Assembly (NCBI GenBank): GCA_017512555.1
Contig: JAFWFE010000045.1
Location: 1 to 64,000, forward strand
Length of the DNA stretch: 64,000 nt
DNA from: Solobacterium sp.
GTDB taxonomy: Bacteria > Bacillota_I > Bacilli_A > Erysipelotrichales > Erysipelotrichaceae
Reading direction: 5' to 3'
Part shown: one piece after another, positions 1-64,000 of the stretch
How positions within the stretch are numbered: position 1 is the first letter of the stretch
Layout of the letters: each line of letters begins with the position of its first letter
Position numbers and translations under genes: made by a program
The notes under the pieces: generated by a model
What the model was told of the DNA's origin: nothing
Database searches by the model: none
What the model saw: only the letters and a program-made list of their open reading frames with translations

Positions 1-1133
1 ATGTGTTTATCTCATTCACGATCAAAGAGAATTACAACATCTTTGTGCTGGCCGGGACGACCATGCTGGCATCCATGCTGGATATCACCTGGTTCTTCTA
101 CGGGGTAGAAGACTTCAAGAAAGCCAGTATACGTAATATTACGGTAAAGATCATCGGTGTGACGATGATCATGTTACTGTGCAAGACACCGGAAGATTTG
201 TGGAAATATGTGCTGATCAACTCAGGCAGTGAACTGATTGGCCAGTTCATTATGTTCTTTCAGCTTCGCCAGTATATTGAATTTAAGCCTGTATCTCTGG
301 TCAATGCGTACAAACATCACTTTATCGCCACGTTCCGGTTATTTGTGCCGACGATTGCCATCAGCGTCTACACCATGCTGGACAGGACGATGCTTGGTGC
401 TCTGCACAGCGCGGAACACCTGAATTACTACAAGACGGCGATGGGCTTCATCCAGATGTTCCTGTACTTCATTACCTCCATCGGTACGGTAGTATTGTCC
501 CGTGTTTCCAACGTGATCCGCAATCAGGCAGACGGAGAGGAACAGACAGAAGCCCTGATCAATACAACGATGAAGTTTTCCTGTCTGCTGGCTTTCCCGA
601 TGTGTTTCGGGATGATTGCGATTGCACGTACTTTTGTGCACTGGTTCCTGCCGACAGCACCGATCATTGCGGATCTGATCATGTACGGCTCACCGATCAT
701 TGTGTTTATTTCCATGTCAAACGTTACCGGTATCCAGTACATGGTTCCGGTAGGTCTGGAGAAACAGTATACACGTAGTGTCCTTGCCGGGGCTTTGCTC
801 AACTTTATCCTGAATACGTTCCTGATTCCCCGGTATGGTGCCTACGGTGCAATCATGGCCAGTGTGGCGGCGGAATTCACGGTGTTCGCGGTACAGTACA
901 GCGTGGTCATCAGGCATACGCATTTGTCTTTTCTTGACCGCAGTTACCTGATCTATCTGCTTGGGTCGGTCATCATGTATGTGATCGTGCATTATGCGGC
1001 TTCTGTTCTGCCGGCTTCGTTCCCAGGTACATTGACTGCGATTGTACTAGGGATGATAGTCTATGGTATGATTTTACTGGTAACAAAAGAAGATCTTACC
1101 GGACGTATCTTATCCCGGTTTATAAGGAGATAA
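1..1133 (+). CDS. Polysaccharide flippase (Wzx/MATE-like), 5' end missing
   Basis: The frame is open from the left edge, so the N-terminus lies outside the window; about 376 residues remain. The protein is almost entirely hydrophobic helices with short basic loops, like the Wzx/RfbX branch of the MATE superfamily, which flips undecaprenyl-linked repeat units across the membrane. A loop with DRTMLG near residue 125 and a mid-protein IPRYGAYGA segment are typical of the family. The stop is followed after four bases by a GT2 gene with its own strong ribosome site, so this is part of a surface polysaccharide operon. The exact substrate cannot be told from sequence. Confidence 0.85.
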   Translation, partial: VFISFTIKENYNIFVLAGTTMLASMLDITWFFYGVEDFKKASIRNITVKIIGVTMIMLLCKTPEDLWKYVLINSGSELIGQFIMFFQLRQYIEFKPVSLVNAYKHHFIATFRLFVPTIAISVYTMLDRTMLGALHSAEHLNYYKTAMGFIQMFLYFITSIGTVVLSRVSNVIRNQADGEEQTEALINTTMKFSCLLAFPMCFGMIAIARTFVHWFLPTAPIIADLIMYGSPIIVFISMSNVTGIQYMVPVGLEKQYTRSVLAGALLNFILNTFLIPRYGAYGAIMASVAAEFTVFAVQYSVVIRHTHLSFLDRSYLIYLLGSVIMYVIVHYAASVLPASFPGTLTAIVLGMIVYGMILLVTKEDLTGRILSRFIRR

Positions 1134-1137
1134 ACCT

Positions 1138-2118
1138 ATGACTGAAGTCAGTGTTGTGATCAACATGTACAATTCAGAGAAGTATCTTCGTAAATGTATT
1201 GATTCTGTACTTGCACAGACATTTACGGATTTTGAACTGATCCTGGTCAATGACGGCAGTAAGGATCATTCCCTGGATATCTGTAAGGAATACGCGGAGA
1301 AGGATAAACGAATCCGGATCGTGGATAAGGAAAACGGCGGGCTGGCAGATGCGCGCAATGCCGGACTGGATGCGGCTAAAGGAAAGTATCTGGAGTTTAT
1401 CGACGCGGATGACTGGATCGAACCGGATCTTCTGGAAAAGTGTGTTACCAAACTTCATGAGACAGATGCGGATATCGTGATCTTTGATATCTACCAGTAC
1501 TTTGTGGCAACCGGCAAGAAAGAAGTAGTATCGCATCCCTATAATCAGAATCAGGTGTATTTCCTGAATGATCATCCGGAGATGATCACAAAGATGAAGA
1601 ACGCTGCCTGGAACAAGATCTACAGGGTCTCTCTGTTCAGAGAGAACCAGATCCGTTATCCGTGGGGATATAACTACGAAGATCTTGGCACTACATACAG
1701 ACTTCTTGCCCGGGCAGACAAGATCGCGTTCGTGAATGAACCTCTGTATGACTATCTGCAGGATCGACCGGGAAATCTTACGCATCTCTTCAACATGTCC
1801 GTGTACTGTGTACTGGATATGATCAAACTGACGATCGATGACTATAAACGTCTGGGTATCTATGAAAAGTATTATGAAGAATTGAAGTTTCTCGGCGGGA
1901 TCAATATTCTGGAGTGTCTGAAGAAGACCAGGGATTGTACGGATTATGCGATGGCAGATGAATTCATCAAGGTCTGTTTCTGGTATATGAAAAACACGTG
2001 GCCGGAATTCCCCAAATGCAAATATAATATATACAGAGAGAAGTATGACTGGATCTACGGGAATCCGTTATTTCTGAAAGTATATCTCTTTTACCGGCGT
2101 ATGCGTATGAAAGGGTGA
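1138..2118 (+). CDS. GT2 family glycosyltransferase
   Basis: A 326-residue GT-A-fold glycosyltransferase of family 2. Visible are the N-terminal nucleotide-binding start (VSVVINMYNSEKYL), the NDGSKDHS motif near residue 37 and the metal-binding DADDW near residue 84, followed by the usual acceptor region with a W-N-K-I-Y element. No membrane helices are seen, so it is cytoplasmic or peripheral. It would transfer a sugar from a nucleotide donor to a lipid-linked intermediate. A clean AGGAG lies upstream of the ATG. It sits between a flippase and two more GT2 genes, so it is one step of repeat-unit assembly. Donor and linkage are unknown. Confidence 0.9.
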   Translation: MTEVSVVINMYNSEKYLRKCIDSVLAQTFTDFELILVNDGSKDHSLDICKEYAEKDKRIRIVDKENGGLADARNAGLDAAKGKYLEFIDADDWIEPDLLEKCVTKLHETDADIVIFDIYQYFVATGKKEVVSHPYNQNQVYFLNDHPEMITKMKNAAWNKIYRVSLFRENQIRYPWGYNYEDLGTTYRLLARADKIAFVNEPLYDYLQDRPGNLTHLFNMSVYCVLDMIKLTIDDYKRLGIYEKYYEELKFLGGINILECLKKTRDCTDYAMADEFIKVCFWYMKNTWPEFPKCKYNIYREKYDWIYGNPLFLKVYLFYRRMRMKG

Positions 2119-2123
2119 TTGTT

Positions 2124-3176
2124 GTGGCAAAAGTTACGATCGTTGTTCCGATATACAACGTAGAAAAATATCTGAAGGATTGTTTTGAGTCATTCCTGAA
2201 ACAAACATCGCATGATTTTGTTGTCCTGGCAATCAATGACGGCAGTCCGGATAACAGTCAGGTGATTATTGACGAGTATGTACAGAAGTTCCCGGAGATC
2301 TTTCACTGTATCAAGAAGGAGAACGGAGGATACGGATCTGTACTGCAGCTTGCTGTAAATACGATAGATACACCGTATTTTCTCATTTGTGATCCCGATG
2401 ACACATTAGAACCGGATGCTGTGCGCGTATTGCTGGATCTTGCGGAAGTCTCCGATGCGGATATCACGATCGGCGCAAAGTCTTATGTCTATGTAAATAG
2501 TACGGATAAGGACTATACCTATGCGTATAACCGTGAGTTTGTGACCTTACTGACGAATACCGTGTATCATCATGGTACAGCCGCATATAACGATTTATTC
2601 TTTATTGATCCGAGTCCTCATGCCAAGTTATACAAACGTGAAGTAGCTCAGAATATCAGTTTTCCTGAGAAAGTAGGTTATACGGATAATATCTTGTTTT
2701 ATCTGAGTTTACTTACCGCGGAAAAGGTGATCTACACGGATATCTCTCTGGCGAATTATCTGATTGACCGTCCGGGGAATACGATGACGGATGTATCCTT
2801 TAAGGCGTTAAACGGACAGATCTCGGTATTCAAGGGTGTCATCAACCAGGCGGAACGCAGAACGAATATTCCGCCGATCTTCTGGTACAGAATGTTTGAA
2901 AGCTTCAAGTACATGTTATACCAGACGAGGAATCTATCCTGTTCGGAAGAAGAATTCATGAAAATCATGGATCATCTGGAAACCTTCCTGGATCGTCTTA
3001 AACCTTATGATAAGGATATTCGTCCGTTTTATAAGAAATACTCCAAGAACGGATTTGTGGAAAAGACAAGAGATAGTATTCTGATGGGCAAGGTTGGCAG
3101 TAAAGCTGTATATCAGAACCTGAAGAAGAAAATGCTCAAGGAATTCCGGGAGAATCAGGCGAAAAGGAACGCATAA
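2124..3176 (+). CDS. GT2 family glycosyltransferase, GTG start
   Basis: A family 2 glycosyltransferase of about 350 residues. It begins MAKVTIVVPIYNVEKYL and carries NDGSPDNS and a CDPDD metal site (DPD rather than the more usual DAD). A GTG at 2115 is in frame, but it overlaps the ribosome site AAAGGGTG and the preceding stop; the GTG at 2124 has correct spacing and gives the normal family N-terminus, so I use it. The C-terminal third is lysine-rich and probably membrane-peripheral. The next gene starts inside this stop codon (TAATG), indicating translational coupling in the polysaccharide operon. Confidence 0.88.
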   Translation: MAKVTIVVPIYNVEKYLKDCFESFLKQTSHDFVVLAINDGSPDNSQVIIDEYVQKFPEIFHCIKKENGGYGSVLQLAVNTIDTPYFLICDPDDTLEPDAVRVLLDLAEVSDADITIGAKSYVYVNSTDKDYTYAYNREFVTLLTNTVYHHGTAAYNDLFFIDPSPHAKLYKREVAQNISFPEKVGYTDNILFYLSLLTAEKVIYTDISLANYLIDRPGNTMTDVSFKALNGQISVFKGVINQAERRTNIPPIFWYRMFESFKYMLYQTRNLSCSEEEFMKIMDHLETFLDRLKPYDKDIRPFYKKYSKNGFVEKTRDSILMGKVGSKAVYQNLKKKMLKEFRENQAKRNA

Positions 3177-4132
3177 TGAAAGTATCCGTTATCGTTCCGA
3201 TGTATAACGTAGAACAGTATCTTGAAGAGTGCCTGCAGTCTCTGGAAGCGCAGACTCTGCAGGATATGGAAGTACTGATCGTCAATGATGGTTCTACGGA
3301 TCATAGTCCGGAAATTGCCCAGAAGTTTGTGTCTGAGCATCCGGATCGTTTTGTGCTTCTTCATAAGCCTAACGGAGGATTGTCAGATGCCAGAAACTAC
3401 GGTGTACGGTATGCGAAGGGCGAGTACATCGCTTTCCTGGACAGTGATGATTTTGTTGAACCGGAGTTGTATGAGAAATTACTGAATAAGATCGAAGAAG
3501 GCTATGATGTCGTTGTTACGGATATCGAATACTGGTATACGGAAGTCAGCCGTCGTTTTGTGATGAAGGGACTTACAGACTGGCCGGTGGCAGATCTGCA
3601 GAAAAGGGCGATGCTTTCGCCGATGTTTGCGTGGAACAAGCTTTACCGGGCGGATTTTTTTACAGAGAAGGGTATGGCTTATCCGCTGAATACCTGGTAT
3701 GAAGATATTCCGGTGACGACCATGATCTTTGCGCAGACATCCCGCATCGGATATCTGCCGGAGTGTCTGATCCACTACCGTCAGAGAGAAGGCAGTATCA
3801 TGCAGAACAACGACTCTCCGCGTCTGGTGGAGATCTTCGGTATCATGGAACTGCTGCGTAAGAACTTCGCGGAAAACGGGTATGCGGATAAGTTTAGGAA
3901 CGAACTGGAATACCTGCATGTCGAGCATCTGCGCCTGTACGGGATGTTCCGCTTTATCCGCAGCAACCACTGGTCAGAATACTATGAATCTTCACAGAAA
4001 GTCATGAAGACGTATTATCCGGACTGGAAGAAGAATCCCTACATCAAGTATCTGAACACAAAAAACAGGGTATTTCTGCAGTTTTACAACAAAATAACCG
4101 CATTTCTGTTTAACAAGGTGATTGGAGGCTAA
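3176..4132 (+). CDS. GT2 family glycosyltransferase
   Basis: A 318-residue family 2 glycosyltransferase. The N-terminus MKVSVIVPMYNVEQYL, the NDGSTDHS motif and the LDSDDF metal-binding motif near residue 90 are all in place, and a W-N-K-L-Y element follows at mid-protein. The ATG overlaps the previous stop by one base, so translation is probably coupled. It is the third consecutive GT2 in the locus, consistent with sequential addition of sugars to one repeat unit, finished by export through the flippase that follows. Substrate unknown. Confidence 0.9.
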   Translation: MKVSVIVPMYNVEQYLEECLQSLEAQTLQDMEVLIVNDGSTDHSPEIAQKFVSEHPDRFVLLHKPNGGLSDARNYGVRYAKGEYIAFLDSDDFVEPELYEKLLNKIEEGYDVVVTDIEYWYTEVSRRFVMKGLTDWPVADLQKRAMLSPMFAWNKLYRADFFTEKGMAYPLNTWYEDIPVTTMIFAQTSRIGYLPECLIHYRQREGSIMQNNDSPRLVEIFGIMELLRKNFAENGYADKFRNELEYLHVEHLRLYGMFRFIRSNHWSEYYESSQKVMKTYYPDWKKNPYIKYLNTKNRVFLQFYNKITAFLFNKVIGG

Positions 4133-5648
4133 TACGAGAACCAGATATTCCTTTTACAACTTTCTGGTAAGTACGATCGCAGCTGTGATCTTACCGTTGA
4201 TCGGCTTTGTCAAAGTCAGTTTTTTCGTACGCCTGTACGGAAGTGATATCAACGGTTTACAGCTGACCATCGCGCAGGTGATCACCTTCCTGAATATCTG
4301 TGAGCTGGCGTATTCTCTGGCTTTCCGGCAGTTGTTATATAAACCTCTGGCCGAGAATGATCATGAGGAAGTGAACCGGATCTATACCGGCGCCCGCAGG
4401 ATCTTCCGCATTACCGGCTGTGTAATGCTGGTGTGCAGTGTGCTTGTGGCTTTGATCTTCCCGAATCTTTCGGAATCTCCGTTAAGTTACTGGCAGACGA
4501 CAGGGACATTCCTTCTTCTGGCTTGTCCGTATGGAATCTCCTATTTCCTGATGGGTCCGAACTTTGTCATCATGGCCGACCAGAAAGAATACAAGATCAA
4601 TATCTGGATCCAGTCAATCTCGATTCTGAGAATGTTACTGATGATTACCGCCATCTTCATGAAGATGCCTTTTATCACGATATTGATCATTGAAGGTGCA
4701 AATATCCTGTGTGCGAATTTCCTTGCCCGCAGGATTGCTTTACGTACCTATCCCTGGCTTCATGAAGAGAAGGATAGTAAAGATCACCAGTTTGCGGATA
4801 AAGCCGGATATGCGGTCGTACAGCGTCTCTCTGAGCTCGCTACCACCCAGACAGACAATATCGTTATTACCGGGTTCATGGGTTATGCCATGTCTTCTGT
4901 CTTCGGATCCTATAGTTATCTGTCGGATAATATCGGTAAGATCACCCAGACCATGATCCAGTCACCGATGAATAGTTTCGGCAACCTGTTCAACGATAAG
5001 TCGGTAAGAAGTTATGACGTATTTGCGGAATTCTTCAATTTCGCCAGTTTTATGTCCACGATCGTTGCCTGTGAGATCTTTATCGTCATGCCTCAGTTCA
5101 TGCCTCTGTGGATGCGTAATTCGCTGTATCAGGCCAGTGTGCCGATCTGTTTCTTCGTCAGCTGTAATATCTTCTATATGACGACCAGACAACCCGTAAT
5201 GATTGCCAGAGATACCAACGGTCTCTATGTGAATGCCAAGAATAACGCGTATCTGTTAGCAGCGGTCAAGATCATCCTGTCTGTTCTTCTGGTCAGTCAG
5301 TTCGGACTTCTCGGCGCGGTTGTGGCGACGACTGTATCTTATCTTACTGTAGACTTTACCTATAATCCGAAACTTGTCTATGACCGTGTATTCCAGTTGC
5401 CTGTACAGAGGTATTACCGGATGTTTGTCCTGCGCTTCCTGATTGGTCTGACAGTAGGGGCTGCCGGATATCTTGGCTGGCATCAGTTTATCGCATACAG
5501 CAGCAGTTCTCTGACCCATTTTGTGATCAGCGCGCTGATTCTCGGAATCTGTATCACAATCGTTGTATTCGTGCTCTATTACGCCTTATTCCGTTCGTTC
5601 CGCAATCTTCTTTCACGGATACTCAGTGTATTGAAGGGTAGAAAATAA
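4122..5648 (+). CDS. Polysaccharide flippase, non-canonical start
   Basis: A membrane protein of about 505 residues with roughly 12-14 predicted helices, like the Wzx/MATE group. The start is awkward. The first in-frame candidate is TTG at 4122, but the only good ribosome site, GGAGG at 4124-4128, lies inside and after it. That ribosome site is spaced correctly for ACG at 4134, and there is no in-frame ATG or GTG before the first membrane helix. TTG 4122 overlaps the previous gene by 11 bases. I keep TTG as the nominal start. The protein probably flips the repeat unit made by the three upstream glycosyltransferases. Confidence 0.85.
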   Translation: MEANTRTRYSFYNFLVSTIAAVILPLIGFVKVSFFVRLYGSDINGLQLTIAQVITFLNICELAYSLAFRQLLYKPLAENDHEEVNRIYTGARRIFRITGCVMLVCSVLVALIFPNLSESPLSYWQTTGTFLLLACPYGISYFLMGPNFVIMADQKEYKINIWIQSISILRMLLMITAIFMKMPFITILIIEGANILCANFLARRIALRTYPWLHEEKDSKDHQFADKAGYAVVQRLSELATTQTDNIVITGFMGYAMSSVFGSYSYLSDNIGKITQTMIQSPMNSFGNLFNDKSVRSYDVFAEFFNFASFMSTIVACEIFIVMPQFMPLWMRNSLYQASVPICFFVSCNIFYMTTRQPVMIARDTNGLYVNAKNNAYLLAAVKIILSVLLVSQFGLLGAVVATTVSYLTVDFTYNPKLVYDRVFQLPVQRYYRMFVLRFLIGLTVGAAGYLGWHQFIAYSSSSLTHFVISALILGICITIVVFVLYYALFRSFRNLLSRILSVLKGRK

Positions 5649-5658
5649 CGTACGGTTA

Positions 5659-5688
5659 TTGATGTATATACGGAAAATGAAATATAAT
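5659..5688 (+). promoter_or_regulatory. Promoter of the PduL-type gene
   Basis: TTGATG at 5659-5664 and a perfect TATAAT at 5683-5688, separated by 18 bases. A TGGAGG ribosome site follows before the ATG at 5717. Confidence 0.6.
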
Positions 5689-5716
5689 ATGAGTATCAAT
5701 TGGAGGATAAATATAC

Positions 5717-6292
5717 ATGGAAAAATTCTTGGTTGAAGTTTCTGCCAGACATATTCACTTATGTCGTGAGGATATGGATATCCTTTTCGGTAAGGGTTCT
5801 GAACTCCATCCGATTAAGGATCTTTCACAGCCTGGTCAGTATGCGTCTGAAGAGAAATTGACGATGAAGGGTCCCAAGGGACAGCTGACTGCGAGAATTC
5901 TCGGACCGCTCCGTAAGGAAACACAGATTGAAGTATCTCTTACTGAAGCACGTCAGCTTGGTGTCAAGGCACAGATTCGTGAATCCGGTGATCTGGACGG
6001 CACATCCGGTGATCTTACACTGGTAGGACCGTGCGGTGAAATCGTTCTTGAACGTGGTGTGATTGCTGCTAAACGTCATGTCCATATGACACCGGCAGAT
6101 GCGGAGAACTATGGTGTAGTCAACGGTCAGATCGTTGCGGTTAAGATTGAGACAAACGGACGTTCCGTGATCTTCGGTGATACAGTCGTACGTGTCAGCA
6201 ATTCTTACGCGCTTGCGATGCATATCGATACGGATGAAGCTAACGCTGCCGCAATCGGTGGTTCCGCACAGGGCGAAATCGTAGAATTCTAA
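5717..6292 (+). CDS. PduL-type phosphate acyltransferase (phosphotransacylase)
   Basis: 191 residues, the usual length for the PduL family. Both zinc-binding histidine motifs are present: SARHIHL near residue 9 and AKRHVHM near residue 118, each opening one of the two beta-barrel halves. Enzymes of this family exchange CoA and phosphate on acetyl or propanoyl groups and are unrelated to Pta. No short N-terminal encapsulation peptide is evident and there are no microcompartment genes nearby, so this is likely the soluble housekeeping form linking acetyl-CoA to acetyl-phosphate for ATP formation. It is monocistronic, with its own promoter and terminator. Confidence 0.88.
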   Translation: MEKFLVEVSARHIHLCREDMDILFGKGSELHPIKDLSQPGQYASEEKLTMKGPKGQLTARILGPLRKETQIEVSLTEARQLGVKAQIRESGDLDGTSGDLTLVGPCGEIVLERGVIAAKRHVHMTPADAENYGVVNGQIVAVKIETNGRSVIFGDTVVRVSNSYALAMHIDTDEANAAAIGGSAQGEIVEF

Positions 6293-6310
6293 GATCTTGG
6301 TGATCAAATC

Positions 6311-6337
6311 AGAGATGTCATCAGACATCTCTTTTTT
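6311..6337 (+). terminator. Rho-independent terminator after the PduL-type gene
   Basis: AGAGATGTC pairs with GACATCTCT across a four-base loop, followed by a T run. Confidence 0.85.
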
Positions 6338-6388
6338 AATGTCTGACAAAATACAGGAAAAACCTTTATTTCAATCCGTGTGCTCGAT

Positions 6389-6394
6389 TATAAT
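6389..6394 (+). promoter_or_regulatory. -10 box of a nearly leaderless lipoprotein gene
   Basis: A perfect TATAAT lies nine bases before the ATG at 6404, so the predicted transcript starts about three bases before the start codon. Confidence 0.5.
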
Positions 6395-6403
6395 AATGAG
6401 GAT

Positions 6404-7021
6404 ATGAACAGAAATATACGGATCAAAACTGCCGCAGTCATGATGGTTTCTCTTGTGTTATCCGGTTGTGCCATACATAATCTGGATAATACTTTCGATG
6501 AGACTGGTCCTTTTATTAACCTTGAGAAATATGAATTTGAGACAACGATCGGCCAGAAGATCGATTTCTCAAATATCACCGGGTATGACGATGTGGATGG
6601 GCTGATGCCTGTCTATGTCGTAGGAGATATCAATTATGATCAGGCAGGGGAATACTATCCCGTATTATCCTGTACGGATACTTCCGAGAATGAAACGACC
6701 GTAGGTATCATTGTGAAAGTACTGCCTGCTTCGGAGATTCCTGTGGATCCTTCCACTGATACGGAAACCCAGGAATATGTACCGGTACCTTCCACTTGTG
6801 ACAAGGAAGATGCGGAAGATCTGGCATATCCGTGCAATGTGGTATTACCTTCACACCTGGAGGAATACCTGACGATCTATCCCGGAGAAAGCGGGAAACA
6901 ATCCTGTGAGAAAACGGTCTTATACCAGAGCGGAGAAGGGACGTGCAAGGTCATCCTGGCAAATGACGGTACGTTCTGGGGATATGGATTAACATTTGCC
7001 GAACAGGAAGAGGAAGAGTAA
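6404..7021 (+). CDS. Lipoprotein with Ig-like (DUF5011-type) domain
   Basis: 205 residues from the ATG at 6404. A GTG eight codons earlier is in frame but lies upstream of the -10 box. The signal peptide ends in a lipobox LVLSGC, so the protein should be lipidated and face the exterior. Residues of about 30-110 resemble a bacterial Ig-like DUF5011 repeat: a GYDDVDG turn, then DQAGEYYPVLSCTD, then a closing strand. A Thr/Pro/Glu-rich linker and a small C-terminal part of unknown type follow. Function is unknown; such domains usually act as surface spacers or binding modules. Confidence 0.7.
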   Translation: MNRNIRIKTAAVMMVSLVLSGCAIHNLDNTFDETGPFINLEKYEFETTIGQKIDFSNITGYDDVDGLMPVYVVGDINYDQAGEYYPVLSCTDTSENETTVGIIVKVLPASEIPVDPSTDTETQEYVPVPSTCDKEDAEDLAYPCNVVLPSHLEEYLTIYPGESGKQSCEKTVLYQSGEGTCKVILANDGTFWGYGLTFAEQEEEE

Positions 7022-7027
7022 AAAAAA

Positions 7028-7054
7028 GACAATGTTTAGTTCACATTGTCTTTT
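7028..7054. terminator. Bidirectional terminator between convergent genes
   Basis: GACAATGT pairs with ACATTGTC across a seven-base loop, with A and T tracts on the two sides, so it can end transcription from both flanking genes. Confidence 0.8.
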
Positions 7055-8153
7055 ATTCTTCATCTGCGCTGTTGTCGAAGATGATCGCCATATCACACAT
7101 ACGCCACTGGTTATAAACATTTTTCGCAAAGAATAACTGGTAGGTACTTGAGTATGTTTTAGACACATCCGAGGCGATGACGTGGTAGTCAAAGGAGATC
7201 GATCCGACGAAGAAGTCATCTCCTATGGGCATCAGGTCAAAGACTTCAATATTGTTAAACTCTATACGATCATGGGGACTGAACCACTGCGGGTCAAAAC
7301 CCAGAATATTGTAGTAGAACGGAGTATTCGGATACAGGTGCTGGTTCAGGGAATAGAAGGTACCATCCCTGGTAATGTACTTACAGTAGGCTATGGCTGT
7401 ATCCGTGATCTCCTTGGTAAAGTATTCGATTTCTTCATCTGTAGGTTTTCTTCCCAGATAGAAGTTGTTTTTCGTGTGATCAAGAACATAGGTATAATTC
7501 TTATTCGTCAATGACAGTTCCGGAGCCTGGATAAACCCTCCAATCCGGTAACGTTTGGTGTTGGGCAGCCGATCCTCAAAGCCGAAGCCTTCAAAGCCCA
7601 TGGGAATATGTACATCTTCATGTTCAAACGTATCATCGATCAGGACATCGTTGATCCGGAAATCGGTACCGTCTTCAATGACATCAAACGTATAATAATT
7701 GTTCTGGCTTACGGTCCTTACCTTCCAGGAATCACTTTCCTTATCCTGATGTACTTCCAGGGCACATAGTTTTTCCTGCTGGTAGTATACGTCGTAATAA
7801 TCAGAATAAGCATCACTAGTGGAATAACTGAAGGTCATTCCGGAAACGTTTGCGTCTCCGTACAGCCAGATCAGGTATTTCTGGTAGGTCTTGCGGTCAT
7901 TCAGCTCCAGGAAGTATCCGACATCCTCGTCGTAGATCTCATCCCATTCACGATTGCCCACCATCTGCATATATCTTGTCATGGCACCGTTGACACTGCG
8001 TGCTTCGTATCGTTCCAGCCAGAACCACAGATAGCCAAGACCGGCAGCGCAGACGATGATCGCAAAGAGGATATACGTCAAAAGCCAGAGATAAAAGCTC
8101 TTGTTTATCTTCAGCCGCTCGGCATAAGTTTTCTTTTTTACTTTACTATCCAT
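7053..8153 (-). CDS. Membrane-anchored protein of unknown function
   Basis: 366 residues. A basic N-terminal stretch (about 17 residues) is followed by one strong transmembrane helix at about 21-45 and then a large acidic, tyrosine-rich extracytoplasmic part. No catalytic motif is recognised. The repeated small alpha/beta segments ending in short hydrophobic strands could be NTF2-like modules, but this is a guess. The start overlaps the end of the upstream phosphodiester glycosidase gene by 16 bases, so the two are co-translated and may act together at the envelope. Confidence 0.65.
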   Translation of the reverse strand: MDSKVKKKTYAERLKINKSFYLWLLTYILFAIIVCAAGLGYLWFWLERYEARSVNGAMTRYMQMVGNREWDEIYDEDVGYFLELNDRKTYQKYLIWLYGDANVSGMTFSYSTSDAYSDYYDVYYQQEKLCALEVHQDKESDSWKVRTVSQNNYYTFDVIEDGTDFRINDVLIDDTFEHEDVHIPMGFEGFGFEDRLPNTKRYRIGGFIQAPELSLTNKNYTYVLDHTKNNFYLGRKPTDEEIEYFTKEITDTAIAYCKYITRDGTFYSLNQHLYPNTPFYYNILGFDPQWFSPHDRIEFNNIEVFDLMPIGDDFFVGSISFDYHVIASDVSKTYSSTYQLFFAKNVYNQWRMCDMAIIFDNSADEE

Positions 8154-9148
8154 GCCGTTGGCACCGTCCTGTCTCCGCGCATTGAAACAATGTTGTTGAT
8201 AATCTCACCGTTATAGACCATGACGGAACTGGATCCGCCGTCCAGATTCGCCGCATTGATTGCACCGTACTGTAACATGATCCGTATACAATCTTCATAA
8301 GACGCACCCAGACTGCTTGTCGTACGTCCGTTGATCACCAGCAGAAGTACCGCGCCGTCACCACGCTGACCGATGACCGTACGGGGATTCAGACCTCCGC
8401 CGGTACCGGTAATGGCTACAGGTTCACCGTTGACGATCAATACAGGCCCGAAAGTCACGGCGTCACGCACATTCCATTCCAGGGCGTCTTTCGCTGTCAT
8501 ATTCCCGACGATCAGATGATGATGATCGTTAAATCCAATCAGAGATACCCACTGGTCAATTGTACCAGCAACTAATTCTCCGTCCTTAATGACCACACCC
8601 CAGGGGATGGAACCGTCACCTAATCCGTTAGGATCATCAAAACCACCGGCATTGATACCAGCAACCGCACCTTCTGAGATCACATAATCCTGTACGAGGA
8701 AACCCGAAGCACTCTCACTGCCCATCAATGTATTGACACCAAGTGCCATCCGGGAAGGATCACGGACGATCATCAGCTTGCCGTTGAATGTAGCACCAGA
8801 CACATCGATGATCTCGATCTTGTCTTTTTCGTTTGCGGGTATGGTGAAGTATTCTTCGTTACTCCAGGTAATCTCTGTCGTATAAGTCGGCTGGTTCTTG
8901 GAGAGGATTGCCTGGATCTCTTCTTCGGAGAAGAACATGCGGACGATTGCCTTACCGCGTCTGGTCTCATAGAAAGTCGCAATAAAAAGATTACTGAAGG
9001 AAGGAGATGGACCCTTGAACAGTATCATCAAAGCCAGATATCCTGTAATACCGCCGATAATTGCCGTAGTGATGATCATGATCAGTGTCTTACGGCTGAA
9101 CCGGCGTATTCCTGCTTTTAAACGACGTTTTTTTCTCTTCTTAGTCAT
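8138..9148 (-). CDS. Phosphodiester glycosidase family protein (NAGPA-like)
   Basis: 336 residues. A very basic N-terminus and a single membrane helix at about 22-45 anchor a soluble domain outside the cell. The domain carries family hallmarks: INAGGF, GPVLIVNG, NPRTVIGQ and, near the C-terminus, NLDGGSSSVM. This family includes the mammalian uncovering enzyme, which removes GlcNAc from phosphodiesters, and bacterial exopolysaccharide-linked proteins. Here it may trim or remodel phosphodiester-linked surface glycans. A TATAAT at 9184-9189 on this strand lies about 35 bases before the start, and no clear ribosome site is visible. It is divergent from nagB. Confidence 0.82.
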   Translation of the reverse strand: MTKKRKKRRLKAGIRRFSRKTLIMIITTAIIGGITGYLALMILFKGPSPSFSNLFIATFYETRRGKAIVRMFFSEEEIQAILSKNQPTYTTEITWSNEEYFTIPANEKDKIEIIDVSGATFNGKLMIVRDPSRMALGVNTLMGSESASGFLVQDYVISEGAVAGINAGGFDDPNGLGDGSIPWGVVIKDGELVAGTIDQWVSLIGFNDHHHLIVGNMTAKDALEWNVRDAVTFGPVLIVNGEPVAITGTGGGLNPRTVIGQRGDGAVLLLVINGRTTSSLGASYEDCIRIMLQYGAINAANLDGGSSSVMVYNGEIINNIVSMRGDRTVPTAWIVK

Positions 9149-9258
9149 GTTGTTATTGCCACTACAAAAACATGGCCTTGTATATTATAACACAATGAAA
9201 AATAAAGGAATTTACGTATTGTGGTTTGTGCTATTATATTTTTATCGGAGGATTTAGT

Positions 9259-9987
9259 ATGTTTAACATTACCATTAAAGATACCTATGATGAAGTCAGT
9301 GCTGAAGCTTTCAAGATCATGAAGGAAGTACTCAGTGGTGACCACACACCCGTTCTTGGTCTGGCTACAGGCTCCAGTCCTGTCGGATTATACAAGGAAA
9401 TGATCCGTGACCACGAAGAGAACGGCACAAGCTACAAGGATATTATTACCTTTAATCTGGATGAATATATTGGTCTGCCAAGAGATCACAGAGAAAGTTA
9501 CTGGACATTTATGCATGTAAATCTGTTTAACCACGTGGATATTCCGGATGAGAATGTACATGTACCTCTGGGATGCGGAGAAGATCCGGAAGCAGACTGC
9601 GCGGCATATGAAGCGGAATTAGCGAAATACACCGCGGATGTGCAGGTACTCGGTATCGGCAGTGACGGACATATCGCTTTCAACGAACCGGGCTGCCCGT
9701 TTGACAGCGTGACACATATCATGGATCTTACCGAACAGACCAGAAGAGACAATGCCCGCTTCTTTGACAACGATATTAACCAGGTACCGACCAAAGCAGC
9801 GACAATGGGTCTGGCATCCATCATGCGTGCCAAGAAGATCATCATGATCGCTACCGGAGAGAATAAAGCTGATGCAATCTATGGAATGATCAAGGGACCC
9901 AAGACAGTGGATTGCCCGGCAAGTATCCTGCAGGATCATCCGGAAGTTTATGTCTTCCTGGACAAGGCAGCTGCTTCTAAATTATAG
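9259..9987 (+). CDS. nagB: Glucosamine-6-phosphate deaminase
   Basis: 242 residues from the ATG at 9259, which has a CGGAGGA ribosome site. NagB converts glucosamine-6-phosphate to fructose-6-phosphate and ammonia, feeding amino sugars into glycolysis. Conserved features include LGLATGSSPVGLY at the phosphate-binding loop, FNLDEYIGL with the catalytic Asp, and GIGSDGHIAFNEPG. The length is the short Gram-positive type, lacking the C-terminal allosteric extension of the enterobacterial enzyme. It is a single-gene unit with its own promoter (TATATT at 9235-9240) and terminator. Confidence 0.95.
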   Translation: MFNITIKDTYDEVSAEAFKIMKEVLSGDHTPVLGLATGSSPVGLYKEMIRDHEENGTSYKDIITFNLDEYIGLPRDHRESYWTFMHVNLFNHVDIPDENVHVPLGCGEDPEADCAAYEAELAKYTADVQVLGIGSDGHIAFNEPGCPFDSVTHIMDLTEQTRRDNARFFDNDINQVPTKAATMGLASIMRAKKIIMIATGENKADAIYGMIKGPKTVDCPASILQDHPEVYVFLDKAAASKL

Positions 9988-10008
9988 GATTCATACAATC
10001 TGTAACAG

Positions 10009-10030
10009 AGCCGGAGAAATCCGGCTTTTT
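10009..10030 (+). terminator. Terminator after nagB
   Basis: AGCCGGA pairs with TCCGGCT around a GAAA tetraloop, followed by TTTT. Confidence 0.9.
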
Positions 10031-10046
10031 ATCTGCAGTTTGAAAT

Positions 10047-10067
10047 AATTAAACTTTTTGTTTAATT
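10047..10067 (+). promoter_or_regulatory. Inverted repeat, candidate operator of the polyamine regulator
   Basis: Perfect 8-bp arms AATTAAAC and GTTTAATT separated by five T's, ending five bases before the -35 box of the XRE-cupin gene. Position and symmetry fit an autoregulatory site. Confidence 0.55.
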
Positions 10068-10071
10068 TTAC

Positions 10072-10099
10072 TTGCATTCAATACTCTGTTGTATATAAT
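10072..10099 (+). promoter_or_regulatory. Promoter of the pot operon
   Basis: TTGCAT at 10072-10077 and a perfect TATAAT at 10094-10099 with a 16-base spacer. Confidence 0.6.
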
Positions 10100-10118
10100 A
10101 CCTATGGGAGTAATGCCT

Positions 10119-10658
10119 ATGGAAATCGGAAAGAGAATCAAACAGCTCAGAGTGAAGAGTAATCTGACTCTGGAAGAACTTGCTTCACGCACGGAACTGA
10201 CCAAGGGATATCTTTCCCAGCTGGAACGGAATCTGGCACTGCCGTCGATTCCGACCCTGGAAGATATCACGGAAGCACTGGGTACGACCATGGCGCAGTT
10301 CTTCGCTGAAGAAGCAGACGAGAAGATTGTATTTACACGGGATGATGTCTTCGTGGATGAACAGGAAGATAAGACGATCCAGTGGATCGTTCCAAATGCG
10401 CAGAAAGATGTCATGGAACCGCTTCTGCTGGAACTGAAGCCTTCCGCAAGATCATTTACCGTTGATCCTCATGAGGGGGAAGAATTCGGTTATGTGATCT
10501 CCGGCAAGGTCATGCTGTACTGTGGTGAAGACAGTAAGGGGATGGCGGTAGGAAAAGGGGAATCCTTCTACATCCGCGGCAATCAGTCGCATTATCTTCA
10601 GAATTGCGCAAAAAAGAACGCTGTTGTGCTGTGGGTCAGTACACCGCCGGTTTTCTAG
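10119..10658 (+). CDS. XRE-cupin transcriptional regulator (PuuR-like)
   Basis: About 179 residues from the ATG at 10119, chosen because GGGAG sits nine bases upstream and MEIGKRIKQLR is the normal family start; earlier in-frame ATGs lie in the leader. An XRE helix-turn-helix covers residues of about 5-60 (TKGYLSQLERN recognition region). A C-terminal cupin barrel (EEFGYVISGKVMLYCG) would bind the effector. This architecture is typical of PuuR-type regulators that precede spermidine/putrescine transporters. The gene is 15 bases before potA, so it probably autoregulates the operon in response to polyamines. The effector is inferred from context. Confidence 0.85.
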   Translation: MEIGKRIKQLRVKSNLTLEELASRTELTKGYLSQLERNLALPSIPTLEDITEALGTTMAQFFAEEADEKIVFTRDDVFVDEQEDKTIQWIVPNAQKDVMEPLLLELKPSARSFTVDPHEGEEFGYVISGKVMLYCGEDSKGMAVGKGESFYIRGNQSHYLQNCAKKNAVVLWVSTPPVF

Positions 10659-10673
10659 GAGAGTGAGGGGCTT

Positions 10674-12242
10674 ATGAAAAAATTAATACAGGTAAAAAAC
10701 GTTACGAAGACATTCGGAAGCCAGGTTGTCCTGAAGGATATCTCGCTGGATATCTATGAAAATGAATTTGTGACATTGCTGGGACCTTCCGGCTGCGGTA
10801 AGACAACGTTACTGCGGATCATCGCCGGATTCCTGGATGCGGATGAAGGACATGTCATCATGGACGGTGAAGATATTGCGAATACACCTGCTTATAAACG
10901 TGATGTCAATACGGTATTCCAGCACTATGCGTTATTTCCGCATCTGGATGTTTATGAGAATATTGCCTTCGGTTTAAAGATCAAGAAACAACCGAAAGAT
11001 ATCATTGATCAGAAGGTAAGACGTATGGTCTCCCTGGTCGGTCTGGAAGATTTCCTGCATCGTGATGTTACGAAGTTATCCGGCGGTCAGCAGCAGCGTG
11101 TCGCTATTGCGCGTGCCCTGGTCAATGAACCGAAAGTACTTCTGCTGGATGAATCTCTGAGCGCTCTCGATAAGAACCTCAGAAAGGAAATGCAGCTGGA
11201 ACTGAAACAGATCCAGAAAGAAGTCGGGATTACCTTCGTGTTCGTTACCCATGACCAGGAAGAAGCCCTGACGATGTCCGATAAGATTGTCATCATGAAA
11301 GATGGTGAGATCGAACAGATTGGTACACCGCTGGAAGTATATAACGAACCAATCAACGAATACTGCGCAAGATTTATCGGTGACTCCAACATCATTGAGG
11401 GAAATATGATCCGTGATGGTCTGGTACGTTTCGATGATGTTGAATATGAATGCGTAGATAAAGGCTTTAAGGATAATGAACCTGTGGATGTGGTCATCCG
11501 TCCGGAAGATATCGATATCGTACCGAGAAACCAGGGCAAGATGAACGGGGAAGTAAAATCCGTACTGTTCAAGGGTGTCCATTACGAAGTGATCGTAGAA
11601 ACCAGTTCCGGTACATCCAAGACGGTAACCATGCATGTTACAAAGGAACATGACATCACCAATGAAAGCGCGCATGAAAAAATCAGTGCTTCCAACTTCT
11701 ACATGGACCTGGAAGATGTCCCGAATCTTACGGACAGTGAAGTTATCACCAGAGCGAATGCCCAGGCCTGGAATGAGGATAACGAAGATGTATCCCTGTC
11801 CAAGGTAACCTATAACGTAAAGAACGAAGTTGGTACTTACGACTGTACCTTCGCTACCGATAAGGGTACGGAGATCAGTATCAAGATCTTTGTGGTAAAA
11901 CCGAATGTTATTGAAGACCAGTCCAACGAAGAAGGTATCCAGGCATTTGATTTCTATCGTACTGCAGATGAAATCAAGGAGTCCATGGCTCTGGATACAG
12001 ACCTGATCCTGTGGGCAGACGCGGCAGCCTGGAACCTGGAAGATGATTCCCGTGTAGAGATCTGGGATGTCAAATATGACTTCGATGACGAGAATATCGT
12101 CGAAGGGGATTACCCGATCACATTCTCTACCCAGGGTCGTGAACTGAAAGTAGAAACCACGGATAAGATCGAAGAAGGGGAAAGAATCGGTCTGAACTGG
12201 AATCCTGAAGATATCCATGTCATGAGAAAGATGGTGGTCTGA
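10674..12242 (+). CDS. potA: Spermidine/putrescine ABC transporter ATPase with Ig-like insertion
   Basis: 522 residues, against about 350-380 for ordinary PotA. Residues 1-240 form a standard ABC ATPase: GPSGCGKTT Walker A, LSGGQQQR signature, LLLDE Walker B and a switch histidine (FVTHDQEEA). A TOBE region starts near 240 but is interrupted at about 318-500. The insert holds two tandem repeats, each with an A-x-AWN turn followed by an Ig-like strand pattern ([15 protein letters not shown] in the first, [14 protein letters not shown] in the second). The TOBE-like ending [13 protein letters not shown] then resumes. The frame is intact. Such Ig-like repeats are usually extracellular. The gene is first of potABCD. 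Confidence 0.92.
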
Positions 12243-12244
12243 TC

Positions 12245-13030
12245 ATGAAGGGCTTCAGTAAGATGGCCTATCCGTACATTGTATGGATGGTAATCATGAT
12301 CATCCTGCCGATGTTGATGATCGTATTCTATGCTTTCTCGAAGAGTGGAAATGATGTCCTGACCTTCCAGTTTACCTTTCAGAACTTTGTCCGGTTCTTT
12401 GAGGATTCCGTATTCCCGAATGTACTGTGGCGAAGCCTGAAGATGGCGGTAGCGACCACAGTCATCTGTATCGCTCTTGGATATCCCTGCGGATATATTA
12501 TTGCCAAGCTGAAGGGGAACAACCAGGCAATCATGATCCTGCTGATCACACTTCCGATGTGGATCAATATGCTGGTCAGAACCTATGCCTGGAGAGGATT
12601 GCTCGGCTATGTGGAACTCTCCAGTGAAGCCAGAGTCTATGTCGGTATGGTCTATAACTTCCTGCCGTTTATGATTCTGGAGATCTATACAGCTTTGTCC
12701 AAGATTGATCCGGCACTGCTGGTTGCGGCACGTGATCTTGGTGCCAATGATTTCCAGGCTTTTCTCAAGGTGACGCTTCCGTTGTCCCTGTCCGGTGTAG
12801 TCAGCGGTATTACCCTGGTATTCCTGCCGGCAGTATCCAGCTTCTTTATCCCGAAGTTACTCGGCGGCGGTCAGTATGTCCTGATCGGTAACCTGATTGA
12901 AGATTACTTCATCACATCCGGTGACTGGAACTTCGGTTCTGCAATCAGCTTCATCATGGCAATCATTATCCTGATCTCCATGTATGTCACAAGGAAACTG
13001 GACAGAACCGCAAAGGAGGATGAAATCTGA
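12245..13030 (+). CDS. potB: Spermidine/putrescine ABC transporter permease
   Basis: 261 residues with about six membrane helices. The cytoplasmic EAA loop, which contacts the ATPase, is visible at DPALLVAARDLGANDFQAFLKVTLP near residue 160. The gene starts two bases after the potA stop and its own stop overlaps the potC start (TGATG), so synthesis is coupled. It forms the membrane channel with PotC, powered by PotA and loaded by PotD. Confidence 0.93.
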   Translation: MKGFSKMAYPYIVWMVIMIILPMLMIVFYAFSKSGNDVLTFQFTFQNFVRFFEDSVFPNVLWRSLKMAVATTVICIALGYPCGYIIAKLKGNNQAIMILLITLPMWINMLVRTYAWRGLLGYVELSSEARVYVGMVYNFLPFMILEIYTALSKIDPALLVAARDLGANDFQAFLKVTLPLSLSGVVSGITLVFLPAVSSFFIPKLLGGGQYVLIGNLIEDYFITSGDWNFGSAISFIMAIIILISMYVTRKLDRTAKEDEI

Positions 13031-13833
13031 TGGAAAAGAAGACAAAACTTCATGAAAAAATCTATCTGATCCTGATCTTGTTCTTCTTCTATCTGCCGAT
13101 CTTCTATGTCGTGTTCTTCAGTTTTAACAGTTCGAAGTCACTGACCAGATTTACCGGATTCTCCCTGCAGTGGTATGAGAAGATGTTCTCTAACCGTACC
13201 ATCATAGAGGCAATCGGCTATACTGTAGCATGTGCTGTGATCGCGACGATCGTTTCCACGATTGTTGGTACAATTACTGCGATTGGTTTGTCCAAGAGTA
13301 ACCGGATCGTCAGAGAGATGGTCAGCCAGGTGAATAACCTGCCGATGTTGAATCCGGATATCGTTACTGCAATCGGATTCATGTTGTTCTTTACATCTCT
13401 GCGTATTCAGACCGGGTTTACGACCATGGTACTGGCGCATATCGCGTTCTGTATTCCGTATGTGATGCTTTCCATCATGCCTAAATTGCGCAGTCTGGAT
13501 CCCAATATTGCGGAAGCAGCGCTCGATCTGGGATGCACACCGATACAGGCATTGTGGAAGGTGATCATTCCGCAGATCAAGGAAGGTATCATTGCCGGCG
13601 CACTTGTTGCCTTCACGATGTCCTTCGATGACTTCGTTATCTCACTGTTTACCACCGGTCCCGGTGTGAATAATATATCGATCTATGTTTATTCCAGTGT
13701 TAAACGTATCAATCCTACCATCAATGCCTTAAGCGCGTTGATTGTCTATGTAATTACTATCGTATTGATCATAATCAATGTCGTTCCTATGATTAAAGAA
13801 AGAAGAGGGAAAAGAAATGAACAAATTAGCTAA
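13030..13833 (+). CDS. potC: Spermidine/putrescine ABC transporter permease
   Basis: 267 residues with about six helices and an EAA loop (DPNIAEAALDLGCTPIQALW) near residue 160. The start overlaps the potB stop, and the last codons overlap the potD start by 17 bases. It is the second half of the polyamine channel. Its basic C-terminus (KERRGKRNEQIS) is cytoplasmic. Confidence 0.93.
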   Translation: MEKKTKLHEKIYLILILFFFYLPIFYVVFFSFNSSKSLTRFTGFSLQWYEKMFSNRTIIEAIGYTVACAVIATIVSTIVGTITAIGLSKSNRIVREMVSQVNNLPMLNPDIVTAIGFMLFFTSLRIQTGFTTMVLAHIAFCIPYVMLSIMPKLRSLDPNIAEAALDLGCTPIQALWKVIIPQIKEGIIAGALVAFTMSFDDFVISLFTTGPGVNNISIYVYSSVKRINPTINALSALIVYVITIVLIIINVVPMIKERRGKRNEQIS

Positions 13834-14920
13834 AATACTGCTTGCCGGCCTGCTGGTCGCAGGTGGATACTCCAACTCCGGTGGCTCCGCATCCGGCAAC
13901 ACGGAAAAAGAAACTGTAGATGCCAAGGAAGTGTATGGCTGCAACGTGATCAACGTCTTCAGTCCGGGTGAATACATCGACGAAGATGTTATCCCGAACT
14001 TTGAAAAGCAGTATAACGCTACCGTAAATTACGACCTGTTTGATTCCAATGAAATGATGTATACAAAGCTTCAGGGCGGCAGTTCTTACGATGTTCTGGT
14101 TCCTTCGGATTATATGATTGAACGTTTATTACAGGAAAACTTCCTGCAGGAACTGGATCTGGATTCCATGGAAAACCAGGATGGATTTGAACGTCAGGCT
14201 ATGGAACTTGCCGGTTCCTTTGACCCGGATCATGTCTATGCGGTTCCTTATTTCTGGGGCTCTGTAGGAATCATTTACAACAAGAATAATGTTGACCCTC
14301 AGGAAGTGGAAGAGCAGGGATGGGAAATCCTCCGGAATACCAAATACAAGGGTAAGATCTTCATGTATGACTCTCAGAGAGATGCCTTCATGATTGCTTT
14401 CAAGGCTCTCGGATACTCCATGAATACAGAGAATGAAGATGAGATCAATAAAGCATTTGAGTGGCTGAAACAGCTGGATGATACCATGGAACCTTCTTAT
14501 GTGACGGATGAAGTCATTGACGCAATGATCAACGGTGAAAAGGATATCGCTGTTGTATATTCCGGTGATGCCGCATATATCGTTTCTGAGAATGAAGATA
14601 TGGCCTTCTCTGAACCTCATCAGGGAACCAACCACTGGATCGATGCCATGGTTATGCCTAAGGATGCGCAGTGTTCCGGTCTGGCCAATGCGTTCATTGA
14701 CTATATCTCCAGCTATGATGTAGCCTATGCGAACTCTGTCGCTGTAGGTTATACTTCCCCGAACGCACAGGTGATGGATGAACTCAGCTCCGAAGATGGT
14801 GATTTCTACGAGAACAACGCTTATCTGCCTCGTGAAGGCTATGACAAGGATGAGATCTTCCACTACAGTGAAGTACTGAGACAGGAACTCGGATTCCTCT
14901 GGAACAAAGTTAAAAACTAA
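13817..14920 (+). CDS. potD: Spermidine/putrescine-binding protein, lipobox cysteine replaced by tyrosine
   Basis: 367 residues, a family 1 periplasmic-type binding protein. NVINVFSPGEYIDEDVIPNFEKQ and the downstream SYDVLVPSDYMIERL are PotD hallmarks. The N-terminal signal (MNKLAKILLAGLLVAGG) should end in Cys, as in other Gram-positive PotD proteins, but codon 18 at 13868-13870 is TAC (Tyr). One base change would give TGC and a usable lipobox ending AGGC. Without the cysteine the protein may be secreted or stay anchored by an uncleaved signal. A terminator follows, closing the regulator-potABCD operon. Confidence 0.92.
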   Translation: MNKLAKILLAGLLVAGGYSNSGGSASGNTEKETVDAKEVYGCNVINVFSPGEYIDEDVIPNFEKQYNATVNYDLFDSNEMMYTKLQGGSSYDVLVPSDYMIERLLQENFLQELDLDSMENQDGFERQAMELAGSFDPDHVYAVPYFWGSVGIIYNKNNVDPQEVEEQGWEILRNTKYKGKIFMYDSQRDAFMIAFKALGYSMNTENEDEINKAFEWLKQLDDTMEPSYVTDEVIDAMINGEKDIAVVYSGDAAYIVSENEDMAFSEPHQGTNHWIDAMVMPKDAQCSGLANAFIDYISSYDVAYANSVAVGYTSPNAQVMDELSSEDGDFYENNAYLPREGYDKDEIFHYSEVLRQELGFLWNKVKN

Positions 14921-14924
14921 TACG

Positions 14925-14949
14925 AAGACCGCTGAGGCGGTCTTTTTTG
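14925..14949 (+). terminator. Terminator of the potABCD operon
   Basis: AAGACCGC pairs with GCGGTCTT around a TGAG loop, followed by a T run. Confidence 0.9.
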
Positions 14950-14980
14950 TTAGAATAAGAGTAGAAAAGAGGAAAAGATA

Positions 14981-15787
14981 ATGAAATCTTGGCGTAAACC
15001 AAATTCGGTTAAACCTCCGTTTGGCAGTACATGGACAGCACCTCCTGCTACAAGAATCTTTGACAATGTGTCATTTATCGGAAATGTCATTGTTGGATGT
15101 TATGTTGTGGAAACAGGGGATGGATTTATCCTGATTGATTGTATGGAACCGGATGACCAGTCCAGGGATACGATTGTACAGGGTATCTCGGATCTTGGTC
15201 TGGATATTCACGATTTAAAAGCGATTTTGATCAGTCATGGTCATTTTGATCACTATGGCCAGGCAGACTGGTTCCGCCGGAACTACGGCTGTAAATTATA
15301 TCTCGGTGAAACCGATACGATCCTGGCAAAGACCGTAGCTCTGGATAAGTGGCCGGTGATCGACTACGATATCGACCGTTATTACAATGACGGCGAAATA
15401 CTAAAATTCGGTGATCTGGAGATTATGACTGTTCTGACTCCGGGACATACGAAAGGGTGTTACTCCTTTATCTTACCTGTCTATGATGAAGGCAGAAAAC
15501 ATATGGCAGGAATGTGGGGTGGTTCCGGATTATTACCGGATTCCGATCCGTATGACTATCGGGCATCTCTGGACAAGTTTATGAAGCTTTGCCGGGAATA
15601 TCATGTGGATGTGGAACTGTGTGCGCATCCTACATTGGATAATGGTCTGGAACGTCATGAAGTGATCCGTAAGATCGTCAATGGTGTTCCCAATCCATTT
15701 GTGATCGGTGAAGAGGGATTTGCGTATTATATGACCCAGTACTATGATCTGGTTGAAGAAACGATGATACGCAGGGGACTGAAATAA
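14981..15787 (+). CDS. MBL-fold metallo-hydrolase
   Basis: 268 residues of the metallo-beta-lactamase fold. The metal-binding HGHFDH motif lies near residue 87, a TPGHTKG histidine near 150, and a further histidine (CAHPTLDN) near 215. The overall shape recalls subclass B3-like hydrolases, but substrate cannot be assigned; most chromosomal members are not resistance enzymes. No signal peptide is seen, so it is cytoplasmic. The ribosome site is GAGGAAAAG. It stands alone between the pot operon and the pseudouridine genes. Confidence 0.82.
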   Translation: MKSWRKPNSVKPPFGSTWTAPPATRIFDNVSFIGNVIVGCYVVETGDGFILIDCMEPDDQSRDTIVQGISDLGLDIHDLKAILISHGHFDHYGQADWFRRNYGCKLYLGETDTILAKTVALDKWPVIDYDIDRYYNDGEILKFGDLEIMTVLTPGHTKGCYSFILPVYDEGRKHMAGMWGGSGLLPDSDPYDYRASLDKFMKLCREYHVDVELCAHPTLDNGLERHEVIRKIVNGVPNPFVIGEEGFAYYMTQYYDLVEETMIRRGLK

Positions 15788-15824
15788 CACAGTAAACAAC
15801 ATACGCATGTTTTGTAAGGTGATT

Positions 15825-15830
15825 TATAAT
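15825..15830 (+). promoter_or_regulatory. -10 box of the psuK-psuG pair
   Basis: A perfect TATAAT followed by an AGGAGG ribosome site at 15837-15842. The -35 element is not clear. Confidence 0.45.
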
Positions 15831-15850
15831 GGGTACAGGAGGATGACTCT

Positions 15851-16780
15851 ATGAACAGTGGATATGTGGTTGGTATCGGTGCGGCTAATATCGATATCTA
15901 CGGCAAGAGTCTGGTTCCGCTTCGGGAAAAGACCGATCATCCCGCAAAGGTCTTTACCGGAATCGGCGGTGTAACACGCAATATACTGGATAATCTGATG
16001 CATCTGGACATCCCGTGTGTATTGATGACGGCAGTCGGTGATGATATCTACGGAAAGATCGTTTTATCTGCCGTGGAAGAACAGGGGATGGATATCCGTC
16101 ACGCGCTGGTTGTGCCCGGAGCTTCTACCGGTGTGTTTATCCAGGTGCTTAGTGAAAATAACGATATGGAGCTGGCTCTTTGTGATATGGGTGTAATGTC
16201 ACATATTACGGAAGAATACCTGCGTGAACATCATGAAGTGCTGGAAAAAGCACAAATTATCGTCATTGATCCATCCTTGCCGGAAGAAACGATTGAATAT
16301 CTTGTGGATCATTTCGGAGATAAGATCTTCCTGGATCCGGTTTCGGATATTCTTGCGGAGAAGATGAAACCGTTCGTCGGAAGGATCTGCGCGGTTAAAC
16401 CAAACCGTACAGAACTGGAAGTATTGAGCGGTATGCCGGTACGGGATCCTGCAGAACTGATTGCGGCAGGGCGTAAAGTAATTGAAAGCGGAACGAAAAC
16501 ACTGTATATTTCGCTGGGCAGGGATGGTTGTCTGTATATGGACCATGACCGGCAGATCCTGCAGCGTTTTCATGAAGAGAAGGAAATGGTCAATGCTTCA
16601 GGCGCAGGAGACAGTTTCTTTGCCGGTATTATCTGCGGACTGATTGACGGGCTGGAAATTGAGTCCGTGCTGGATCTTGGCCTGGCAGCGGGCATTCTCG
16701 CCGTACGCAGTAAAGAAGTCATCAGTCCGTTGTTATCAAGGAAAAACTTACAGAAGATCATAAAGGAGAACAGAGGATGA
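15851..16780 (+). CDS. psuK: PfkB-family kinase, probable pseudouridine kinase
   Basis: 309 residues of the ribokinase/PfkB fold. The GIGAANIDIYGKS start, the GGVTRNILDNL substrate region and the catalytic NASGAGDSFFAG motif near residue 250 are all intact. The next gene encodes pseudouridine-5'-phosphate glycosidase and overlaps this one by four bases (ATGA), so the natural reading is pseudouridine kinase, phosphorylating pseudouridine for cleavage. The substrate assignment rests on that neighbour. Confidence 0.88.
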   Translation: MNSGYVVGIGAANIDIYGKSLVPLREKTDHPAKVFTGIGGVTRNILDNLMHLDIPCVLMTAVGDDIYGKIVLSAVEEQGMDIRHALVVPGASTGVFIQVLSENNDMELALCDMGVMSHITEEYLREHHEVLEKAQIIVIDPSLPEETIEYLVDHFGDKIFLDPVSDILAEKMKPFVGRICAVKPNRTELEVLSGMPVRDPAELIAAGRKVIESGTKTLYISLGRDGCLYMDHDRQILQRFHEEKEMVNASGAGDSFFAGIICGLIDGLEIESVLDLGLAAGILAVRSKEVISPLLSRKNLQKIIKENRG

Positions 16781-17694
16781 AACTAGAAGATTATCTGGAT
16801 ATTCAGCCGGAGATTGCGGAAGCAATCAAAGAGGGTAAACCTGTAGTAGCACTGGAAAGCACGATCTTATCTCATGGTATGCCGTTCCCGGAAAATGTGG
16901 AATTTGCGCACAAGGTGGAAAAGATCGTCCGTGGTGAAGGAGCGATTCCGGCAACTACCGCAATTATCGACGGAAAACTGAAAGTCGGATTAAGTTCAGA
17001 TGAACTGGATCTGATGTGCAGGGCAGAGAATGTCGGAAAGGTATCACGCAGAGATGTGGCAGTATATCTTGCAACCGGGATGAATGGTGCGACAACAGTT
17101 GCGACAACGATGCTGATTGCGGCAATGGCCGGGATCCGTATCTTTGCGACAGGTGGTATCGGCGGTGTGCACAGAGGCGGAGAAGACAGTATGGATATCT
17201 CAGCTGATCTGCAGGAACTGGCAAATACACCGGTAGCGGTTGTCTGCGCAGGCGCGAAGATGATCCTGGATCTGGGCAGAACACTGGAATACCTGGAAAC
17301 ACAGGGTGTGCCGGTACTTGGCTATCAGACCGATGAATTCCCTGCGTTCTACTGCAGTAAGAGCGGATACAAACTGGACTACAACGCTGAATCTCCGGAA
17401 ATCATCGCAAAGATCATGAAGACGAAGTGGGATTTAGGGCTCAAGGGCGGACTGGTGATCGGTAATCCGATTCCGGAAGAATTTGCGTTAGACTTTGACT
17501 GGATGAATGGTGTCATTGATGCGGCACTGAAGAAAGCGGATGACCTGGGAATCCGCGGTAAGTATATTACGCCGTTCCTGCTGGCAGAGATCAAGGATAT
17601 GACTGAGGGTGTATCCTTCGCATCCAACCTGGAACTTGCCTATAACAACGCTCGTCTGGCCAGCCGGATTGCCAAGGCATACGTAGCACTTTAA
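16777..17694 (+). CDS. psuG: Pseudouridine-5'-phosphate glycosidase
   Basis: 305 residues, the usual length. PsuG cleaves pseudouridine-5'-phosphate to uracil and ribose-5-phosphate. Family motifs are clear: VVALESTILSHGMPFPEN at about 25, GAIPATTAI at about 52, ATGGIGGVHRGGE at about 125 and VIGNPIPEEF at about 228. The start codon overlaps the kinase stop, so kinase and glycosidase form a two-step pathway recycling pseudouridine from RNA turnover. A strong terminator follows. Confidence 0.95.
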   Translation: MKLEDYLDIQPEIAEAIKEGKPVVALESTILSHGMPFPENVEFAHKVEKIVRGEGAIPATTAIIDGKLKVGLSSDELDLMCRAENVGKVSRRDVAVYLATGMNGATTVATTMLIAAMAGIRIFATGGIGGVHRGGEDSMDISADLQELANTPVAVVCAGAKMILDLGRTLEYLETQGVPVLGYQTDEFPAFYCSKSGYKLDYNAESPEIIAKIMKTKWDLGLKGGLVIGNPIPEEFALDFDWMNGVIDAALKKADDLGIRGKYITPFLLAEIKDMTEGVSFASNLELAYNNARLASRIAKAYVAL

Positions 17695-17731
17695 GTGAAA
17701 AATTCCCTGCAAAATTCCCCACAAAACAATA

Positions 17732-17757
17732 AAACCGCATAGTTATGCGGTTTTTTT
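17732..17757 (+). terminator. Terminator after psuG
   Basis: AAACCGCAT pairs with ATGCGGTTT around an AGTT loop, followed by a long T run. A closely similar hairpin lies at 19398-19421, just inside the other end of the island. Confidence 0.9.
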
Positions 17758-17766
17758 AATAAGTGA

Positions 17767-17785
17767 TGGTGGGGTCAGTGGGACT
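17767..17785. repeat. attL-like copy of the tRNA-Leu 3' end
   Basis: 19 bp identical to 19466-19484. The flanking base differs on both sides. Confidence 0.85.
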
Positions 17786-17829
17786 CAATAACCCTCCGAA
17801 AATGGCTTAGTTATTCGGTTTTGTAGAAG

Positions 17830-17852
17830 CGTGGTGCAAAACGTGGCGCAAA
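17830..17852 (+). repeat. Two 11-bp direct repeats at the left end of the element
   Basis: CGTGGTGCAAA at 17830-17840 and CGTGGCGCAAA at 17842-17852, immediately beside the integrase stop codon. They match the three repeats at 19310-19342. Probable integrase arm-binding sites. Confidence 0.7.
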
Positions 17853-17993
17853 CTAACTAAATTTTCTGTTGTTCATAGCATTCTTTCTGTCAGACTCTTT
17901 ACTGACCGCATAGTCTAATGACATACTTGCGGATTCGTGACCCATGATATCTCGGATAATATTTGCAGGAGTAGACGTATAGTAAGTGAATTG
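17853..17993 (-). pseudogene. int: C-terminal remnant of a tyrosine recombinase (integrase)
   Basis: Reading the minus strand gives about 40 clearly related residues: the stretch STPANIIRDIMGHES contains the conserved LGH-like (here MGHES) box, followed by the catalytic Tyr region SLDYAVSKESD and a stop at 17853-17855. A stop in the same frame lies at 17994-17996 and no catalytic Arg-His region is present upstream, so most of the gene is deleted. It points toward the att site, as expected for an integrase at the end of a tRNA-borne element. Confidence 0.8.
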
Positions 17994-18022
17994 TCAGATA
18001 TTGATTTGTGAGGAGATAAAAC

Positions 18023-18193
18023 ATGGCTGACGAAAAATGGAGGAACGAACACACAACACGTTTGCACATCCGGTTAATGAATGAATCTGATAAGGATGTT
18101 ATTGAATGGTTGTTTCAGCAACCAAACAAGACAGATTATATTCGTGGTCTTATCCGTAAAGACATGGAGTCAAAAGGTCTGAAAAGAAAATGA
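18023..18193 (+). CDS. Small helical protein of the element, possibly ribbon-helix-helix
   Basis: 56 residues with an AGGAG ribosome site seven bases before the ATG. The pattern is a short beta-like stretch (TTRLHIRLM) followed by two helices (SDKDVIEWLFQQ and TDYIRGLIRKDMES), as in small ribbon-helix-helix DNA-binding proteins of conjugative elements and phages. It is highly charged and has no membrane segment. It lies 78 bases before the exonuclease gene, inside the tRNA-Leu island. A role in controlling the element or the exonuclease gene is inference. Confidence 0.7.
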   Translation: MADEKWRNEHTTRLHIRLMNESDKDVIEWLFQQPNKTDYIRGLIRKDMESKGLKRK

Positions 18194-18271
18194 TATTCAT
18201 GATCCGATAATGATTAAGAACTGTATCGTTTATGCATATAATTAAGGTAATAGTAATAGTTGGAGGATCAT

Positions 18272-19300
18272 ATGGGATTATTTAGTTTTTTTTTAAAGAA
18301 AAATGAAGATCCTGAAAAAGAAGTTGGATCGGAACTGTTTAATGAACAGTATGCAGAACTAAAAGAATTGGCTACACAGATTCTAAAATACGAGTACTAT
18401 TCTCCCTCACGTGCTTATCGAATATATGATATGTTTGTTCCGCTTGCAGTTAGATTCCTGGAAATAGCAAATCAAATTGATAGAAAAAAAGCATTGCGTA
18501 CATTTACCAAAGAAGCAAAGAATCATAATCCAAATGATAGATATCCATATCATCCTGTCTTTAAAAGCATTGCATGGGGAAAACCAGATGATTGGGATAA
18601 AGCGATTGAGGATATCAAAAATCTATATGATAGATTTACATATTGGCATACAGAAATAGATAAATTCAATGCAAAGTATGTGGATGTTCCTGTAGTTGAT
18701 ATTGAGTTATCAGATATAGGTTTGAAAAGAAACAAGATGATCGATATCCCGGAGATAAAATACACATCGATAGGGAAGTCATTCAATAAAGACAGGTTAT
18801 TGAAATTTGTGGTTATCGATACAGAGACAACAGGATTAAAGGCATCTTCCGAAAGAATCGTTCAACTCTCTGCGGTGAAATATGTTGATTGGGAACCTGT
18901 GGAAGCGTGGAGTACTTATATCAATCCAAAGAGACCTATTCCGGCAGAAGCTTCAGCAGTTAACAAGATCACAGACGAAATGCTAATAGATAAACCAACT
19001 ATCAAACAAGTGGCAGAATCATTTACTCAGTTTGTTAAGGATTATGATGTGGTCGGGTATAATCTCCCTTTTGATTTCAAATTCTTATTTGCTGAGGGGA
19101 TTGATCTGACAGTACAGAAAAGACGGTATTATGATGTCTATTCGTTGGCGAAAAAGGCTTACATGGATGAATTAGATAGTTTCTCATTGGAGGACGTTAC
19201 AAAATACCTAAGAATCTATTACAATGCTCATAACAGTTTGAGTGATTGTTATGCTACAGCAGAAGTTTTTGGTAATGTTATTAAATGTATTACGTTCTAG
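18272..19300 (+). CDS. DEDDh 3'-5' exonuclease with unknown N-terminal domain
   Basis: 342 residues from the ATG at 18272 (GGAGG upstream). The C-terminal half (about 180-342) is a DnaQ/PolC-epsilon-type exonuclease: VIDTETTGL (Exo I), NLPFDFKFL (Exo II) and HNSLSDCYAT (Exo III with the DEDDh histidine). The first 175 residues match nothing I recognise; they are helical, rich in Lys and Tyr, and could bind nucleic acid or a partner. Codon use is clearly more AT-rich than the flanking genes, consistent with its place inside a tRNA-integrated element. It is cargo rather than a replication gene; a defence or plasmid-maintenance role is possible but unproven. Confidence 0.85.
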   Translation: MGLFSFFLKKNEDPEKEVGSELFNEQYAELKELATQILKYEYYSPSRAYRIYDMFVPLAVRFLEIANQIDRKKALRTFTKEAKNHNPNDRYPYHPVFKSIAWGKPDDWDKAIEDIKNLYDRFTYWHTEIDKFNAKYVDVPVVDIELSDIGLKRNKMIDIPEIKYTSIGKSFNKDRLLKFVVIDTETTGLKASSERIVQLSAVKYVDWEPVEAWSTYINPKRPIPAEASAVNKITDEMLIDKPTIKQVAESFTQFVKDYDVVGYNLPFDFKFLFAEGIDLTVQKRRYYDVYSLAKKAYMDELDSFSLEDVTKYLRIYYNAHNSLSDCYATAEVFGNVIKCITF

Positions 19301-19309
19301 TTTTCAAAT

Positions 19310-19342
19310 CGTGGCGCAAACGTGGCGCAGACGAGGCGCAAA
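19310..19342 (+). repeat. Three tandem 11-bp direct repeats at the right end of the element
   Basis: CGTGGCGCAAA, CGTGGCGCAGA and CGAGGCGCAAA stand head to tail with no gap. The same unit occurs twice at the left end. Probable arm-type sites for the lost integrase. Confidence 0.75.
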
Positions 19343-19397
19343 ATGCTGTCTTTTATAGAGATACTATAGATAACTTGAACAATATACAAAACTCAAA

Positions 19398-19421
19398 AAA
19401 ACCGCTTTGTTATGCGGTTTT
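19398..19421 (+). terminator. Terminator after the exonuclease gene
   Basis: AAAACCGC pairs with GCGGTTTT across an eight-base loop. The T tract is broken by a C. It resembles the psuG terminator. Confidence 0.65.
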
Positions 19422-19465
19422 CTGTATTTTGACTCGTATATGGATACTATGAGATTTTTATAGAT

Positions 19466-19552
19466 TGGTGGGGTCAGTGGGACTTGAACCCACACGGTGT
19501 TGCCACCAACGGATTTTAAGTCCGTTGCGTCTGCCTATTCCGCCATGACCCC
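19466..19552 (-). tRNA. tRNA-Leu (TAA)
   Basis: 87 nt with encoded CCA. Acceptor GGGGTCA pairs with TGACCCC. The anticodon loop reads CTTAAAA with TAA at the centre, and the long variable arm is typical of Leu. Its 3' end is the integration target of the element to the left, and the gene remains intact. Confidence 0.95.
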
Positions 19553-19564
19553 GGATATAAAAAG

Positions 19565-19638
19565 TGGAGGTTCCTGCCGGGATCGAACCGGCGCTCGCAG
19601 AGTTGCAGTCTGCTGCCTTACCACTTGGCTAAGGAACC
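19565..19638 (-). tRNA. tRNA-Cys (GCA)
   Basis: 74 nt. Acceptor GGTTCCT pairs with AGGAACC. The anticodon loop carries GCA, and CCA is encoded. Located just upstream of tRNA-Leu on the same strand, so the two are probably co-transcribed. Confidence 0.95.
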
Positions 19639-19739
19639 ATCGCTAATTTATTATATGCGAGGCTTTGTGAAATTGCAAACCTATTTCTGTTGTTTTCGTC
19701 AGAAACGTAGTCTATACAATCTACGTTTCAGGATTAGTG

Positions 19740-19748
19740 TGATATACT
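19740..19748 (+). promoter_or_regulatory. Extended -10 of a nearly leaderless flippase gene
   Basis: TGATATACT (TG-N-TATACT) lies nine bases before the ATG at 19758. No ribosome site fits between them. Confidence 0.5.
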
Positions 19749-19757
19749 TCTAGTAAT

Positions 19758-20990
19758 ATGAGTCAGGGAAATGTGAAAAAGAATCTCAGCTGGAATACCA
19801 TCGGTATGATCCTTTATAATCTGGCGGTATGGGTGTTTGGTTTTCTGATCATCCGTATGCTTGGTGAAGTACACAGCGGGTATTACGCGATTGCCAGCAG
19901 TGTGGGGAATACGATCTATGCGGTTTCCTTGTGGGGTATGCGCAGTTATATCGTTTCCGATACCGAGAGTCGTTATACCGAAGATGAGTATCTGACTTCA
20001 CGTATAATCAGTATTCTGATCTCCTGTGTGGTTCTGATTATGACCGCGTTGATCGGCGGCTATGGTCCGGAAGTAACACATGTGTTATATGCGTACACAT
20101 TGTTCAAGATGTCGGAAGCGTTGATCGAAGTACTGGACTGTTTCGGACAGAAGCGTCTGATCATGGATATCAACGCAAAGTCCATGGTGCTTCGCGGATT
20201 GTTATACATGGTGTTTTTCTGGCTTACGCTGCGTTTTACGGCCGATATGACGACAGGATTCGCCGTGATGGCCGGAATATCATTGCTGGTGTTTTTCTTT
20301 TATAATCTGCGGAAAATGCGTTCTGTGGCAGAGATCCACGGATTATCCGCCAACCTATTACACCTGAAAGAAATCCTGATACGTTGTTTCCCGATCATGG
20401 CGTTTGAGGTATTATCTTCTTCTGTTGTTGCGGTACCGCGTCTGTTCTTCAGCAGACAGGGGAGTATGGCAGATCTTGGTGTCTATAACTCAATCTATAC
20501 CATGGTGATCTTTTTACAGCTAACTGTAAATATTCTGATCTATACGCTTTCTCCGTATCTTGCCCGCAGCTATCAGAGTCATGATAAGACTTCTTATCGT
20601 AAATATCTGTTATTGTTAGTCGGAGGTGCATGTTTCCTTGCCGGAGGTGCGGAATTACTGGTACTCCTGATCGGCAAGCCGGTAATGTCTTTGCTGTTCG
20701 GCAGCGGTCCCGGGCAGATGTATCATTACCTGTATCTTGGTATCCTGAGCGGTTTATCCCTGACCTTTACCTGGATCATTACCCAGATCTTTGTGATCCG
20801 TGGATATCTGTACGCGCATCTGATCTGTGCGCTGATCTCTGCCGGATCCTGTTTCCTGTTCTCTGCCTGGCTGATTTGTCCGGAAAACTGCAATACCATA
20901 TCCATCGTCCTGATCTGTACAAATCTTGTCTTCCTGTGTGCCGCAGGTATACTTCTGCGCCGTAAGCCTGCCGGAACCGTTCAGAATTAA
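19758..20990 (+). CDS. Polysaccharide flippase-like membrane protein
   Basis: 410 residues and about 12 membrane helices, with the N-terminal amphipathic start (KKNLSWNTIGMILYNLAVW) typical of Wzx/RfbX proteins. It lacks a ribosome site and its -10 box is next to the ATG, so the mRNA is probably leaderless. The following genes, on the same strand, encode two glycosyltransferases and a DUF2304 protein, so it likely serves a second cell-surface glycan. Substrate unknown. Confidence 0.82.
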   Translation: MSQGNVKKNLSWNTIGMILYNLAVWVFGFLIIRMLGEVHSGYYAIASSVGNTIYAVSLWGMRSYIVSDTESRYTEDEYLTSRIISILISCVVLIMTALIGGYGPEVTHVLYAYTLFKMSEALIEVLDCFGQKRLIMDINAKSMVLRGLLYMVFFWLTLRFTADMTTGFAVMAGISLLVFFFYNLRKMRSVAEIHGLSANLLHLKEILIRCFPIMAFEVLSSSVVAVPRLFFSRQGSMADLGVYNSIYTMVIFLQLTVNILIYTLSPYLARSYQSHDKTSYRKYLLLLVGGACFLAGGAELLVLLIGKPVMSLLFGSGPGQMYHYLYLGILSGLSLTFTWIITQIFVIRGYLYAHLICALISAGSCFLFSAWLICPENCNTISIVLICTNLVFLCAAGILLRRKPAGTVQN

Positions 20991-21001
20991 ACGAAACTCG
21001 T

Positions 21002-21031
21002 TTGGTAATTCGGCAGTACTGCGGTTATAAT
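21002..21031 (+). promoter_or_regulatory. Promoter of the glycosyltransferase genes
   Basis: TTGGTA at 21002-21007 and TATAAT at 21026-21031 with an 18-base spacer. A second TATAAT-like copy follows a few bases later. Confidence 0.5.
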
Positions 21032-21099
21032 GTATAATGTTATTATAGATAACAGAGAATACATACCCGGTGTACTCCGGTCTGTATATGAGGAAAACT

Positions 21100-21921
21100 A
21101 TGTCAGTAAAGCCGATTCATACATTTGTAGTTCTAGCATATAAAGAGTCCCCGTATCTGGAGAACGCGGTTTTATCATGTCTGAAACAGGAATACCCGAG
21201 TCATGTTGTAATCGGTACTTCCACAGATAATGAACATATACGTAAGATTGCTGAGAAGTACGGTCTTGATGTGATCGTTAATCCGGTAAAGAACAGCGGT
21301 AATATCGGAGACTTTGATTTTGCCTGGAGCCACGGACAGAATACACTGGTTACCATCGCACACCAGGATGATCAGTATGATCCTGCATATTCACGCCGGA
21401 TGGTCGAAACATATCGCAAATATCCCAATACCATGATCATGTTTACGGATTACTACGAAATTCGTGAGAATGAGCGTGTGTACAGCAATAAGATCCTGAG
21501 GGTCAAGAGAATCCTGCTTACCCCGATGAAGCTTGCCAAGTCCACGACATCCAGCATGATCCGGAAGACAGCGATCTGTATGGGGAACGCGATCTGTTGC
21601 CCGTCGGTCACGTTTGTGCCGGAGAATATCCCGTTTGACCGGATCTTCCGCCAGAGTGAATTCTTTGGGGAAGGGGACTGGTACGGCTGGTATAAGTTAA
21701 GCAATGTGCCGGACCGCGCATTTACGTATATTGCGGAACCCCTGATGGGACACCGTGTCCATGAAGACTCTCATACATCCCGTGAGATTAAGGATCATAC
21801 CCGCAGTGAGCAGGAATACCGGATGCTGAAGAAGTTCTGGCCGGCACCGATTGCCAGGGGCATTGCCTATGTTTACCGCACAGCCCAGCAATCCAATACA
21901 ATTGAGAAGAAAAAGGGGTAA
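21100..21921 (+). CDS. GT2-like glycosyltransferase
   Basis: About 273 residues from the ATG at 21100, chosen for the TGAGGAAA ribosome site upstream; two earlier in-frame ATGs lack one. The N-terminus (HTFVVLAYKESPYLENAVLSCLKQ) and the HQDDQYDPAYS acidic motif near residue 88 fit a GT-A fold. The motif is HQDDQ rather than DxDD, as in some rhamnosyl- and galactosyltransferase-like members. The DYYE and GEGDWYGW regions are also typical. Four bases separate it from the next glycosyltransferase gene. Confidence 0.82.
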   Translation: MSVKPIHTFVVLAYKESPYLENAVLSCLKQEYPSHVVIGTSTDNEHIRKIAEKYGLDVIVNPVKNSGNIGDFDFAWSHGQNTLVTIAHQDDQYDPAYSRRMVETYRKYPNTMIMFTDYYEIRENERVYSNKILRVKRILLTPMKLAKSTTSSMIRKTAICMGNAICCPSVTFVPENIPFDRIFRQSEFFGEGDWYGWYKLSNVPDRAFTYIAEPLMGHRVHEDSHTSREIKDHTRSEQEYRMLKKFWPAPIARGIAYVYRTAQQSNTIEKKKG

Positions 21922-21924
21922 ACT

Positions 21925-22623
21925 ATGCGTCTTTTAGTTATTATTCCTGCGTATAACGAAGAGGAGAATATTGCCAGGGTCGTCAATGATCTGCGTGATC
22001 ATTATCCTCAATACGATTATGTTGTGATCAATGACGGCAGCCGTGATCATACACTGCAGGTGATCAAGGATCATCAGTTTAATTATGTGGATCAGCCCAT
22101 CAATCTTGGCTTATCCGCGACTTTTCAGACTGGTCTGCAGTATGCGCTGAATCACGGATATGACGCGGTATTGCAGTTTGACGGTGATGGTCAACATCAG
22201 CCCCAGTATATTCAGAGTATGATGGATAAGATGGAAGAGGGCTATGATATCGTTGTCGGCAGCCGTTTTGTGGATAAGCCCAAACCTCACAGCCTGCGTA
22301 TGTTCGGCAGTAACCTGATCGGTATGATGACCAAAATCTGTACAGGGCAGACGATCAAGGATCCTACCAGCGGTATGCGTATGTTATCCAAAAGGATCAT
22401 TGAACTGCTGGCCAAAGATATCAATCTCGGTCCGGAACCGGATACGATCGTATATCTGATCCGCTGCGGCGCAAAGCTTACGGAAGTACCAGTGGAAGTA
22501 AAAGAGAGAATTGCCGGTGAGAGTTATCTGAATATCACCAGGAGTATTCAGTATATGTTGAATGTATGTCTGAATATCATGTTGATCGGATGGTTCCGTG
22601 AGAAGGTAGATCTGGAGAAATAA
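21925..22623 (+). CDS. DPM1-type glycosyltransferase (polyprenyl-phosphate sugar synthase-like)
   Basis: 232 residues of family GT2, dolichol-phosphate-mannose-synthase group. Motifs: IIPAYNEEENI at the start, INDGSRDHT near 38, and QFDGDGQHQPQYI near 90, where DGDGQ binds the metal and donor. The C-terminus has one hydrophobic region rather than the paired helices of some members. Such enzymes load a sugar onto undecaprenyl phosphate for use outside the cell. The adjacent DUF2304 protein is a frequent partner. Confidence 0.88.
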   Translation: MRLLVIIPAYNEEENIARVVNDLRDHYPQYDYVVINDGSRDHTLQVIKDHQFNYVDQPINLGLSATFQTGLQYALNHGYDAVLQFDGDGQHQPQYIQSMMDKMEEGYDIVVGSRFVDKPKPHSLRMFGSNLIGMMTKICTGQTIKDPTSGMRMLSKRIIELLAKDINLGPEPDTIVYLIRCGAKLTEVPVEVKERIAGESYLNITRSIQYMLNVCLNIMLIGWFREKVDLEK

Positions 22624-22625
22624 GT

Positions 22626-22976
22626 ATGAGTTTGGCATTCAGGTTATTGTTGATCGTCGGTGCTTTTGCGGCATTCTATGTGATGATCCGGAATATTCGT
22701 AAATCACGTCTCCAGGTCGGTGACAGTGTTTTCTGGACGCTGTTTGCGATCCTACTTGTACTATTGGCGGTAATTCCGGAGATTGCGGATTTCTTCGGAC
22801 ATATCTTCGGTATTCTTTCCACCGTCAATCTCGTCTATCTTGTCATTATCACCATCTTGATTTACCGCGTATTTTCGCTTACTTTGCGTATATCCGAGAT
22901 GGATGGCAAGCTAAAGGAATTAGCGCGTAAAATCGCCCTGGAAGAGGCGGATAAACGCAATTCTGAGAAACACTGA
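22626..22976 (+). CDS. DUF2304 small membrane protein
   Basis: 116 residues. Three membrane helices (about 5-20, 35-55, 63-85) are followed by a charged coiled-coil tail (RISEMDGKLKELARKIALEEADKR). The pattern and its position two bases after a DPM1-like gene fit the DUF2304 family. It likely supports or anchors the preceding enzyme at the membrane; biochemistry unknown. Confidence 0.82.
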   Translation: MSLAFRLLLIVGAFAAFYVMIRNIRKSRLQVGDSVFWTLFAILLVLLAVIPEIADFFGHIFGILSTVNLVYLVIITILIYRVFSLTLRISEMDGKLKELARKIALEEADKRNSEKH

Positions 22977-23035
22977 CGGATTCCTGCATAGTTTTCTGGC
23001 AAAAAAGAAAATACTCTTTTTGAGAAAAGTAAGAC

Positions 23036-23064
23036 TTGCAAAGGATGAACATGTATGTTATCTT
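23036..23064 (+). promoter_or_regulatory. Promoter of the seven-tRNA operon
   Basis: TTGCAA at 23036-23041 and TATCTT at 23059-23064 with a 17-base spacer, about 28 bases before the first tRNA. Confidence 0.5.
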
Positions 23065-23091
23065 AAGTAAGCACCATTTTGATGGTCATCC

Positions 23092-23168
23092 GCGCCGATA
23101 GCTCAACTGGATAGAGTATTTGACTACGAATCAAAAGGTTACGGGTTCGACTCCTGTTCGGCGCGCCA
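23092..23168 (+). tRNA. tRNA-Arg (ACG)
   Basis: 77 nt with encoded CCA. Acceptor GCGCCGA pairs with TCGGCGC. The anticodon ACG lies in the loop of GACTACGAATC. First gene of the cluster. Confidence 0.96.
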
Positions 23169-23170
23169 GT

Positions 23171-23247
23171 CGGGATGTAGCACAGCTTGGTAGTGCACTT
23201 GATTTGGGATCAAGGGGTCACAGGTTCAAATCCTGCCATCCCGACCA
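23171..23247 (+). tRNA. tRNA-Pro (TGG)
   Basis: 77 nt with encoded CCA. Acceptor CGGGATG pairs with CATCCCG; anticodon TGG. It starts two bases after tRNA-Arg. Confidence 0.96.
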
Positions 23248-23257
23248 CCAGTTACAT

Positions 23258-23334
23258 GGCGAGGTAGCTTAGTTGGCTAGAGCAATCGGTTCATACCCGG
23301 TAGGTCGTGGGTTCGACTCCCACCCTCGCTACCA
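23258..23334 (+). tRNA. tRNA-Met (CAT), elongator type
   Basis: 77 nt with encoded CCA. The anticodon stem ATCGG/CCGGT encloses TTCATAC. It lacks the three G-C pairs and C1 mismatch of initiators, so it is the elongator. Confidence 0.9.
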
Positions 23335-23357
23335 TTTCTATTTAGCAGTCCTGTTAC

Positions 23358-23433
23358 GGACCCTTAGCGCAATGGTCAGAGCTATCGGCTCATAACCGAT
23401 TGGTTGAAGGTTCGAGTCCTTCAGGGTCCACCA
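23358..23433 (+). tRNA. tRNA with CAT anticodon, probable tRNA-Ile2
   Basis: 76 nt with encoded CCA. Acceptor GGACCCT pairs with AGGGTCC. The loop reads CTCATAA. Its GGACC... body is like the Firmicute tRNA-Ile2 that is read as ATA after lysidine modification of C34. The Ile identity is inferred by similarity. Confidence 0.85.
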
Positions 23434-23440
23434 TTAATTT

Positions 23441-23531
23441 GGAGGAGTACCCAAGCGGTTGAAGGGTCCGGTCTTGAAAACCGGCAGGTCGGGCAACCGG
23501 CGCCAGGGTTCGAATCCCTGCTCCTCCGCCA
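23441..23531 (+). tRNA. tRNA-Ser (TGA)
   Basis: 91 nt with encoded CCA. Acceptor GGAGGAG pairs with CTCCTCC. The anticodon loop carries TGA and there is a long variable arm. Confidence 0.96.
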
Positions 23532-23553
23532 TCAGGATTGCACATATACATAT

Positions 23554-23630
23554 CGCGAGGTAGAGCAGTCTGGTAGCTCGTCGGGCCCATAACCCGGAGG
23601 TCGTTGGTTCAAATCCTTCCCTCGCAACCA
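23554..23630 (+). tRNA. Initiator tRNA-fMet (CAT) with C33 and T-stem mismatches
   Basis: 77 nt with CCA. Initiator hallmarks are present: C1 opposite A72 and three G-C pairs next to the anticodon loop (GGG/CCC). Two things are odd. The loop is CCCATAA, so position 33 is C where U is nearly universal in bacteria (the usual initiator loop is CTCATAA). In the T-stem, GTTGG faces CCTTC, leaving U-U mismatches at 50:64 and 51:63. It may be a divergent extra copy, a decaying gene, or a working variant. Confidence 0.9.
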
Positions 23631-23631
23631 T

Positions 23632-23707
23632 GGTTCTGTAGCTCAGTAGGTAGAGCAATGGACTGAAAATCCATGTGTCGGCAGTTCAACTCTGCCCGGA
23701 ACCACCA
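23632..23707 (+). tRNA. tRNA-Phe (GAA)
   Basis: 76 nt with encoded CCA. Anticodon stem ATGGA/TCCAT encloses CTGAAAA with GAA. T-stem GGCAG/CTGCC is regular. Last gene of the cluster. Confidence 0.96.
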
Positions 23708-23721
23708 CTGAAATCAATCAA

Positions 23722-23745
23722 AAGTCCGCATGATGCGGATTTTTG
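23722..23745 (+). terminator. Terminator of the tRNA operon
   Basis: TCCGCA pairs with TGCGGA across a three-base loop, followed by TTTTT. Confidence 0.8.
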
Positions 23746-23773
23746 TTATATAAAAGATACAGGAGATACAGTT

Positions 23774-24676
23774 ATGGATAGGATACTGGTACTTGGTAAG
23801 ATCAACATGGATATTGCCGTAAGGGTGAAACAGTTCCCTAAGGGGAATGAAGAGATACAGATGACTGACACATGGCAGAGAACTGCAGGATCTGGTTATG
23901 AAATATGTCATTTTCTGAAACATTTCTCTGTTCCGTGTGATGTCTGCAGCCCGGTTGGCCAGGGAGTCTATGCTGAAGAGATACGGGAAAAACTGGATGA
24001 TTCTTTTATCCGTATACCGTCAGCACAGATGAACGGCTGCAGTTATACGATGATCGATGCGGAAGGAAAGATACAGACGATGTTCGTACAGGGCGGAGAA
24101 TCCGACTGGACAGGGATCACAGAAGTATTATCGGATCTGAACCCATATTCGGCAGTGGTTGTGGATGGTTCAGTTCTTATCGACAACGAACAGGTAATTC
24201 AACTGCTTGAGGAATATGACGGACAGATCGTCTTGTGTCTGGATGAAGAGAGTGTATACATGGATATGGATATCCTGAATGAATTACTGTTAAAAGATCC
24301 GGTGATCCACCTGACCGAGAATGCGGCGATTGCCTTGTGTGACAGTGAAGATCTGGAAGAAATCGGAGAAACGCTGAAGGGAATCACGGAGAATGAGATT
24401 GTCGTGCTGGGCAATGATCTCTCTGCGTTGTATATCCATGGGGATGATAAGGTGTATCAGGCATCCTCTCCAGGCAAGCATAAAGACATGTCCGGCGTAA
24501 GTGAAACACATCTCGCCGCGTATATAACGGCGATATATTCCGGTCTGCGTACAGAGAAGGCTTTGTCTTTTGCGGGGTCCTGCGCTTCGTTACTGGCTTC
24601 TTCCTATCGTACCGTATTCAGTGATAAAGAGATAAATCTACAGAAAAACTTAATGATCACATCCATTATGAAGTGA
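23774..24676 (+). CDS. Degenerate PfkB-fold protein
   Basis: 300 residues from the ATG at 23774, with AGGAG upstream. The N-terminus (RILVLGKINMDIAVRVKQFP) is a normal ribokinase-like start. However, the substrate region that usually reads GGKGANQA is TAGSGYEICH, and the catalytic GAGD motif is replaced by SGVSETHLAAY near residue 268, so the general-base Asp is missing. It may bind a sugar or nucleoside without phosphorylating it, or be a decaying kinase. The stop lies 24 bases before the ATPase start, with the ATPase -10 box immediately downstream. Confidence 0.75.
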   Translation: MDRILVLGKINMDIAVRVKQFPKGNEEIQMTDTWQRTAGSGYEICHFLKHFSVPCDVCSPVGQGVYAEEIREKLDDSFIRIPSAQMNGCSYTMIDAEGKIQTMFVQGGESDWTGITEVLSDLNPYSAVVVDGSVLIDNEQVIQLLEEYDGQIVLCLDEESVYMDMDILNELLLKDPVIHLTENAAIALCDSEDLEEIGETLKGITENEIVVLGNDLSALYIHGDDKVYQASSPGKHKDMSGVSETHLAAYITAIYSGLRTEKALSFAGSCASLLASSYRTVFSDKEINLQKNLMITSIMK

Positions 24677-24683
24677 TAGAGAA

Positions 24684-24692
24684 TGCTATAAT
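24684..24692 (+). promoter_or_regulatory. Extended -10 of a leaderless P-type ATPase gene
   Basis: TGCTATAAT (TG-N-TATAAT) ends seven bases before the ATG at 24700, placing the predicted +1 at or one base before the A of ATG. Confidence 0.55.
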
Positions 24693-24699
24693 CAGTGTA

Positions 24700-27045
24700 A
24701 TGAGCATCAATACTACCGGTTTGACTTCTGCAGAGGCAGAACAACGCGCAAAAGAGGGAAAGATCAATACCGATCAGAAACGTTTAACCAAGACAAATGG
24801 GGAAATCATCCGCAGTCATGTCTTTACGTACTTTAATCTGATCAATACCGTACTCTTTGTGCTTGTTTTGATTACCGGTAAACCGGCTAACGGTCTGTTT
24901 TACATGACCGTTATTTTTAATACGTTTATTGGTATTTTTCAGGAGATCAAAGCCAGAAGAGTCCTGGACCGTCTGCAGTTACTCGTTCAAAGTAAGATTC
25001 CTGTACTGCGTGACGGAACGTGGAGTGAACTTGCGACTGACCGGATCGTGCAAGGAGATATCGTACGCTTATCTTCCGGGAACCAGGTGCCTGCGGACGC
25101 TGTGATCCTGAACGGATATCTGGAAGTGAATGAAGCGATTCTTACCGGAGAATCCCTGTCGGTACAGAAGAATACAGGAGATACCGTACTTGCGGGTACG
25201 GTGATCACTTCCGGGAACGCCGAGGCAGAGATCATCCATGTCGGAAAAGACAACTACAGCGCATCCATCATGAAGGACGCAAGAAGATATAAACCATCCA
25301 AGTCTGTACTGAGACAGGATGTACAGAAACTGTTAAAAGTAATCTCGATCGTGATTATTCCTGTCGGAGTTATCTTGTTTATCTCACAGTATCGTCTACC
25401 AGATCTGTCGTGGCAGGATGCCGTACTAAAGAGTATCTCTGCCGTGGTAGGCATGATTCCGGAGGGACTTGTTGTACTGACCAGTGTGGCGCTGGTATCC
25501 AGCATGATCCTGCTTGCGAACAGACATGTTCTGGTCAAGGATATGTACAGTATAGAGTCCTTGGCCAGGGTCGATGTGATCTGTCTGGATAAGACCGGTA
25601 CGCTTACCCAAGGCAAGATGAAGGTGGAACATGTCGTACCGTATAAGGATACAGATATGGACCGGATCCATCAGATCATGGGAAGTTATGTCCGTGTGTT
25701 CAAAGAGGGGAATGCGACAGATGACGCCCTGGCAGACTACTTTGAAGAGAATACCGCATATGAAGCATCCGATATCCTGCCGTTTTCTTCTTCCCGCAAG
25801 TATGCGGCTGTATCCTTCGGCGAGGAGGGATCCTTTTACTTCGGCGCGTATGAGTTCTTGTTTCTGAGAGATAATCCTGAACTGCAGAAAGTAATCCGTC
25901 AATATACCATACAGGGAAATCGTGTGCTGATCCTTTCGCACAGCAGTACTTCCGAGATCACAGGAAGTATTCCGGAAGATTTAGAGGCACTGTGCCTGGT
26001 GATCCTCCGCGATGTTCTGCGGGAGAAAACCAGAGAGATCATCCGGTATTTTGTACGGCAGGGAATCTCCATCAAGGTGATGTCCGGGGATGATCCGCGT
26101 ACGGTATCAGCGATTGCCACAGAAGCGGGTATTCCGGGAGCGGATAAATATACAGATATGTCGTATCACCGCCTGAAAGATTACTCTACGGCTGTAATGA
26201 CAAAGAATATCTTCGGACGTGTACTGCCGGAACAGAAAAAAGCCATGATCTCTGCGCTTCAGAAGCAGGGTTATACCGTAGCGATGGTCGGAGATGGTGT
26301 AAACGATGTCCAGGCATTGAAAGAAGCAGATGTCAGTATCGCCATGGCGGCAGGAACGCAGGCAGCCAGGGACAGCGCGGAAATTGTCCTGCTGGAAAGT
26401 GATTTCTCCGTCATGCCCAGGATTCTCAATGAAGGCAGAAGAGTCATCAACAACATCAGCCGTGCTTCGTCCATGTACCTGGTGAAGACGATCTTCTCTG
26501 TCTTGTTGTCCATGTATGTGATCCTGACTTCACAGGATTATCCGTTCTTACCGATCCATCTGACCCTGATCAGTGCCTTTGGTGTAGGTATACCAACATT
26601 CCTGTTACAGATGGAACCTAGTTTTGAGCATGTGAGCAGGAAGTTCCTGGCCAAGGCTTTCCGTGACGCTCTGCCTACAGCAATCGTGGTATTCTTCTCC
26701 GCATTGCTCGTGGATTCTCTGAAGTTATCCTTTACCCTGAATCAGGAGAGAGAGATGACCGTATTACTGATCCTGACAATCTATGCGTATCTGTTTACGT
26801 TATACCGCGTATATTATCCGCCGGACAGATTCCGTATCTTTGTGATCTCCGGAATGGGTTTGGGGGTATTATCCGGTATCGTGTTATTATCACCGGTTCT
26901 GAAGACATCCATTTACTTCCTGGACTTGTTGATCATCGTACCGGGGATGTTACTGGTGCCGGTAATGATTGCGGCAATCAGCGGTATACTGGATCTCCTA
27001 ACAAAGCATTACCGGATATGGAAAAGAAAAAGGTCAAGAAAATAA
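24700..27045 (+). CDS. P-type cation-transporting ATPase (CtpE-like)
   Basis: About 781 residues from the ATG at 24700; an upstream in-frame ATG precedes the -10 box. E1-E2 ATPase motifs: LTGES near residue 150, PEGL in the membrane near 255, the phosphorylated Asp in CLDKTGTLTQGK near 300, and GDGVNDVQALK near 530. There is no N-terminal metal-binding domain and no CPC motif, so it is not a P1B heavy-metal pump. The closest group I recognise is the CtpE-like, probable calcium or other divalent cation exporter. About ten helices. Ion specificity is inference. Confidence 0.88.
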   Translation: MSINTTGLTSAEAEQRAKEGKINTDQKRLTKTNGEIIRSHVFTYFNLINTVLFVLVLITGKPANGLFYMTVIFNTFIGIFQEIKARRVLDRLQLLVQSKIPVLRDGTWSELATDRIVQGDIVRLSSGNQVPADAVILNGYLEVNEAILTGESLSVQKNTGDTVLAGTVITSGNAEAEIIHVGKDNYSASIMKDARRYKPSKSVLRQDVQKLLKVISIVIIPVGVILFISQYRLPDLSWQDAVLKSISAVVGMIPEGLVVLTSVALVSSMILLANRHVLVKDMYSIESLARVDVICLDKTGTLTQGKMKVEHVVPYKDTDMDRIHQIMGSYVRVFKEGNATDDALADYFEENTAYEASDILPFSSSRKYAAVSFGEEGSFYFGAYEFLFLRDNPELQKVIRQYTIQGNRVLILSHSSTSEITGSIPEDLEALCLVILRDVLREKTREIIRYFVRQGISIKVMSGDDPRTVSAIATEAGIPGADKYTDMSYHRLKDYSTAVMTKNIFGRVLPEQKKAMISALQKQGYTVAMVGDGVNDVQALKEADVSIAMAAGTQAARDSAEIVLLESDFSVMPRILNEGRRVINNISRASSMYLVKTIFSVLLSMYVILTSQDYPFLPIHLTLISAFGVGIPTFLLQMEPSFEHVSRKFLAKAFRDALPTAIVVFFSALLVDSLKLSFTLNQEREMTVLLILTIYAYLFTLYRVYYPPDRFRIFVISGMGLGVLSGIVLLSPVLKTSIYFLDLLIIVPGMLLVPVMIAAISGILDLLTKHYRIWKRKRSRK

Positions 27046-27078
27046 AAAAAAGGGTAGATATTTCTGTGAAGTATGGTA

Positions 27079-27084
27079 TATAAT
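27079..27084 (+). promoter_or_regulatory. -10 box of tRNA-Leu (CAG)
   Basis: A perfect TATAAT ten bases before the mature tRNA 5' end. Confidence 0.5.
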
Positions 27085-27094
27085 ACTTTCACAT

Positions 27095-27181
27095 GCGGAC
27101 GTGGCGGAATTGGCAGACGCGCTAGCTTCAGGCGCTAGTGCCCTCAAAAGCATGCAGGTTCAAGTCCTGTCGTCCGCACCA
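27095..27181 (+). tRNA. tRNA-Leu (CAG)
   Basis: 87 nt with encoded CCA. Acceptor GCGGACG pairs with CGTCCGC. Stem CTAGC/GCTAG encloses the loop with CAG, and there is a long variable arm. Confidence 0.95.
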
Positions 27182-27190
27182 TTGAAATAG

Positions 27191-27218
27191 AAAACACGGT
27201 AGAAACACCGTGTTTTTT
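27191..27218. terminator. Bidirectional terminator after tRNA-Leu
   Basis: AAAACACGGT pairs with ACCGTGTTTT. A and T tracts flank it, so it can also end the lipoprotein transcript from the other strand. Confidence 0.85.
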
Positions 27219-27687
27219 AATGTTTGATCCGGGAGATGATATCTTCCATATACCCGTGCATTTTCTCCTCATCTTCCGCGTAACAGGTCATATGCACGTC
27301 ATAGACACCTTTATCTGTTACGACTTCGGTATAGCTGTAATAGAACTCATCTCCGTCTACGGTGTTCTTATAGAAGAATGTAGGATAACCTCCGATCTCC
27401 TGTTTTTCCTGATCCTTGAAGATCGTATATTCCAGATCTTTCAAAGACCAGCCGTTGTTCTGGATTTCTTCCAGAGATATATAATCTGCCAGCAGCATAA
27501 ACTCTTCGGAACCGACAGAATAGCTATGTTCTTCGATTTCCGTCTCTTCCAGTTTTAATTCTTTCGGAATATAGAAGGTCAGCTCCTGGAATGTGAATGT
27601 ATCATATTTGTCTGCCTGTTTATTCGAACACCCAAACATACCGGCACAGATAAGAACCGAGAGAACTGCAGATAGAATCTTTTTCAT
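27217..27687 (-). CDS. Small lipoprotein of unknown function
   Basis: 156 residues from the ATG at 27687, with a near-perfect ribosome site (GGAGGTGATG). The signal peptide ends in lipobox ICAGMFGC. The mature part is acidic with alternating strands (TFQELTFYIPKELKLEE, EFYYSYTEVVTDKGVYD), like small PsbP-type or lipocalin-like surface proteins, but no family is certain. It follows the HTH-HD gene by about 20 bases and is probably in the same transcript. Confidence 0.72.
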   Translation of the reverse strand: MKKILSAVLSVLICAGMFGCSNKQADKYDTFTFQELTFYIPKELKLEETEIEEHSYSVGSEEFMLLADYISLEEIQNNGWSLKDLEYTIFKDQEKQEIGGYPTFFYKNTVDGDEFYYSYTEVVTDKGVYDVHMTCYAEDEEKMHGYMEDIISRIKH

Positions 27688-27706
27688 TTCATCACCTCCG
27701 TGAAGA

Positions 27707-28522
27707 TCATAACAAACGTTTGTAGATATCCAGCGTACTGACGATCTGATACTTGAGCAGCCACGCAGCGTTGTTGTATTCAGGCACTTGTTTGATGACA
27801 TCCAGCAGGGGAAGAATGTAGGTCTCAGTCTCGCGGATCGTACGGTAGATCCGCTTTCTGCTTAATCCCCAGGCCATGGTGGTAATGTTGTTGCAGCGGT
27901 CAAGAAGTTTGATCAGGGATGCCTTGGGATTCCCGGAGATCTTCCCGATATACTTACGCATGATCTCATCACGGTCAAACCCGTGATCTTTCTCCCTGGT
28001 CAGAAGAAGAACCAGTTCCCTGACTTCTTCATCGACAGGTAATTCTCCGGCAGTTACTCCGCAGTCTTCAATCACATCGTGAAGCAGGCATGCGGCGATA
28101 ACGGTATCTTCGCGGATATCCATGGCCAGGCAGTGACACGCAAGATTCAACGGGTGATAGATATAGGGGATATCCGAATTCTTCCGGGTTTGTCCCTGAT
28201 GTGCTTTACAGGCAAATTCCAGGGCATTCTGCGTATTTGTCAGGTTATAGACCTTAGCCGTAGTCTTCACAAAGGTCTTCATATGTTCCCAGTCATAGAT
28301 ATTCTGGGATACAGGGAAAAACTCATCCTGGTCCTCAATCAGAGACGAAAGGGACACATCCAGGTATTCCGCAAGACGGATCAGGTGATTCGTATCCGGA
28401 GTATATTCATCTCGTTCCCATGCGGATACAGCCTGAAACGATACACCTAACGCATCTGCGACAGTTTCCTGTGACAATTTTCTTTCTTTTCGTATTCGGT
28501 ATAGATTTTCACCCAAAGACAT
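27707..28522 (-). CDS. XRE helix-turn-helix fused to an alarmone-hydrolase-like HD domain
   Basis: 271 residues. Residues 1-62 are a typical XRE HTH (LSQETVADALGVSFQAVSAWERDEY). From about 98 the sequence follows the HD hydrolase domain of RelA/SpoT and MESH1 proteins: AHQGQTRK (H108), IPYIYHPL (H123), CLLHDVIED (HD 148-149) and KLLDRCNN (D208). These are the metal and catalytic positions of (p)ppGpp hydrolases. No synthetase domain is present. A good AGGAG site precedes the ATG. A transcription factor controlled by, or degrading, an alarmone is the natural hypothesis; nucleotide specificity is not shown by sequence. Confidence 0.8.
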   Translation of the reverse strand: MSLGENLYRIRKERKLSQETVADALGVSFQAVSAWERDEYTPDTNHLIRLAEYLDVSLSSLIEDQDEFFPVSQNIYDWEHMKTFVKTTAKVYNLTNTQNALEFACKAHQGQTRKNSDIPYIYHPLNLACHCLAMDIREDTVIAACLLHDVIEDCGVTAGELPVDEEVRELVLLLTREKDHGFDRDEIMRKYIGKISGNPKASLIKLLDRCNNITTMAWGLSRKRIYRTIRETETYILPLLDVIKQVPEYNNAAWLLKYQIVSTLDIYKRLL

Positions 28523-28611
28523 GATTTGTTTCTCCTGTAGTTTCAGTATATAAGAATCGTTGAAAGATTACCTGTAAGTACAGCTGGAACGTTTGAAACA
28601 AAATTCAAGGA

Positions 28612-28779
28612 TTACTTGTCATTCAGTTTTCTGCGAAGAATAATCAGAGTGACCAGAAGCGCCGCAAGCACCCAGAATAACGGGGAAAGGAAAACTCTTG
28701 TCGTTTTTTCGACAGGACTTTCGATGATGTCCGGGAAGACCGGAAGAGTACTTAACATGATCAGAAGATTCGTAGACAT
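28612..28779 (-). CDS. Small single-pass membrane protein
   Basis: 55 residues with a strong GGAGGTGA ribosome site before the ATG at 28779. A weakly hydrophobic N-terminus precedes a linker and one clear membrane helix at about 30-49 (FLSPLFWVLAALLVTLIIL), with a basic tail. It overlaps the end of the upstream 108-residue membrane gene by 19 bases. Function unknown; probably works with that operon. Confidence 0.7.
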   Translation of the reverse strand: MSTNLLIMLSTLPVFPDIIESPVEKTTRVFLSPLFWVLAALLVTLIILRRKLNDK

Positions 28780-29087
28780 AATTCACCTCCAAGTACAGAC
28801 ACAAGATTTAATATCAGAGAGAAGACCAGGGGATTCCGGATCTCCTTCATGAACTTCTTATAAAACAGATATTCAATGAATACGACCACAGGTTCCAGAA
28901 GAATATAGAACAGGATCTTTGAAAATCCGGGATAGATTCCCAGACAGAACCGGAACAGTAAATTCAGAGCCGGATTTGTCAGGATATTGGCGACTGTGAT
29001 CAGCAGGTAATCCCTGAGCTTTGCGATACCCAGAAAACCTGCAGCGATACATTCCCAGAAGATCGTCAGTAACAATACCGCTATCAT
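28761..29087 (-). CDS. Small polytopic membrane protein
   Basis: 108 residues, almost entirely hydrophobic, with three to four helices (start MIAVLLLTIFWECIAAGF). An AGGAG site precedes the ATG, three bases after the MFS stop codon. It contains NPALN and a conserved-looking E in the third helix (LEPVVVFIEYLFYKKF). Not recognised. It lies between the MFS pseudogene and the 55-residue membrane protein in one operon. Confidence 0.72.
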   Translation of the reverse strand: MIAVLLLTIFWECIAAGFLGIAKLRDYLLITVANILTNPALNLLFRFCLGIYPGFSKILFYILLEPVVVFIEYLFYKKFMKEIRNPLVFSLILNLVSVLGGELCLRIF

Positions 29088-29090
29088 GAA

Positions 29091-30135
29091 CTACTCCTGA
29101 CGTGATCTTGTCAGAGACAATACATACAACAAAATGATCAGAGACAGAATACTGCCTGCCGAGGCGATCCATGAAGAGTGCAGGACTTCAGGGAAGGTTA
29201 TATGTAAATAATACCCCAGAAATAACCCGAAAGTTAATATACCGAACGCAAATCCCGGCATATCCGGCATTTCACGCTTGAGGATATACAAAGTGATGGG
29301 CATGGTCATGTTAAAGGATAACAGGGCGAGGATGCCGAAGATAGGGATACCTGACAAAAGATATGCGGCTGTACTGCACACTAGTGAGATAACGGTGATC
29401 CGGCGGATACCGTACAGGGCAGAGAGTAAACCGCCGATATACTTGCCGGAAGCGACGGCCAGCGTACAAAGCAGGATCTCCACAGTTGTATCTCTCCAGC
29501 TGAAGCCGGTATTCAAACCGATATAGGAACGCAGGATCACAACCACAAAACATCCAGCCATGATCTTCAGTAATCTGTTATCGAATATCGTACGTTCCGG
29601 GTTGTACGTGGTTTCCTGCGGATTGCGGAGAATACGCAGACTGACCAGTACTGTAATTACGCAAAGTGCCAGGATGACCGGCAGCGCCGCAGACAGCAGA
29701 TGTTGTTTACCAAGCAGGGTACCAATCGTCAGTCCAACTACACCTGGTGCCACAAACAAGCCAAGGCCGCTCCCGTGCATTTTACGCGCATCATCTTCAA
29801 AGATGGATATCAATACCGCCCCCGACATGAAACAGCGCATTTCCAACCCCCAGAATCCATATACGCGTATATATACCCAGGATCGTTAATATTACACCCA
29901 GACACATCAGGAACAATGCCGGATACTGATATTTATCTTTGTGCTCAGAAGTCATCAGATCTCCCAGGATACCCAGAGGCATCTGTAAGGCAAAAGCACA
30001 GAAGTTATAGACGATATACATCATTGCGGCAGAATGCAGGGAATACCGCCCGAACATGGCTAACGCACACAGAAAATCAATCATGGCATGCATCAGTGAG
30101 ATATCAATAATCGTACGTGATGGTTTTAGATTCAT
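29091..30135 (-). pseudogene. MFS transporter split by a frameshift
   Basis: Two overlapping minus-strand frames together make one transporter of about 345 residues. The first part, from the ATG at 30135, has about four helices and ends in GNALFHVGGGIDIHL followed by a stop at 29797. The second is open from before 29846 and continues IFEDDARKMHGSGLGLFVAPG through about eight more helices to the stop at 29099. Skipping one base near 29800-29806 restores GGGIDI-IFEDDARK, the expected junction. The original start is uncertain. Either a broken gene or a sequencing error. Confidence 0.78.
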
Positions 30136-30224
30136 TAAGATTAGTTTAAATGATTTAGAAACCTGACGCAATGAATTGACCGCCGGTCAAAATTAAGATA
30201 TAGTATTCACAGGAGGAATTCAAA

Positions 30225-30821
30225 ATGGATTTAACCAAAACATATTTTCTGAGTGGTGAAACAGCCCAGAGTACAGCCTATGCATTGGCAGAATATCTCG
30301 ATGTAGAAAAGAATATGATCACGCAGACAATGCGTACAAGAAACGGGTATACCGTACAGTGTAAGGGAGATGCTTCCGCTGAGTGGACGAAATATCTCGG
30401 TATGGATGTTGCGGTATCTGTAAATCTCACCCAGGACGGAGATCGTCTGGTCGTGAATATCGGTACGGAAAAATGGGCGGAGAAGCTCGGTATGGCAGCT
30501 GTAGGCTCCATCTTCTTCCAGCCGCTGATCCTTACCGCGGGAATCGGCGCACTGCGTCAGGCAGCGCTGCCTACCGATATCTTTAACTTTATCGGTACCT
30601 TCCTCGGCAGTGAACCTATCGTTGAACGTACAATGCCGGAACCTGAAACAGAAAAAAATTTCTGCCCTTACTGCGGTACAGAAAACCGGATCGGCGCGAT
30701 CTTCTGCAAGTCCTGCGGCCAGAAATTAGAAGAAGAGAAAGAAGCTTACTGCCCGGACTGCGGCGGACCTCTGGATGGTGATGAAGCGTTCTGTCCTTAC
30801 TGCGGACGTGCTCTGAAGTAA
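30225..30821 (+). CDS. Protein with two C-terminal zinc ribbons
   Basis: 198 residues with GGAGG before the ATG. Residues of about 1-90 form an unrecognised alpha/beta domain; a hydrophobic segment around 90-110 could be membrane-associated. Two zinc ribbons follow: CPYCGTEN...FCKSCG near 145-165 and YCPDCGGP...FCPYCG near 176-195. Such ribbons often occur in scaffold or regulatory membrane proteins. The stop overlaps the end of the opposite-strand gene by 25 bases. Function unknown. Confidence 0.75.
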   Translation: MDLTKTYFLSGETAQSTAYALAEYLDVEKNMITQTMRTRNGYTVQCKGDASAEWTKYLGMDVAVSVNLTQDGDRLVVNIGTEKWAEKLGMAAVGSIFFQPLILTAGIGALRQAALPTDIFNFIGTFLGSEPIVERTMPEPETEKNFCPYCGTENRIGAIFCKSCGQKLEEEKEAYCPDCGGPLDGDEAFCPYCGRALK

Positions 30822-32455
30822 TACCGGCAAAGGTAAATCAGAAATTCTGCCCAGGTAAGCAGAGAAATATACTGTGTGATCGTCTGTAATCTTGTCCCTG
30901 TATAAGATACATCGATCATACAGTTTTTTTCATCTTCACGGAGCTCAATCTTCACAAGACCGGTGACCGGATCCGGTGTCACTTCTTTCAGTTCCCGGGT
31001 TTCCATGTTTCTTGCGGAATAACCTTTGTAGTATGTCTTGGGAAGAATACAGGTACCGCTTTCCTGGGCATTGAACCGGATATGGTTATAAACAGATTTA
31101 TACTCGGAAAGAGAAGAATTCTCAAATAAGATATCATGGGTCTGGTGACGGAAATGGATCTTGGTATCCGCAATCAGATAATCCGGACTGGATACCTGCA
31201 TGATGTTGTACCAGCTGTCATCTTCCGGATAGTAATACCCGGTATCCGCAATCATTTCCGGCTGTGTATAGTCCATGAATAAACCAAAGTAATCATACTG
31301 TACCCAGATCATCATCAGGCATAACAGGCACTGTACAGCGGTAATTCCGTAAACCAGATTTTTGTGTCCGGACAGAAGATTCTTCAACACAAAGACGGCA
31401 GACAACGTCAGCGGTGCCGCACAGATGATCAAAAATCTCTGCGGGAACTGGATAAAACTCATGGCAGAGAAATACTGCCAGGGGAAGAGGAAGGTAGACA
31501 TCAGTAACAGGATATATCCCAGATTTGTCATCTCATGGATGAAACGATGATCATCCCGGAACAGGAAGGACAAGGCAGGCAGGAACAAGACAAATACACC
31601 GAGATTGGTTACGGTGAGATGGTCATAGTCGTACGGAAGAAGATTGAACAGATCACGGATACGGACAGATTGTTCATGGAGTGTCTGCCCGTTGAAGAAG
31701 TAATTACTGACCCGATAAAGATGAGAAGATAACTGTTCCAGCATCGGCAGGGAGAACCAGCACGTTAATAAGAACGCGGTAAATACCGCCAGGAACAGAT
31801 CCATTAACAGGTTACGATCCCGGAAGATCTCCCTGACATGAATCAGGCAGTACACAACAATCAGAAGGACGATCAGGAAGAAGGAAATATTATGAGACAA
31901 CAACAACCCGGTCAACGCAAGCGTGAGAATATGCCACTTCCCGGAATGTAACACAAACAGATGATATAACCCAAGTAAGATCAGAGGAATAAAGATATAG
32001 GCCAGAGCTTCACCGACAGCCCCGCGGTTATAGGTATTCTGGTAGATATACGTACAAAACAGATAAAACATACTGCCGGTAAAGCACAGTACCGGCTGTT
32101 TTCCCAGAACGGTTTCAATCAGGGAATACATGGCATATGCGGTACAAAAGAAGATCACAAACAAAAAGATCCTGTAGGTCATGATCATCGGCACATGCAG
32201 AATACGCAGGGCGGCCGGAAAATACAGGAAGACGATCGAGTAAAACAACGGGGATCCGTACCCGAAATTATAGTTCTGGAACCAGAAGATCCGCGGGAAG
32301 AAGTCACGGTTATAAATGGCATAGGTCAATGCCTCGATCCGGTTCATATGAAATGTCGTGTCATTGCCGTAAGGCAGGGAACCGTTCAGTAAAGGAAGAC
32401 TTGCGGCAGCTGCCAGTAAGAGACATAACAGTATTTTCTTAAATCGCGGTTTCAT
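30797..32455 (-). CDS. Large multi-pass membrane protein (YfhO/GT-C-like)
   Basis: 552 residues with about 11-12 helices in the first 400 residues and a soluble C-terminal part. The N-terminal loop LPYGNDTTFHMNRIEAL contains the acidic-histidine arrangement seen in GT-C glycosyltransferases and YfhO-like proteins, which use polyprenyl-phosphate sugars outside the membrane. A C-terminal hydrophobic stretch closes the protein. A TATCAT -10-like box is seven bases before the ATG, with no ribosome site. Next to GtrA, a lipid-linked-sugar membrane protein, a role in decorating surface glycans is plausible. Confidence 0.7.
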   Translation of the reverse strand: MKPRFKKILLCLLLAAAASLPLLNGSLPYGNDTTFHMNRIEALTYAIYNRDFFPRIFWFQNYNFGYGSPLFYSIVFLYFPAALRILHVPMIMTYRIFLFVIFFCTAYAMYSLIETVLGKQPVLCFTGSMFYLFCTYIYQNTYNRGAVGEALAYIFIPLILLGLYHLFVLHSGKWHILTLALTGLLLSHNISFFLIVLLIVVYCLIHVREIFRDRNLLMDLFLAVFTAFLLTCWFSLPMLEQLSSHLYRVSNYFFNGQTLHEQSVRIRDLFNLLPYDYDHLTVTNLGVFVLFLPALSFLFRDDHRFIHEMTNLGYILLLMSTFLFPWQYFSAMSFIQFPQRFLIICAAPLTLSAVFVLKNLLSGHKNLVYGITAVQCLLCLMMIWVQYDYFGLFMDYTQPEMIADTGYYYPEDDSWYNIMQVSSPDYLIADTKIHFRHQTHDILFENSSLSEYKSVYNHIRFNAQESGTCILPKTYYKGYSARNMETRELKEVTPDPVTGLVKIELREDEKNCMIDVSYTGTRLQTITQYISLLTWAEFLIYLCRYYFRARPQ

Positions 32456-32490
32456 TGAACATATGATAAATCATGGAGCCGAAATACGAA

Positions 32491-32526
32491 AGACCTGAAC
32501 GGTATTTCCACCGATTTCGCAGGTCT
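32491..32526 (-). other. Structured hairpin between the GtrA and YfhO-like genes
   Basis: AGACCTG and CAGGTCT pair at the ends, and inside them CGGT pairs with ACCG on the minus strand. There is no strong T tract. It could be a weak terminator or an RNA structure. Confidence 0.4.
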
Positions 32527-32565
32527 GTAAGAGTGCTATAATATTCCGTGGACAAAGAAGAGGGA

Positions 32566-33039
32566 TTATTTCATCAGGTAATACTTTTCCAGAGGAAATA
32601 ACACCAGGAACTGGATCCATCCGGTGATCAGGGATGCGGCGCTCGGTGCTGTAACTGCGTACTTCGGCAGATAGATCTGGATCAGATTGACCAGTACACC
32701 CTGTGCCCACGTGGAAAAGAACAAGAAGAAGATGATCACACACAGATAGATCACGAAATTCTTCTTCGGTGGTTCAGCCTTGAAGGTATACTTCTTGTTC
32801 ACGTAATATCCGGCAGTGTTCGCGGTCAGATTGGCCAGAAAGAAAGGCAGGATATATCCCAGATACAGATGATCTCTGCCAATCGTGTTTTCGTTGAAGA
32901 TCACCCTGAGAACAGCCGGGATCGGCGTCTTCCAGTTTCTCATCAGAAGAAACAGGAGATTGACGGTGAGCAGCTGTAACAGTGTGACACCTGCGGATAC
33001 CGCGGAGAACTTGAGAAATTCTTTCGGACTTTGTTTCAT
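32566..33039 (-). CDS. GtrA family membrane protein
   Basis: 157 residues from the ATG at 33039, about four helices. It contains the family signatures LKFSAVSAGVTLLQLLTVN at the start and ANTAGYYVNKKYTFKAE in the middle (N-x-x-W/YTF element). GtrA proteins move or help move undecaprenyl-phosphate-linked sugars across the membrane. A perfect TATAAT lies seven bases before the ATG with no ribosome site. Divergent from the GT2-MarR gene, 43 bases away. Confidence 0.85.
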   Translation of the reverse strand: MKQSPKEFLKFSAVSAGVTLLQLLTVNLLFLLMRNWKTPIPAVLRVIFNENTIGRDHLYLGYILPFFLANLTANTAGYYVNKKYTFKAEPPKKNFVIYLCVIIFFLFFSTWAQGVLVNLIQIYLPKYAVTAPSAASLITGWIQFLVLFPLEKYYLMK

Positions 33040-33046
33040 CGTAATG

Positions 33047-33052
33047 ATTATA
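33047..33052 (-). promoter_or_regulatory. -10 box of leaderless gtrA-like gene
   Basis: TATAAT read on the minus strand, with seven bases to the ATG at 33039. Confidence 0.55.
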
Positions 33053-33061
33053 CGCTGATCT

Positions 33062-33071
33062 TGTTTAAACA
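33062..33071. promoter_or_regulatory. Perfect palindrome in the divergent promoter region
   Basis: TGTTTAAACA, a 10-bp palindrome between the two start regions, directly before the ribosome site of the GT2-MarR gene. Candidate operator. Confidence 0.4.
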
Positions 33072-33082
33072 GAGGAGTAAAT

Positions 33083-34384
33083 ATGGTAAAAGTGAGTATT
33101 ATTGTGCCGGTATACAATGCGGAAGACGTGCTTCCCCGGTGTATCGACAGTATTATTAATCAGGAATACAAGGATTTTGAACTATTACTGATCAACGACG
33201 GAAGTAAAGATGAATCCGGAAACATATGTGATGCCTATGCCCGGAAAGATCCCCGGATCCGTGTATTCCATAAGGAGAAAACAGGTGTATCCGATACCCG
33301 GAATCTTGGCATTGATGAAGCACAGGGTGAGTATATCCAGTTCCTGGACGCGGATGACTGGATCACCCCGGATTCCACAAAAGAACTGGTAAGAGCGATG
33401 GAAGCGTATCAGCCGCAGCTGGTCATTGCGGACTTCTACCGTGTCGTAGGCAATAATATCGCCAGAAAGGGAAGTATTTTGAGTTCGGAAGTACTTACCC
33501 AGAAAGAATTCGCGGAATGTATGATGGAAAGTCCTGCGGATTATTATTACGGGGTGATCTGGAATAAACTGTACCGGAGGGATATCCTGGACAAGTTTCA
33601 TCTGCGCATGGATAAGTCACTGAGTTTCTGCGAAGATTTCGTGTTCAATCTGGAGTATTATCTCCACTGTGATACGATTTATCCTTTACAGGTACCGGTA
33701 TATTACTACTACAAAACAGATGGATCCCTGGTGGCTCAGAACCTGCGTCTGGATAAGCTTGTGGCAATGAAGACGAGTATTTACCAGTACTACGACAACT
33801 TCTTCAAGCATATCCTGGATGAAGAACGGTATGAACAGGAACGTCTGTCCATTGCCAGATTCCTGGTCAGTGCGGCAACAGATGACATGGCAATCCCGCT
33901 GTTTCCGGGTACACGTAAGCTTGGTGAAGAGAGCGTACAGGCTTACTTCAGTGAAGAGGGAGAAATTAACCCTATATCCCAGGCGTATTACCTGAATAAG
34001 ATCTTTGACCGGTATCTCAATACAATAGCGATGAAATATGATCTGGAATTAAGAGATGTACGTGTATTCTACGCGCTGAGGAAAGCCGGGGGAACAAAAG
34101 ATGCCCGGGATATCGCTGACTATACGGGTATTCCGCAGGCGATGGTCTTCCTGTCCCTGCAGAAACTGGCTATGCGTGGTTTGGCAAAAGTACGTTTTGA
34201 TTTATCCAAGGCAGAGCTGGAGATCACCGATGATTCCAAAGCGCTATGTGATGAACTGGATGTTGCTGCACATGATCTGGAGAATGCCTGCACAAAAGGA
34301 TTCAGCGAAGAAGAAATAAAGCTGATGAAACAGTTTGAGGCCAGGGTCAGTAAAAACCTGAAGGACGATATTCAGACAATATGA
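33083..34384 (+). CDS. GT2 glycosyltransferase fused to a MarR-like winged-helix domain
   Basis: 433 residues. Residues 1-270 are a family 2 glycosyltransferase: VSIIVPVYNAEDVLPRC, LINDGSKDESG near 38, LDADDW near 88 and W-N-K-L-Y at 160. Residues 296-428 read as a MarR-type winged helix: a long first helix, ADYTGIPQAMVFLSLQKLAMRGL as HTH and recognition helix (346-367), a wing (AKVRFDLSKAELEIT) and C-terminal dimerisation helices with the GFSEEEIKLMKQF pattern. There is no frameshift or stop between them. AGAGGAG precedes the ATG. The stop overlaps the GH3 start (ATGA). It may be a sugar transferase that also regulates its locus. Confidence 0.85.
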   Translation: MVKVSIIVPVYNAEDVLPRCIDSIINQEYKDFELLLINDGSKDESGNICDAYARKDPRIRVFHKEKTGVSDTRNLGIDEAQGEYIQFLDADDWITPDSTKELVRAMEAYQPQLVIADFYRVVGNNIARKGSILSSEVLTQKEFAECMMESPADYYYGVIWNKLYRRDILDKFHLRMDKSLSFCEDFVFNLEYYLHCDTIYPLQVPVYYYYKTDGSLVAQNLRLDKLVAMKTSIYQYYDNFFKHILDEERYEQERLSIARFLVSAATDDMAIPLFPGTRKLGEESVQAYFSEEGEINPISQAYYLNKIFDRYLNTIAMKYDLELRDVRVFYALRKAGGTKDARDIADYTGIPQAMVFLSLQKLAMRGLAKVRFDLSKAELEITDDSKALCDELDVAAHDLENACTKGFSEEEIKLMKQFEARVSKNLKDDIQTI

Positions 34385-36753
34385 CAGAAATAGAGGAACT
34401 GACAAGAAGAGAAAAAGCGGAAATGTTTACCGGTGCGGATAACTGGCATACAGTTGGTGTACCGGAAAAGAATATCCGTTCTGTGAAGATGGCAGATGGG
34501 CCAAGCGGGCTGAGAATAGAGAAGACTACAGGATTTGGCTTTAATGAGTCTCACGAGGCTGTCGCGTATCCTACAGCTTCCGCTCTTGCCTGTTCCTTTG
34601 ATCGTGATCTTTTATATGAACTGGGAGAGATGCTGGCAGAGGATTGCCGGAAAGATGGTGTGGATATTCTGCTGGGTCCCGGAGTGAACCACAAGCGTAG
34701 TCCCTTATGCGGAAGAAACTTTGAGTATTACTCTGAAGATCCGATTTTATCCGGAGAACTGGCATCTGCCTATGTCAATGGTTTACAGAGTCATGGCATA
34801 GGAGCCTCTCTCAAGCATTTTGCGGGCAATTCTCGTGAGATGGGTAGATTGGTCTCCGACAGTATTATCGATGAAAGAACGCTGTATGAGATCTATCTGA
34901 GGCAGTTTGAGCGTGTGATCCGGAAGGCAAAGCCATGGACGATCATGAATGCCTATAATCTGCTGAACGGAGTATATTGTACGGAAAGCAGTACGCTGAT
35001 GGATACTGCCAGAAAGAAGTGGGGCTTTGACGGTGTGTTTATTTCGGACTGGGGTGCGGTAAGTGATCCTGTACAGGCATTGAAAGGTGGTCTGAACCTG
35101 CAGATGCCGGGAGGAGATCACGGTACCTCAGATGTCCTGATCAAGGCATGTGAGCAGGAGGAAGAACTGTCACACAAGCTGGATGAAAGCACAAGATACC
35201 TGCTGAATCTGGAAAAGAAATGCCAGTCTTTGCCGATACAGGAGTATTCCAAAGAGAAACATCGGCAGTTTGCCCGTAAAGCCGCTGCCGAAAGCGCGGT
35301 ATTGCTGAAGAATGAGAATCATCGTTTACCGTTATCCAGAGAGAAGAATATCCCGGTGATCGGTGCCATGGCCAGACATCCAAGGTTCCAGGGGGCAGGA
35401 TCCAGCAAAGTTAATTCACCGGCAGATAATATCCTGGAAGCTCTGCAGGAGAAAGGATGTACCGTCCGTTATTGTCAGGGATATCACCTTGCGATAGAGG
35501 AGACAGACCCTATACTCTACGAAGAAGCCCTGTTCCATGCCCGTCAGGCGGACCAGATTCTCTTTGTCGGAGGATTGCCGGAAGGAAAAGAATCGGAAGG
35601 CTATGACCGAAGGGATCTGGATCTGCCGCAGTGTCAGAACGAACTGCTTAAGGCACTGACCAATATGCGTAAGGATATCGCTGTGGTATTGCAGTGTGGT
35701 TCACCGGTGGTGATGCCGTGGGCAGAGAATGTGGAAGGGATACTTCTGATGTATCTGTCCGGTTGTATGGGAGGCCATGCGGCGGCGGATCTTCTGCTGG
35801 GGGACAGGAATCCCTCCGGCAAACTTGCGGAGACTTTCCCCCTCAAATTAAGCGATACGCCATGTTATGCCTGGTACCACGATGATTTGTACCGCTCTTA
35901 CTACAAGGAAACAATCTTTACCGGATATCGCTATTATTCCAGCTTTGCTGTGCCGGTATTATTCCCGTTTGGACATGGTCTGAGTTATACGAAATTCTCA
36001 TATGAGGATCTGTGTATTACTGAGACAGAGGGACAATATCATCTGTCCTTGTCGGTAACCAATTGCGGGGATATGCCGGGAAGGGAAGTTATTCAGTGTT
36101 ATACCGGCATGAAAAACAGTAAGATTGCCCGTCCGGACAAGGAATTGAAAGCTTTTACAAGTGTAGAATTAGATTCCGGTGAAACCAGACAGGTTGATTT
36201 GACGGTTGAGAAGAAAGATTTATGTTATTTTGATGTCCGCAGACATGACTGGGTGATAGAGGCGGGAGAGTATACATTCTTTGTTGGATCTTCTTCGGAA
36301 GATATCCGTCTTCAGGATTCTCTGTACGTGGAAGGTGAAACAGATCCCTGCAGCACAATAAAAAAAGAGATATATCACCGCTCCAACGGTATCTTAGATA
36401 TCTCTGAGGAAGATTATCTTCATATTATCGGTAAATTATCTGATACAGAACACCAGGTCTATCCATATCACCGGAATACGACCATTACGGATCTGGAGGC
36501 TACGCTGCTTGGCCGTCTGATCCACCGGGAGATCCGCCGTCTGATCCGTAAGGATACGTTTAAGGATGTGTCTGGTTCGATGGTCTTTGAATCTCCGATC
36601 CGGATGATGTTCATGGCTTCCAGCCGGATTACCTGGGATACGCTTGACCAGGTGATCTATACTCTGAACGGCCATTATTTCGGCATGTTCCGGAGGATTT
36701 ATAAAACGCTGAAAAAAAAGCGGAAACTGATCAGATTCCGCCGTAGTGATTGA
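34381..36753 (+). CDS. Glycoside hydrolase family 3 (beta-glucosidase-like)
   Basis: 790 residues without a signal peptide, so cytoplasmic. The GH3 TIM-barrel comes first, with KHFAGN near 145 and the nucleophile Asp223 in GVFISDWGA. The alpha/beta sandwich domain follows (AESAVLLKNE near 310), then a fibronectin-III-like domain (about 530-640). About 110 extra C-terminal residues form a basic helical tail not usual in GH3. It would release terminal beta-linked glucose or a related sugar from imported oligosaccharides. It is coupled to the GT2-MarR gene by a four-base overlap, so the two are co-expressed. It overlaps the convergent lipoprotein gene by 23 bases. Confidence 0.92.
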   Translation: MTEIEELTRREKAEMFTGADNWHTVGVPEKNIRSVKMADGPSGLRIEKTTGFGFNESHEAVAYPTASALACSFDRDLLYELGEMLAEDCRKDGVDILLGPGVNHKRSPLCGRNFEYYSEDPILSGELASAYVNGLQSHGIGASLKHFAGNSREMGRLVSDSIIDERTLYEIYLRQFERVIRKAKPWTIMNAYNLLNGVYCTESSTLMDTARKKWGFDGVFISDWGAVSDPVQALKGGLNLQMPGGDHGTSDVLIKACEQEEELSHKLDESTRYLLNLEKKCQSLPIQEYSKEKHRQFARKAAAESAVLLKNENHRLPLSREKNIPVIGAMARHPRFQGAGSSKVNSPADNILEALQEKGCTVRYCQGYHLAIEETDPILYEEALFHARQADQILFVGGLPEGKESEGYDRRDLDLPQCQNELLKALTNMRKDIAVVLQCGSPVVMPWAENVEGILLMYLSGCMGGHAAADLLLGDRNPSGKLAETFPLKLSDTPCYAWYHDDLYRSYYKETIFTGYRYYSSFAVPVLFPFGHGLSYTKFSYEDLCITETEGQYHLSLSVTNCGDMPGREVIQCYTGMKNSKIARPDKELKAFTSVELDSGETRQVDLTVEKKDLCYFDVRRHDWVIEAGEYTFFVGSSSEDIRLQDSLYVEGETDPCSTIKKEIYHRSNGILDISEEDYLHIIGKLSDTEHQVYPYHRNTTITDLEATLLGRLIHREIRRLIRKDTFKDVSGSMVFESPIRMMFMASSRITWDTLDQVIYTLNGHYFGMFRRIYKTLKKKRKLIRFRRSD

Positions 36754-37930
36754 TCATACGTTCCAGTTCACGCCAGGTAACCGGAAGCGCGTAGCTGTGC
36801 GCAGGCGCAGACAGTGGCACAAAGAGAATATCCTGATAGATCTCCTGGAATACACCTGTACTGATATCATCAACTGAGTATGCCTTGAACTGTGCCCGTG
36901 TATAGTCGTCGTAGAAGAGGTAATAGTCTTCTCCCATGAGGTTCTTCATGATCATCGGTCCTTCACTTTGATGACCGGAGAAAGGCTCAGAGAAGTTCGT
37001 AAAGTCATGCCATCCATGTTCGGAAGTTCCCCGGAATAACTGTGAATATTCCTGCATCGGGGAGCGTTCATCCTTGAGGATGATCGTATATTTATCTCCT
37101 TGTTTACAGATCGTACCGTCAATGACAGGGAACCCTGTATCGATCAGTTTTTCCGGAGGATCAAACGTAATCAGATCACCGGTGAGGTTATAATACATGC
37201 CGGTATCTTCCACGCTGGACCAGTAGACAACATATTCATCTAATGTACGGTCATAGAAGCCTTCCGGTGCCCATGCCTGCTTACCGCTGAGTTTCAGGGT
37301 ATCCGAGGAATAGTTCACCTTTGCCAGACGTTCACCGGTAAAGGACAGAAGATCCGTACTGTCATAGACATAAATACTGTCAGTATCATATCCCTGGGTG
37401 GCGATGACGGCGAAACTGCCGTCTTTTTTACGTATGAGAGAAGGATCACGGAAACGCTTTGTGCCGATGGAAGGGGATAAGACAGCCTGATCACTGTTCA
37501 GACGGAACCAGTAGACACTGTCATAGGTATACGCAAGCTTCAGGTTCTCATCGGTTTCATTCGTGAAATACGAGATCACATAAGCGACATATTCATCCAG
37601 TAATAACAGGTGATCAAACGTATAGGATTGACCGCTGACTTCGGCAGAGAGTGTGACAGGTTCATATTCCGCGGAAGCTTCAGTCTTATGAATCGTATGA
37701 CCGTCAAGTTCCGCATTTCCGGAATGGATCGTCCAGGATACAGCCGTACCGTCATGAAGTTTCTCCGGGAGAAGATCACCATCATTGATAAAGGCATCCA
37801 GGGTCTGGTCAAGCTCGGTATATACAGGATCGGTATCCGGTATAGGGGAGGAAGAAACCACAGGCTCCTGTTTCTGTGTACATCCTGTAAGCAGTATTCC
37901 GGCCAGACATGTAAGTAATAATTTTCGCAT
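36731..37930 (-). CDS. GH43-like beta-propeller lipoprotein
   Basis: 399 residues from the ATG at 37930. Signal peptide with lipobox GILLTGC. Residues of about 50-110 form a small beta domain (Ig-like, VSWTIHSGNAELDGHTI). The remainder has the repeated blade pattern of a five-bladed propeller: KRFRDPSLIRKKDGSFAVIAT, QAWAPEGFYDRTLDEYVVYWS, PVIDGTICKQGDKYTIIL and SEGPMIMKNL. The Asp in RDPS and the Glu residues in APEG and SEGP are in the positions used by GH43 arabinosidases/xylosidases. It probably acts on plant or surface glycans outside the cell; substrate unknown. Confidence 0.8.
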   Translation of the reverse strand: MRKLLLTCLAGILLTGCTQKQEPVVSSSPIPDTDPVYTELDQTLDAFINDGDLLPEKLHDGTAVSWTIHSGNAELDGHTIHKTEASAEYEPVTLSAEVSGQSYTFDHLLLLDEYVAYVISYFTNETDENLKLAYTYDSVYWFRLNSDQAVLSPSIGTKRFRDPSLIRKKDGSFAVIATQGYDTDSIYVYDSTDLLSFTGERLAKVNYSSDTLKLSGKQAWAPEGFYDRTLDEYVVYWSSVEDTGMYYNLTGDLITFDPPEKLIDTGFPVIDGTICKQGDKYTIILKDERSPMQEYSQLFRGTSEHGWHDFTNFSEPFSGHQSEGPMIMKNLMGEDYYLFYDDYTRAQFKAYSVDDISTGVFQEIYQDILFVPLSAPAHSYALPVTWRELERMINHYGGI

Positions 37931-37936
37931 GCGTCT

Positions 37937-37942
37937 ATTATA
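37937..37942 (-). promoter_or_regulatory. -10 box of a leaderless GH43-like lipoprotein gene
   Basis: A perfect TATAAT with exactly six bases to the ATG at 37930, so the predicted +1 is the A of the start codon. Confidence 0.6.
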
Positions 37943-37964
37943 TATGATTTTTCGTATATTCATA

Positions 37965-37992
37965 TTGACAAAGATTTACACAGTGCTATATT
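37965..37992 (+). promoter_or_regulatory. Promoter of the metal-efflux operon
   Basis: A perfect TTGACA at 37965-37970 and TATATT at 37987-37992 with a 16-base spacer. Confidence 0.7.
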
Positions 37993-37999
37993 TATATCA

Positions 38000-38027
38000 G
38001 AACATATGAACAATTAAGAATATGTTC
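38000..38027 (+). promoter_or_regulatory. ArsR/SmtB-type operator
   Basis: GAACATAT and ATATGTTC form an inverted repeat directly downstream of the -10 box; ATATGAACA-like half sites are typical of SmtB/CzrA/CadC operators. Binding here would block transcription. Confidence 0.65.
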
Positions 38028-38041
38028 AAGTGTAGGTGACT

Positions 38042-38368
38042 ATGACAGAGATAAGTAATATTGAAAAAATACGTCATTCACTTCCTGATGAAGAAGAATT
38101 GTATGATCTCGCGGAAGTATTCAAGGTATTCGGAGACTCCACGAGAATCAAGATCCTGTATACGCTGTACACAAGAGAATTGTGTGTCGCGGATATCGCG
38201 GAAGTACTGCAGATGACACAGAGCGCGGTATCACACCAGCTGCGGATACTCAAGGATGCCAAACTCGTCAAATTCAGAAGGGACGGCAAAACGATTTATT
38301 ACAGCCTGGATGATGATCATGTGGCGACGATTCTTTCCATCGGCACGGAACATCTTGAAGAACAATAA
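38042..38368 (+). CDS. ArsR/SmtB-family metal-sensing repressor
   Basis: 108 residues from the ATG at 38042; a GTG two codons earlier overlaps the ribosome site. The winged helix includes ELCVADIAEVL and QSAVSHQLRILKDAKLVKFRR. Near the C-terminus DDDHVATILSIGTEHLEE matches the alpha-5 metal site (D-x-H ... H-x-x-E) of zinc/cadmium sensors such as SmtB and CzrA, whereas the alpha-3 site has only one Cys. It should repress the HMA-ATPase genes that follow and release DNA when zinc or cadmium binds. Confidence 0.88.
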   Translation: MTEISNIEKIRHSLPDEEELYDLAEVFKVFGDSTRIKILYTLYTRELCVADIAEVLQMTQSAVSHQLRILKDAKLVKFRRDGKTIYYSLDDDHVATILSIGTEHLEEQ

Positions 38369-38383
38369 AAGGAGATAAAGGGT

Positions 38384-38602
38384 ATGAAGAAAACGTATAA
38401 GATCGATGTAGACTGCGCAAACTGCGCGATGAAAATGGAAGATGCGACAAAGACTGTAGAAGGTGTCAAGGATGCGACAGTCAGTTTCATGACATTAAAG
38501 ATGAAAGTGGAATTTGAGGACGGCGCGGATCCGGAAGAAGTCATGCCCAGAGTTCTTGAGGCATGTAAGAAAGTCGAATCGGACTGTGATATAGAATTCT
38601 GA
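38384..38602 (+). CDS. Stand-alone HMA metal-binding protein
   Basis: 72 residues of ferredoxin-like HMA fold. The metal-binding loop is DCANCAMKME near residue 10, the form seen in the N-terminal domain of zinc/cadmium pumps, rather than the GMTCxxC of copper chaperones. It lies 18 bases before the P1B ATPase gene, which lacks its own N-terminal metal domain, so this looks like the pump's metal-binding module on a separate gene. Confidence 0.88.
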   Translation: MKKTYKIDVDCANCAMKMEDATKTVEGVKDATVSFMTLKMKVEFEDGADPEEVMPRVLEACKKVESDCDIEF

Positions 38603-38620
38603 TCTTAACGAGGTCTTATC

Positions 38621-40495
38621 ATGACAAAGAAACAGAAAAAGAATCTGCAGAGGATCGTGATTTCATCATGTATTCTGGTCTTGCTGGTAATTGCGGAGCA
38701 TTTTCTTCCGTTACCGGAACTGCTGTTTCGGCTTCTGTATCTGATTCCGTATTATATTATCGGCAATGATGTCCTGCTTAAGGCATGGAAGGGAATCAGG
38801 AACAGACAGGTCTTCGATGAGGCTTTTCTTATGGCCGTGGCAACCATAGGCGCCATGATCCTGGGAGAAACCGTAGAAGGTACAGCAGTCATGTTGTTTT
38901 ACCAGATTGGAGAATTATTCCAGAGTATCGCTGTGGGAAGATCCCGGAACAGTATTTCTGAACTGATGGAGATCCGTCCGGATTATGCCAATATCATAAA
39001 TGAGGACGGTGAACTGGAAAAAGTAGATCCGGATGATCTGGAAGTGGGATCGATCATTGTCGTACAGCCGGGGGAGAGAATTCCGATCGACGGTATTATC
39101 GTGGAAGGATCTTCCAGTCTGAATACTTCTGCCTTGACCGGTGAAAGTATGCCCAGAGATGTCTCTGAAGGGGATACGGTGATTAGCGGGTGTCTGAATG
39201 ACAACGGACTGATCAAGATCCGGACGACCAGGGAATTTGGCGAATCCACCGTATCCAAGATCCTGGACCTGGTGGAAAACTCCAGTATGAAGAAAGCCAA
39301 GGCAGAGAACTTCATCACGAAGTTTGCCCGGTACTATACACCGATCGTATGTTGGAGCGCACTGGCATTGGCAATCATCCCTCCGGTCATTCTCGGCTTG
39401 CAGGGAAGCGGCTGGGAATTCCGTACCTGGATCTTCAGGGCACTGACATTCCTGGTCATCAGCTGTCCGTGCGCGCTGGTCATCAGTATTCCTCTGAGCT
39501 TCTTCGGCGGTATCGGTGGTGCTTCCCGTAATGGTATCCTCGTTAAGGGATCGAACTATCTGGAAGCTGTAGCAGATGCCGGAATCGTCGTATTTGACAA
39601 GACTGGCACATTGACCAAGGGTGTCTTTGAAGTCGTGGATATCGTACCGGAAGAAGGCTTTACCGAGAAGGAATTGCTGAATCTTGCGGCGGCGGCAGAA
39701 AAGTACAGTACACATCCGGTGGCGGTTAGCCTGAAGAAAACCGCGGATCAGGATCTGTCTGGCTATAACATTCAGGATGAACATGAGATTTCCGGTCACG
39801 GGATCCAGGCAATCATCAATGGCAAGGAAGTATTGGCAGGAAACCAGAAACTGATGCGTTCCAACAATGTGGAATACCGGGATAACAATTCTGCCGGAAC
39901 GATCGTCTACGTGGCGGTGGATAAACAGTTCGCGGGCTCGATCGTGATCAGTGATGTTGTAAAGGATAACGCAGCTAATGCGCTGAAAGAAATCCATGAT
40001 ACAGGCGTACGGCTGACGGTTATGCTGACGGGAGATAATCAGGCGGCAGCGAAGGCTGCGGCAGAGAAACTCGGTGTACGTGAGTATCATTCAGAGTTAT
40101 TGCCGGGAGATAAAGTAGAGAAGACCGAACAGTATATTGAAATCAAGAAACCTGGTGAGATCGTTTGCTTTGTCGGCGACGGAATCAATGACGCGCCGGT
40201 ATTATCCCGGGCGGATGTTGGCATTGCGATGGGTGCTCTGGGCTCGGATGCGGCGATCGAGGCAGCGGATATCGTACTCATGGACGATGATATTTCCAAG
40301 ATTCCTCTGGCAATCCGGATTGCCCGCAAGTGTCTGCGTATCGTCAGGGAGAACGTGATCTTCGCCATCGGTGTAAAGATCTTGTGTCTGATTCTCAGCG
40401 CTTTTGGAATTACCAATATGTGGTGGGCGGTATTCGCGGATGTCGGTGTCATGGTCATTGCGGTGCTGAACGCGACCAGAACACTGCGCATATGA
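38621..40495 (+). CDS. P1B-type zinc/cadmium/lead-transporting ATPase (ZntA/CadA-like)
   Basis: 624 residues. It has the membrane CPC motif (ISCPCALVISIPLSFFGGIG near 290), LTGES near 170, DKTGTLTKG near 328, an HP motif (YSTHPVAVS) and GDGINDAPVL near 520. CPC-ALVIS-IP and the conserved Asp in the last helix (VFADVGVMV) indicate the Zn/Cd/Pb class rather than copper. There is no N-terminal HMA domain, which is supplied by the preceding gene. The three-gene operon is a metal efflux system. Confidence 0.92.
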   Translation: MTKKQKKNLQRIVISSCILVLLVIAEHFLPLPELLFRLLYLIPYYIIGNDVLLKAWKGIRNRQVFDEAFLMAVATIGAMILGETVEGTAVMLFYQIGELFQSIAVGRSRNSISELMEIRPDYANIINEDGELEKVDPDDLEVGSIIVVQPGERIPIDGIIVEGSSSLNTSALTGESMPRDVSEGDTVISGCLNDNGLIKIRTTREFGESTVSKILDLVENSSMKKAKAENFITKFARYYTPIVCWSALALAIIPPVILGLQGSGWEFRTWIFRALTFLVISCPCALVISIPLSFFGGIGGASRNGILVKGSNYLEAVADAGIVVFDKTGTLTKGVFEVVDIVPEEGFTEKELLNLAAAAEKYSTHPVAVSLKKTADQDLSGYNIQDEHEISGHGIQAIINGKEVLAGNQKLMRSNNVEYRDNNSAGTIVYVAVDKQFAGSIVISDVVKDNAANALKEIHDTGVRLTVMLTGDNQAAAKAAAEKLGVREYHSELLPGDKVEKTEQYIEIKKPGEIVCFVGDGINDAPVLSRADVGIAMGALGSDAAIEAADIVLMDDDISKIPLAIRIARKCLRIVRENVIFAIGVKILCLILSAFGITNMWWAVFADVGVMVIAVLNATRTLRI

Positions 40496-40503
40496 AAAAA
40501 TGA

Positions 40504-40531
40504 TTGCATACCTGGAAATAACTGATAGAAT
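40504..40531 (+). promoter_or_regulatory. rpsO promoter and leader
   Basis: TTGCAT at 40504-40509 and TAGAAT at 40526-40531, 16-base spacer. The leader of about 75 nt may hold an S15-binding structure, as is common before rpsO, but I cannot fold it reliably. Confidence 0.45.
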
Positions 40532-40613
40532 ATATATGCTTTTGACCTGGGATATTTGATTCCTCAACATTTATCTCGGATCAGAAGGACTGTAAATCAA
40601 GGAGGAAAAGGAA

Positions 40614-40880
40614 ATGCTTGAAAAAGAAAAGGTTGCTGAGATCGTAGCTAATTTCGGCAGAAAAGAGGGTGACACAGGTTCCGCAGAAGTACAGATCGCG
40701 ATTCTTACAGAACAGATCAATCGTCTGACAGAACATCTGAAGATCAACAAGAAGGACTATTCTTCTTCCCGTGGTCTGATGAAAATGGTCGGCCGCCGCA
40801 GAAAACTGCTGTCCTATCTGCGTAATTACGATGTCAACCGCTATCGTGAAGTCGTTTCCAAGCTTGGCTTGAGAAAGTAA
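40614..40880 (+). CDS. rpsO: 30S ribosomal protein S15
   Basis: 88 residues, full length. Typical motifs [24 protein letters not shown] and [21 protein letters not shown] strong GGAGG site precedes the ATG. It precedes pnp, with one small gene between, the classical order. Confidence 0.97.
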
Positions 40881-40897
40881 GCAAAGTACGAAAGATT

Positions 40898-40926
40898 ACA
40901 GTTGTGTGTGCACAACTGTTTTCTTT
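40898..40926 (+). terminator. Terminator after rpsO
   Basis: ACAGTTGTG pairs with CACAACTGT around a TGTG loop, followed by a T-rich tract. Confidence 0.85.
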
Positions 40927-40935
40927 TGCTAAAAT
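40927..40935 (+). promoter_or_regulatory. Extended -10 of a nearly leaderless gene
   Basis: TGCTAAAAT lies nine bases before the ATG at 40945. It overlaps the T tract of the rpsO terminator. Confidence 0.45.
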
Positions 40936-40944
40936 GAATTTATC

Positions 40945-41376
40945 ATGATCAGACATGACGGAATGAAGTTAAAAGAGAGAATAAAAATTAATCAGGTGAG
41001 TTATACTCCAAGGTTTTATTATTGCCCGGAGTGCGGGTCTTTGATCCTGAATACAAAGGGCGGTCGGGAAAAGAAGTATTGCTGCGGGAAACCGATGCTT
41101 ACCGGAAGAAAGATACCTCATACAGGAGATCCGGAGGTACATCAGCCGGTGATCTTCCGCCTTGAAGGAGAAATCCTGGTATCTGCCGGTGAACAGAAAC
41201 ACGAAATGACACCGGACCATTATATTCGTTTTATTGCACTGGAAAGTGATCGGGGTATACGTTTTTCCTGGTTTGCGCCTGGAGATGATCCGGTGGTGAA
41301 ATACCTGCCTGGTGAACAGGTCATACGTATTTACGCATACTGTACGGTACATGGTCTCTGGATCACGGAGATCTGA
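40945..41376 (+). CDS. Desulfoferrodoxin-type superoxide reductase
   Basis: 143 residues. An N-terminal desulforedoxin-like iron site shows YYCPECG and later KKYCCGKPM (C-x2-C ... CC). The C-terminal neelaredoxin-like domain keeps the catalytic iron ligands: VHQPVIF, KHEM, PDHYI and CTVHGLW. Such enzymes reduce superoxide to peroxide in anaerobes. The N-terminus has about 23 extra residues. Start at 40945 is nearly leaderless; ATG 40963 is an alternative. Neighbours do not indicate the electron donor. Confidence 0.85.
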   Translation: MIRHDGMKLKERIKINQVSYTPRFYYCPECGSLILNTKGGREKKYCCGKPMLTGRKIPHTGDPEVHQPVIFRLEGEILVSAGEQKHEMTPDHYIRFIALESDRGIRFSWFAPGDDPVVKYLPGEQVIRIYAYCTVHGLWITEI

Positions 41377-41499
41377 AAATCATACGATAATGATAAATCT
41401 TTTAAAAACATGACTTGTTTATGTTTTTATTGTGCTACAATAAACAGGTTAAATTATTATTGGGTAGATTAGCAGATTTTATTAGAGGTAGAAGAAGAA

Positions 41500-43740
41500 A
41501 TGGAAAAGTTTAAAAGAAGTTGGGATTTCAGAGGCCGTACATTGACAGTAGAAAACGGTGAAATCGCAAAACAGGCAGGAGGATCCGTATTGATCCGTTA
41601 TAACGATACAGTGATCCTCAGCACAGCAACAGCTAACCACGAAGCGAAAGATACAGATTTCTTTCCGCTGACAGTACTGTATAACGAAAAGATGTATGCG
41701 GTCGGTGAGATCCCGGGCGGCTTTCTGCGCCGTGAGGGAAGAGCCAGTGAACATGCGACATTGACAGCTCGTCTGATCGATCGTCCGATTCGTCCTTTGT
41801 TTGCGGAAGGTTTCCGTAATGAAGTACAGATCGTGAATACCGTATTAAGCGTTGATCCGGATTGCACCAGTGAAATGGCCGCAATGTTTGGTTCTTCACT
41901 TGCATTATGTGTATCAGATATTCCGTTTAACGGTCCGATTGCCGGCGTTATCGTAGGTAAAGTAGGAGATGAATACGTCATCAATCCTTCTGTAGAAGAT
42001 ACCGAAAAGGCATCCCTGATCCTGAATGTCGCAGGTACGAAATATGCGATCAACATGGTTGAGGCCGGTGCCAAGGAAGTCAGTGAAGAAGAGATGCTGG
42101 AAGCACTCGCGTTCGGTCATGAAGCAATCAAGGAATTATGTGCGATCCAGGAAGAAGTGATTGCGGAATGCGCAAAGCCGAAGATGGAAGTCGTTCTGTA
42201 CGAGATCGATCCGCGTGTCAAGGAATATGTCAACGAACATGGCAAGCAGAGAATTGAAGAAGCTGTATCCATCAAGGGTAAATTAGAGCGTTACGGAAAG
42301 ATCGATGAGATCACCGCAGAGATGGAAGCCGAAGTCGCTGAGAATCTTGAGTTTGCGGACGATAAAGAAAAAGAAAAAGCCGTCAAACAGACGCATGAAT
42401 ATTGTGTGGAAATCGAAGCCGGTGAAGTACGCAGACTGATCTCCGAAGAGAAGATCCGTCCGGACGGAAGAAAACTGGATGAGTTACGTCCGCTGGACAG
42501 CCAGGTAGACTTACTTCCGCGTGTTCATGGTTCCGCTATGTTCACCCGTGGAGAGACACAGGTCATGTCCATTACGACCTTAGGTCCGCTGGATGACGAA
42601 CAGATCGTCGACGATGTCACAACCATCAAGAGTAAGAGATTCATGCATCAGTATAACTTCCCGCCGTTCTCTGTCGGTGAAGTCGGCCGTATGGGTACTC
42701 CGGGAAGAAGAGAAATCGGACATGGAGCACTTGGTGAAAGAGCTCTGTTACAGGTGCTTCCGGATGAGAAGGAATTCCCGTATTCCATCCGTACAGTAGC
42801 TGAAGTTCTGGAATCCAACGGTTCCAGTTCCCAGGCGAGTATCTGCGCAGGTACAATGTCCCTGATGGCTGCCGGTGTTCCAATCAAGGCAATGGTTGCC
42901 GGTGTAGCCATGGGTCTGATTACAACCGGTAACAGTTATTCCATTCTTACGGATATTCAGGGTATGGAAGATCATTACGGTGATATGGACTTCAAGGTTG
43001 CCGGTACACGTAAAGGTATTACAGCTCTGCAGATGGATATCAAGGTTGACGGTATTACACAAGAGATCTTGAGAGAAGCTCTGGCACAGGCACATAAGGG
43101 ACGTATGGAGATCCTCGACAACATGGAAACAGCGATTTCCGAACCGAGAGATCACGTATCCGAATATGCTCCTAAGTTTGTCATCTTCCAGATTCCTTCC
43201 GATAAGATCAGAGATGTGATCGGTACAGGCGGAAAGACGATCAACCAGATTATTGAGGATTGTGACGGTGTCAAGATCAATGTGGATGATGACGGTACTG
43301 TAGCAATCTATCATATGAATCAGGAGATGTTGGACAAGGCAAAGGGTATCATCGAGGATATTACCCGTGTTGCCAAAGTCGGTGATGTCTATAACGCAGT
43401 AGTATCCGAAGTCAGAGATTCCTATGCGTTTGTGACGATCTTTACCGGGACAGATGCCTTACTGCATGTCAGTGAGCTTGCCTGGACAAGAACAGAGTCC
43501 ATCTCTTCGGCATTACATGTCGGTGATGTGATTCCGGTCAAGGTAACATCCATTGATGAACAGACAGGCAAAGTGAAAGTCTCCGCACGTGAGTTATTGC
43601 CGAAGCCGGAAGGGTATACAGAGCCCTCAAAAAAACCTGCCAGAAATAACAACCGCAAACCGGAAAAGAAACAGTCTTCCGAAGAGAATAAGAATACTGA
43701 AGTAAGAAGATTCTTCAAGAAGAAAGAAGAGCAGGAATAA
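41500..43740 (+). CDS. pnp: Polyribonucleotide nucleotidyltransferase (PNPase)
   Basis: 746 residues. Two RNase PH domains flank a helical domain, followed by KH (IPSDKIRDVIGTGGKTINQI, about 560) and S1 (GDVYNAVVSEVRDSYAF, about 630) RNA-binding domains and a basic-acidic tail. It degrades RNA from the 3' end using phosphate. The promoter has TACAAT at 41436-41441 and a leader of about 50 nt, so it is transcribed separately from rpsO. Confidence 0.97.
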   Translation: MEKFKRSWDFRGRTLTVENGEIAKQAGGSVLIRYNDTVILSTATANHEAKDTDFFPLTVLYNEKMYAVGEIPGGFLRREGRASEHATLTARLIDRPIRPLFAEGFRNEVQIVNTVLSVDPDCTSEMAAMFGSSLALCVSDIPFNGPIAGVIVGKVGDEYVINPSVEDTEKASLILNVAGTKYAINMVEAGAKEVSEEEMLEALAFGHEAIKELCAIQEEVIAECAKPKMEVVLYEIDPRVKEYVNEHGKQRIEEAVSIKGKLERYGKIDEITAEMEAEVAENLEFADDKEKEKAVKQTHEYCVEIEAGEVRRLISEEKIRPDGRKLDELRPLDSQVDLLPRVHGSAMFTRGETQVMSITTLGPLDDEQIVDDVTTIKSKRFMHQYNFPPFSVGEVGRMGTPGRREIGHGALGERALLQVLPDEKEFPYSIRTVAEVLESNGSSSQASICAGTMSLMAAGVPIKAMVAGVAMGLITTGNSYSILTDIQGMEDHYGDMDFKVAGTRKGITALQMDIKVDGITQEILREALAQAHKGRMEILDNMETAISEPRDHVSEYAPKFVIFQIPSDKIRDVIGTGGKTINQIIEDCDGVKINVDDDGTVAIYHMNQEMLDKAKGIIEDITRVAKVGDVYNAVVSEVRDSYAFVTIFTGTDALLHVSELAWTRTESISSALHVGDVIPVKVTSIDEQTGKVKVSARELLPKPEGYTEPSKKPARNNNRKPEKKQSSEENKNTEVRRFFKKKEEQE

Positions 43741-43742
43741 GT

Positions 43743-43779
43743 AAAAAGGAAGTTCATTGAATGAACTTCCTTTTTGTGT
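43743..43779 (+). terminator. Terminator after pnp
   Basis: A 15-bp perfect stem beginning AAAAAGGAAG and ending CTTCCTTTTT with a three-base loop. Confidence 0.92.
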
Positions 43780-43784
43780 ATAAA

Positions 43785-43814
43785 AAAAGATACTGCGGAT
43801 GAGCAGTATCTTTT
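43785..43814 (-). terminator. Terminator of the patB-like gene
   Basis: AAAAGATACTGC pairs with GCAGTATCTTTT around GGATGA. The T tract is on the minus strand. Confidence 0.85.
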
Positions 43815-43828
43815 GTGAATGAGGATAA

Positions 43829-45007
43829 TTACTTGAGTACTTCTACCAGACGGTCCATGCATTCCTTAAGAACGCTCTTCGGGGAAGTAACACAGAATCT
43901 GCGGAATAATGTTCCTGCCGGCGGTTCCATACCTTCACCGTCAGAGAATCCGATATGAGCCTGTCCGGCAATTCTCTGGTGGAGTTCTTCGTTGGTGAAA
44001 CCACAGTCTGTGAAGTCAAGCCAGAGGATGTAGGTTCCTTCCGGTTTATGTACTTTGACCTTCGGCAGTTCTTTGTGGAAACGATCTACAACATAGTCGA
44101 TGCAGTCATCGAGGTATTCATTCAGTTCATCAACCCACTGGTCACATTCTGTATAAGCAGTGATGCAGGCACGGATACCGAACGGTGAGAGCATAGGCAT
44201 TGCAGGTCCCATCTTTTCACGCAGTGCAGGATCCTGGATGATAACGTTTGTTACGGCAAGACCAGCGAGGTTGAAGGTCTTGTTGATACCGGTAACCATA
44301 ACGATTCCTTCCGGTCCGGCAACCTTGATGAACGGTGTAACCTTGACATCTTTTCTGGCGATATCCATATGAACATCGTCACAGAGCATGATGACATTGT
44401 TTTCACGACAGATCTTGGCAATCTTTTCGATTTCTTCCGGAGTCCATGTACGGCCGGTAGGGTTATGCGGCTGCTGGAAGATAGCCATGGTGTTCTGCGG
44501 TTCTTTACAGAGAGCTTCGAATGCTTCCCAGTCCATGGTATAGTAGCCATTGTCATTCTTCATCTGGAAGCCTACATAATGTCTGCCGACACCTGTAACG
44601 TCACCGTTATAGTAGTATGTAGGACGCGGAACAAGAACACCGTCACCGACTTTTGTCAGTTTCTGGATTGCTTCAACGATTGCGGAGTGCGCACCATGAG
44701 CGGTTCTGATTTCTTCAGCCTTGACATCCAGGTCAAAACGAACTTTCATCCAGCGGATGATTGCATCGAAGTATTCTTTCGGTGCTGCAGAGTAGCCGAA
44801 GATACCATGCTGTGCTTCTTTTACCAGAGCTTCAGTGATTTCCGGAGCGCAGCGGAAGTCCATGTCAGCGACAAAGAAGCATAATCTGTCTTCCGGCAGT
44901 TTGTCTGTGAGGAACATCTTAGCCATTCTTTCGTTGTTGCCCCATTTTGTGGAATAACTGCCTTCTTCATGAATACGATCTACTAATTCATCAAAATTGT
45001 ATTTCAT
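43829..45007 (-). CDS. PatB/MalY-type cystathionine beta-lyase aminotransferase
   Basis: 392 residues, class I/II PLP fold. Motifs include ADMDF near the N-terminus, IFQQPHNPTGRTW near 175, LCDDVHMDI near 205 and the PLP lysine in GINKTFNLAGLA near 240. A RRFCV-type arginine region is at the C-terminus. Enzymes of this group split cystathionine or cysteine, giving pyruvate and ammonia; some also act as regulators. An AGGAGG site is upstream. Monocistronic and convergent with pnp. Confidence 0.9.
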   Translation of the reverse strand: MKYNFDELVDRIHEEGSYSTKWGNNERMAKMFLTDKLPEDRLCFFVADMDFRCAPEITEALVKEAQHGIFGYSAAPKEYFDAIIRWMKVRFDLDVKAEEIRTAHGAHSAIVEAIQKLTKVGDGVLVPRPTYYYNGDVTGVGRHYVGFQMKNDNGYYTMDWEAFEALCKEPQNTMAIFQQPHNPTGRTWTPEEIEKIAKICRENNVIMLCDDVHMDIARKDVKVTPFIKVAGPEGIVMVTGINKTFNLAGLAVTNVIIQDPALREKMGPAMPMLSPFGIRACITAYTECDQWVDELNEYLDDCIDYVVDRFHKELPKVKVHKPEGTYILWLDFTDCGFTNEELHQRIAGQAHIGFSDGEGMEPPAGTLFRRFCVTSPKSVLKECMDRLVEVLK

Positions 45008-45147
45008 TCTTCCTCCTCAGTCTTGATGACTTGTATTATTACATGTTTAGTGTAACATGAATCCTTTTAGTATGATAAATATATTTTCAAAACTGGAACA
45101 ACAGATAAATCCAAGAGATGATACAATACTAAAGGTGAGGAATTAAC

Positions 45148-45798
45148 ATGCGGATGCGTAAGAAAAAATGGGCAGAACCATTTCTTGAAGAACATCAGGA
45201 TTATGCGTTGAATGATCCCGGTCAATATCAGGGAAAGTGGTGTGAACTGCTGCATACGGAAGAAATTCATCTGGAACTGGGAATGGGAAAGGGTGATTAT
45301 CTTCTGCGTATGGCAGAGATGTATCCGGAGTTCGGATGGATCGGTGTGGAGAAAGACCGCAATGCGGCTGCGGTTGCGGCAAGGAAAGCGGTAGACGCCG
45401 GATTGGATAAGTTTCCGAATACACGGATGATCGTCGGCAATGCAGAAGAAATCGGAAACTGGTTTGCGGAAAAGGAAGTGGATGTGATCCATTTGAATTT
45501 CAGCGATCCCTGGCCGAAGAAGTATACCCACAAGAGAAGACTGTCCAACGAACGTTTCCTACAGCTGTATGATCGTATTCTCAAAGATTCCGGACAGATT
45601 ATCATGAAGACAGATAATCAGGATCTGTTTGAATCTTCGATTCTGTATTTTACGGAGTTTGGTTTCAGGATAACGGAATTCTCCGTGGATTTCCGCCGGA
45701 AGGAACATCCCGAGGATGCCATAACAGAGTATGAACAGAGGTTTATGGATATCGGACAGCCGATATACAGGGTTATTGTGGTAAAATCAGAGAAATGA
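45148..45798 (+). CDS. trmB: tRNA (guanine-N7-)-methyltransferase
   Basis: 216 residues. The SAM-binding LELGMGKGDYLLRMA near 47 and the diagnostic LNFSDPWPKKYTHKRRL near 118 are clear. It methylates G46 in the variable loop of tRNAs. The stop overlaps the next start (ATGA). The last part of the gene contains the -10 box of the downstream lipoprotein gene. Confidence 0.95.
   Translation: MRMRKKKWAEPFLEEHQDYALNDPGQYQGKWCELLHTEEIHLELGMGKGDYLLRMAEMYPEFGWIGVEKDRNAAAVAARKAVDAGLDKFPNTRMIVGNAEEIGNWFAEKEVDVIHLNFSDPWPKKYTHKRRLSNERFLQLYDRILKDSGQIIMKTDNQDLFESSILYFTEFGFRITEFSVDFRRKEHPEDAITEYEQRFMDIGQPIYRVIVVKSEK
45779..45787 (+). promoter_or_regulatory. Extended -10 inside trmB for a leaderless lipoprotein gene
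   Basis: TGGTAAAAT with seven bases to the ATG at 45795; TG-N extended form. Confidence 0.45.
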
Positions 45799-46565
45799 GT
45801 AACAAGGTTTTAAAATCTGTGTTGGCAGGACTGTTGGTGTTCCTGTGCGGATGCGGAGAGTATACCGGGAGTATCCAGAATGATCTTGACCGCAAGGTTG
45901 ACCAGGTGGTGTCACAGCCTGCGGTAACCGCAAATCATAATCACCGGTATTATTCTTATTATCTGGACCCGCAGATCGGCAGGATCGACAGTATGCTTAC
46001 AAGTAATATATTCACCTATAACGGTGTCCGTTTCATCATGAACCTGAATACTTCCAGTGTCATCAACCAGGAATACTATGAACCGGGAAGTGATGAAATC
46101 CAGATCGAGGCGGAACTTGCGGCAGAAAAAACCGGTACCTTTACCAACGCGTTGGGGAAAGAAGATAAATATACTGTAAAGGTATATCGTACAGGGCAGG
46201 AAATCTACGCTGTCTGTGTATATAATGATCCGGTGAGTCTGTATGCGATGTGCAAGGATTATGAAGTGGCGGATACGGCATCAGCCATGATGAGTATTCT
46301 CTGTACGGTACAGGTGAATAAACAGAAAGTTGTCGCGGATTTCTCAAATAAACGTAAGATCGACTATCAGAGAGAACCTCTGGAGTTATTCCAGTTTATC
46401 GCTCCGGAAAGCGGCGCAATCCAGGAACTGTTTCCGGACAGTACTTCATCCATCGGTAACGTGGAAGATCTCTCCCAGCTGGAAGATCAGAACAGCGACA
46501 ACAACAAGCATCGTATTGAGTCCGATGAATATGATTATTATCAATTTGCGGAACAGTCCGAATAA
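45795..46565 (+). CDS. Lipoprotein of unknown function
   Basis: 256 residues. The signal peptide ends in lipobox LLVFLCGC. The mature protein has an N-terminal linker, then a mixed alpha/beta domain with a NIFTYNGVRFIMNLNTSSVIN region and a repeated pattern of strands, and an acidic, Asn/Asp/Tyr-rich tail. No family recognised. It overlaps the trmB stop by four bases, but it probably also has its own leaderless transcript. Confidence 0.7.
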   Translation: MSNKVLKSVLAGLLVFLCGCGEYTGSIQNDLDRKVDQVVSQPAVTANHNHRYYSYYLDPQIGRIDSMLTSNIFTYNGVRFIMNLNTSSVINQEYYEPGSDEIQIEAELAAEKTGTFTNALGKEDKYTVKVYRTGQEIYAVCVYNDPVSLYAMCKDYEVADTASAMMSILCTVQVNKQKVVADFSNKRKIDYQREPLELFQFIAPESGAIQELFPDSTSSIGNVEDLSQLEDQNSDNNKHRIESDEYDYYQFAEQSE

Positions 46566-46616
46566 AACTTAACATTCAAAGAAAAACACGTTAGAATGAT
46601 ATATAACTAGGAAAGA

Positions 46617-47432
46617 ATGGTGGTCAACATGAGTCAGATGTTTAAGAAATTACAGAACCTTTTATTTGATGATGAAGAAGTCGTTGAAGAAGAGGTAATC
46701 AACGAACCGGAACCGGTTAAACCTGCGCCGCGTCCGGTCCAGACCAATACAAATACTCAGCGTCCGGTAATGCATCAGGTAGATCCGGCACCTGCACAGA
46801 ACAGTGCTCCCCAGGTTAGTTTCTTCCGTCAGGAGAAAACGGAACCTGCACCGGCTCCGGCACCTGCGCCTGCACCTGTACAGGAACGTCCGCGTACGAT
46901 TGGTATGACCGTAGATGATGTTCAGGATGAAACCATGAATCTTCAGCTGCGTCCGTCTTCCAAGCCGGTTACACCGGCACAGCAGCCGAAACCGCAGCCG
47001 AAGCCTCAGCAGACTGCACAGACAAAGAAGAAACCTCAGCCTGTCTATGAGTTCTCTCCGGTAATCAGCCCGATTTTCGGTGTTGATGAGAAGGATCTGG
47101 ATGCGTTGAAGACATCCGGTAAGACACAGGTTGTGATGCCTGGCAAGGAAGATACCAATGTATCACCGGTGATTTCTCCGATGTACGGCATGAGTAAGGA
47201 AGCAGAACCGAAGACGATTCAGGATACCGTGGAAAAGTCCAATGAACTAGCGGAAAACCTGCTTACGGAAGAAAAACAGAAAGCAGAAGAAAGTATTCCT
47301 GATTTCTCTCTTGATGATATTCTCAAGATTCGTGATGATGAATATAAGGAAACAGCAGAACAGGCTACCTTATTTGACGATATTATAGACGAAACTGTCA
47401 TCTTTGACAGCGACAAGTACAATCACCGTTAG
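46617..47432 (+). CDS. Proline-rich protein with paired SPVISP motifs
   Basis: 271 residues. An ATG at 46617 follows AGGAAAGA; another in-frame ATG at 46629 has GGTGG at good spacing, so the start is uncertain by four codons. An acidic N-terminus is followed by Pro/Ala/Gln-rich disordered sequence, including a run of alternating Pro-Ala. Two copies of a linear motif occur: FSPVISPIFGV (DNA from 47054) and VSPVISPMYGM (from 47163). An acidic C-terminus (DFSLDDILKIRDDEY) follows. No membrane helix. It directly precedes murC. Function unknown; the motifs look like docking sites. Confidence 0.75.
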   Translation: MVVNMSQMFKKLQNLLFDDEEVVEEEVINEPEPVKPAPRPVQTNTNTQRPVMHQVDPAPAQNSAPQVSFFRQEKTEPAPAPAPAPAPVQERPRTIGMTVDDVQDETMNLQLRPSSKPVTPAQQPKPQPKPQQTAQTKKKPQPVYEFSPVISPIFGVDEKDLDALKTSGKTQVVMPGKEDTNVSPVISPMYGMSKEAEPKTIQDTVEKSNELAENLLTEEKQKAEESIPDFSLDDILKIRDDEYKETAEQATLFDDIIDETVIFDSDKYNHR

Positions 47433-47447
47433 AACAGAGAGGTCAAT

Positions 47448-48758
47448 ATGCAGTATTATTTTATCGGAATTAAAGGTACCGGAATGGCTTCATTAGCCTG
47501 TATGCTGCATGATCTCGGGAATGATGTCTGCGGAAGTGATCAGCCGAAACATTTCTTCACGGAAGAAGGGCTGAGAGAACGCGGAATAACAATTTATAAT
47601 TTTGATCCGGGCAATATCAAGGATGGCATGAATGTCATTATTGGTAATGCCTTTTTAGAGGATTTTCCCGAGGTGATTGCAGCACGTCAGAATCCTACAT
47701 GTACATGCGCAAGATATCATGAGTTTGTCGGAAAGTTTATCGATGCCTACCAGACGATTGCCATCTCCGGCAGTCACGGCAAGACCACAACGACCGGATT
47801 GCTTGCCAGTCTTCTCAGCGCTTACGATTATACGGGTTGGCTGATCGGTGACGGCAGCGGCCATGTAACAAGTGAAACAAAGTATTTCTGCCTGGAAGCA
47901 GATGAATTCCGCCGGCATTTCATGCAGTATCACCCGGAGATCGCCATCATGACAAACATCGAGATTGACCATGTCGATTATTTCAAGAGTGAGGAAGAAT
48001 ACCGGAAAGCGTTCGAAGACTTCTCTTACAACGTAAAGAAAGCAATCGTTATCTACGGGGATGACGAAGAATCACGCCGTCTTCAGTTGAATCCGGATAT
48101 TCCGCATTACTGGTACGGAGAAAAAGATAATGACGATCTTCAGGCAGTCAATATCGTTGAAGATACTACTGGTATGGAATTTGACGTATTGTTCTGCGGT
48201 GAATTCAAGGGTCATTACAATCTTCCGTTTATCGGGCATCATCTGTTATTGAATTCTCTGGCTGCGATCGGTGTAGGTATACTTCTCGGTGCTGACCGGG
48301 ATACGATCGAGAAGGGGTTATCTTCCTTCCAGGGTGTAAAGCGCAGGTTTGTGGTCGAACAGGACGGAGAGAATATCTTTGTGGATGATTATGCTCATCA
48401 TCCGACAGAAGTTGCGGTAACGATCAAGGCAGCACGTAAGAGATTCCCGGATCGTAAGATCGTTGCGGTATTCAAGCCGCACAGAGCTTCCCGTGTCCTG
48501 TATTTCGCGGATCAGTTTGCGGATGCGCTGAGACTTGCGGATAAGATCTATCTGTGTGATTTTACCAGTATTGATGATAAGCAGGATGGTACGGATATCG
48601 ATATTACCTACCTGCAGAAACGTCTGGAAGGGTCTGTGATCCTGAGTGAAGATGAGGCTGGAGCCCAGAGATTATCGTTGGAAAAACCGGCGGTATTCTT
48701 GTTTATGTCCAGTAAGGATATTTATTGGCTTGCGGATTTGGTTAAGCGCATACATTAA
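47448..48758 (+). CDS. murC: UDP-N-acetylmuramate--L-alanine ligase
   Basis: 436 residues. Dinucleotide-like start IGIKGTGMASLA, ATP-binding SGSHGKTTTTG near 107, EADEFRRHF near 148, NIEIDHVDYF and the C-terminal DDYAHHPTEV near 312. It adds L-Ala to UDP-MurNAc, the first peptide step of peptidoglycan synthesis in the cytoplasm. The GAGAGG site is a few bases upstream. The SPVISP protein upstream is probably co-transcribed. Confidence 0.95.
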   Translation: MQYYFIGIKGTGMASLACMLHDLGNDVCGSDQPKHFFTEEGLRERGITIYNFDPGNIKDGMNVIIGNAFLEDFPEVIAARQNPTCTCARYHEFVGKFIDAYQTIAISGSHGKTTTTGLLASLLSAYDYTGWLIGDGSGHVTSETKYFCLEADEFRRHFMQYHPEIAIMTNIEIDHVDYFKSEEEYRKAFEDFSYNVKKAIVIYGDDEESRRLQLNPDIPHYWYGEKDNDDLQAVNIVEDTTGMEFDVLFCGEFKGHYNLPFIGHHLLLNSLAAIGVGILLGADRDTIEKGLSSFQGVKRRFVVEQDGENIFVDDYAHHPTEVAVTIKAARKRFPDRKIVAVFKPHRASRVLYFADQFADALRLADKIYLCDFTSIDDKQDGTDIDITYLQKRLEGSVILSEDEAGAQRLSLEKPAVFLFMSSKDIYWLADLVKRIH

Positions 48759-48809
48759 TATTGAAAATTTTTCATTATTTCATATAATTAGTTTGAAGAA
48801 GGTGAGTCT

Positions 48810-49265
48810 ATGGATGCTCTTTTAAATGCATTATATGCTGTGTGCGTACAGCTTTTACCGATTATCGGTGCGGTAGTTCTTGTTTTTCTCTGCATTTTCC
48901 TGCGTAAATTATGGAAGCTGATCGATCATGCTTCCGACATGGTGGTTCGTTTGAATCCGACGATCAATCTTGTAGATCAGAGTATTGAGAAAGTACAGGC
49001 TCCGTTGGATACAGCGGTAAAATACAGCAAAACATTGGATAATGTCCATGACAAGACAGTAGAATCTGTAAACAGAGCTGCGGAAACAGCCAGTGAAAAC
49101 GTAGAGAAGCTGAAGGACTTTGTCGTGGATAAATTTAATCGTGTACAGGATGCATATGTGGAACGTAACGTGAATCCGTATATTGAAGAAGAAAAAAACG
49201 AGGCGATGAATGAATTGAAGTCAGCTGTGGATACAGTGCCTGAGAAGGAGGAGAATCATGAGTGA
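48810..49265 (+). CDS. Membrane-anchored coiled-coil protein (DUF948-like)
   Basis: 151 residues. One N-terminal membrane helix (about 14-32) is followed by a long amphipathic coiled coil with DQSIEKVQAPLDTAVKYSKTL and an acidic tail. The arrangement resembles DUF948/YtxH-neighbour proteins that follow murC in Firmicutes. An AAGGTGAG site is upstream. The end overlaps the start of the next, frameshifted gene by eight bases. Confidence 0.75.
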   Translation: MDALLNALYAVCVQLLPIIGAVVLVFLCIFLRKLWKLIDHASDMVVRLNPTINLVDQSIEKVQAPLDTAVKYSKTLDNVHDKTVESVNRAAETASENVEKLKDFVVDKFNRVQDAYVERNVNPYIEEEKNEAMNELKSAVDTVPEKEENHE

Positions 49266-50003
49266 AGAAGTAAAAGAAATAAAGGAAGTCGTAGAAGAGA
49301 CTGTGGAAAAGCAGCGGATAAAGTGGAAGAAGCAGCGGATGTGATCGTCGACAAGACAGAAGAAATCATCCGTGAAGAAAGTGAACCGCTGGAATCCATT
49401 GAAAAGACAGTCATGGAACTGAAAAAGAAGATCCAGGAAGTCAACAAGGTAGCGGAAGAACCGGAAGAGACGAAAGAAGAAAAGACGATCTCCATTCCGG
49501 AATTCAAACTGACGGATGAGCAGAAGGAAAAGATCAATGATATCCGTGATACAACAGTAGAGAAAGTCAAGACATCGATTGATGATATCAAGGAAAAAGC
49601 TCAGGAGATCACGAAGAATCCGGATATCCGCAAGACAATTGATTTCATCCGTAATAACGCGGTAAAGGCAGTAGAAATTGCCAAAACCCGTATTGATGAG
49701 ATCCGAAATGAACCTAAAGTTCAGAGATCCATCGATAATGCTTCCGAGAAGACAAAAGATGTACTTGAAAACGCGAAGAAGTTCATCGATGACCGTGTAT
49801 CGGAAGAAAAGAAAGAAGAACTGAAGAAGAGTTTTGACAAAGTGTCCGGTTCTGTTTCAGAAGTAGTTAAGGATGCGCAGAAAACCGTAACAGAGTTTAT
49901 GGCTAAACCTGAAGTGCAGGAAAAACTTGATAATGCCAAGGAACTTGCGCAGAAAGGTGCTGAAACCATAAAGCACGTATTCAAATCTGACGAGAATATG
50001 TAA
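49258..50003 (+). pseudogene. Coiled-coil YtxH-like gene with a one-base deletion
   Basis: The native ATG at 49258 has an AGGAGG site, but its frame stops at 49344 after 28 codons. A second frame is open from 49323 to 50003 and encodes about 226 residues of Lys/Glu-rich coiled coil. The two join if one G is restored between 49308 and 49309, where the unit GTGGAAAAGCAGCGGAT precedes the near-identical GTGGAAGAAGCAGCGGAT. The restored protein would read ETVEEAADKVEEAADVIVD. A GTG at 49323 could rescue translation, but it lacks a good ribosome site. Function unknown. Confidence 0.75.
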
Positions 50004-50032
50004 TTCCCGTTCATTACCAGAGGAGGACAGGG

Positions 50033-51025
50033 ATGAAAAGAGTAACAATTTATGATGTCGCAAAAGAATCCGGTGTTTCTCTGGCTACGGTATCTCGTGT
50101 TATTAACGGCAGCGATGTAGTTAAAGGACCTACCAGGGAGAAAGTACAGGCTGCGATAGATAAACTGGGATATAAGCCAAATGCGATTGCACAGGGTCTG
50201 GCTTTGCAGAAGACTACGACGATTGGTCTGGTTGTACCGGAGGCTAGTTTCACCTATACCGGCCAGATCATCAATGGTCTGATCGATGTTGCGAAGATCT
50301 ACAATTATAACATCATGCTTCATACGATTACTGAAGGTATTACGGATATCAACGATGTAATCGAAGATATCATCAAGTCTCGTGTGGATGGTGTGATCAT
50401 CTACAACGATAAACTTCTGATTCAGGAGATGAATGAATTATCCAGGTATAATATTCCAATCGTTGTGATCGGGAACCGGATCTCTGCGGATAATATCTGT
50501 TGTGTGTTTGTAGATATTGAGAAGGCAATCTATGAGCTGACCTTGAAGTATCTGGAAGAAGGCAAGACCAACATTGCGATTATTGAAGACAGGAAGAATA
50601 ATTATTCCAATCAGCAGATGATCCGCGGTGCAAGCGCAGCCTATGAAAAGAAAGGTCTGAAATTTGAGGGATATCTGACCATTCCTTCAGATTCACGTAC
50701 ATCGTATGCTTTCTTATCCGACTGGATGAAGAATCACCGTTATGATGTCATGATCGGCAATCGTGATTCACAGGCTATGGCAATCATCAATACAGCCAGA
50801 GAGAACGGAATACGTGTACCGGAAGATATGGATGTCGTATGTGTCATTGATACGAAGTATAACTCAATGATGCGTCCGCAGATCACCAGTTTCTCAATAC
50901 CGTCTTATGATCTTGGGGCAGTATCCATGAGGGTAATGACAAAGATGCTCCAGAATGATACGAACTTTGATCACCAGATCGAATTGAGTTATCTGTTTAC
51001 ACCGCGGCAGTCAACGAAAAATTGA
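50033..51025 (+). CDS. LacI-family transcriptional regulator
   Basis: 330 residues. The HTH (TIYDVAKESGVSLATVSRVING) and hinge helix (GYKPNAIAQGLALQKT) are canonical. The C-terminal periplasmic-binding-like domain (TIGLVVPEASFTYTGQIINGL) would bind a sugar or corepressor. AGGAGG site upstream. There is no sugar operon beside it, so the target could be distant or global, as for CcpA-like members; the short hinge is compatible with either. Confidence 0.9.
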   Translation: MKRVTIYDVAKESGVSLATVSRVINGSDVVKGPTREKVQAAIDKLGYKPNAIAQGLALQKTTTIGLVVPEASFTYTGQIINGLIDVAKIYNYNIMLHTITEGITDINDVIEDIIKSRVDGVIIYNDKLLIQEMNELSRYNIPIVVIGNRISADNICCVFVDIEKAIYELTLKYLEEGKTNIAIIEDRKNNYSNQQMIRGASAAYEKKGLKFEGYLTIPSDSRTSYAFLSDWMKNHRYDVMIGNRDSQAMAIINTARENGIRVPEDMDVVCVIDTKYNSMMRPQITSFSIPSYDLGAVSMRVMTKMLQNDTNFDHQIELSYLFTPRQSTKN

Positions 51026-51049
51026 CTTTCAGCAGTTTTGTGTTATATT
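51022..51049 (+). promoter_or_regulatory. Promoter of the tyrS T-box transcript
   Basis: TTGACT at 51022-51027 and TATATT at 51044-51049, 16-base spacer. It overlaps the stop codon of the LacI-family gene. Confidence 0.6.
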
Positions 51050-51055
51050 AAACAG

Positions 51056-51271
51056 GCGATGAACAGAACAAGTAATCTGTCTGCTCAGAAAACAGAGATA
51101 TTCCGGCTGGTGTAAGGAATACTGAGGTTCAGATGAATACATCTGGGAGCTTCCTGTCTCAAAAGGCAGGACGTGATCCTCTGCGTTAAAGAGATAGATG
51201 AGGGCATGACTTGGTCATGAACTAAGGTGGTACCGCGCTCAGGCGTCCTTAGATCGGGCGCCTTTTGTTTT
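51056..51271 (+). promoter_or_regulatory. T-box leader (tyrosine) of tyrS
   Basis: The antiterminator T-box AAGGTGGTACCGCG is at 51224-51237, followed by a terminator (GGCGTCC with GGGCGCC, 51242-51262, then TTTTGTTTT). In stem I the specifier loop GAATACTGA offers TAC (51120-51122), a Tyr codon. Uncharged tRNA-Tyr would bind, stabilise the antiterminator and permit tyrS transcription. Confidence 0.93.
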
Positions 51272-51289
51272 GCGCCGGGAGGGAAAGAT

Positions 51290-52543
51290 ATGAACTTTAT
51301 TGAAGAACTGAAATGGCGTGGATTGATTAAAGATTGCACGGATTATGAATCTCTGACAGAGACATTGAAAACTCCGACAACGGTATACTGCGGCTTTGAC
51401 CCGACAGCGGATTCTCTTCATGTCGGACATCTGCAGCAGATTATTTTACTGCGCAGATACCAGAATGCCGGACACAGACCGATTGCGTTATGCGGCGGGT
51501 TTACCGGGATGATCGGCGATCCCAGACCTACAACCGAACGTAAACTTCTGACCCATGAGGAAGTCCTGTACAATGCGGAATGCATCAAGAAACAGCTGGC
51601 GAATTTCCTGTCGTTTGAGGGGGATAATGCCGCAATCATGGAGAATAACAATAACTGGCTGGGCAGTATGACTTTACTTGACTACCTGCGAGATTTCGGT
51701 AAGCTCTTCAATGTATCCTACATGTTACAGAAGGATACCATCAAGAAGAGACTGGACTCCGGAATTTCCTACACAGAATTCAGCTACACGATCCTGCAGG
51801 CAATCGACTTCCTGAGTTTGTTTGAAAAGTATTACTGTCAGGTACAGATCGGCGGTTCTGACCAGTGGGGTAACCTTACTACAGGTATAGAACTGATCCA
51901 TAAGGTTAAAGGGGATGAAGCCAAAGCCTACGGCATCACATCACCACTGATCACCAAGAGTGACGGATCGAAATTCGGTAAATCGGAAGGCAAGAATGTA
52001 TGGCTGGATCCTGCCCGTACAAATGCGTATGAATTCTACCAGTTCTGGGTCAATGTGGATGACGCGGACGTCATTGATTACCTGAAGAGATTAAGCCTGC
52101 GCAGTCCGGAAGAAATCATGGCTCTGGAAGCACAGATGAAAGAACACCCGGAACAGAGAGCAGCCCAGAAAGCTCTTGCGGAAGAACTGACCGGTATGGT
52201 CCACGGCGAAGAGGGCGTAGCTAAGGCACTGAAGATCACCAGCACGTTATTCAGCGGATCCATCCGTGACCTGAGTGCTGATGAACTTCGTGAAGGATTA
52301 AGTGATGCCGAGAAACATGATGTGCAGGATCAGACATTACTGGTAGATGCGCTTGTTCAGTCCGGTATTGCCAGTTCCAAGAGAGATGCACGCCAGCTGA
52401 TCCAGCAGGGATCCGTACAGGTGAACGGAATCAAGACGACGGATCTGAATGCAGTATTAGCGGTTCAGGATGCGTTTGATCAGGAATTCTCGATTATCAA
52501 GAAGGGTAAACGTAACTATTACGTGTTCAATTTTGTGAAGTAG
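51290..52543 (+). CDS. tyrS: Tyrosyl-tRNA synthetase
   Basis: 417 residues from the ATG at 51290 (GGAGGG upstream). Class I motifs: HVGHLQQ (HIGH) near 45 and KFGKSEGKN (KMSKS) near 230. The tyrosine pocket QIGGSDQWGN is near 192, and a C-terminal S4 RNA-binding domain (ASSKRDARQLIQQGSVQVNG) is near 360. It is controlled by the tyrosine T-box. Confidence 0.97.
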   Translation: MNFIEELKWRGLIKDCTDYESLTETLKTPTTVYCGFDPTADSLHVGHLQQIILLRRYQNAGHRPIALCGGFTGMIGDPRPTTERKLLTHEEVLYNAECIKKQLANFLSFEGDNAAIMENNNNWLGSMTLLDYLRDFGKLFNVSYMLQKDTIKKRLDSGISYTEFSYTILQAIDFLSLFEKYYCQVQIGGSDQWGNLTTGIELIHKVKGDEAKAYGITSPLITKSDGSKFGKSEGKNVWLDPARTNAYEFYQFWVNVDDADVIDYLKRLSLRSPEEIMALEAQMKEHPEQRAAQKALAEELTGMVHGEEGVAKALKITSTLFSGSIRDLSADELREGLSDAEKHDVQDQTLLVDALVQSGIASSKRDARQLIQQGSVQVNGIKTTDLNAVLAVQDAFDQEFSIIKKGKRNYYVFNFVK

Positions 52544-52551
52544 TGATGAAG

Positions 52552-52577
52552 ACAGGTACGGTATGTACCTGTTTTTC
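52552..52577 (+). terminator. Terminator after tyrS
   Basis: ACAGGTAC pairs with GTACCTGT around a five-base loop, followed by TTTT. Confidence 0.85.
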
Positions 52578-52619
52578 TTGGCAAAGACAGGAATAATACT
52601 CCGCATCCATGGATGGTTA

Positions 52620-52628
52620 TGATATAAT
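52620..52628 (+). promoter_or_regulatory. Extended -10 of a leaderless lipoprotein gene
   Basis: TGATATAAT with seven bases to the ATG at 52636. Confidence 0.6.
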
Positions 52629-52635
52629 TTCTTAC

Positions 52636-53205
52636 ATGAAAAAACTTTTTTTCGTGTTACTCTGTACGTTATTATGTGCCGGCTGCAATCGCAGTAAGTC
52701 CGATAAATCACAGGCAGCCAACGCGGCATATCAGGGATATTTTCAGGCAATCAGTGATAACAGCAGATTTGTCGGTGAATCGTATTATTATACAGTAAAT
52801 GGTTCAATGACACAGATGCCGGATGGTACTTACAGGTATTACATCTTTATCGAAGATCCGCAGATTGCCATGTATGATATTACTGTCCTGGCAGTAGAAA
52901 ACAGGCAGAAGTTTCCAGAAACAAGAAAGATGATGCCGTGTATCGGTATTTTTGAAGATACTGAATATTCCATGATTCCGTATCAGGTATATGCGGATGA
53001 AGGCTATGTAAAAGGTGTTGTGATCAGCGGTGAAAGCATTGATGATCATGTACATCTGGACATGCTGGTGGAATGGAAAGATAAGAACAGGGAAAAGACA
53101 CTCCGTGAGTATCTGTCTTATGAGTTGACAACTACGGAATTCTATCATGACGATGAGATCTCTGTTGAAGTGGAAGAAGAAACAGAAAGTGAAGATCAGT
53201 CATGA
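52636..53205 (+). CDS. Lipoprotein of unknown function
   Basis: 189 residues from the ATG at 52636. An upstream ATG is in frame but precedes the -10 box. Lipobox LLCAGC. The mature part is a compact alpha/beta domain (YYYTVNGSMTQMPDGTYRYY, then PQIAMYDITVLAVE) with an acidic C-terminus. No family recognised. The end overlaps the MurJ-like gene by four bases (ATGA), so it may work with that flippase. Confidence 0.72.
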   Translation: MKKLFFVLLCTLLCAGCNRSKSDKSQAANAAYQGYFQAISDNSRFVGESYYYTVNGSMTQMPDGTYRYYIFIEDPQIAMYDITVLAVENRQKFPETRKMMPCIGIFEDTEYSMIPYQVYADEGYVKGVVISGESIDDHVHLDMLVEWKDKNREKTLREYLSYELTTTEFYHDDEISVEVEEETESEDQS

Positions 53206-54863
53206 CAGAGAGTGGTAAGAAGAGAATCAAACAGTCCTTTATCATGGGTTCGCTGACCAGTTCTGCGGGCATTTTCATTGCAAAAGCTCTGGGACTGCTT
53301 TATGTCGTGCCTTTTACTTCTCTGGCAACAGAGAACAACATGATCTTCTATTCCTCCGCCTATACGTTTTACAGTGTATTGCTTCAGATTTGTACTGCCG
53401 GTCTTCCGTATGCGACTGCAGCAATCGTCGCAAAGTACGCGGACAGAGATGACTGGAAGTCGGTTATTCTTGTACGTAAATTAAGTACCGCAATCTTATG
53501 TTTATCCGGATTTATCATGGCGGTATTCTTCATGTTGATGTCAGGTCCTCTGGCTTCCCGCGTTCTCGGCGCAAGTGCTACGGCAGCGGATATCGACACA
53601 ATGAAGAAGACCTTTATCATACTGGCACTGGCTTTGTTTATTGTTCCGTTATTATCTTCATACAGAGGTTTCTACCAGGGTCTTAAAGATCTTAAGGTAT
53701 ATGCCAGCACACAGGTACTGGAACAGCTTGCGCGTGTGATCTTCCTTCTTGGTATGGGATGGATCACGGTACGTCTGTTAAAGATGGATAATATCTGGGC
53801 TGTGTATATGGCGGTTCTTTCCACAGGATTTGGGGCCTTGATCGGTGTTCTTTATTATGTTCATTACGATAAGAGACACTACGGACCAATCGCGCGTTCT
53901 GCCAGGGCACAGGAAACCGACGCGGTTGACCGGAATACTCTGATTCTCGAGATCTTCGCCTTCGGTCTCCCGTATCTTCTTTCCACGATCTTCGGTAATT
54001 CCCAGACGATTATTAATACCCGGTTTTTTGTGCCGGTAACGACAAGTCTGGGATTAAATTACGATACAGCCAAGTTACTATCCGGAATCATCCAGGTCCA
54101 GTGTGATAAGCTGACTTCTATACCACAGGTTCTCGGTATTGGTTTCTCAGCTGGTATCGTGCCTTATATGACGATTGCGCTGGAGAACAATAATCTGGTT
54201 GAATTACGCAAGAATATCACTGATTGTCTCGGTACTGTGCTGTTTATCGCGGTGCCGGTATGTTTCTGTATGTCGGTTCTGGCAAGACCTGTGTATTATG
54301 TGATGTACGGCGGCAGAAACCTGGATTATGGAGAGATCTGTCTGATGTATGCCGGATTGCTTGCACTGGTGACGACGATCACACCTATATGCAGTTCCAT
54401 GATGATGACGATCCGGCTGCGCAAGGAGAGTATTGTATATCTCTGTGTCGGCTTTATCGTCAAGTGTGTGAGTTTCTATCCGCTGATCCGTTATTTCGGA
54501 TATATCGGCGCAATCCTGTCCAGTGTATTATGTTCCGCAACGATCATCTTCCTGGATCTTTCCAAGATCAAAAACAAGTTTGACGTTACCTACGGAGGAG
54601 TATGGGTCCGTCTGTTTAAGATGATCATTGCCTGTATCTGTATGAATGCGGTGTTTGCGGTATTCAAACTGATCGGTTTCCAGATCTCTGAGACTTCACG
54701 TGTAGTGGCACTCGGACAGCTGGCTGTCTACGGGATCTGCGGTGTTTTGATGTATCTGTATGTTTCTTCGCTGATGAAGCTTCCGCAGGCGATTTTCGGT
54801 AAGAGTATGAAAGAGATCCTGCAGGCTGTATTCGGACGATTCCTGAGAAGAGGGAAACGATGA
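53202..54863 (+). CDS. MurJ/SpoVB-like lipid flippase
   Basis: 553 residues with about 14 helices. The N-terminus (KQSFIMGSLTSSAGIFIAKALGLLYVVPFT) is typical of the SpoVB/MurJ branch of the MOP superfamily, which flips peptidoglycan lipid II or related precursors. Position next to murC-region and RsuA genes fits a cell-wall role. The first codons overlap the lipoprotein stop by four bases, and its end overlaps the pseudouridine synthase start by four bases. Confidence 0.88.
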   Translation: MTESGKKRIKQSFIMGSLTSSAGIFIAKALGLLYVVPFTSLATENNMIFYSSAYTFYSVLLQICTAGLPYATAAIVAKYADRDDWKSVILVRKLSTAILCLSGFIMAVFFMLMSGPLASRVLGASATAADIDTMKKTFIILALALFIVPLLSSYRGFYQGLKDLKVYASTQVLEQLARVIFLLGMGWITVRLLKMDNIWAVYMAVLSTGFGALIGVLYYVHYDKRHYGPIARSARAQETDAVDRNTLILEIFAFGLPYLLSTIFGNSQTIINTRFFVPVTTSLGLNYDTAKLLSGIIQVQCDKLTSIPQVLGIGFSAGIVPYMTIALENNNLVELRKNITDCLGTVLFIAVPVCFCMSVLARPVYYVMYGGRNLDYGEICLMYAGLLALVTTITPICSSMMMTIRLRKESIVYLCVGFIVKCVSFYPLIRYFGYIGAILSSVLCSATIIFLDLSKIKNKFDVTYGGVWVRLFKMIIACICMNAVFAVFKLIGFQISETSRVVALGQLAVYGICGVLMYLYVSSLMKLPQAIFGKSMKEILQAVFGRFLRRGKR

Positions 54864-55582
54864 AGATCCGTATTGATAAGCTCTTATCGAATCTTGGATA
54901 CGGTACCCGTTCAGAGGTTCATAAGTATATTAAAAACGGTTATGTTCTGATCAACGGAGAGATTCTGAAAGATCAAGGTTATCGTGTAGATACAGAACAA
55001 GATATCATTGTATTTGATGATGAGATCGTAGAGTATCAAGAATACTTTTATTTTATGTTGAACAAGCCTGCAGGTTATATTACTGCCGTACAGGGACAGG
55101 AACCTGTAGTCATGGACCTGATTGAAGAAAAGATCAAGGGTTTGTTTCCCTGCGGAAGACTGGATAAAGATACTACCGGGTTATTGTTGATCACCAATGA
55201 CGGTCCGCTGGCACATCAACTGCTTTCACCACGGTATGAAACAGAAAAAGAATATGTAGTCAATACCAGGGACAGGATCGATCAGGACCAGGTACGACGT
55301 ATAGAACTGGGAATTACATTAGGGGATGGCACCAGATATCGTCCCGCAAAGATCACAGATATTCAAAATAATAGTTGTCATATTACCGTTACCGAAGGGC
55401 AGTACCATGAAGTAAAAAACATGTTTCTGGCTGTTGGCAACGAAGTTGTTCAACTAAAAAGAATCAGAATGAAGAATCTGATTCTTGATGAGTCTCTGGC
55501 AGAAGGAGAGTACCGCCCTTTATCCGAAGAAGAAGTACACTCTCTTAAAACATACTGGAAGGCAGGGCATCAGGCAGGATAA
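54860..55582 (+). CDS. RsuA-family 16S rRNA pseudouridine synthase
   Basis: 240 residues. An N-terminal S4 domain (RIDKLLSNLGYGTRSEVHKYIKNG) is followed by the catalytic GRLDKDTTGLLLITNDG near 97, where the Asp is the nucleophile. The length and S4 domain fit RsuA (U516 of 16S rRNA) rather than RluB. The end overlaps the convergent ispH by 38 bases. Confidence 0.92.
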   Translation: MKIRIDKLLSNLGYGTRSEVHKYIKNGYVLINGEILKDQGYRVDTEQDIIVFDDEIVEYQEYFYFMLNKPAGYITAVQGQEPVVMDLIEEKIKGLFPCGRLDKDTTGLLLITNDGPLAHQLLSPRYETEKEYVVNTRDRIDQDQVRRIELGITLGDGTRYRPAKITDIQNNSCHITVTEGQYHEVKNMFLAVGNEVVQLKRIRMKNLILDESLAEGEYRPLSEEEVHSLKTYWKAGHQAG

Positions 55583-56450
55583 ACTGTCCGGTTTCCGCGT
55601 ACTGATTCAGTACAGAAATTACTTGTTCCGTTAAGACAGATGGTGTTGAGGAACCGCTGGTTACCGCAATACGATCTGTTTTTTTTAACATCTCCGGTTT
55701 CAGTTCCAGGGCATGTTCGATAAGATAAGAACGGGGAATCCCGGCATCTACACCGCATTTCTTCAACTGGTTGGAATTGTTGGAGTGAGGATCACCGACA
55801 ACGATCAGGACGTCCACATTCTTCAGTTCCAGTACAGCTTTCTGGCGGATCGTCGTAGCGTTGCAGATCTCGTTCATCAGGATCGCATCCGGATACAAGG
55901 ATAAACAATGCCGGATTAGTTTTTCCGTATCCATCATACTCAATGTGGTCTGACAGGTGATCAGAGGATGATCCAGGGCAGGCAGGGAAGAGGCTTCCTC
56001 CAGGGAAGAAACCAGATATACACGATTGCTCAGCCCGACAACACCTTCCGCTTCCGGATGATTGTGCTTGCCGATATAGATGACGTCATGAGATTTACAG
56101 TGTTCTCGTACAATATCATGAGTGGTTTTGACATCCCTGCATGTCGCATCTACGATGATCAATCCTTTATCTTCAGCTTTTTTGTATACAGCATCACTGA
56201 CACCGTGGGCGGTAAAGATAACGACACCGTGGTCGATCTGGTCAAGTAACTCCAGACGTGAACAGTGATTGTCTTCCAGACAGATCACACCGGCTTTCTT
56301 GAATTCCTGCACGATATACTGGTTATGTACGATCATCCCCAGCATATATACCGGTATATCCGGATAATCTTGAATTGTCTGTTTGGCAATCTGTATCGCT
56401 TGTATAACACCCCGGCAATATCCGCGGGGACTGACCTTGATGATTTCCAT
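55545..56450 (-). CDS. ispH: 4-hydroxy-3-methylbut-2-enyl diphosphate reductase
   Basis: 301 residues. The three iron-sulphur cysteines are visible in GYCRGVIQAI (about 13), DATCRDVKT (about 98) and NEICNATTIRQ (about 192). The catalytic glutamate region follows FTAHGVSDAV. It makes IPP and DMAPP in the last MEP step. ispG, the preceding step, lies at 58748-59809 on the same strand but not adjacent. Confidence 0.95.
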   Translation of the reverse strand: MEIIKVSPRGYCRGVIQAIQIAKQTIQDYPDIPVYMLGMIVHNQYIVQEFKKAGVICLEDNHCSRLELLDQIDHGVVIFTAHGVSDAVYKKAEDKGLIIVDATCRDVKTTHDIVREHCKSHDVIYIGKHNHPEAEGVVGLSNRVYLVSSLEEASSLPALDHPLITCQTTLSMMDTEKLIRHCLSLYPDAILMNEICNATTIRQKAVLELKNVDVLIVVGDPHSNNSNQLKKCGVDAGIPRSYLIEHALELKPEMLKKTDRIAVTSGSSTPSVLTEQVISVLNQYAETGQFILPDALPSSMF

Positions 56451-56515
56451 ATCTGTATCCTTTTCTAGAAAAACTGTTATAATAACAACGCTAATTATAC
56501 GAAATGAGATAAGTT

Positions 56516-57877
56516 ATGAAAAGATTTGAAGAGATGAACTTAAAAGAGAAAACTCTGGAATTTATCAGGAATAACGGTTTTACGGAACCTACACCGATTC
56601 AGGAAAAGGTGATTCCTGCCGTTTTGAAGAGAAAAGATATCGTAGGTTTAAGTAAGACAGGTACCGGTAAGACACATGCGTATCTGATTCCCATCATGGA
56701 GATGGCAGACAGCAGAGCGGAGAATCCTTTTGCGGTGATTACAGCACCGACCAGGGAACTGGCAACACAGATCTATGAAAACGCCAAGGTAATGAACCAG
56801 ACCGATCCGGATCTGAGGATATCTTTATTTATCGGCGGCAGACAGAAGAGTACCATGGTTGAACAACTGAAACGAGAACAACCGCATATCGTCATCGGTA
56901 CTCCCGGAAGAATCAGAGATTTGTTTCTAAATGAAGGTGTACTGCGTATTGACAAGGCTTCCATGCTGGTCGTTGATGAAGCAGATATGACGCTGGAATA
57001 CGGTTTTCTCAATGAGATTGACGCGTTTGCGGGAAGAATGGGAGAAGGACTGCAGATGCTGGCATTCAGTGCTACCATCCCGGAACAGCTGAAACCATTC
57101 CTGAAAAAGTACATGCACCATCCTTTGACCATGAAGATCGAAGAAGATCTGTCTTTTGACCCCAAGATCACGCATATTCTGGTGCCGTGCTATCACCATA
57201 CTTATGCGGAAACCGTGAAATCAATATTACCCGGATTCCAGCCGTATGTATGTGTGATCTTTGCGAATACACGTGATGAGGCAGAAGAAATTGCCGGTGA
57301 ATTACGCAAAGACGGAATTAACGTTACAGAGATCCATGGCAACCTGGAGAGCAGAAAACGTAAACAGGCATTGAAAGATCTGCAGAGCGCGAAGAATACC
57401 TATGTAGTCGCTACCGATCTGGCTGCCAGAGGTATCGATATCCGTATGATCACACATGTGATTTCCTGCGGATTTCCCAGTGATCTGTCTTATTATATTC
57501 ATCGTTCAGGCAGAACAGCACGCGCAGGTTCTACCGGAATTTGCTATGCGTTATACAAAGATGAAGACCGTAAAGCCATACGCTCCTTACAGAAGTCCGG
57601 CATCCGGTTCAAACACCAGAGGTATCACAACAATACCTGGAATGATCTCAAACCGTTCGGTTCGGAAAACCGCAAGGAAGATGACCTGAAGATTGAAATC
57701 TCCAAAATGATGACCAAGAAGAATACCAAGGTCAAGCCAGGATATAAGAAGAAGAGAGAACGTGCCATCGAGGAACTGCATAGAAAGAAGAAGAGAGACT
57801 TTATCCGTTCCAAGATCAAAGAAGAAAAGAAAGCTTATTTTAAGGAAAAACAGAAAGCTGCAGGGAAAAAGGGATGA
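56516..57877 (+). CDS. DEAD-box RNA helicase
   Basis: 453 residues. Q motif (FTEPTPIQEKVIPAVL), SKTGTGKTHAYLIP (Walker A), APTRELATQI, VVDEADMTLEYGF (DEAD), FSATIP and the C-terminal YIHRSGRTARAG are all present. A basic KKKR-rich tail of about 80 residues could bind rRNA. The stop overlaps the nfo start (ATGA). Likely roles are ribosome assembly or RNA decay; the specific paralogue is not assigned. Confidence 0.92.
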   Translation: MKRFEEMNLKEKTLEFIRNNGFTEPTPIQEKVIPAVLKRKDIVGLSKTGTGKTHAYLIPIMEMADSRAENPFAVITAPTRELATQIYENAKVMNQTDPDLRISLFIGGRQKSTMVEQLKREQPHIVIGTPGRIRDLFLNEGVLRIDKASMLVVDEADMTLEYGFLNEIDAFAGRMGEGLQMLAFSATIPEQLKPFLKKYMHHPLTMKIEEDLSFDPKITHILVPCYHHTYAETVKSILPGFQPYVCVIFANTRDEAEEIAGELRKDGINVTEIHGNLESRKRKQALKDLQSAKNTYVVATDLAARGIDIRMITHVISCGFPSDLSYYIHRSGRTARAGSTGICYALYKDEDRKAIRSLQKSGIRFKHQRYHNNTWNDLKPFGSENRKEDDLKIEISKMMTKKNTKVKPGYKKKRERAIEELHRKKKRDFIRSKIKEEKKAYFKEKQKAAGKKG

Positions 57878-58716
57878 TATTGGGAAGTCATGTGAAAATG
57901 ACTGCGGATCTGTATCTGGAAGGATCGGTAAAGGAAGCCTTGAGTTATGAAGCAAACGCCATGATGATCTATACCGGTGCACCGCAGAATACCAAGCGTA
58001 TACCGGTAGAACGCCTGCATATCCAGGAAGCTCATCAACTGATGCAGGAACATGGTATATCCCCGGAACATCTGATCATCCATGCGCCGTACATCATCAA
58101 CCCGGCAAACTCGGTCAAGCCGGAAGTGGCAGAACTGGCTGTAGAATTCCTGCAGATGGAGATTCAGCGGACCAAAGCCATTGGCAGTAAATATATTGTT
58201 CTCCATCCAGGTTCTTATACAACAACAGATATAGAGACAGGAATCCGCACGATCATCTCCCAACTGAATAGTATCAGGGACATCCCTGATGGAATCATGA
58301 TCTGTCTGGAAACGATGGCCGGAAAGGGCAGTGAAGTAGGTTATCGATTTGAACAACTGGCAGAAATCTATGAAGGACTCGAACTAAAGGAACACTATGC
58401 GGTATGTTTCGATACCTGTCACACACATGATGCCGGATATGACCTCACGGATCTGGACAGTGTTCTGGATGAGTTTGATCACTATCTTGGGATGGATAAG
58501 ATGAAGGTGATCCACCTGAATGATTCCAAGAATATCCGCGGTGCCCGAAAAGACAGGCATGCGAATCTTGGACAGGGAATGATCGGATTTGATACATTGT
58601 ACAATGTCTGTACACATCCAAGACTGGAAGAGATACCCAAGATCCTGGAAACACCGTATATTGACGGTAAACCTCCGTATAAAGAAGAAATAGAGATGCT
58701 GAAGAACGGAGTCTAA
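57874..58716 (+). CDS. nfo: Endonuclease IV (AP endonuclease)
   Basis: 280 residues, TIM-barrel. Metal ligands appear in LIIHAPYIIN, YIVLHPGSY, ICLETMAGKGSE and CFDTCHTHDAGYD, and the HLNDSKN and DRHANLGQG motifs are diagnostic. It cleaves DNA at abasic sites. Coupled to the helicase gene by overlap. Confidence 0.95.
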   Translation: MILGSHVKMTADLYLEGSVKEALSYEANAMMIYTGAPQNTKRIPVERLHIQEAHQLMQEHGISPEHLIIHAPYIINPANSVKPEVAELAVEFLQMEIQRTKAIGSKYIVLHPGSYTTTDIETGIRTIISQLNSIRDIPDGIMICLETMAGKGSEVGYRFEQLAEIYEGLELKEHYAVCFDTCHTHDAGYDLTDLDSVLDEFDHYLGMDKMKVIHLNDSKNIRGARKDRHANLGQGMIGFDTLYNVCTHPRLEEIPKILETPYIDGKPPYKEEIEMLKNGV

Positions 58717-58732
58717 GATCCGGATTTATTAA

Positions 58733-58760
58733 AAAATGCTTAGTAACCTAAGCATTTTCT
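58733..58760. terminator. Bidirectional terminator between nfo and ispG
   Basis: AAAATGCTTAG pairs with CTAAGCATTTT around a TAAC loop. It overlaps the ispG stop region. Confidence 0.85.
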
Positions 58761-59809
58761 TTTAGAATATTCAGGATTTCTGTTTTCAGAGCTTCCGCAA
58801 GCTGGTCCTGCGGTACCGTACGAAGTATCTTGCCATGACGGAATAGTATACCGCTGTCAGAACCTCCGGCAATCCCTACATCAGCACGTGAAGCTTCCTG
58901 TACACCGTTGACCGGACAACCCATGACAGCAACGATGATATCACTGTGTATTGTGGATAGGAAGTCTTCCATCTCCTTGACAATCGGCAGCATATCATAC
59001 TGGATACGTCCGCAGGTAGGGCAGGCAATCAGATCCGGAACACCTTTGATCAAGTCAAAACACTTCAGTAATTGTTTACCGATGATTAGTTCATCTTTCG
59101 GTGGACCGGATACGGAAATACGAATCGTGTCACCGATACCTTCATGTAAAAGTGTACCCAGGGCAGCAGAAGATTTCACAGCACTTTCGGTAAAACCACC
59201 GGCTTCTGTAACACCCAGATGAAGAGGATAAGGATAATGTTCTGCGGCAGCTTCATATGCTGCAATCGTCAAAGCCGGACTGCTGGACTTGAATGACAGA
59301 CAGATATCATGGAAATCCAGTTCTTCCAGAATCTGTACATGACGATCTGCGCTGGCAATCATCGCTTCCGCGGTAGCTCCATACTGATCCAGGAACTGTT
59401 TCTCCAGAGAACCGCTGTTTATACCGATACGAATCGGTATGTGTTTCTCCTTGCAGGCTTTTACTACAGCTTCTGTATGTGCTCTTGAACCGATATTCCC
59501 CGGATTGATCCGTACGGCATCGATACCGCCTTCAATGGATTTTAACGCAAGCAGGTAATTGAAGTGGATATCCGCAACCAGCGGTACATTTGTATTCTCT
59601 CTGATTACAGGAATAGCGTTGGCGTCTTCTTCATCCAGTACAGCCATACGTACGATCTCACATCCATGTTCTGCCAGTTCGTTGATCTGCGCGATACTGC
59701 CCTCAATATTCTTTGCCGGAACATTGGTCATGGACTGCAAGATGCATTTATTCTGTCCGCCGATCTGTATGTTTCTTACATATATCGGCCTGGTTTCTGT
59801 TCTTTTCAT
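58748..59809 (-). CDS. ispG: 4-hydroxy-3-methylbut-2-en-1-yl diphosphate synthase
   Basis: 353 residues. N-terminal TIM-barrel (QSMTNVPAKNIEGSIAQI; RINPGNIG near 100) and C-terminal iron-sulphur domain with CPTCGRIQYD near 265 and VMGCPVNG near 297. It converts MEcPP to HMBPP in the MEP pathway, feeding IspH. A GGAGG site lies upstream. Confidence 0.96.
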   Translation of the reverse strand: MKRTETRPIYVRNIQIGGQNKCILQSMTNVPAKNIEGSIAQINELAEHGCEIVRMAVLDEEDANAIPVIRENTNVPLVADIHFNYLLALKSIEGGIDAVRINPGNIGSRAHTEAVVKACKEKHIPIRIGINSGSLEKQFLDQYGATAEAMIASADRHVQILEELDFHDICLSFKSSSPALTIAAYEAAAEHYPYPLHLGVTEAGGFTESAVKSSAALGTLLHEGIGDTIRISVSGPPKDELIIGKQLLKCFDLIKGVPDLIACPTCGRIQYDMLPIVKEMEDFLSTIHSDIIVAVMGCPVNGVQEASRADVGIAGGSDSGILFRHGKILRTVPQDQLAEALKTEILNILKENA

Positions 59810-59867
59810 ATAACCTCCGTTATTTTCTAAATTATACTGAATTCCAAATATTATTGATATATATTGT

Positions 59868-59896
59868 TGGAAATAGTTTTTTCTTTATGTTATACT
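59868..59896 (+). promoter_or_regulatory. rpmG promoter
   Basis: TTGGAA at 59868-59873 and TATACT at 59891-59896, 17-base spacer. AGGAGG follows. Confidence 0.6.
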
Positions 59897-59926
59897 CTTT
59901 CTTGCATAGTCAGGAGGTAGGTAGTC

Positions 59927-60079
59927 ATGCCCAGAGAAAATATCACATTCAAGTGCAGCGTTTGCGGTGAAGAAAACTACATCGGCACAAGAAATAAACG
60001 TAAACATGCGGAGAAAATGGAAATTAACAAATACTGTCCGCGCTGCAATAAAAAGACCGTTCATAAGGAGAAAAAATAA
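59927..60079 (+). CDS. rpmG: 50S ribosomal protein L33
   Basis: 50 residues. The zinc-binding form: C-x2-C (KCSVCGEENY) and C-x2-C (YCPRCNKKT), with RNKRKHAEKMEINKYCP in the middle. A perfect AGGAGG precedes the ATG. Monocistronic with its own terminator. Confidence 0.95.
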   Translation: MPRENITFKCSVCGEENYIGTRNKRKHAEKMEINKYCPRCNKKTVHKEKK

Positions 60080-60097
60080 CCGTTCAGGTTATTTTTT
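60073..60097 (+). terminator. rpmG terminator overlapping the stop and the next gene's start region
   Basis: AAAATAACC pairs with GGTTATTTT around GTTCA; the stem begins inside the rpmG stop. The T tract ends only six bases before the next ATG at 60104. Confidence 0.8.
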
Positions 60098-60103
60098 AAC
60101 ATC

Positions 60104-60736
60104 ATGAAGATCGATAAGCTTCCTATCGGTAAATTCGATGAAAACATATACGTTCTGCATGATCACAATCATGTATTGATCATAGATCCGGGAAGATTCG
60201 CAGACAAAATCATTGAGAAGATCTCACAAGAAGAGATCGTTGACGCAGTATTACTTACCCATGGACATTATGATCACACGGATGCGGCAGACGATCTCTG
60301 TGAATTGTACGGATGTCCTCTGTATATCCATACGCTGGATTATGCATTGATTGATCCGTCGCAGAAGTATCCTGTAGAGGCTAGTGCGCCTGTTTACACT
60401 AAACCAGTCTTTTTTGAAGAGGGAGTAAACAATATCGGTACATTCCAGGTTACGGTTTATCATACACCCGGGCATACCGCAGGAAGTGTACTGATCCAGT
60501 ACCGTGATCAATTATTTACCGGAGATACACTATTTGCCGGAACGATCGGACGTACAGACTTGTTTTCTGGTTCAGAATATGAGATGGCTGAATCCCTGCG
60601 TAAGATCATTCATTTTGATCCGGGATTAAAGATTTTGCCTGGACACGGCCCGAATTCAACGATTGCCCGTGAACTGGCATCCAACTATTATTTAAGCGCT
60701 GTCGCCAGATATCAGAACCCGGATTCATTCCGGTAA
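60104..60736 (+). CDS. MBL-fold hydrolase (glyoxalase II-like)
   Basis: 210 residues. Metal ligands: THGHYDHTDA near 52, HTPGHTAGS near 124, FTGDTLFAGTIGRTD near 140 and PGHGPNST near 187, the pattern of glyoxalase II/YcbL proteins. It may hydrolyse a thioester. No ribosome site precedes the ATG, which follows the rpmG terminator by six bases; a TATTTT within the terminator (60090-60095) could act as a -10 of a nearly leaderless mRNA. Its end overlaps the comGG end by 25 bases. Confidence 0.88.
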   Translation: MKIDKLPIGKFDENIYVLHDHNHVLIIDPGRFADKIIEKISQEEIVDAVLLTHGHYDHTDAADDLCELYGCPLYIHTLDYALIDPSQKYPVEASAPVYTKPVFFEEGVNNIGTFQVTVYHTPGHTAGSVLIQYRDQLFTGDTLFAGTIGRTDLFSGSEYEMAESLRKIIHFDPGLKILPGHGPNSTIARELASNYYLSAVARYQNPDSFR

Positions 60737-61080
60737 ACTTCATAGTCATAGATCTGATTCTTTTCCTGTGACCAGGTGATGATCAGTGACTCCTGTACAG
60801 GAGAATAGATCTGTACAAGGATCTCCGGATGGTTCCAGCGTACATCAAAGAAAGTACCTGAATTCTGGTATGTTCCGTTCATCTCTGTCTGGTTCTTCAG
60901 GGAACACTTGACCATGGATATTACCGCATTTTCTGATTCAAGATACGAACAGACTCTGACCATATTCCCTGTGGTACGGAGTCTGTTTTGCGTATTCACG
61001 GAGATCATCGCAGACAAAGATACAACCAGTAAAAACACTGTTATGTAATACGTACTGATAAATCCCTTATTCATGGACAA
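60712..61080 (-). CDS. comGG: ComGG-like minor pseudopilin
   Basis: 122 residues. TTG at 61080 is spaced five bases from AGGAG; an ATG at 61074 is the alternative. A prepilin-type start NKG-FISTYY is followed by a hydrophobic helix (ITVFLLVVSLSAMISV) and a short soluble domain. The residue at +5 is Tyr, not Glu. Assigned by position as the last gene of the comG operon. Confidence 0.75.
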   Translation of the reverse strand: MSMNKGFISTYYITVFLLVVSLSAMISVNTQNRLRTTGNMVRVCSYLESENAVISMVKCSLKNQTEMNGTYQNSGTFFDVRWNHPEILVQIYSPVQESLIITWSQEKNQIYDYEVYRNESGF

Positions 61081-61465
61081 GTATTCTCCTGTATTCCTTT
61101 TCCTTGCGTGTATACGAGATACCGATCACCTGTCCCTCAGAGAAGAAAGACAAGTGATCAATATCCGTCAGAAAGATCTGTGTTCCCGGCTGTAACAACA
61201 GATTGCGGTTTACCTGGCGTATCTCTGTCAGTTCGTAGTGATACTGGCAGTAGATTGCGGAATCCTGGACCTGTATCTCATCCGAAACAATCAGTATATG
61301 CCGTAACTGCGCAAGCGCGATCATATCCTGTACTTCTTCATTGAACCGGAAATTACTGCCGAGAATGAGAATACAACTATTGATCAGCGGCAGAAAGATC
61401 AATGCCGTAAACAAGGGAATCAGGAACTGTTCGAGGAAGAAACCTCTTCTTCTGCTATTTCGCAT
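61067..61465 (-). CDS. comGF: ComGF-like competence protein
   Basis: 132 residues from the ATG at 61465, ten bases after GGAG. N-terminus RRRG-FFLEQF with a membrane helix (IPLFTALIFLPLINSCILIL), then a strand-rich domain. Position between comGE and comGG, overlapping both, identifies it. +4 rather than +5 is Glu, as in some ComGF proteins. Confidence 0.78.
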   Translation of the reverse strand: MRNSRRRGFFLEQFLIPLFTALIFLPLINSCILILGSNFRFNEEVQDMIALAQLRHILIVSDEIQVQDSAIYCQYHYELTEIRQVNRNLLLQPGTQIFLTDIDHLSFFSEGQVIGISYTRKEKEYRRILVHE

Positions 61466-61656
61466 ACAATACAATCTCCGATCGCAAATACAGAGTATTC
61501 ATAGTTCTGTTCACTTTCCGTGATTTTCTGCCGGATCTGTTCATCCGAACGGACAGATATACCCACACAGAGATGACATAGCTGAACCATAACGGTAACA
61601 ATCACGATTCCAATCAGGGAATCCGTAGTCAGAAATCCTTTTTCACCGGAACACAA
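61420..61656 (-). CDS. comGE: ComGE-like minor pseudopilin
   Basis: 78 residues. TTG start at 61656, seven bases after AGGAGG. Type III leader EKG-FLTTDSL with Asp at +5 and a hydrophobic helix (IGIVIVTVMVQLCHLCVGI). Short, as usual for ComGE. Overlaps comGD and comGF. Confidence 0.75.
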   Translation of the reverse strand: MCSGEKGFLTTDSLIGIVIVTVMVQLCHLCVGISVRSDEQIRQKITESEQNYEYSVFAIGDCIVCEIAEEEVSSSNSS

Positions 61657-61960
61657 GACGTCCGCCTCCTAATTCCACGATGATCTTCTTCACATGATCA
61701 CCAAAAGGAAAGTGTAATTCTTTTGCCAGGTTAACATTTCCTGAACCGTTAAAGTGCATCTCATACCCAATTTCCGGTACTGATTCATCCCTGAATTGAG
61801 CGGTAAGCATACTTTCGCTTTGCAGACGAAGATAGCGGTCAGGAAAGGTGTAATAGACATTCTCATTGAAGCGTATTCCGTGCAGACACAAAGACATCAG
61901 AATTGACAAGGCAAATACACAAAGTAACATTTCTGTCATCAGATAACCTTTACTGCGCAT
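61643..61960 (-). CDS. comGD: ComGD-like minor pseudopilin
   Basis: 105 residues. Prepilin leader SKG-YLMTEML with Glu at +5, helix (LLCVFALSILMSLCLHGI) and a beta-rich domain ending GGGRLVFR. Overlaps comGC by 11 bases and comGE by 14. Confidence 0.8.
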   Translation of the reverse strand: MRSKGYLMTEMLLCVFALSILMSLCLHGIRFNENVYYTFPDRYLRLQSESMLTAQFRDESVPEIGYEMHFNGSGNVNLAKELHFPFGDHVKKIIVELGGGRLVFR

Positions 61961-62255
61961 ATGCCTGACCGTTACTTATGGTTATTGCCCGGTCATCATC
62001 GCATTTGGTCTGTTGTTCACTCAGCAGGCCTGCGCTGACCAGATCTCCGGTACTGCCCGGATTCTGATCATACTCCAGACGATACTGCAATATCGCAGAA
62101 TCAACGACTTTTACCTGTGCCTGACAACCTTTTTTATTGACTATACCCAGTACTTTCTGGATATTGGGTACAGTCAGAAGAAAGAGGATGGAAATAATAC
62201 ATACGACCACAACCATTTCCAGTAAGGTAAAACCTTTCTTGTAGTTCTTCTTCAT
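61950..62255 (-). CDS. comGC: Major competence pseudopilin ComGC
   Basis: 101 residues. Canonical type IV-like signal KKG-FTLLEMVVVV with Glu at +5 and a long hydrophobic helix. A pair of cysteines (KKGCQAQ and QTKCDDD) could form the disulphide typical of ComGC. AAGGAGG before the ATG. Major subunit of the DNA-uptake pilus. Confidence 0.92.
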   Translation of the reverse strand: MKKNYKKGFTLLEMVVVVCIISILFLLTVPNIQKVLGIVNKKGCQAQVKVVDSAILQYRLEYDQNPGSTGDLVSAGLLSEQQTKCDDDRAITISNGQAYAQ

Positions 62256-62266
62256 GAAATCCTCCT

Positions 62267-63280
62267 TTATAACTGTGTAAGAATACTCATTGGAAGCATC
62301 AAAATCTGATATACAAAGATCAGTACGATTCCAATCAATGTATAAGTAATCAGCTGAACGGTATTCGTTAATCTTTTACACTGACGATCCAGACGTTCTT
62401 CCGTAAGCTTCAGATAACCTTCAAGCATTTCTGTAAGATTGGAAGAATAAACCGCGATCTTGATGAACTTGACCAACAGACGGTCAATATCTTTCTGTTC
62501 AAACGCTTCAACAAATTCATGTCCTGCGGATAACTGTCCGGCAATCTGTTCCGCCATATGGCAGATCAACAACTTATCGGGAATACTGCCGATGATCAGT
62601 AAAGCCTGACGTGTGTGGATATTCCGTCTGGTACACTCAACGAAGTACCGGATAAACTCCGCGGAAAGATACTGTGTGACCACAGAATCCGGAAAATAGC
62701 GAACTAGCAGGGAATATCCGCGCATCAGATGTGATTTCCGGGTATACCACAACAGGATCATCCCACCGGAAAACGACACAATAACGATACCGAAGACAAT
62801 AACAGTAATCACCTGATGAATACGGTTCATTCCCTGAGTATCTACTTTAAAACTGCTCATCAGATCTAAAAGGGAGGGGAAACAGACCTGATTGAAAAAG
62901 GTAATGCCCACCACTGCGGAAAACAATAACAATACAGGATATAAAAGTTTCTTCAGGTAAAGATCACGTTGTTTATCCGCATTTTCATGAATGGATAAGG
63001 ATAACGACAACGCGTCCGCAAAAGGGAGAAAACGCAAGAAAGCAGTAATATAGGATCTGTATGCTTTCGGACAAAAACGGGGGAATACAGAAGATATGGA
63101 TAGACCTGAAGAGAGATCGTTACGTATCGCCTCCAGAACTTCATGATTCCCTGCGGTTTCCAGAAGATTCATCGTTTCCTGCAGGGTAAATCCACTTTCC
63201 AGAAGCTTGGAAAATCCCTGACAATCCAGTTTATCCAGCAAGATCCTGCGATGCCAGAGCGGCAGGGAGGACACCTTCAT
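62267..63280 (-). CDS. comGB: ComGB, type II secretion F-like membrane protein
   Basis: About 337 residues from the ATG at 63280; the frame is open further upstream, but that part overlaps comGA and is not ComGB-like. ATG 63289 is also possible. Two T2SSF domains, each starting with a FSKLLESGFTLQETM-like segment and with hydrophobic helices at about 150-170, 200-220 and the C-terminus. It is the inner-membrane platform for the competence pilus. Confidence 0.85.
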   Translation of the reverse strand: MKVSSLPLWHRRILLDKLDCQGFSKLLESGFTLQETMNLLETAGNHEVLEAIRNDLSSGLSISSVFPRFCPKAYRSYITAFLRFLPFADALSLSLSIHENADKQRDLYLKKLLYPVLLLFSAVVGITFFNQVCFPSLLDLMSSFKVDTQGMNRIHQVITVIVFGIVIVSFSGGMILLWYTRKSHLMRGYSLLVRYFPDSVVTQYLSAEFIRYFVECTRRNIHTRQALLIIGSIPDKLLICHMAEQIAGQLSAGHEFVEAFEQKDIDRLLVKFIKIAVYSSNLTEMLEGYLKLTEERLDRQCKRLTNTVQLITYTLIGIVLIFVYQILMLPMSILTQL

Positions 63281-64000
63281 CCACGGCATTCTGGATCTGT
63301 CTGGAGAGACTGACGAAGGACTCTGAGTTTCTGTTGTTCCGGAAGTAATAGCCGATTTCTTTTTTATCCATGATTTCATAAATACATAACCTGTTATCTT
63401 CCGCGATATTGTACAACCGCTGATTGACGATACCGGTGAGGACATCTTGAAGTTGAAGCAGAGATACACCCAGTTCATTCAGCCGGTGAATTGCCTGCGC
63501 GGAGGAAGAAGAATGGATCGTCGTAACCACCAGATGTCCGGTGAGTGCACAGCGTACAGCCATCTCCGCAGCTTCACTGTCACGGATCTCACCAACCATC
63601 ACGATATCCGGATCATGACGCATTAACTGTTTGATTCCATCCGCATAACTGAGATTCATCTTGTCGTTGACCTGTAACTGTACATAACGTTCAAAATAAA
63701 TCTCCACAGGATCTTCCAGAGTAAATATCTTCTTACCCTGGATCTCGTTCAAAATCGTATACAGAGTAGTGGTTTTTCCGCTTCCCGTAGGACCACTGAA
63801 TACGATCAACCCGTTACGATGATTCTGTATGTTCGAAAACCACCGGATTTGTTCCGGATCTCTGCTTAACATCTTGACACTTAATACTTGATGATTATTC
63901 AGGATACGCAGGACACAACTGGTCATATACAGACTCGACACAAGCGCAAGACGTAGAGACAGCGTATAACCGTCAATAGATACTTCAAAACGTCCTGTCT
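63231..64000 (-). CDS. comGA: ComGA, pilus assembly ATPase (5' end outside window)
   Basis: About 256 C-terminal residues are inside the window; the frame is open to the right edge. Walker A SGPTGSGKTTTLY, Asp box TLEDPVE, Walker B MRHDPDIVMVGEIRDSEAA and the His box LVVTTIHSSSS are clear. It powers pilus extension for DNA uptake. First gene of the operon; the promoter lies off the window. Confidence 0.94.
   Translation of the reverse strand, partial: TGRFEVSIDGYTLSLRLALVSSLYMTSCVLRILNNHQVLSVKMLSRDPEQIRWFSNIQNHRNGLIVFSGPTGSGKTTTLYTILNEIQGKKIFTLEDPVEIYFERYVQLQVNDKMNLSYADGIKQLMRHDPDIVMVGEIRDSEAAEMAVRCALTGHLVVTTIHSSSSAQAIHRLNELGVSLLQLQDVLTGIVNQRLYNIAEDNRLCIYEIMDKKEIGYYFRNNRNSESFVSLSRQIQNAVDEGVLPAALASQDLAG

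Follow-up and report, generated by a model that had tools for sequence, protein, structure and literature searches.

A family 2 glycosyltransferase with a predicted MarR-fold C-terminal domain and an eroded DNA-reading surface in an Erysipelotrichaceae lineage

The presence of an enzyme and a DNA-binding-type fold in a single chain is familiar from the trigger enzymes PutA and BirA. Transcription factors of the MarR/SlyA type have a fold of six helices and a wing, and MarR homodimers pair through helices 1, 5 and 6. Among the glycosyltransferases of family 2 (GT2, PF00535), those of the WaaH(YibD)/TarP/TarS type combine a GT-A fold with DxD and ED motifs, and TarS and TarP oligomerize through C-terminal modules; to our knowledge, the C-terminal domains of the teichoic-acid glycosyltransferases TarS, TarP and RmlT are not MarR-like. 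Finally, winged helix-turn-helix (wHTH)-type peptide-binding domains, the RiPP recognition elements (RREs), have been reported as fusions to PF00535 enzymes (PMC12710340). The protein described here touches each of these. It shares with PutA and BirA the joining of an enzyme to a DNA-binding-type fold, but its sequence gives no sign of DNA binding in the lineage studied; it shares the GT-A fold and its motifs with the WaaH/TarP/TarS-type enzymes, but differs from them by its MarR-fold C-terminus; and, like the RRE-fused glycosyltransferases, it couples a PF00535 enzyme to a winged-helix-type appendage, albeit one of MarR rather than RRE topology.

The gene lies in a 64,000-nucleotide stretch of a Solobacterium contig (hereafter the window) and is one uninterrupted open reading frame (ORF) of 433 residues (Table 1), as the sequence-only reading of this DNA had held. 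An assembly or sequencing join as the origin of the fusion can be dismissed, since the closest relative is of the same length and 95% identical, and the fusion is conserved across many genomes. The surroundings likewise agree with that reading, which had noted a divergent gtrA and a coupled GH3 gene: the gtrA start codon (ATG at 33039, minus strand) is 43 bp from the fusion gene, and the GH3 start overlaps the fusion-gene stop by 4 bp (ATGA, 34381–34384). Of 33 Erysipelotrichaceae loci, 24 have a GH3 gene immediately after the fusion gene, the two ends overlapping in most cases; none of the loci from the other taxa sampled has this arrangement. A GtrA-like gene sits directly upstream in seven further loci, where it is co-directional with the fusion gene, as against divergent in the window. 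Among the loci sampled outside the Erysipelotrichaceae we found no recurrent or conserved neighbor. As GtcA, a GtrA-type protein, acts together with glycosyltransferases where teichoic acids are glycosylated by three-component systems (PMC7389260, PMC5836110), an envelope-glycan role for the fusion protein is plausible by analogy.

Other minus-strand ORFs of this region deserve mention in their own right. An MFS-like transporter (28761–30171) is seemingly split across overlapping frames (29797–30171, 29091–29846 and 28761–29087), which hints at a frameshift in the gene or a mistake of assembly; a 552-residue multi-spanning membrane protein beside gtrA (30797–32455) resembles GT-C/YfhO-type glycosyltransferases by eye and returned no match in searches of Pfam and NCBIfam; and a lipoprotein-like ORF with a partial GH32-type match (36731–37963) is convergent with the GH3 gene.

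Table 1. Features of the fusion gene and its neighborhood, in window coordinates
Feature	Position	Strand	Basis
GtrA-like membrane protein, divergent from fusion gene	32566..33039	-	PF04138 5.9e-6
TGTTTAAACA, perfect 10-bp palindrome	33062..33071	.	Just upstream of ribosome-binding site
GT2-MarR fusion gene	33083..34384	+	One ORF; full-length orthologues similar in length
GT2 (GT-A) catalytic domain, residues about 1-265	33083..33877	+	PF00535; invariant motifs; Foldseek; GT-only orthologues stop near here
Linker, residues about 266-295	33878..33967	+	Conserved D267, PGTKKLGEE-type segment (residues 275-283)
Predicted MarR-fold domain, residues 297-431 (helices 1-6 and beta-hairpin wing)	33971..34375	+	AlphaFold2, Foldseek, VIA-align, profile matches
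Apparently degenerate DNA-reading surface: recognition helix (residues 351-364) and wing (368-382)	34133..34228	+	Low conservation, wing arginines lost, exposed hydrophobics
GH3 glycoside hydrolase, 790 aa	34381..36753	+	PF00933/PF01915/PF14310

The N-terminal region is a GT2 domain (PF00535, residues 5–171, E = 4e-40, 137.9 bits against a cut-off of 23.3), and the claim that it is complete with its motifs intact is borne out by 60 homologues, in which the nucleotide-binding DGS (D39-G40-S41) and DxD (D89/D91/D92/W93) motifs and the catalytic acidic ED motif (E184-D185) are invariant. Foldseek places glycosyltransferases of the TarS/TarP/RmlT type among its closest solved folds, and the whole protein falls under every equivalog cut-off of NCBIfam. 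The domain looks like an active cytoplasmic enzyme, probably one that acts on an envelope or surface glycan. The linker that follows is itself strongly constrained (D267 in 66, and G281 and E283 each in 63, of 66 sequences); D267 and the PGTKKLGEE-type motif (residues 266–283; 33878–33931) show stronger conservation than the MarR domain.

Within the limits of prediction, the C-terminal segment (the tail) is settled as a complete MarR fold. Its predicted elements follow the MarR order: helices at residues 297–318, 323–334, 341–348 and 352–364, strands at 368–372 and 377–381, and helices at 383–403 and 409–431. AlphaFold2 modeled the whole chain with a pLDDT of 90.5 and a pTM of 0.90 (alignment of 60 homologues) and the tail alone with a pLDDT of 92.1. 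Searched with the tail, Foldseek returned MarR-family structures as all of its top 50 PDB matches; VIA-align superimposed it on MarR structures 3bpx and 3s2w with a Z-score of 15.2 over 135–144 residues; and a profile of 30 C-termini recovered PDB MarR chains at E = 6e-8, nearly all of its 32 matches being MarR-type. These three results dispose of a chance or false helix-turn-helix assignment. Single-sequence signals are fainter: a TrmB wHTH match (PF01978, residues 318–370, E = 3.3e-6) is above its cut-off, and the window protein does not reach the curated Pfam cut-offs for MarR or MarR_2 (MarR_2 at 0.003, 18.1 bits against 27), though the tails of some relatives match MarR_2 at 1.3e-8 and MarR at 4.4e-8. 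In NCBIfam, the sole match covering most of the segment is that to TIGR04472, a model for the MarR protein in radical-SAM mobile pairs (residues 324–428, 6e-6, far below cut-off). Thus, the MarR assignment, previously made by pattern, now has profile searches, AlphaFold2, Foldseek and VIA-align in agreement behind it, and the model displays the MarR winged helix, the lack of which was to count against it. Since two floating domains would rarely yield a pTM as high as 0.90, the model also suggests a defined packing, with the tail sitting firmly on the enzyme. Hence, while the tail shares the six-helix and wing fold of the MarR/SlyA regulators (profile E about 1e-7, Z about 15), it differs from them in its position behind an enzyme and in the erosion of the DNA-reading helix and wing in the window's clade.

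Across 13 orthologue pairs the tail has dN/dS values of 0.05–0.22, usually somewhat above that of the GT domain; by this measure, it is under purifying selection and hence functional rather than decaying. Its best-conserved positions (Y302, K306, L312, A316, L321, D325, A395 and D398) fall in helices 1 and 5 and at the beginning of helix 2, not in the wing or the exposed part of helix 4. Compared with the MarR dimer face (PMC3737563), they largely coincide with it, which favors a dimerization and allosteric role. The high conservation of helices 1 and 5 and the confident single arrangement of domains in the model could also be read as signs of a module that is purely structural, pairing the chains with no regulatory input, for which the oligomerizing C-terminal modules of TarS and TarP would offer a parallel. 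We regard this as doubtful: the entire wHTH has long been retained, though helices 1, 5 and 6 would suffice for a dimer, and orthologues consisting of the GT domain alone do without the tail.

The DNA-reading surface presents a different picture. SCO3205 contacts DNA through Arg, Ser and His residues of the recognition helix and an Asp-x-Arg of the wing (PMC3737563). In the Erysipelotrichaceae fusions, the recognition helix and the wing rank near the bottom of the tail's segments in conservation, with pairwise identities of 0.30 for the N-terminal half of the helix and 0.16 for the wing, as against 0.40 for helix 1 and 0.66 for the GT domain. The opposite holds in the one standalone MarR family used as a control, an OhrR-like family from the same genomes, where that half-helix is the best-conserved segment (0.79) and the wing stands at 0.49. 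The wing of the window protein (FDLSKAELEIT) lacks the (D/N)xR motif found in all five other MarR domains of the genome that were compared (locus L103 left out), and its sequence has neither the polar or basic recognition helix nor the wing DxR expected of a DNA binder. The conservation of the buried helix-4 positions Q360 and L362 is expected, because the fold must be kept. At the exposed helix-4 position 356, a large hydrophobic residue occurs in 84% of the Erysipelotrichaceae proteins as against 0% of an Oscillospiraceae/Lachnospiraceae branch, and the mean number of K/R residues at the wing tip is 0.66 in the former as against 3.93 in the latter, where a REKRLEI-type wing is often kept. 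The Bifidobacterium branch has a canonical-looking ATR helix; members of both these branches thus retain more DNA-binding-like helices or wings. The exposed hydrophobic helix 4 might suggest that the tail recognizes a peptide or protein substrate, analogous to the RREs fused to GT2 enzymes. This appears very improbable, for the RRE is defined by a β3-α3 order (PMC12710340), and the tail instead has MarR topology, with helices preceding a two-strand wing and helices 5 and 6 present; nor did a precursor peptide gene happen to come to notice.

The sequence-only reading had gone further, in proposing that the fusion directly regulates its own glycan locus in the manner of a trigger enzyme; the MarR domain would bind an operator there, and its hold on that operator would change once the GT2 domain had taken up a sugar nucleotide or an acceptor. 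The predicted true MarR fold, the TrmB/MarR_2 sequence signal, the divergent-promoter geometry with gtrA, the coupling to GH3 and the K/R-rich wing of the Oscillospiraceae/Lachnospiraceae-type members all speak for it. On the other side are the weakly conserved surface, with its lost wing arginines and exposed hydrophobic helix, the non-divergent gtrA of the other loci that carry this gene, and the upstream DNA. The sole 10-bp palindrome between gtrA and the fusion gene, TGTTTAAACA, is rejected as an operator, being absent from the 95%-identical nearest relative and not conserved in loci L021 and L002. In 31 Erysipelotrichaceae loci, no upstream dyad is widely shared: the top dyads, slightly above shuffled sequences, occur in only 2–4 loci, and the strongest individual palindromes resemble terminator hairpins. 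Fast-evolving recognition helices could alternatively reflect lineage-specific operators. Nevertheless, with the surface eroded, the wing motif lost and no shared upstream dyad, the tail of the window lineage most likely binds no specific operator. The earlier interpretation thus stands as regards the gene context, the intactness of the GT2 domain and the MarR fold; for this lineage, however, the evidence does not support a protein that directly regulates its own locus, and we judge such a role unlikely here.

The architecture is not confined to a single locus. Full-length relatives with 43–95% identity occur in Erysipelotrichaceae, Lachnospiraceae, Oscillospiraceae, Bifidobacteriaceae and Olsenella, and most of the 80 genome loci retrieved from these five taxa carry the fusion. 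Within the window's genus, 16 of the 24 genomes searched, its own included, have one. It is uncommon in even samples: 2 of 392 genomes of the window's phylum, 2 of 391 of the class of the Oscillospiraceae member and 3 of 296 of the phylum of the Bifidobacterium member. The fusion proteins cluster by family on the tree. GT-only orthologues (267–312 residues) were found on one Subdoligranulum plasmid, the single relative from the plasmid search, and in four further genomes; their existence suggests that the tail may be dispensable for catalysis. Their GT domains are placed close to the base of the fused clade in a weakly resolved branching, a placement compatible with a single fusion event. A viral origin is discounted, the scan of viral contigs having returned only relatives of the GT2 part. 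Our search of open-licence papers found no published description of a GT2-MarR fusion, and the architecture appears undescribed in that literature. Separately, the same genome encodes a second enzyme-MarR fusion (contig C62, around 14580–15730, locus L106), a 380-residue ORF in which a radical-SAM activase-like domain is joined to a MarR domain whose NDRRIK wing is intact.

Taking these observations together, we favor as fairly probable that the MarR fold has been reused for dimerization or for allosteric or partner control of the glycosyltransferase, with no specific operator bound in the window lineage. Briefly, we advance the following plausible mechanism. In the distant past, a GT2 enzyme would have acquired its C-terminal MarR-fold module from a transcription factor. 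Helices 1, 5 and 6 might then pair two GT domains, and the MarR pocket or the former recognition helix might take up a ligand or a protein contact. Glycan transfer would thereby respond to a signal.

In broader terms, several families of Firmicutes and Actinobacteria from gut and mouth share the GT2-MarR architecture. The case cautions that a helix-turn-helix fold is by itself insufficient ground for inferring regulation: going by sequence, a regulatory role is unlikely for the window protein and possible for other branches of the family. We tentatively entertain that at least some members of the family, namely those of the Oscillospiraceae/Lachnospiraceae branch, with its K/R-rich wing, and the Bifidobacterium branch, with its ATR helix, are true one-piece glycosyltransferase/transcription factors that sense sugar-nucleotide or acceptor supply and regulate glycan genes, in which case the Erysipelotrichaceae would illustrate a stepwise passage from transcription factor to enzyme-control domain. 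The family offers a natural series, from the DNA-binding-like wing of the Oscillospiraceae/Lachnospiraceae to the eroded wing of the window lineage, alongside GT-only relatives, which lets one ask how a transcription-factor fold turns into part of an enzyme.
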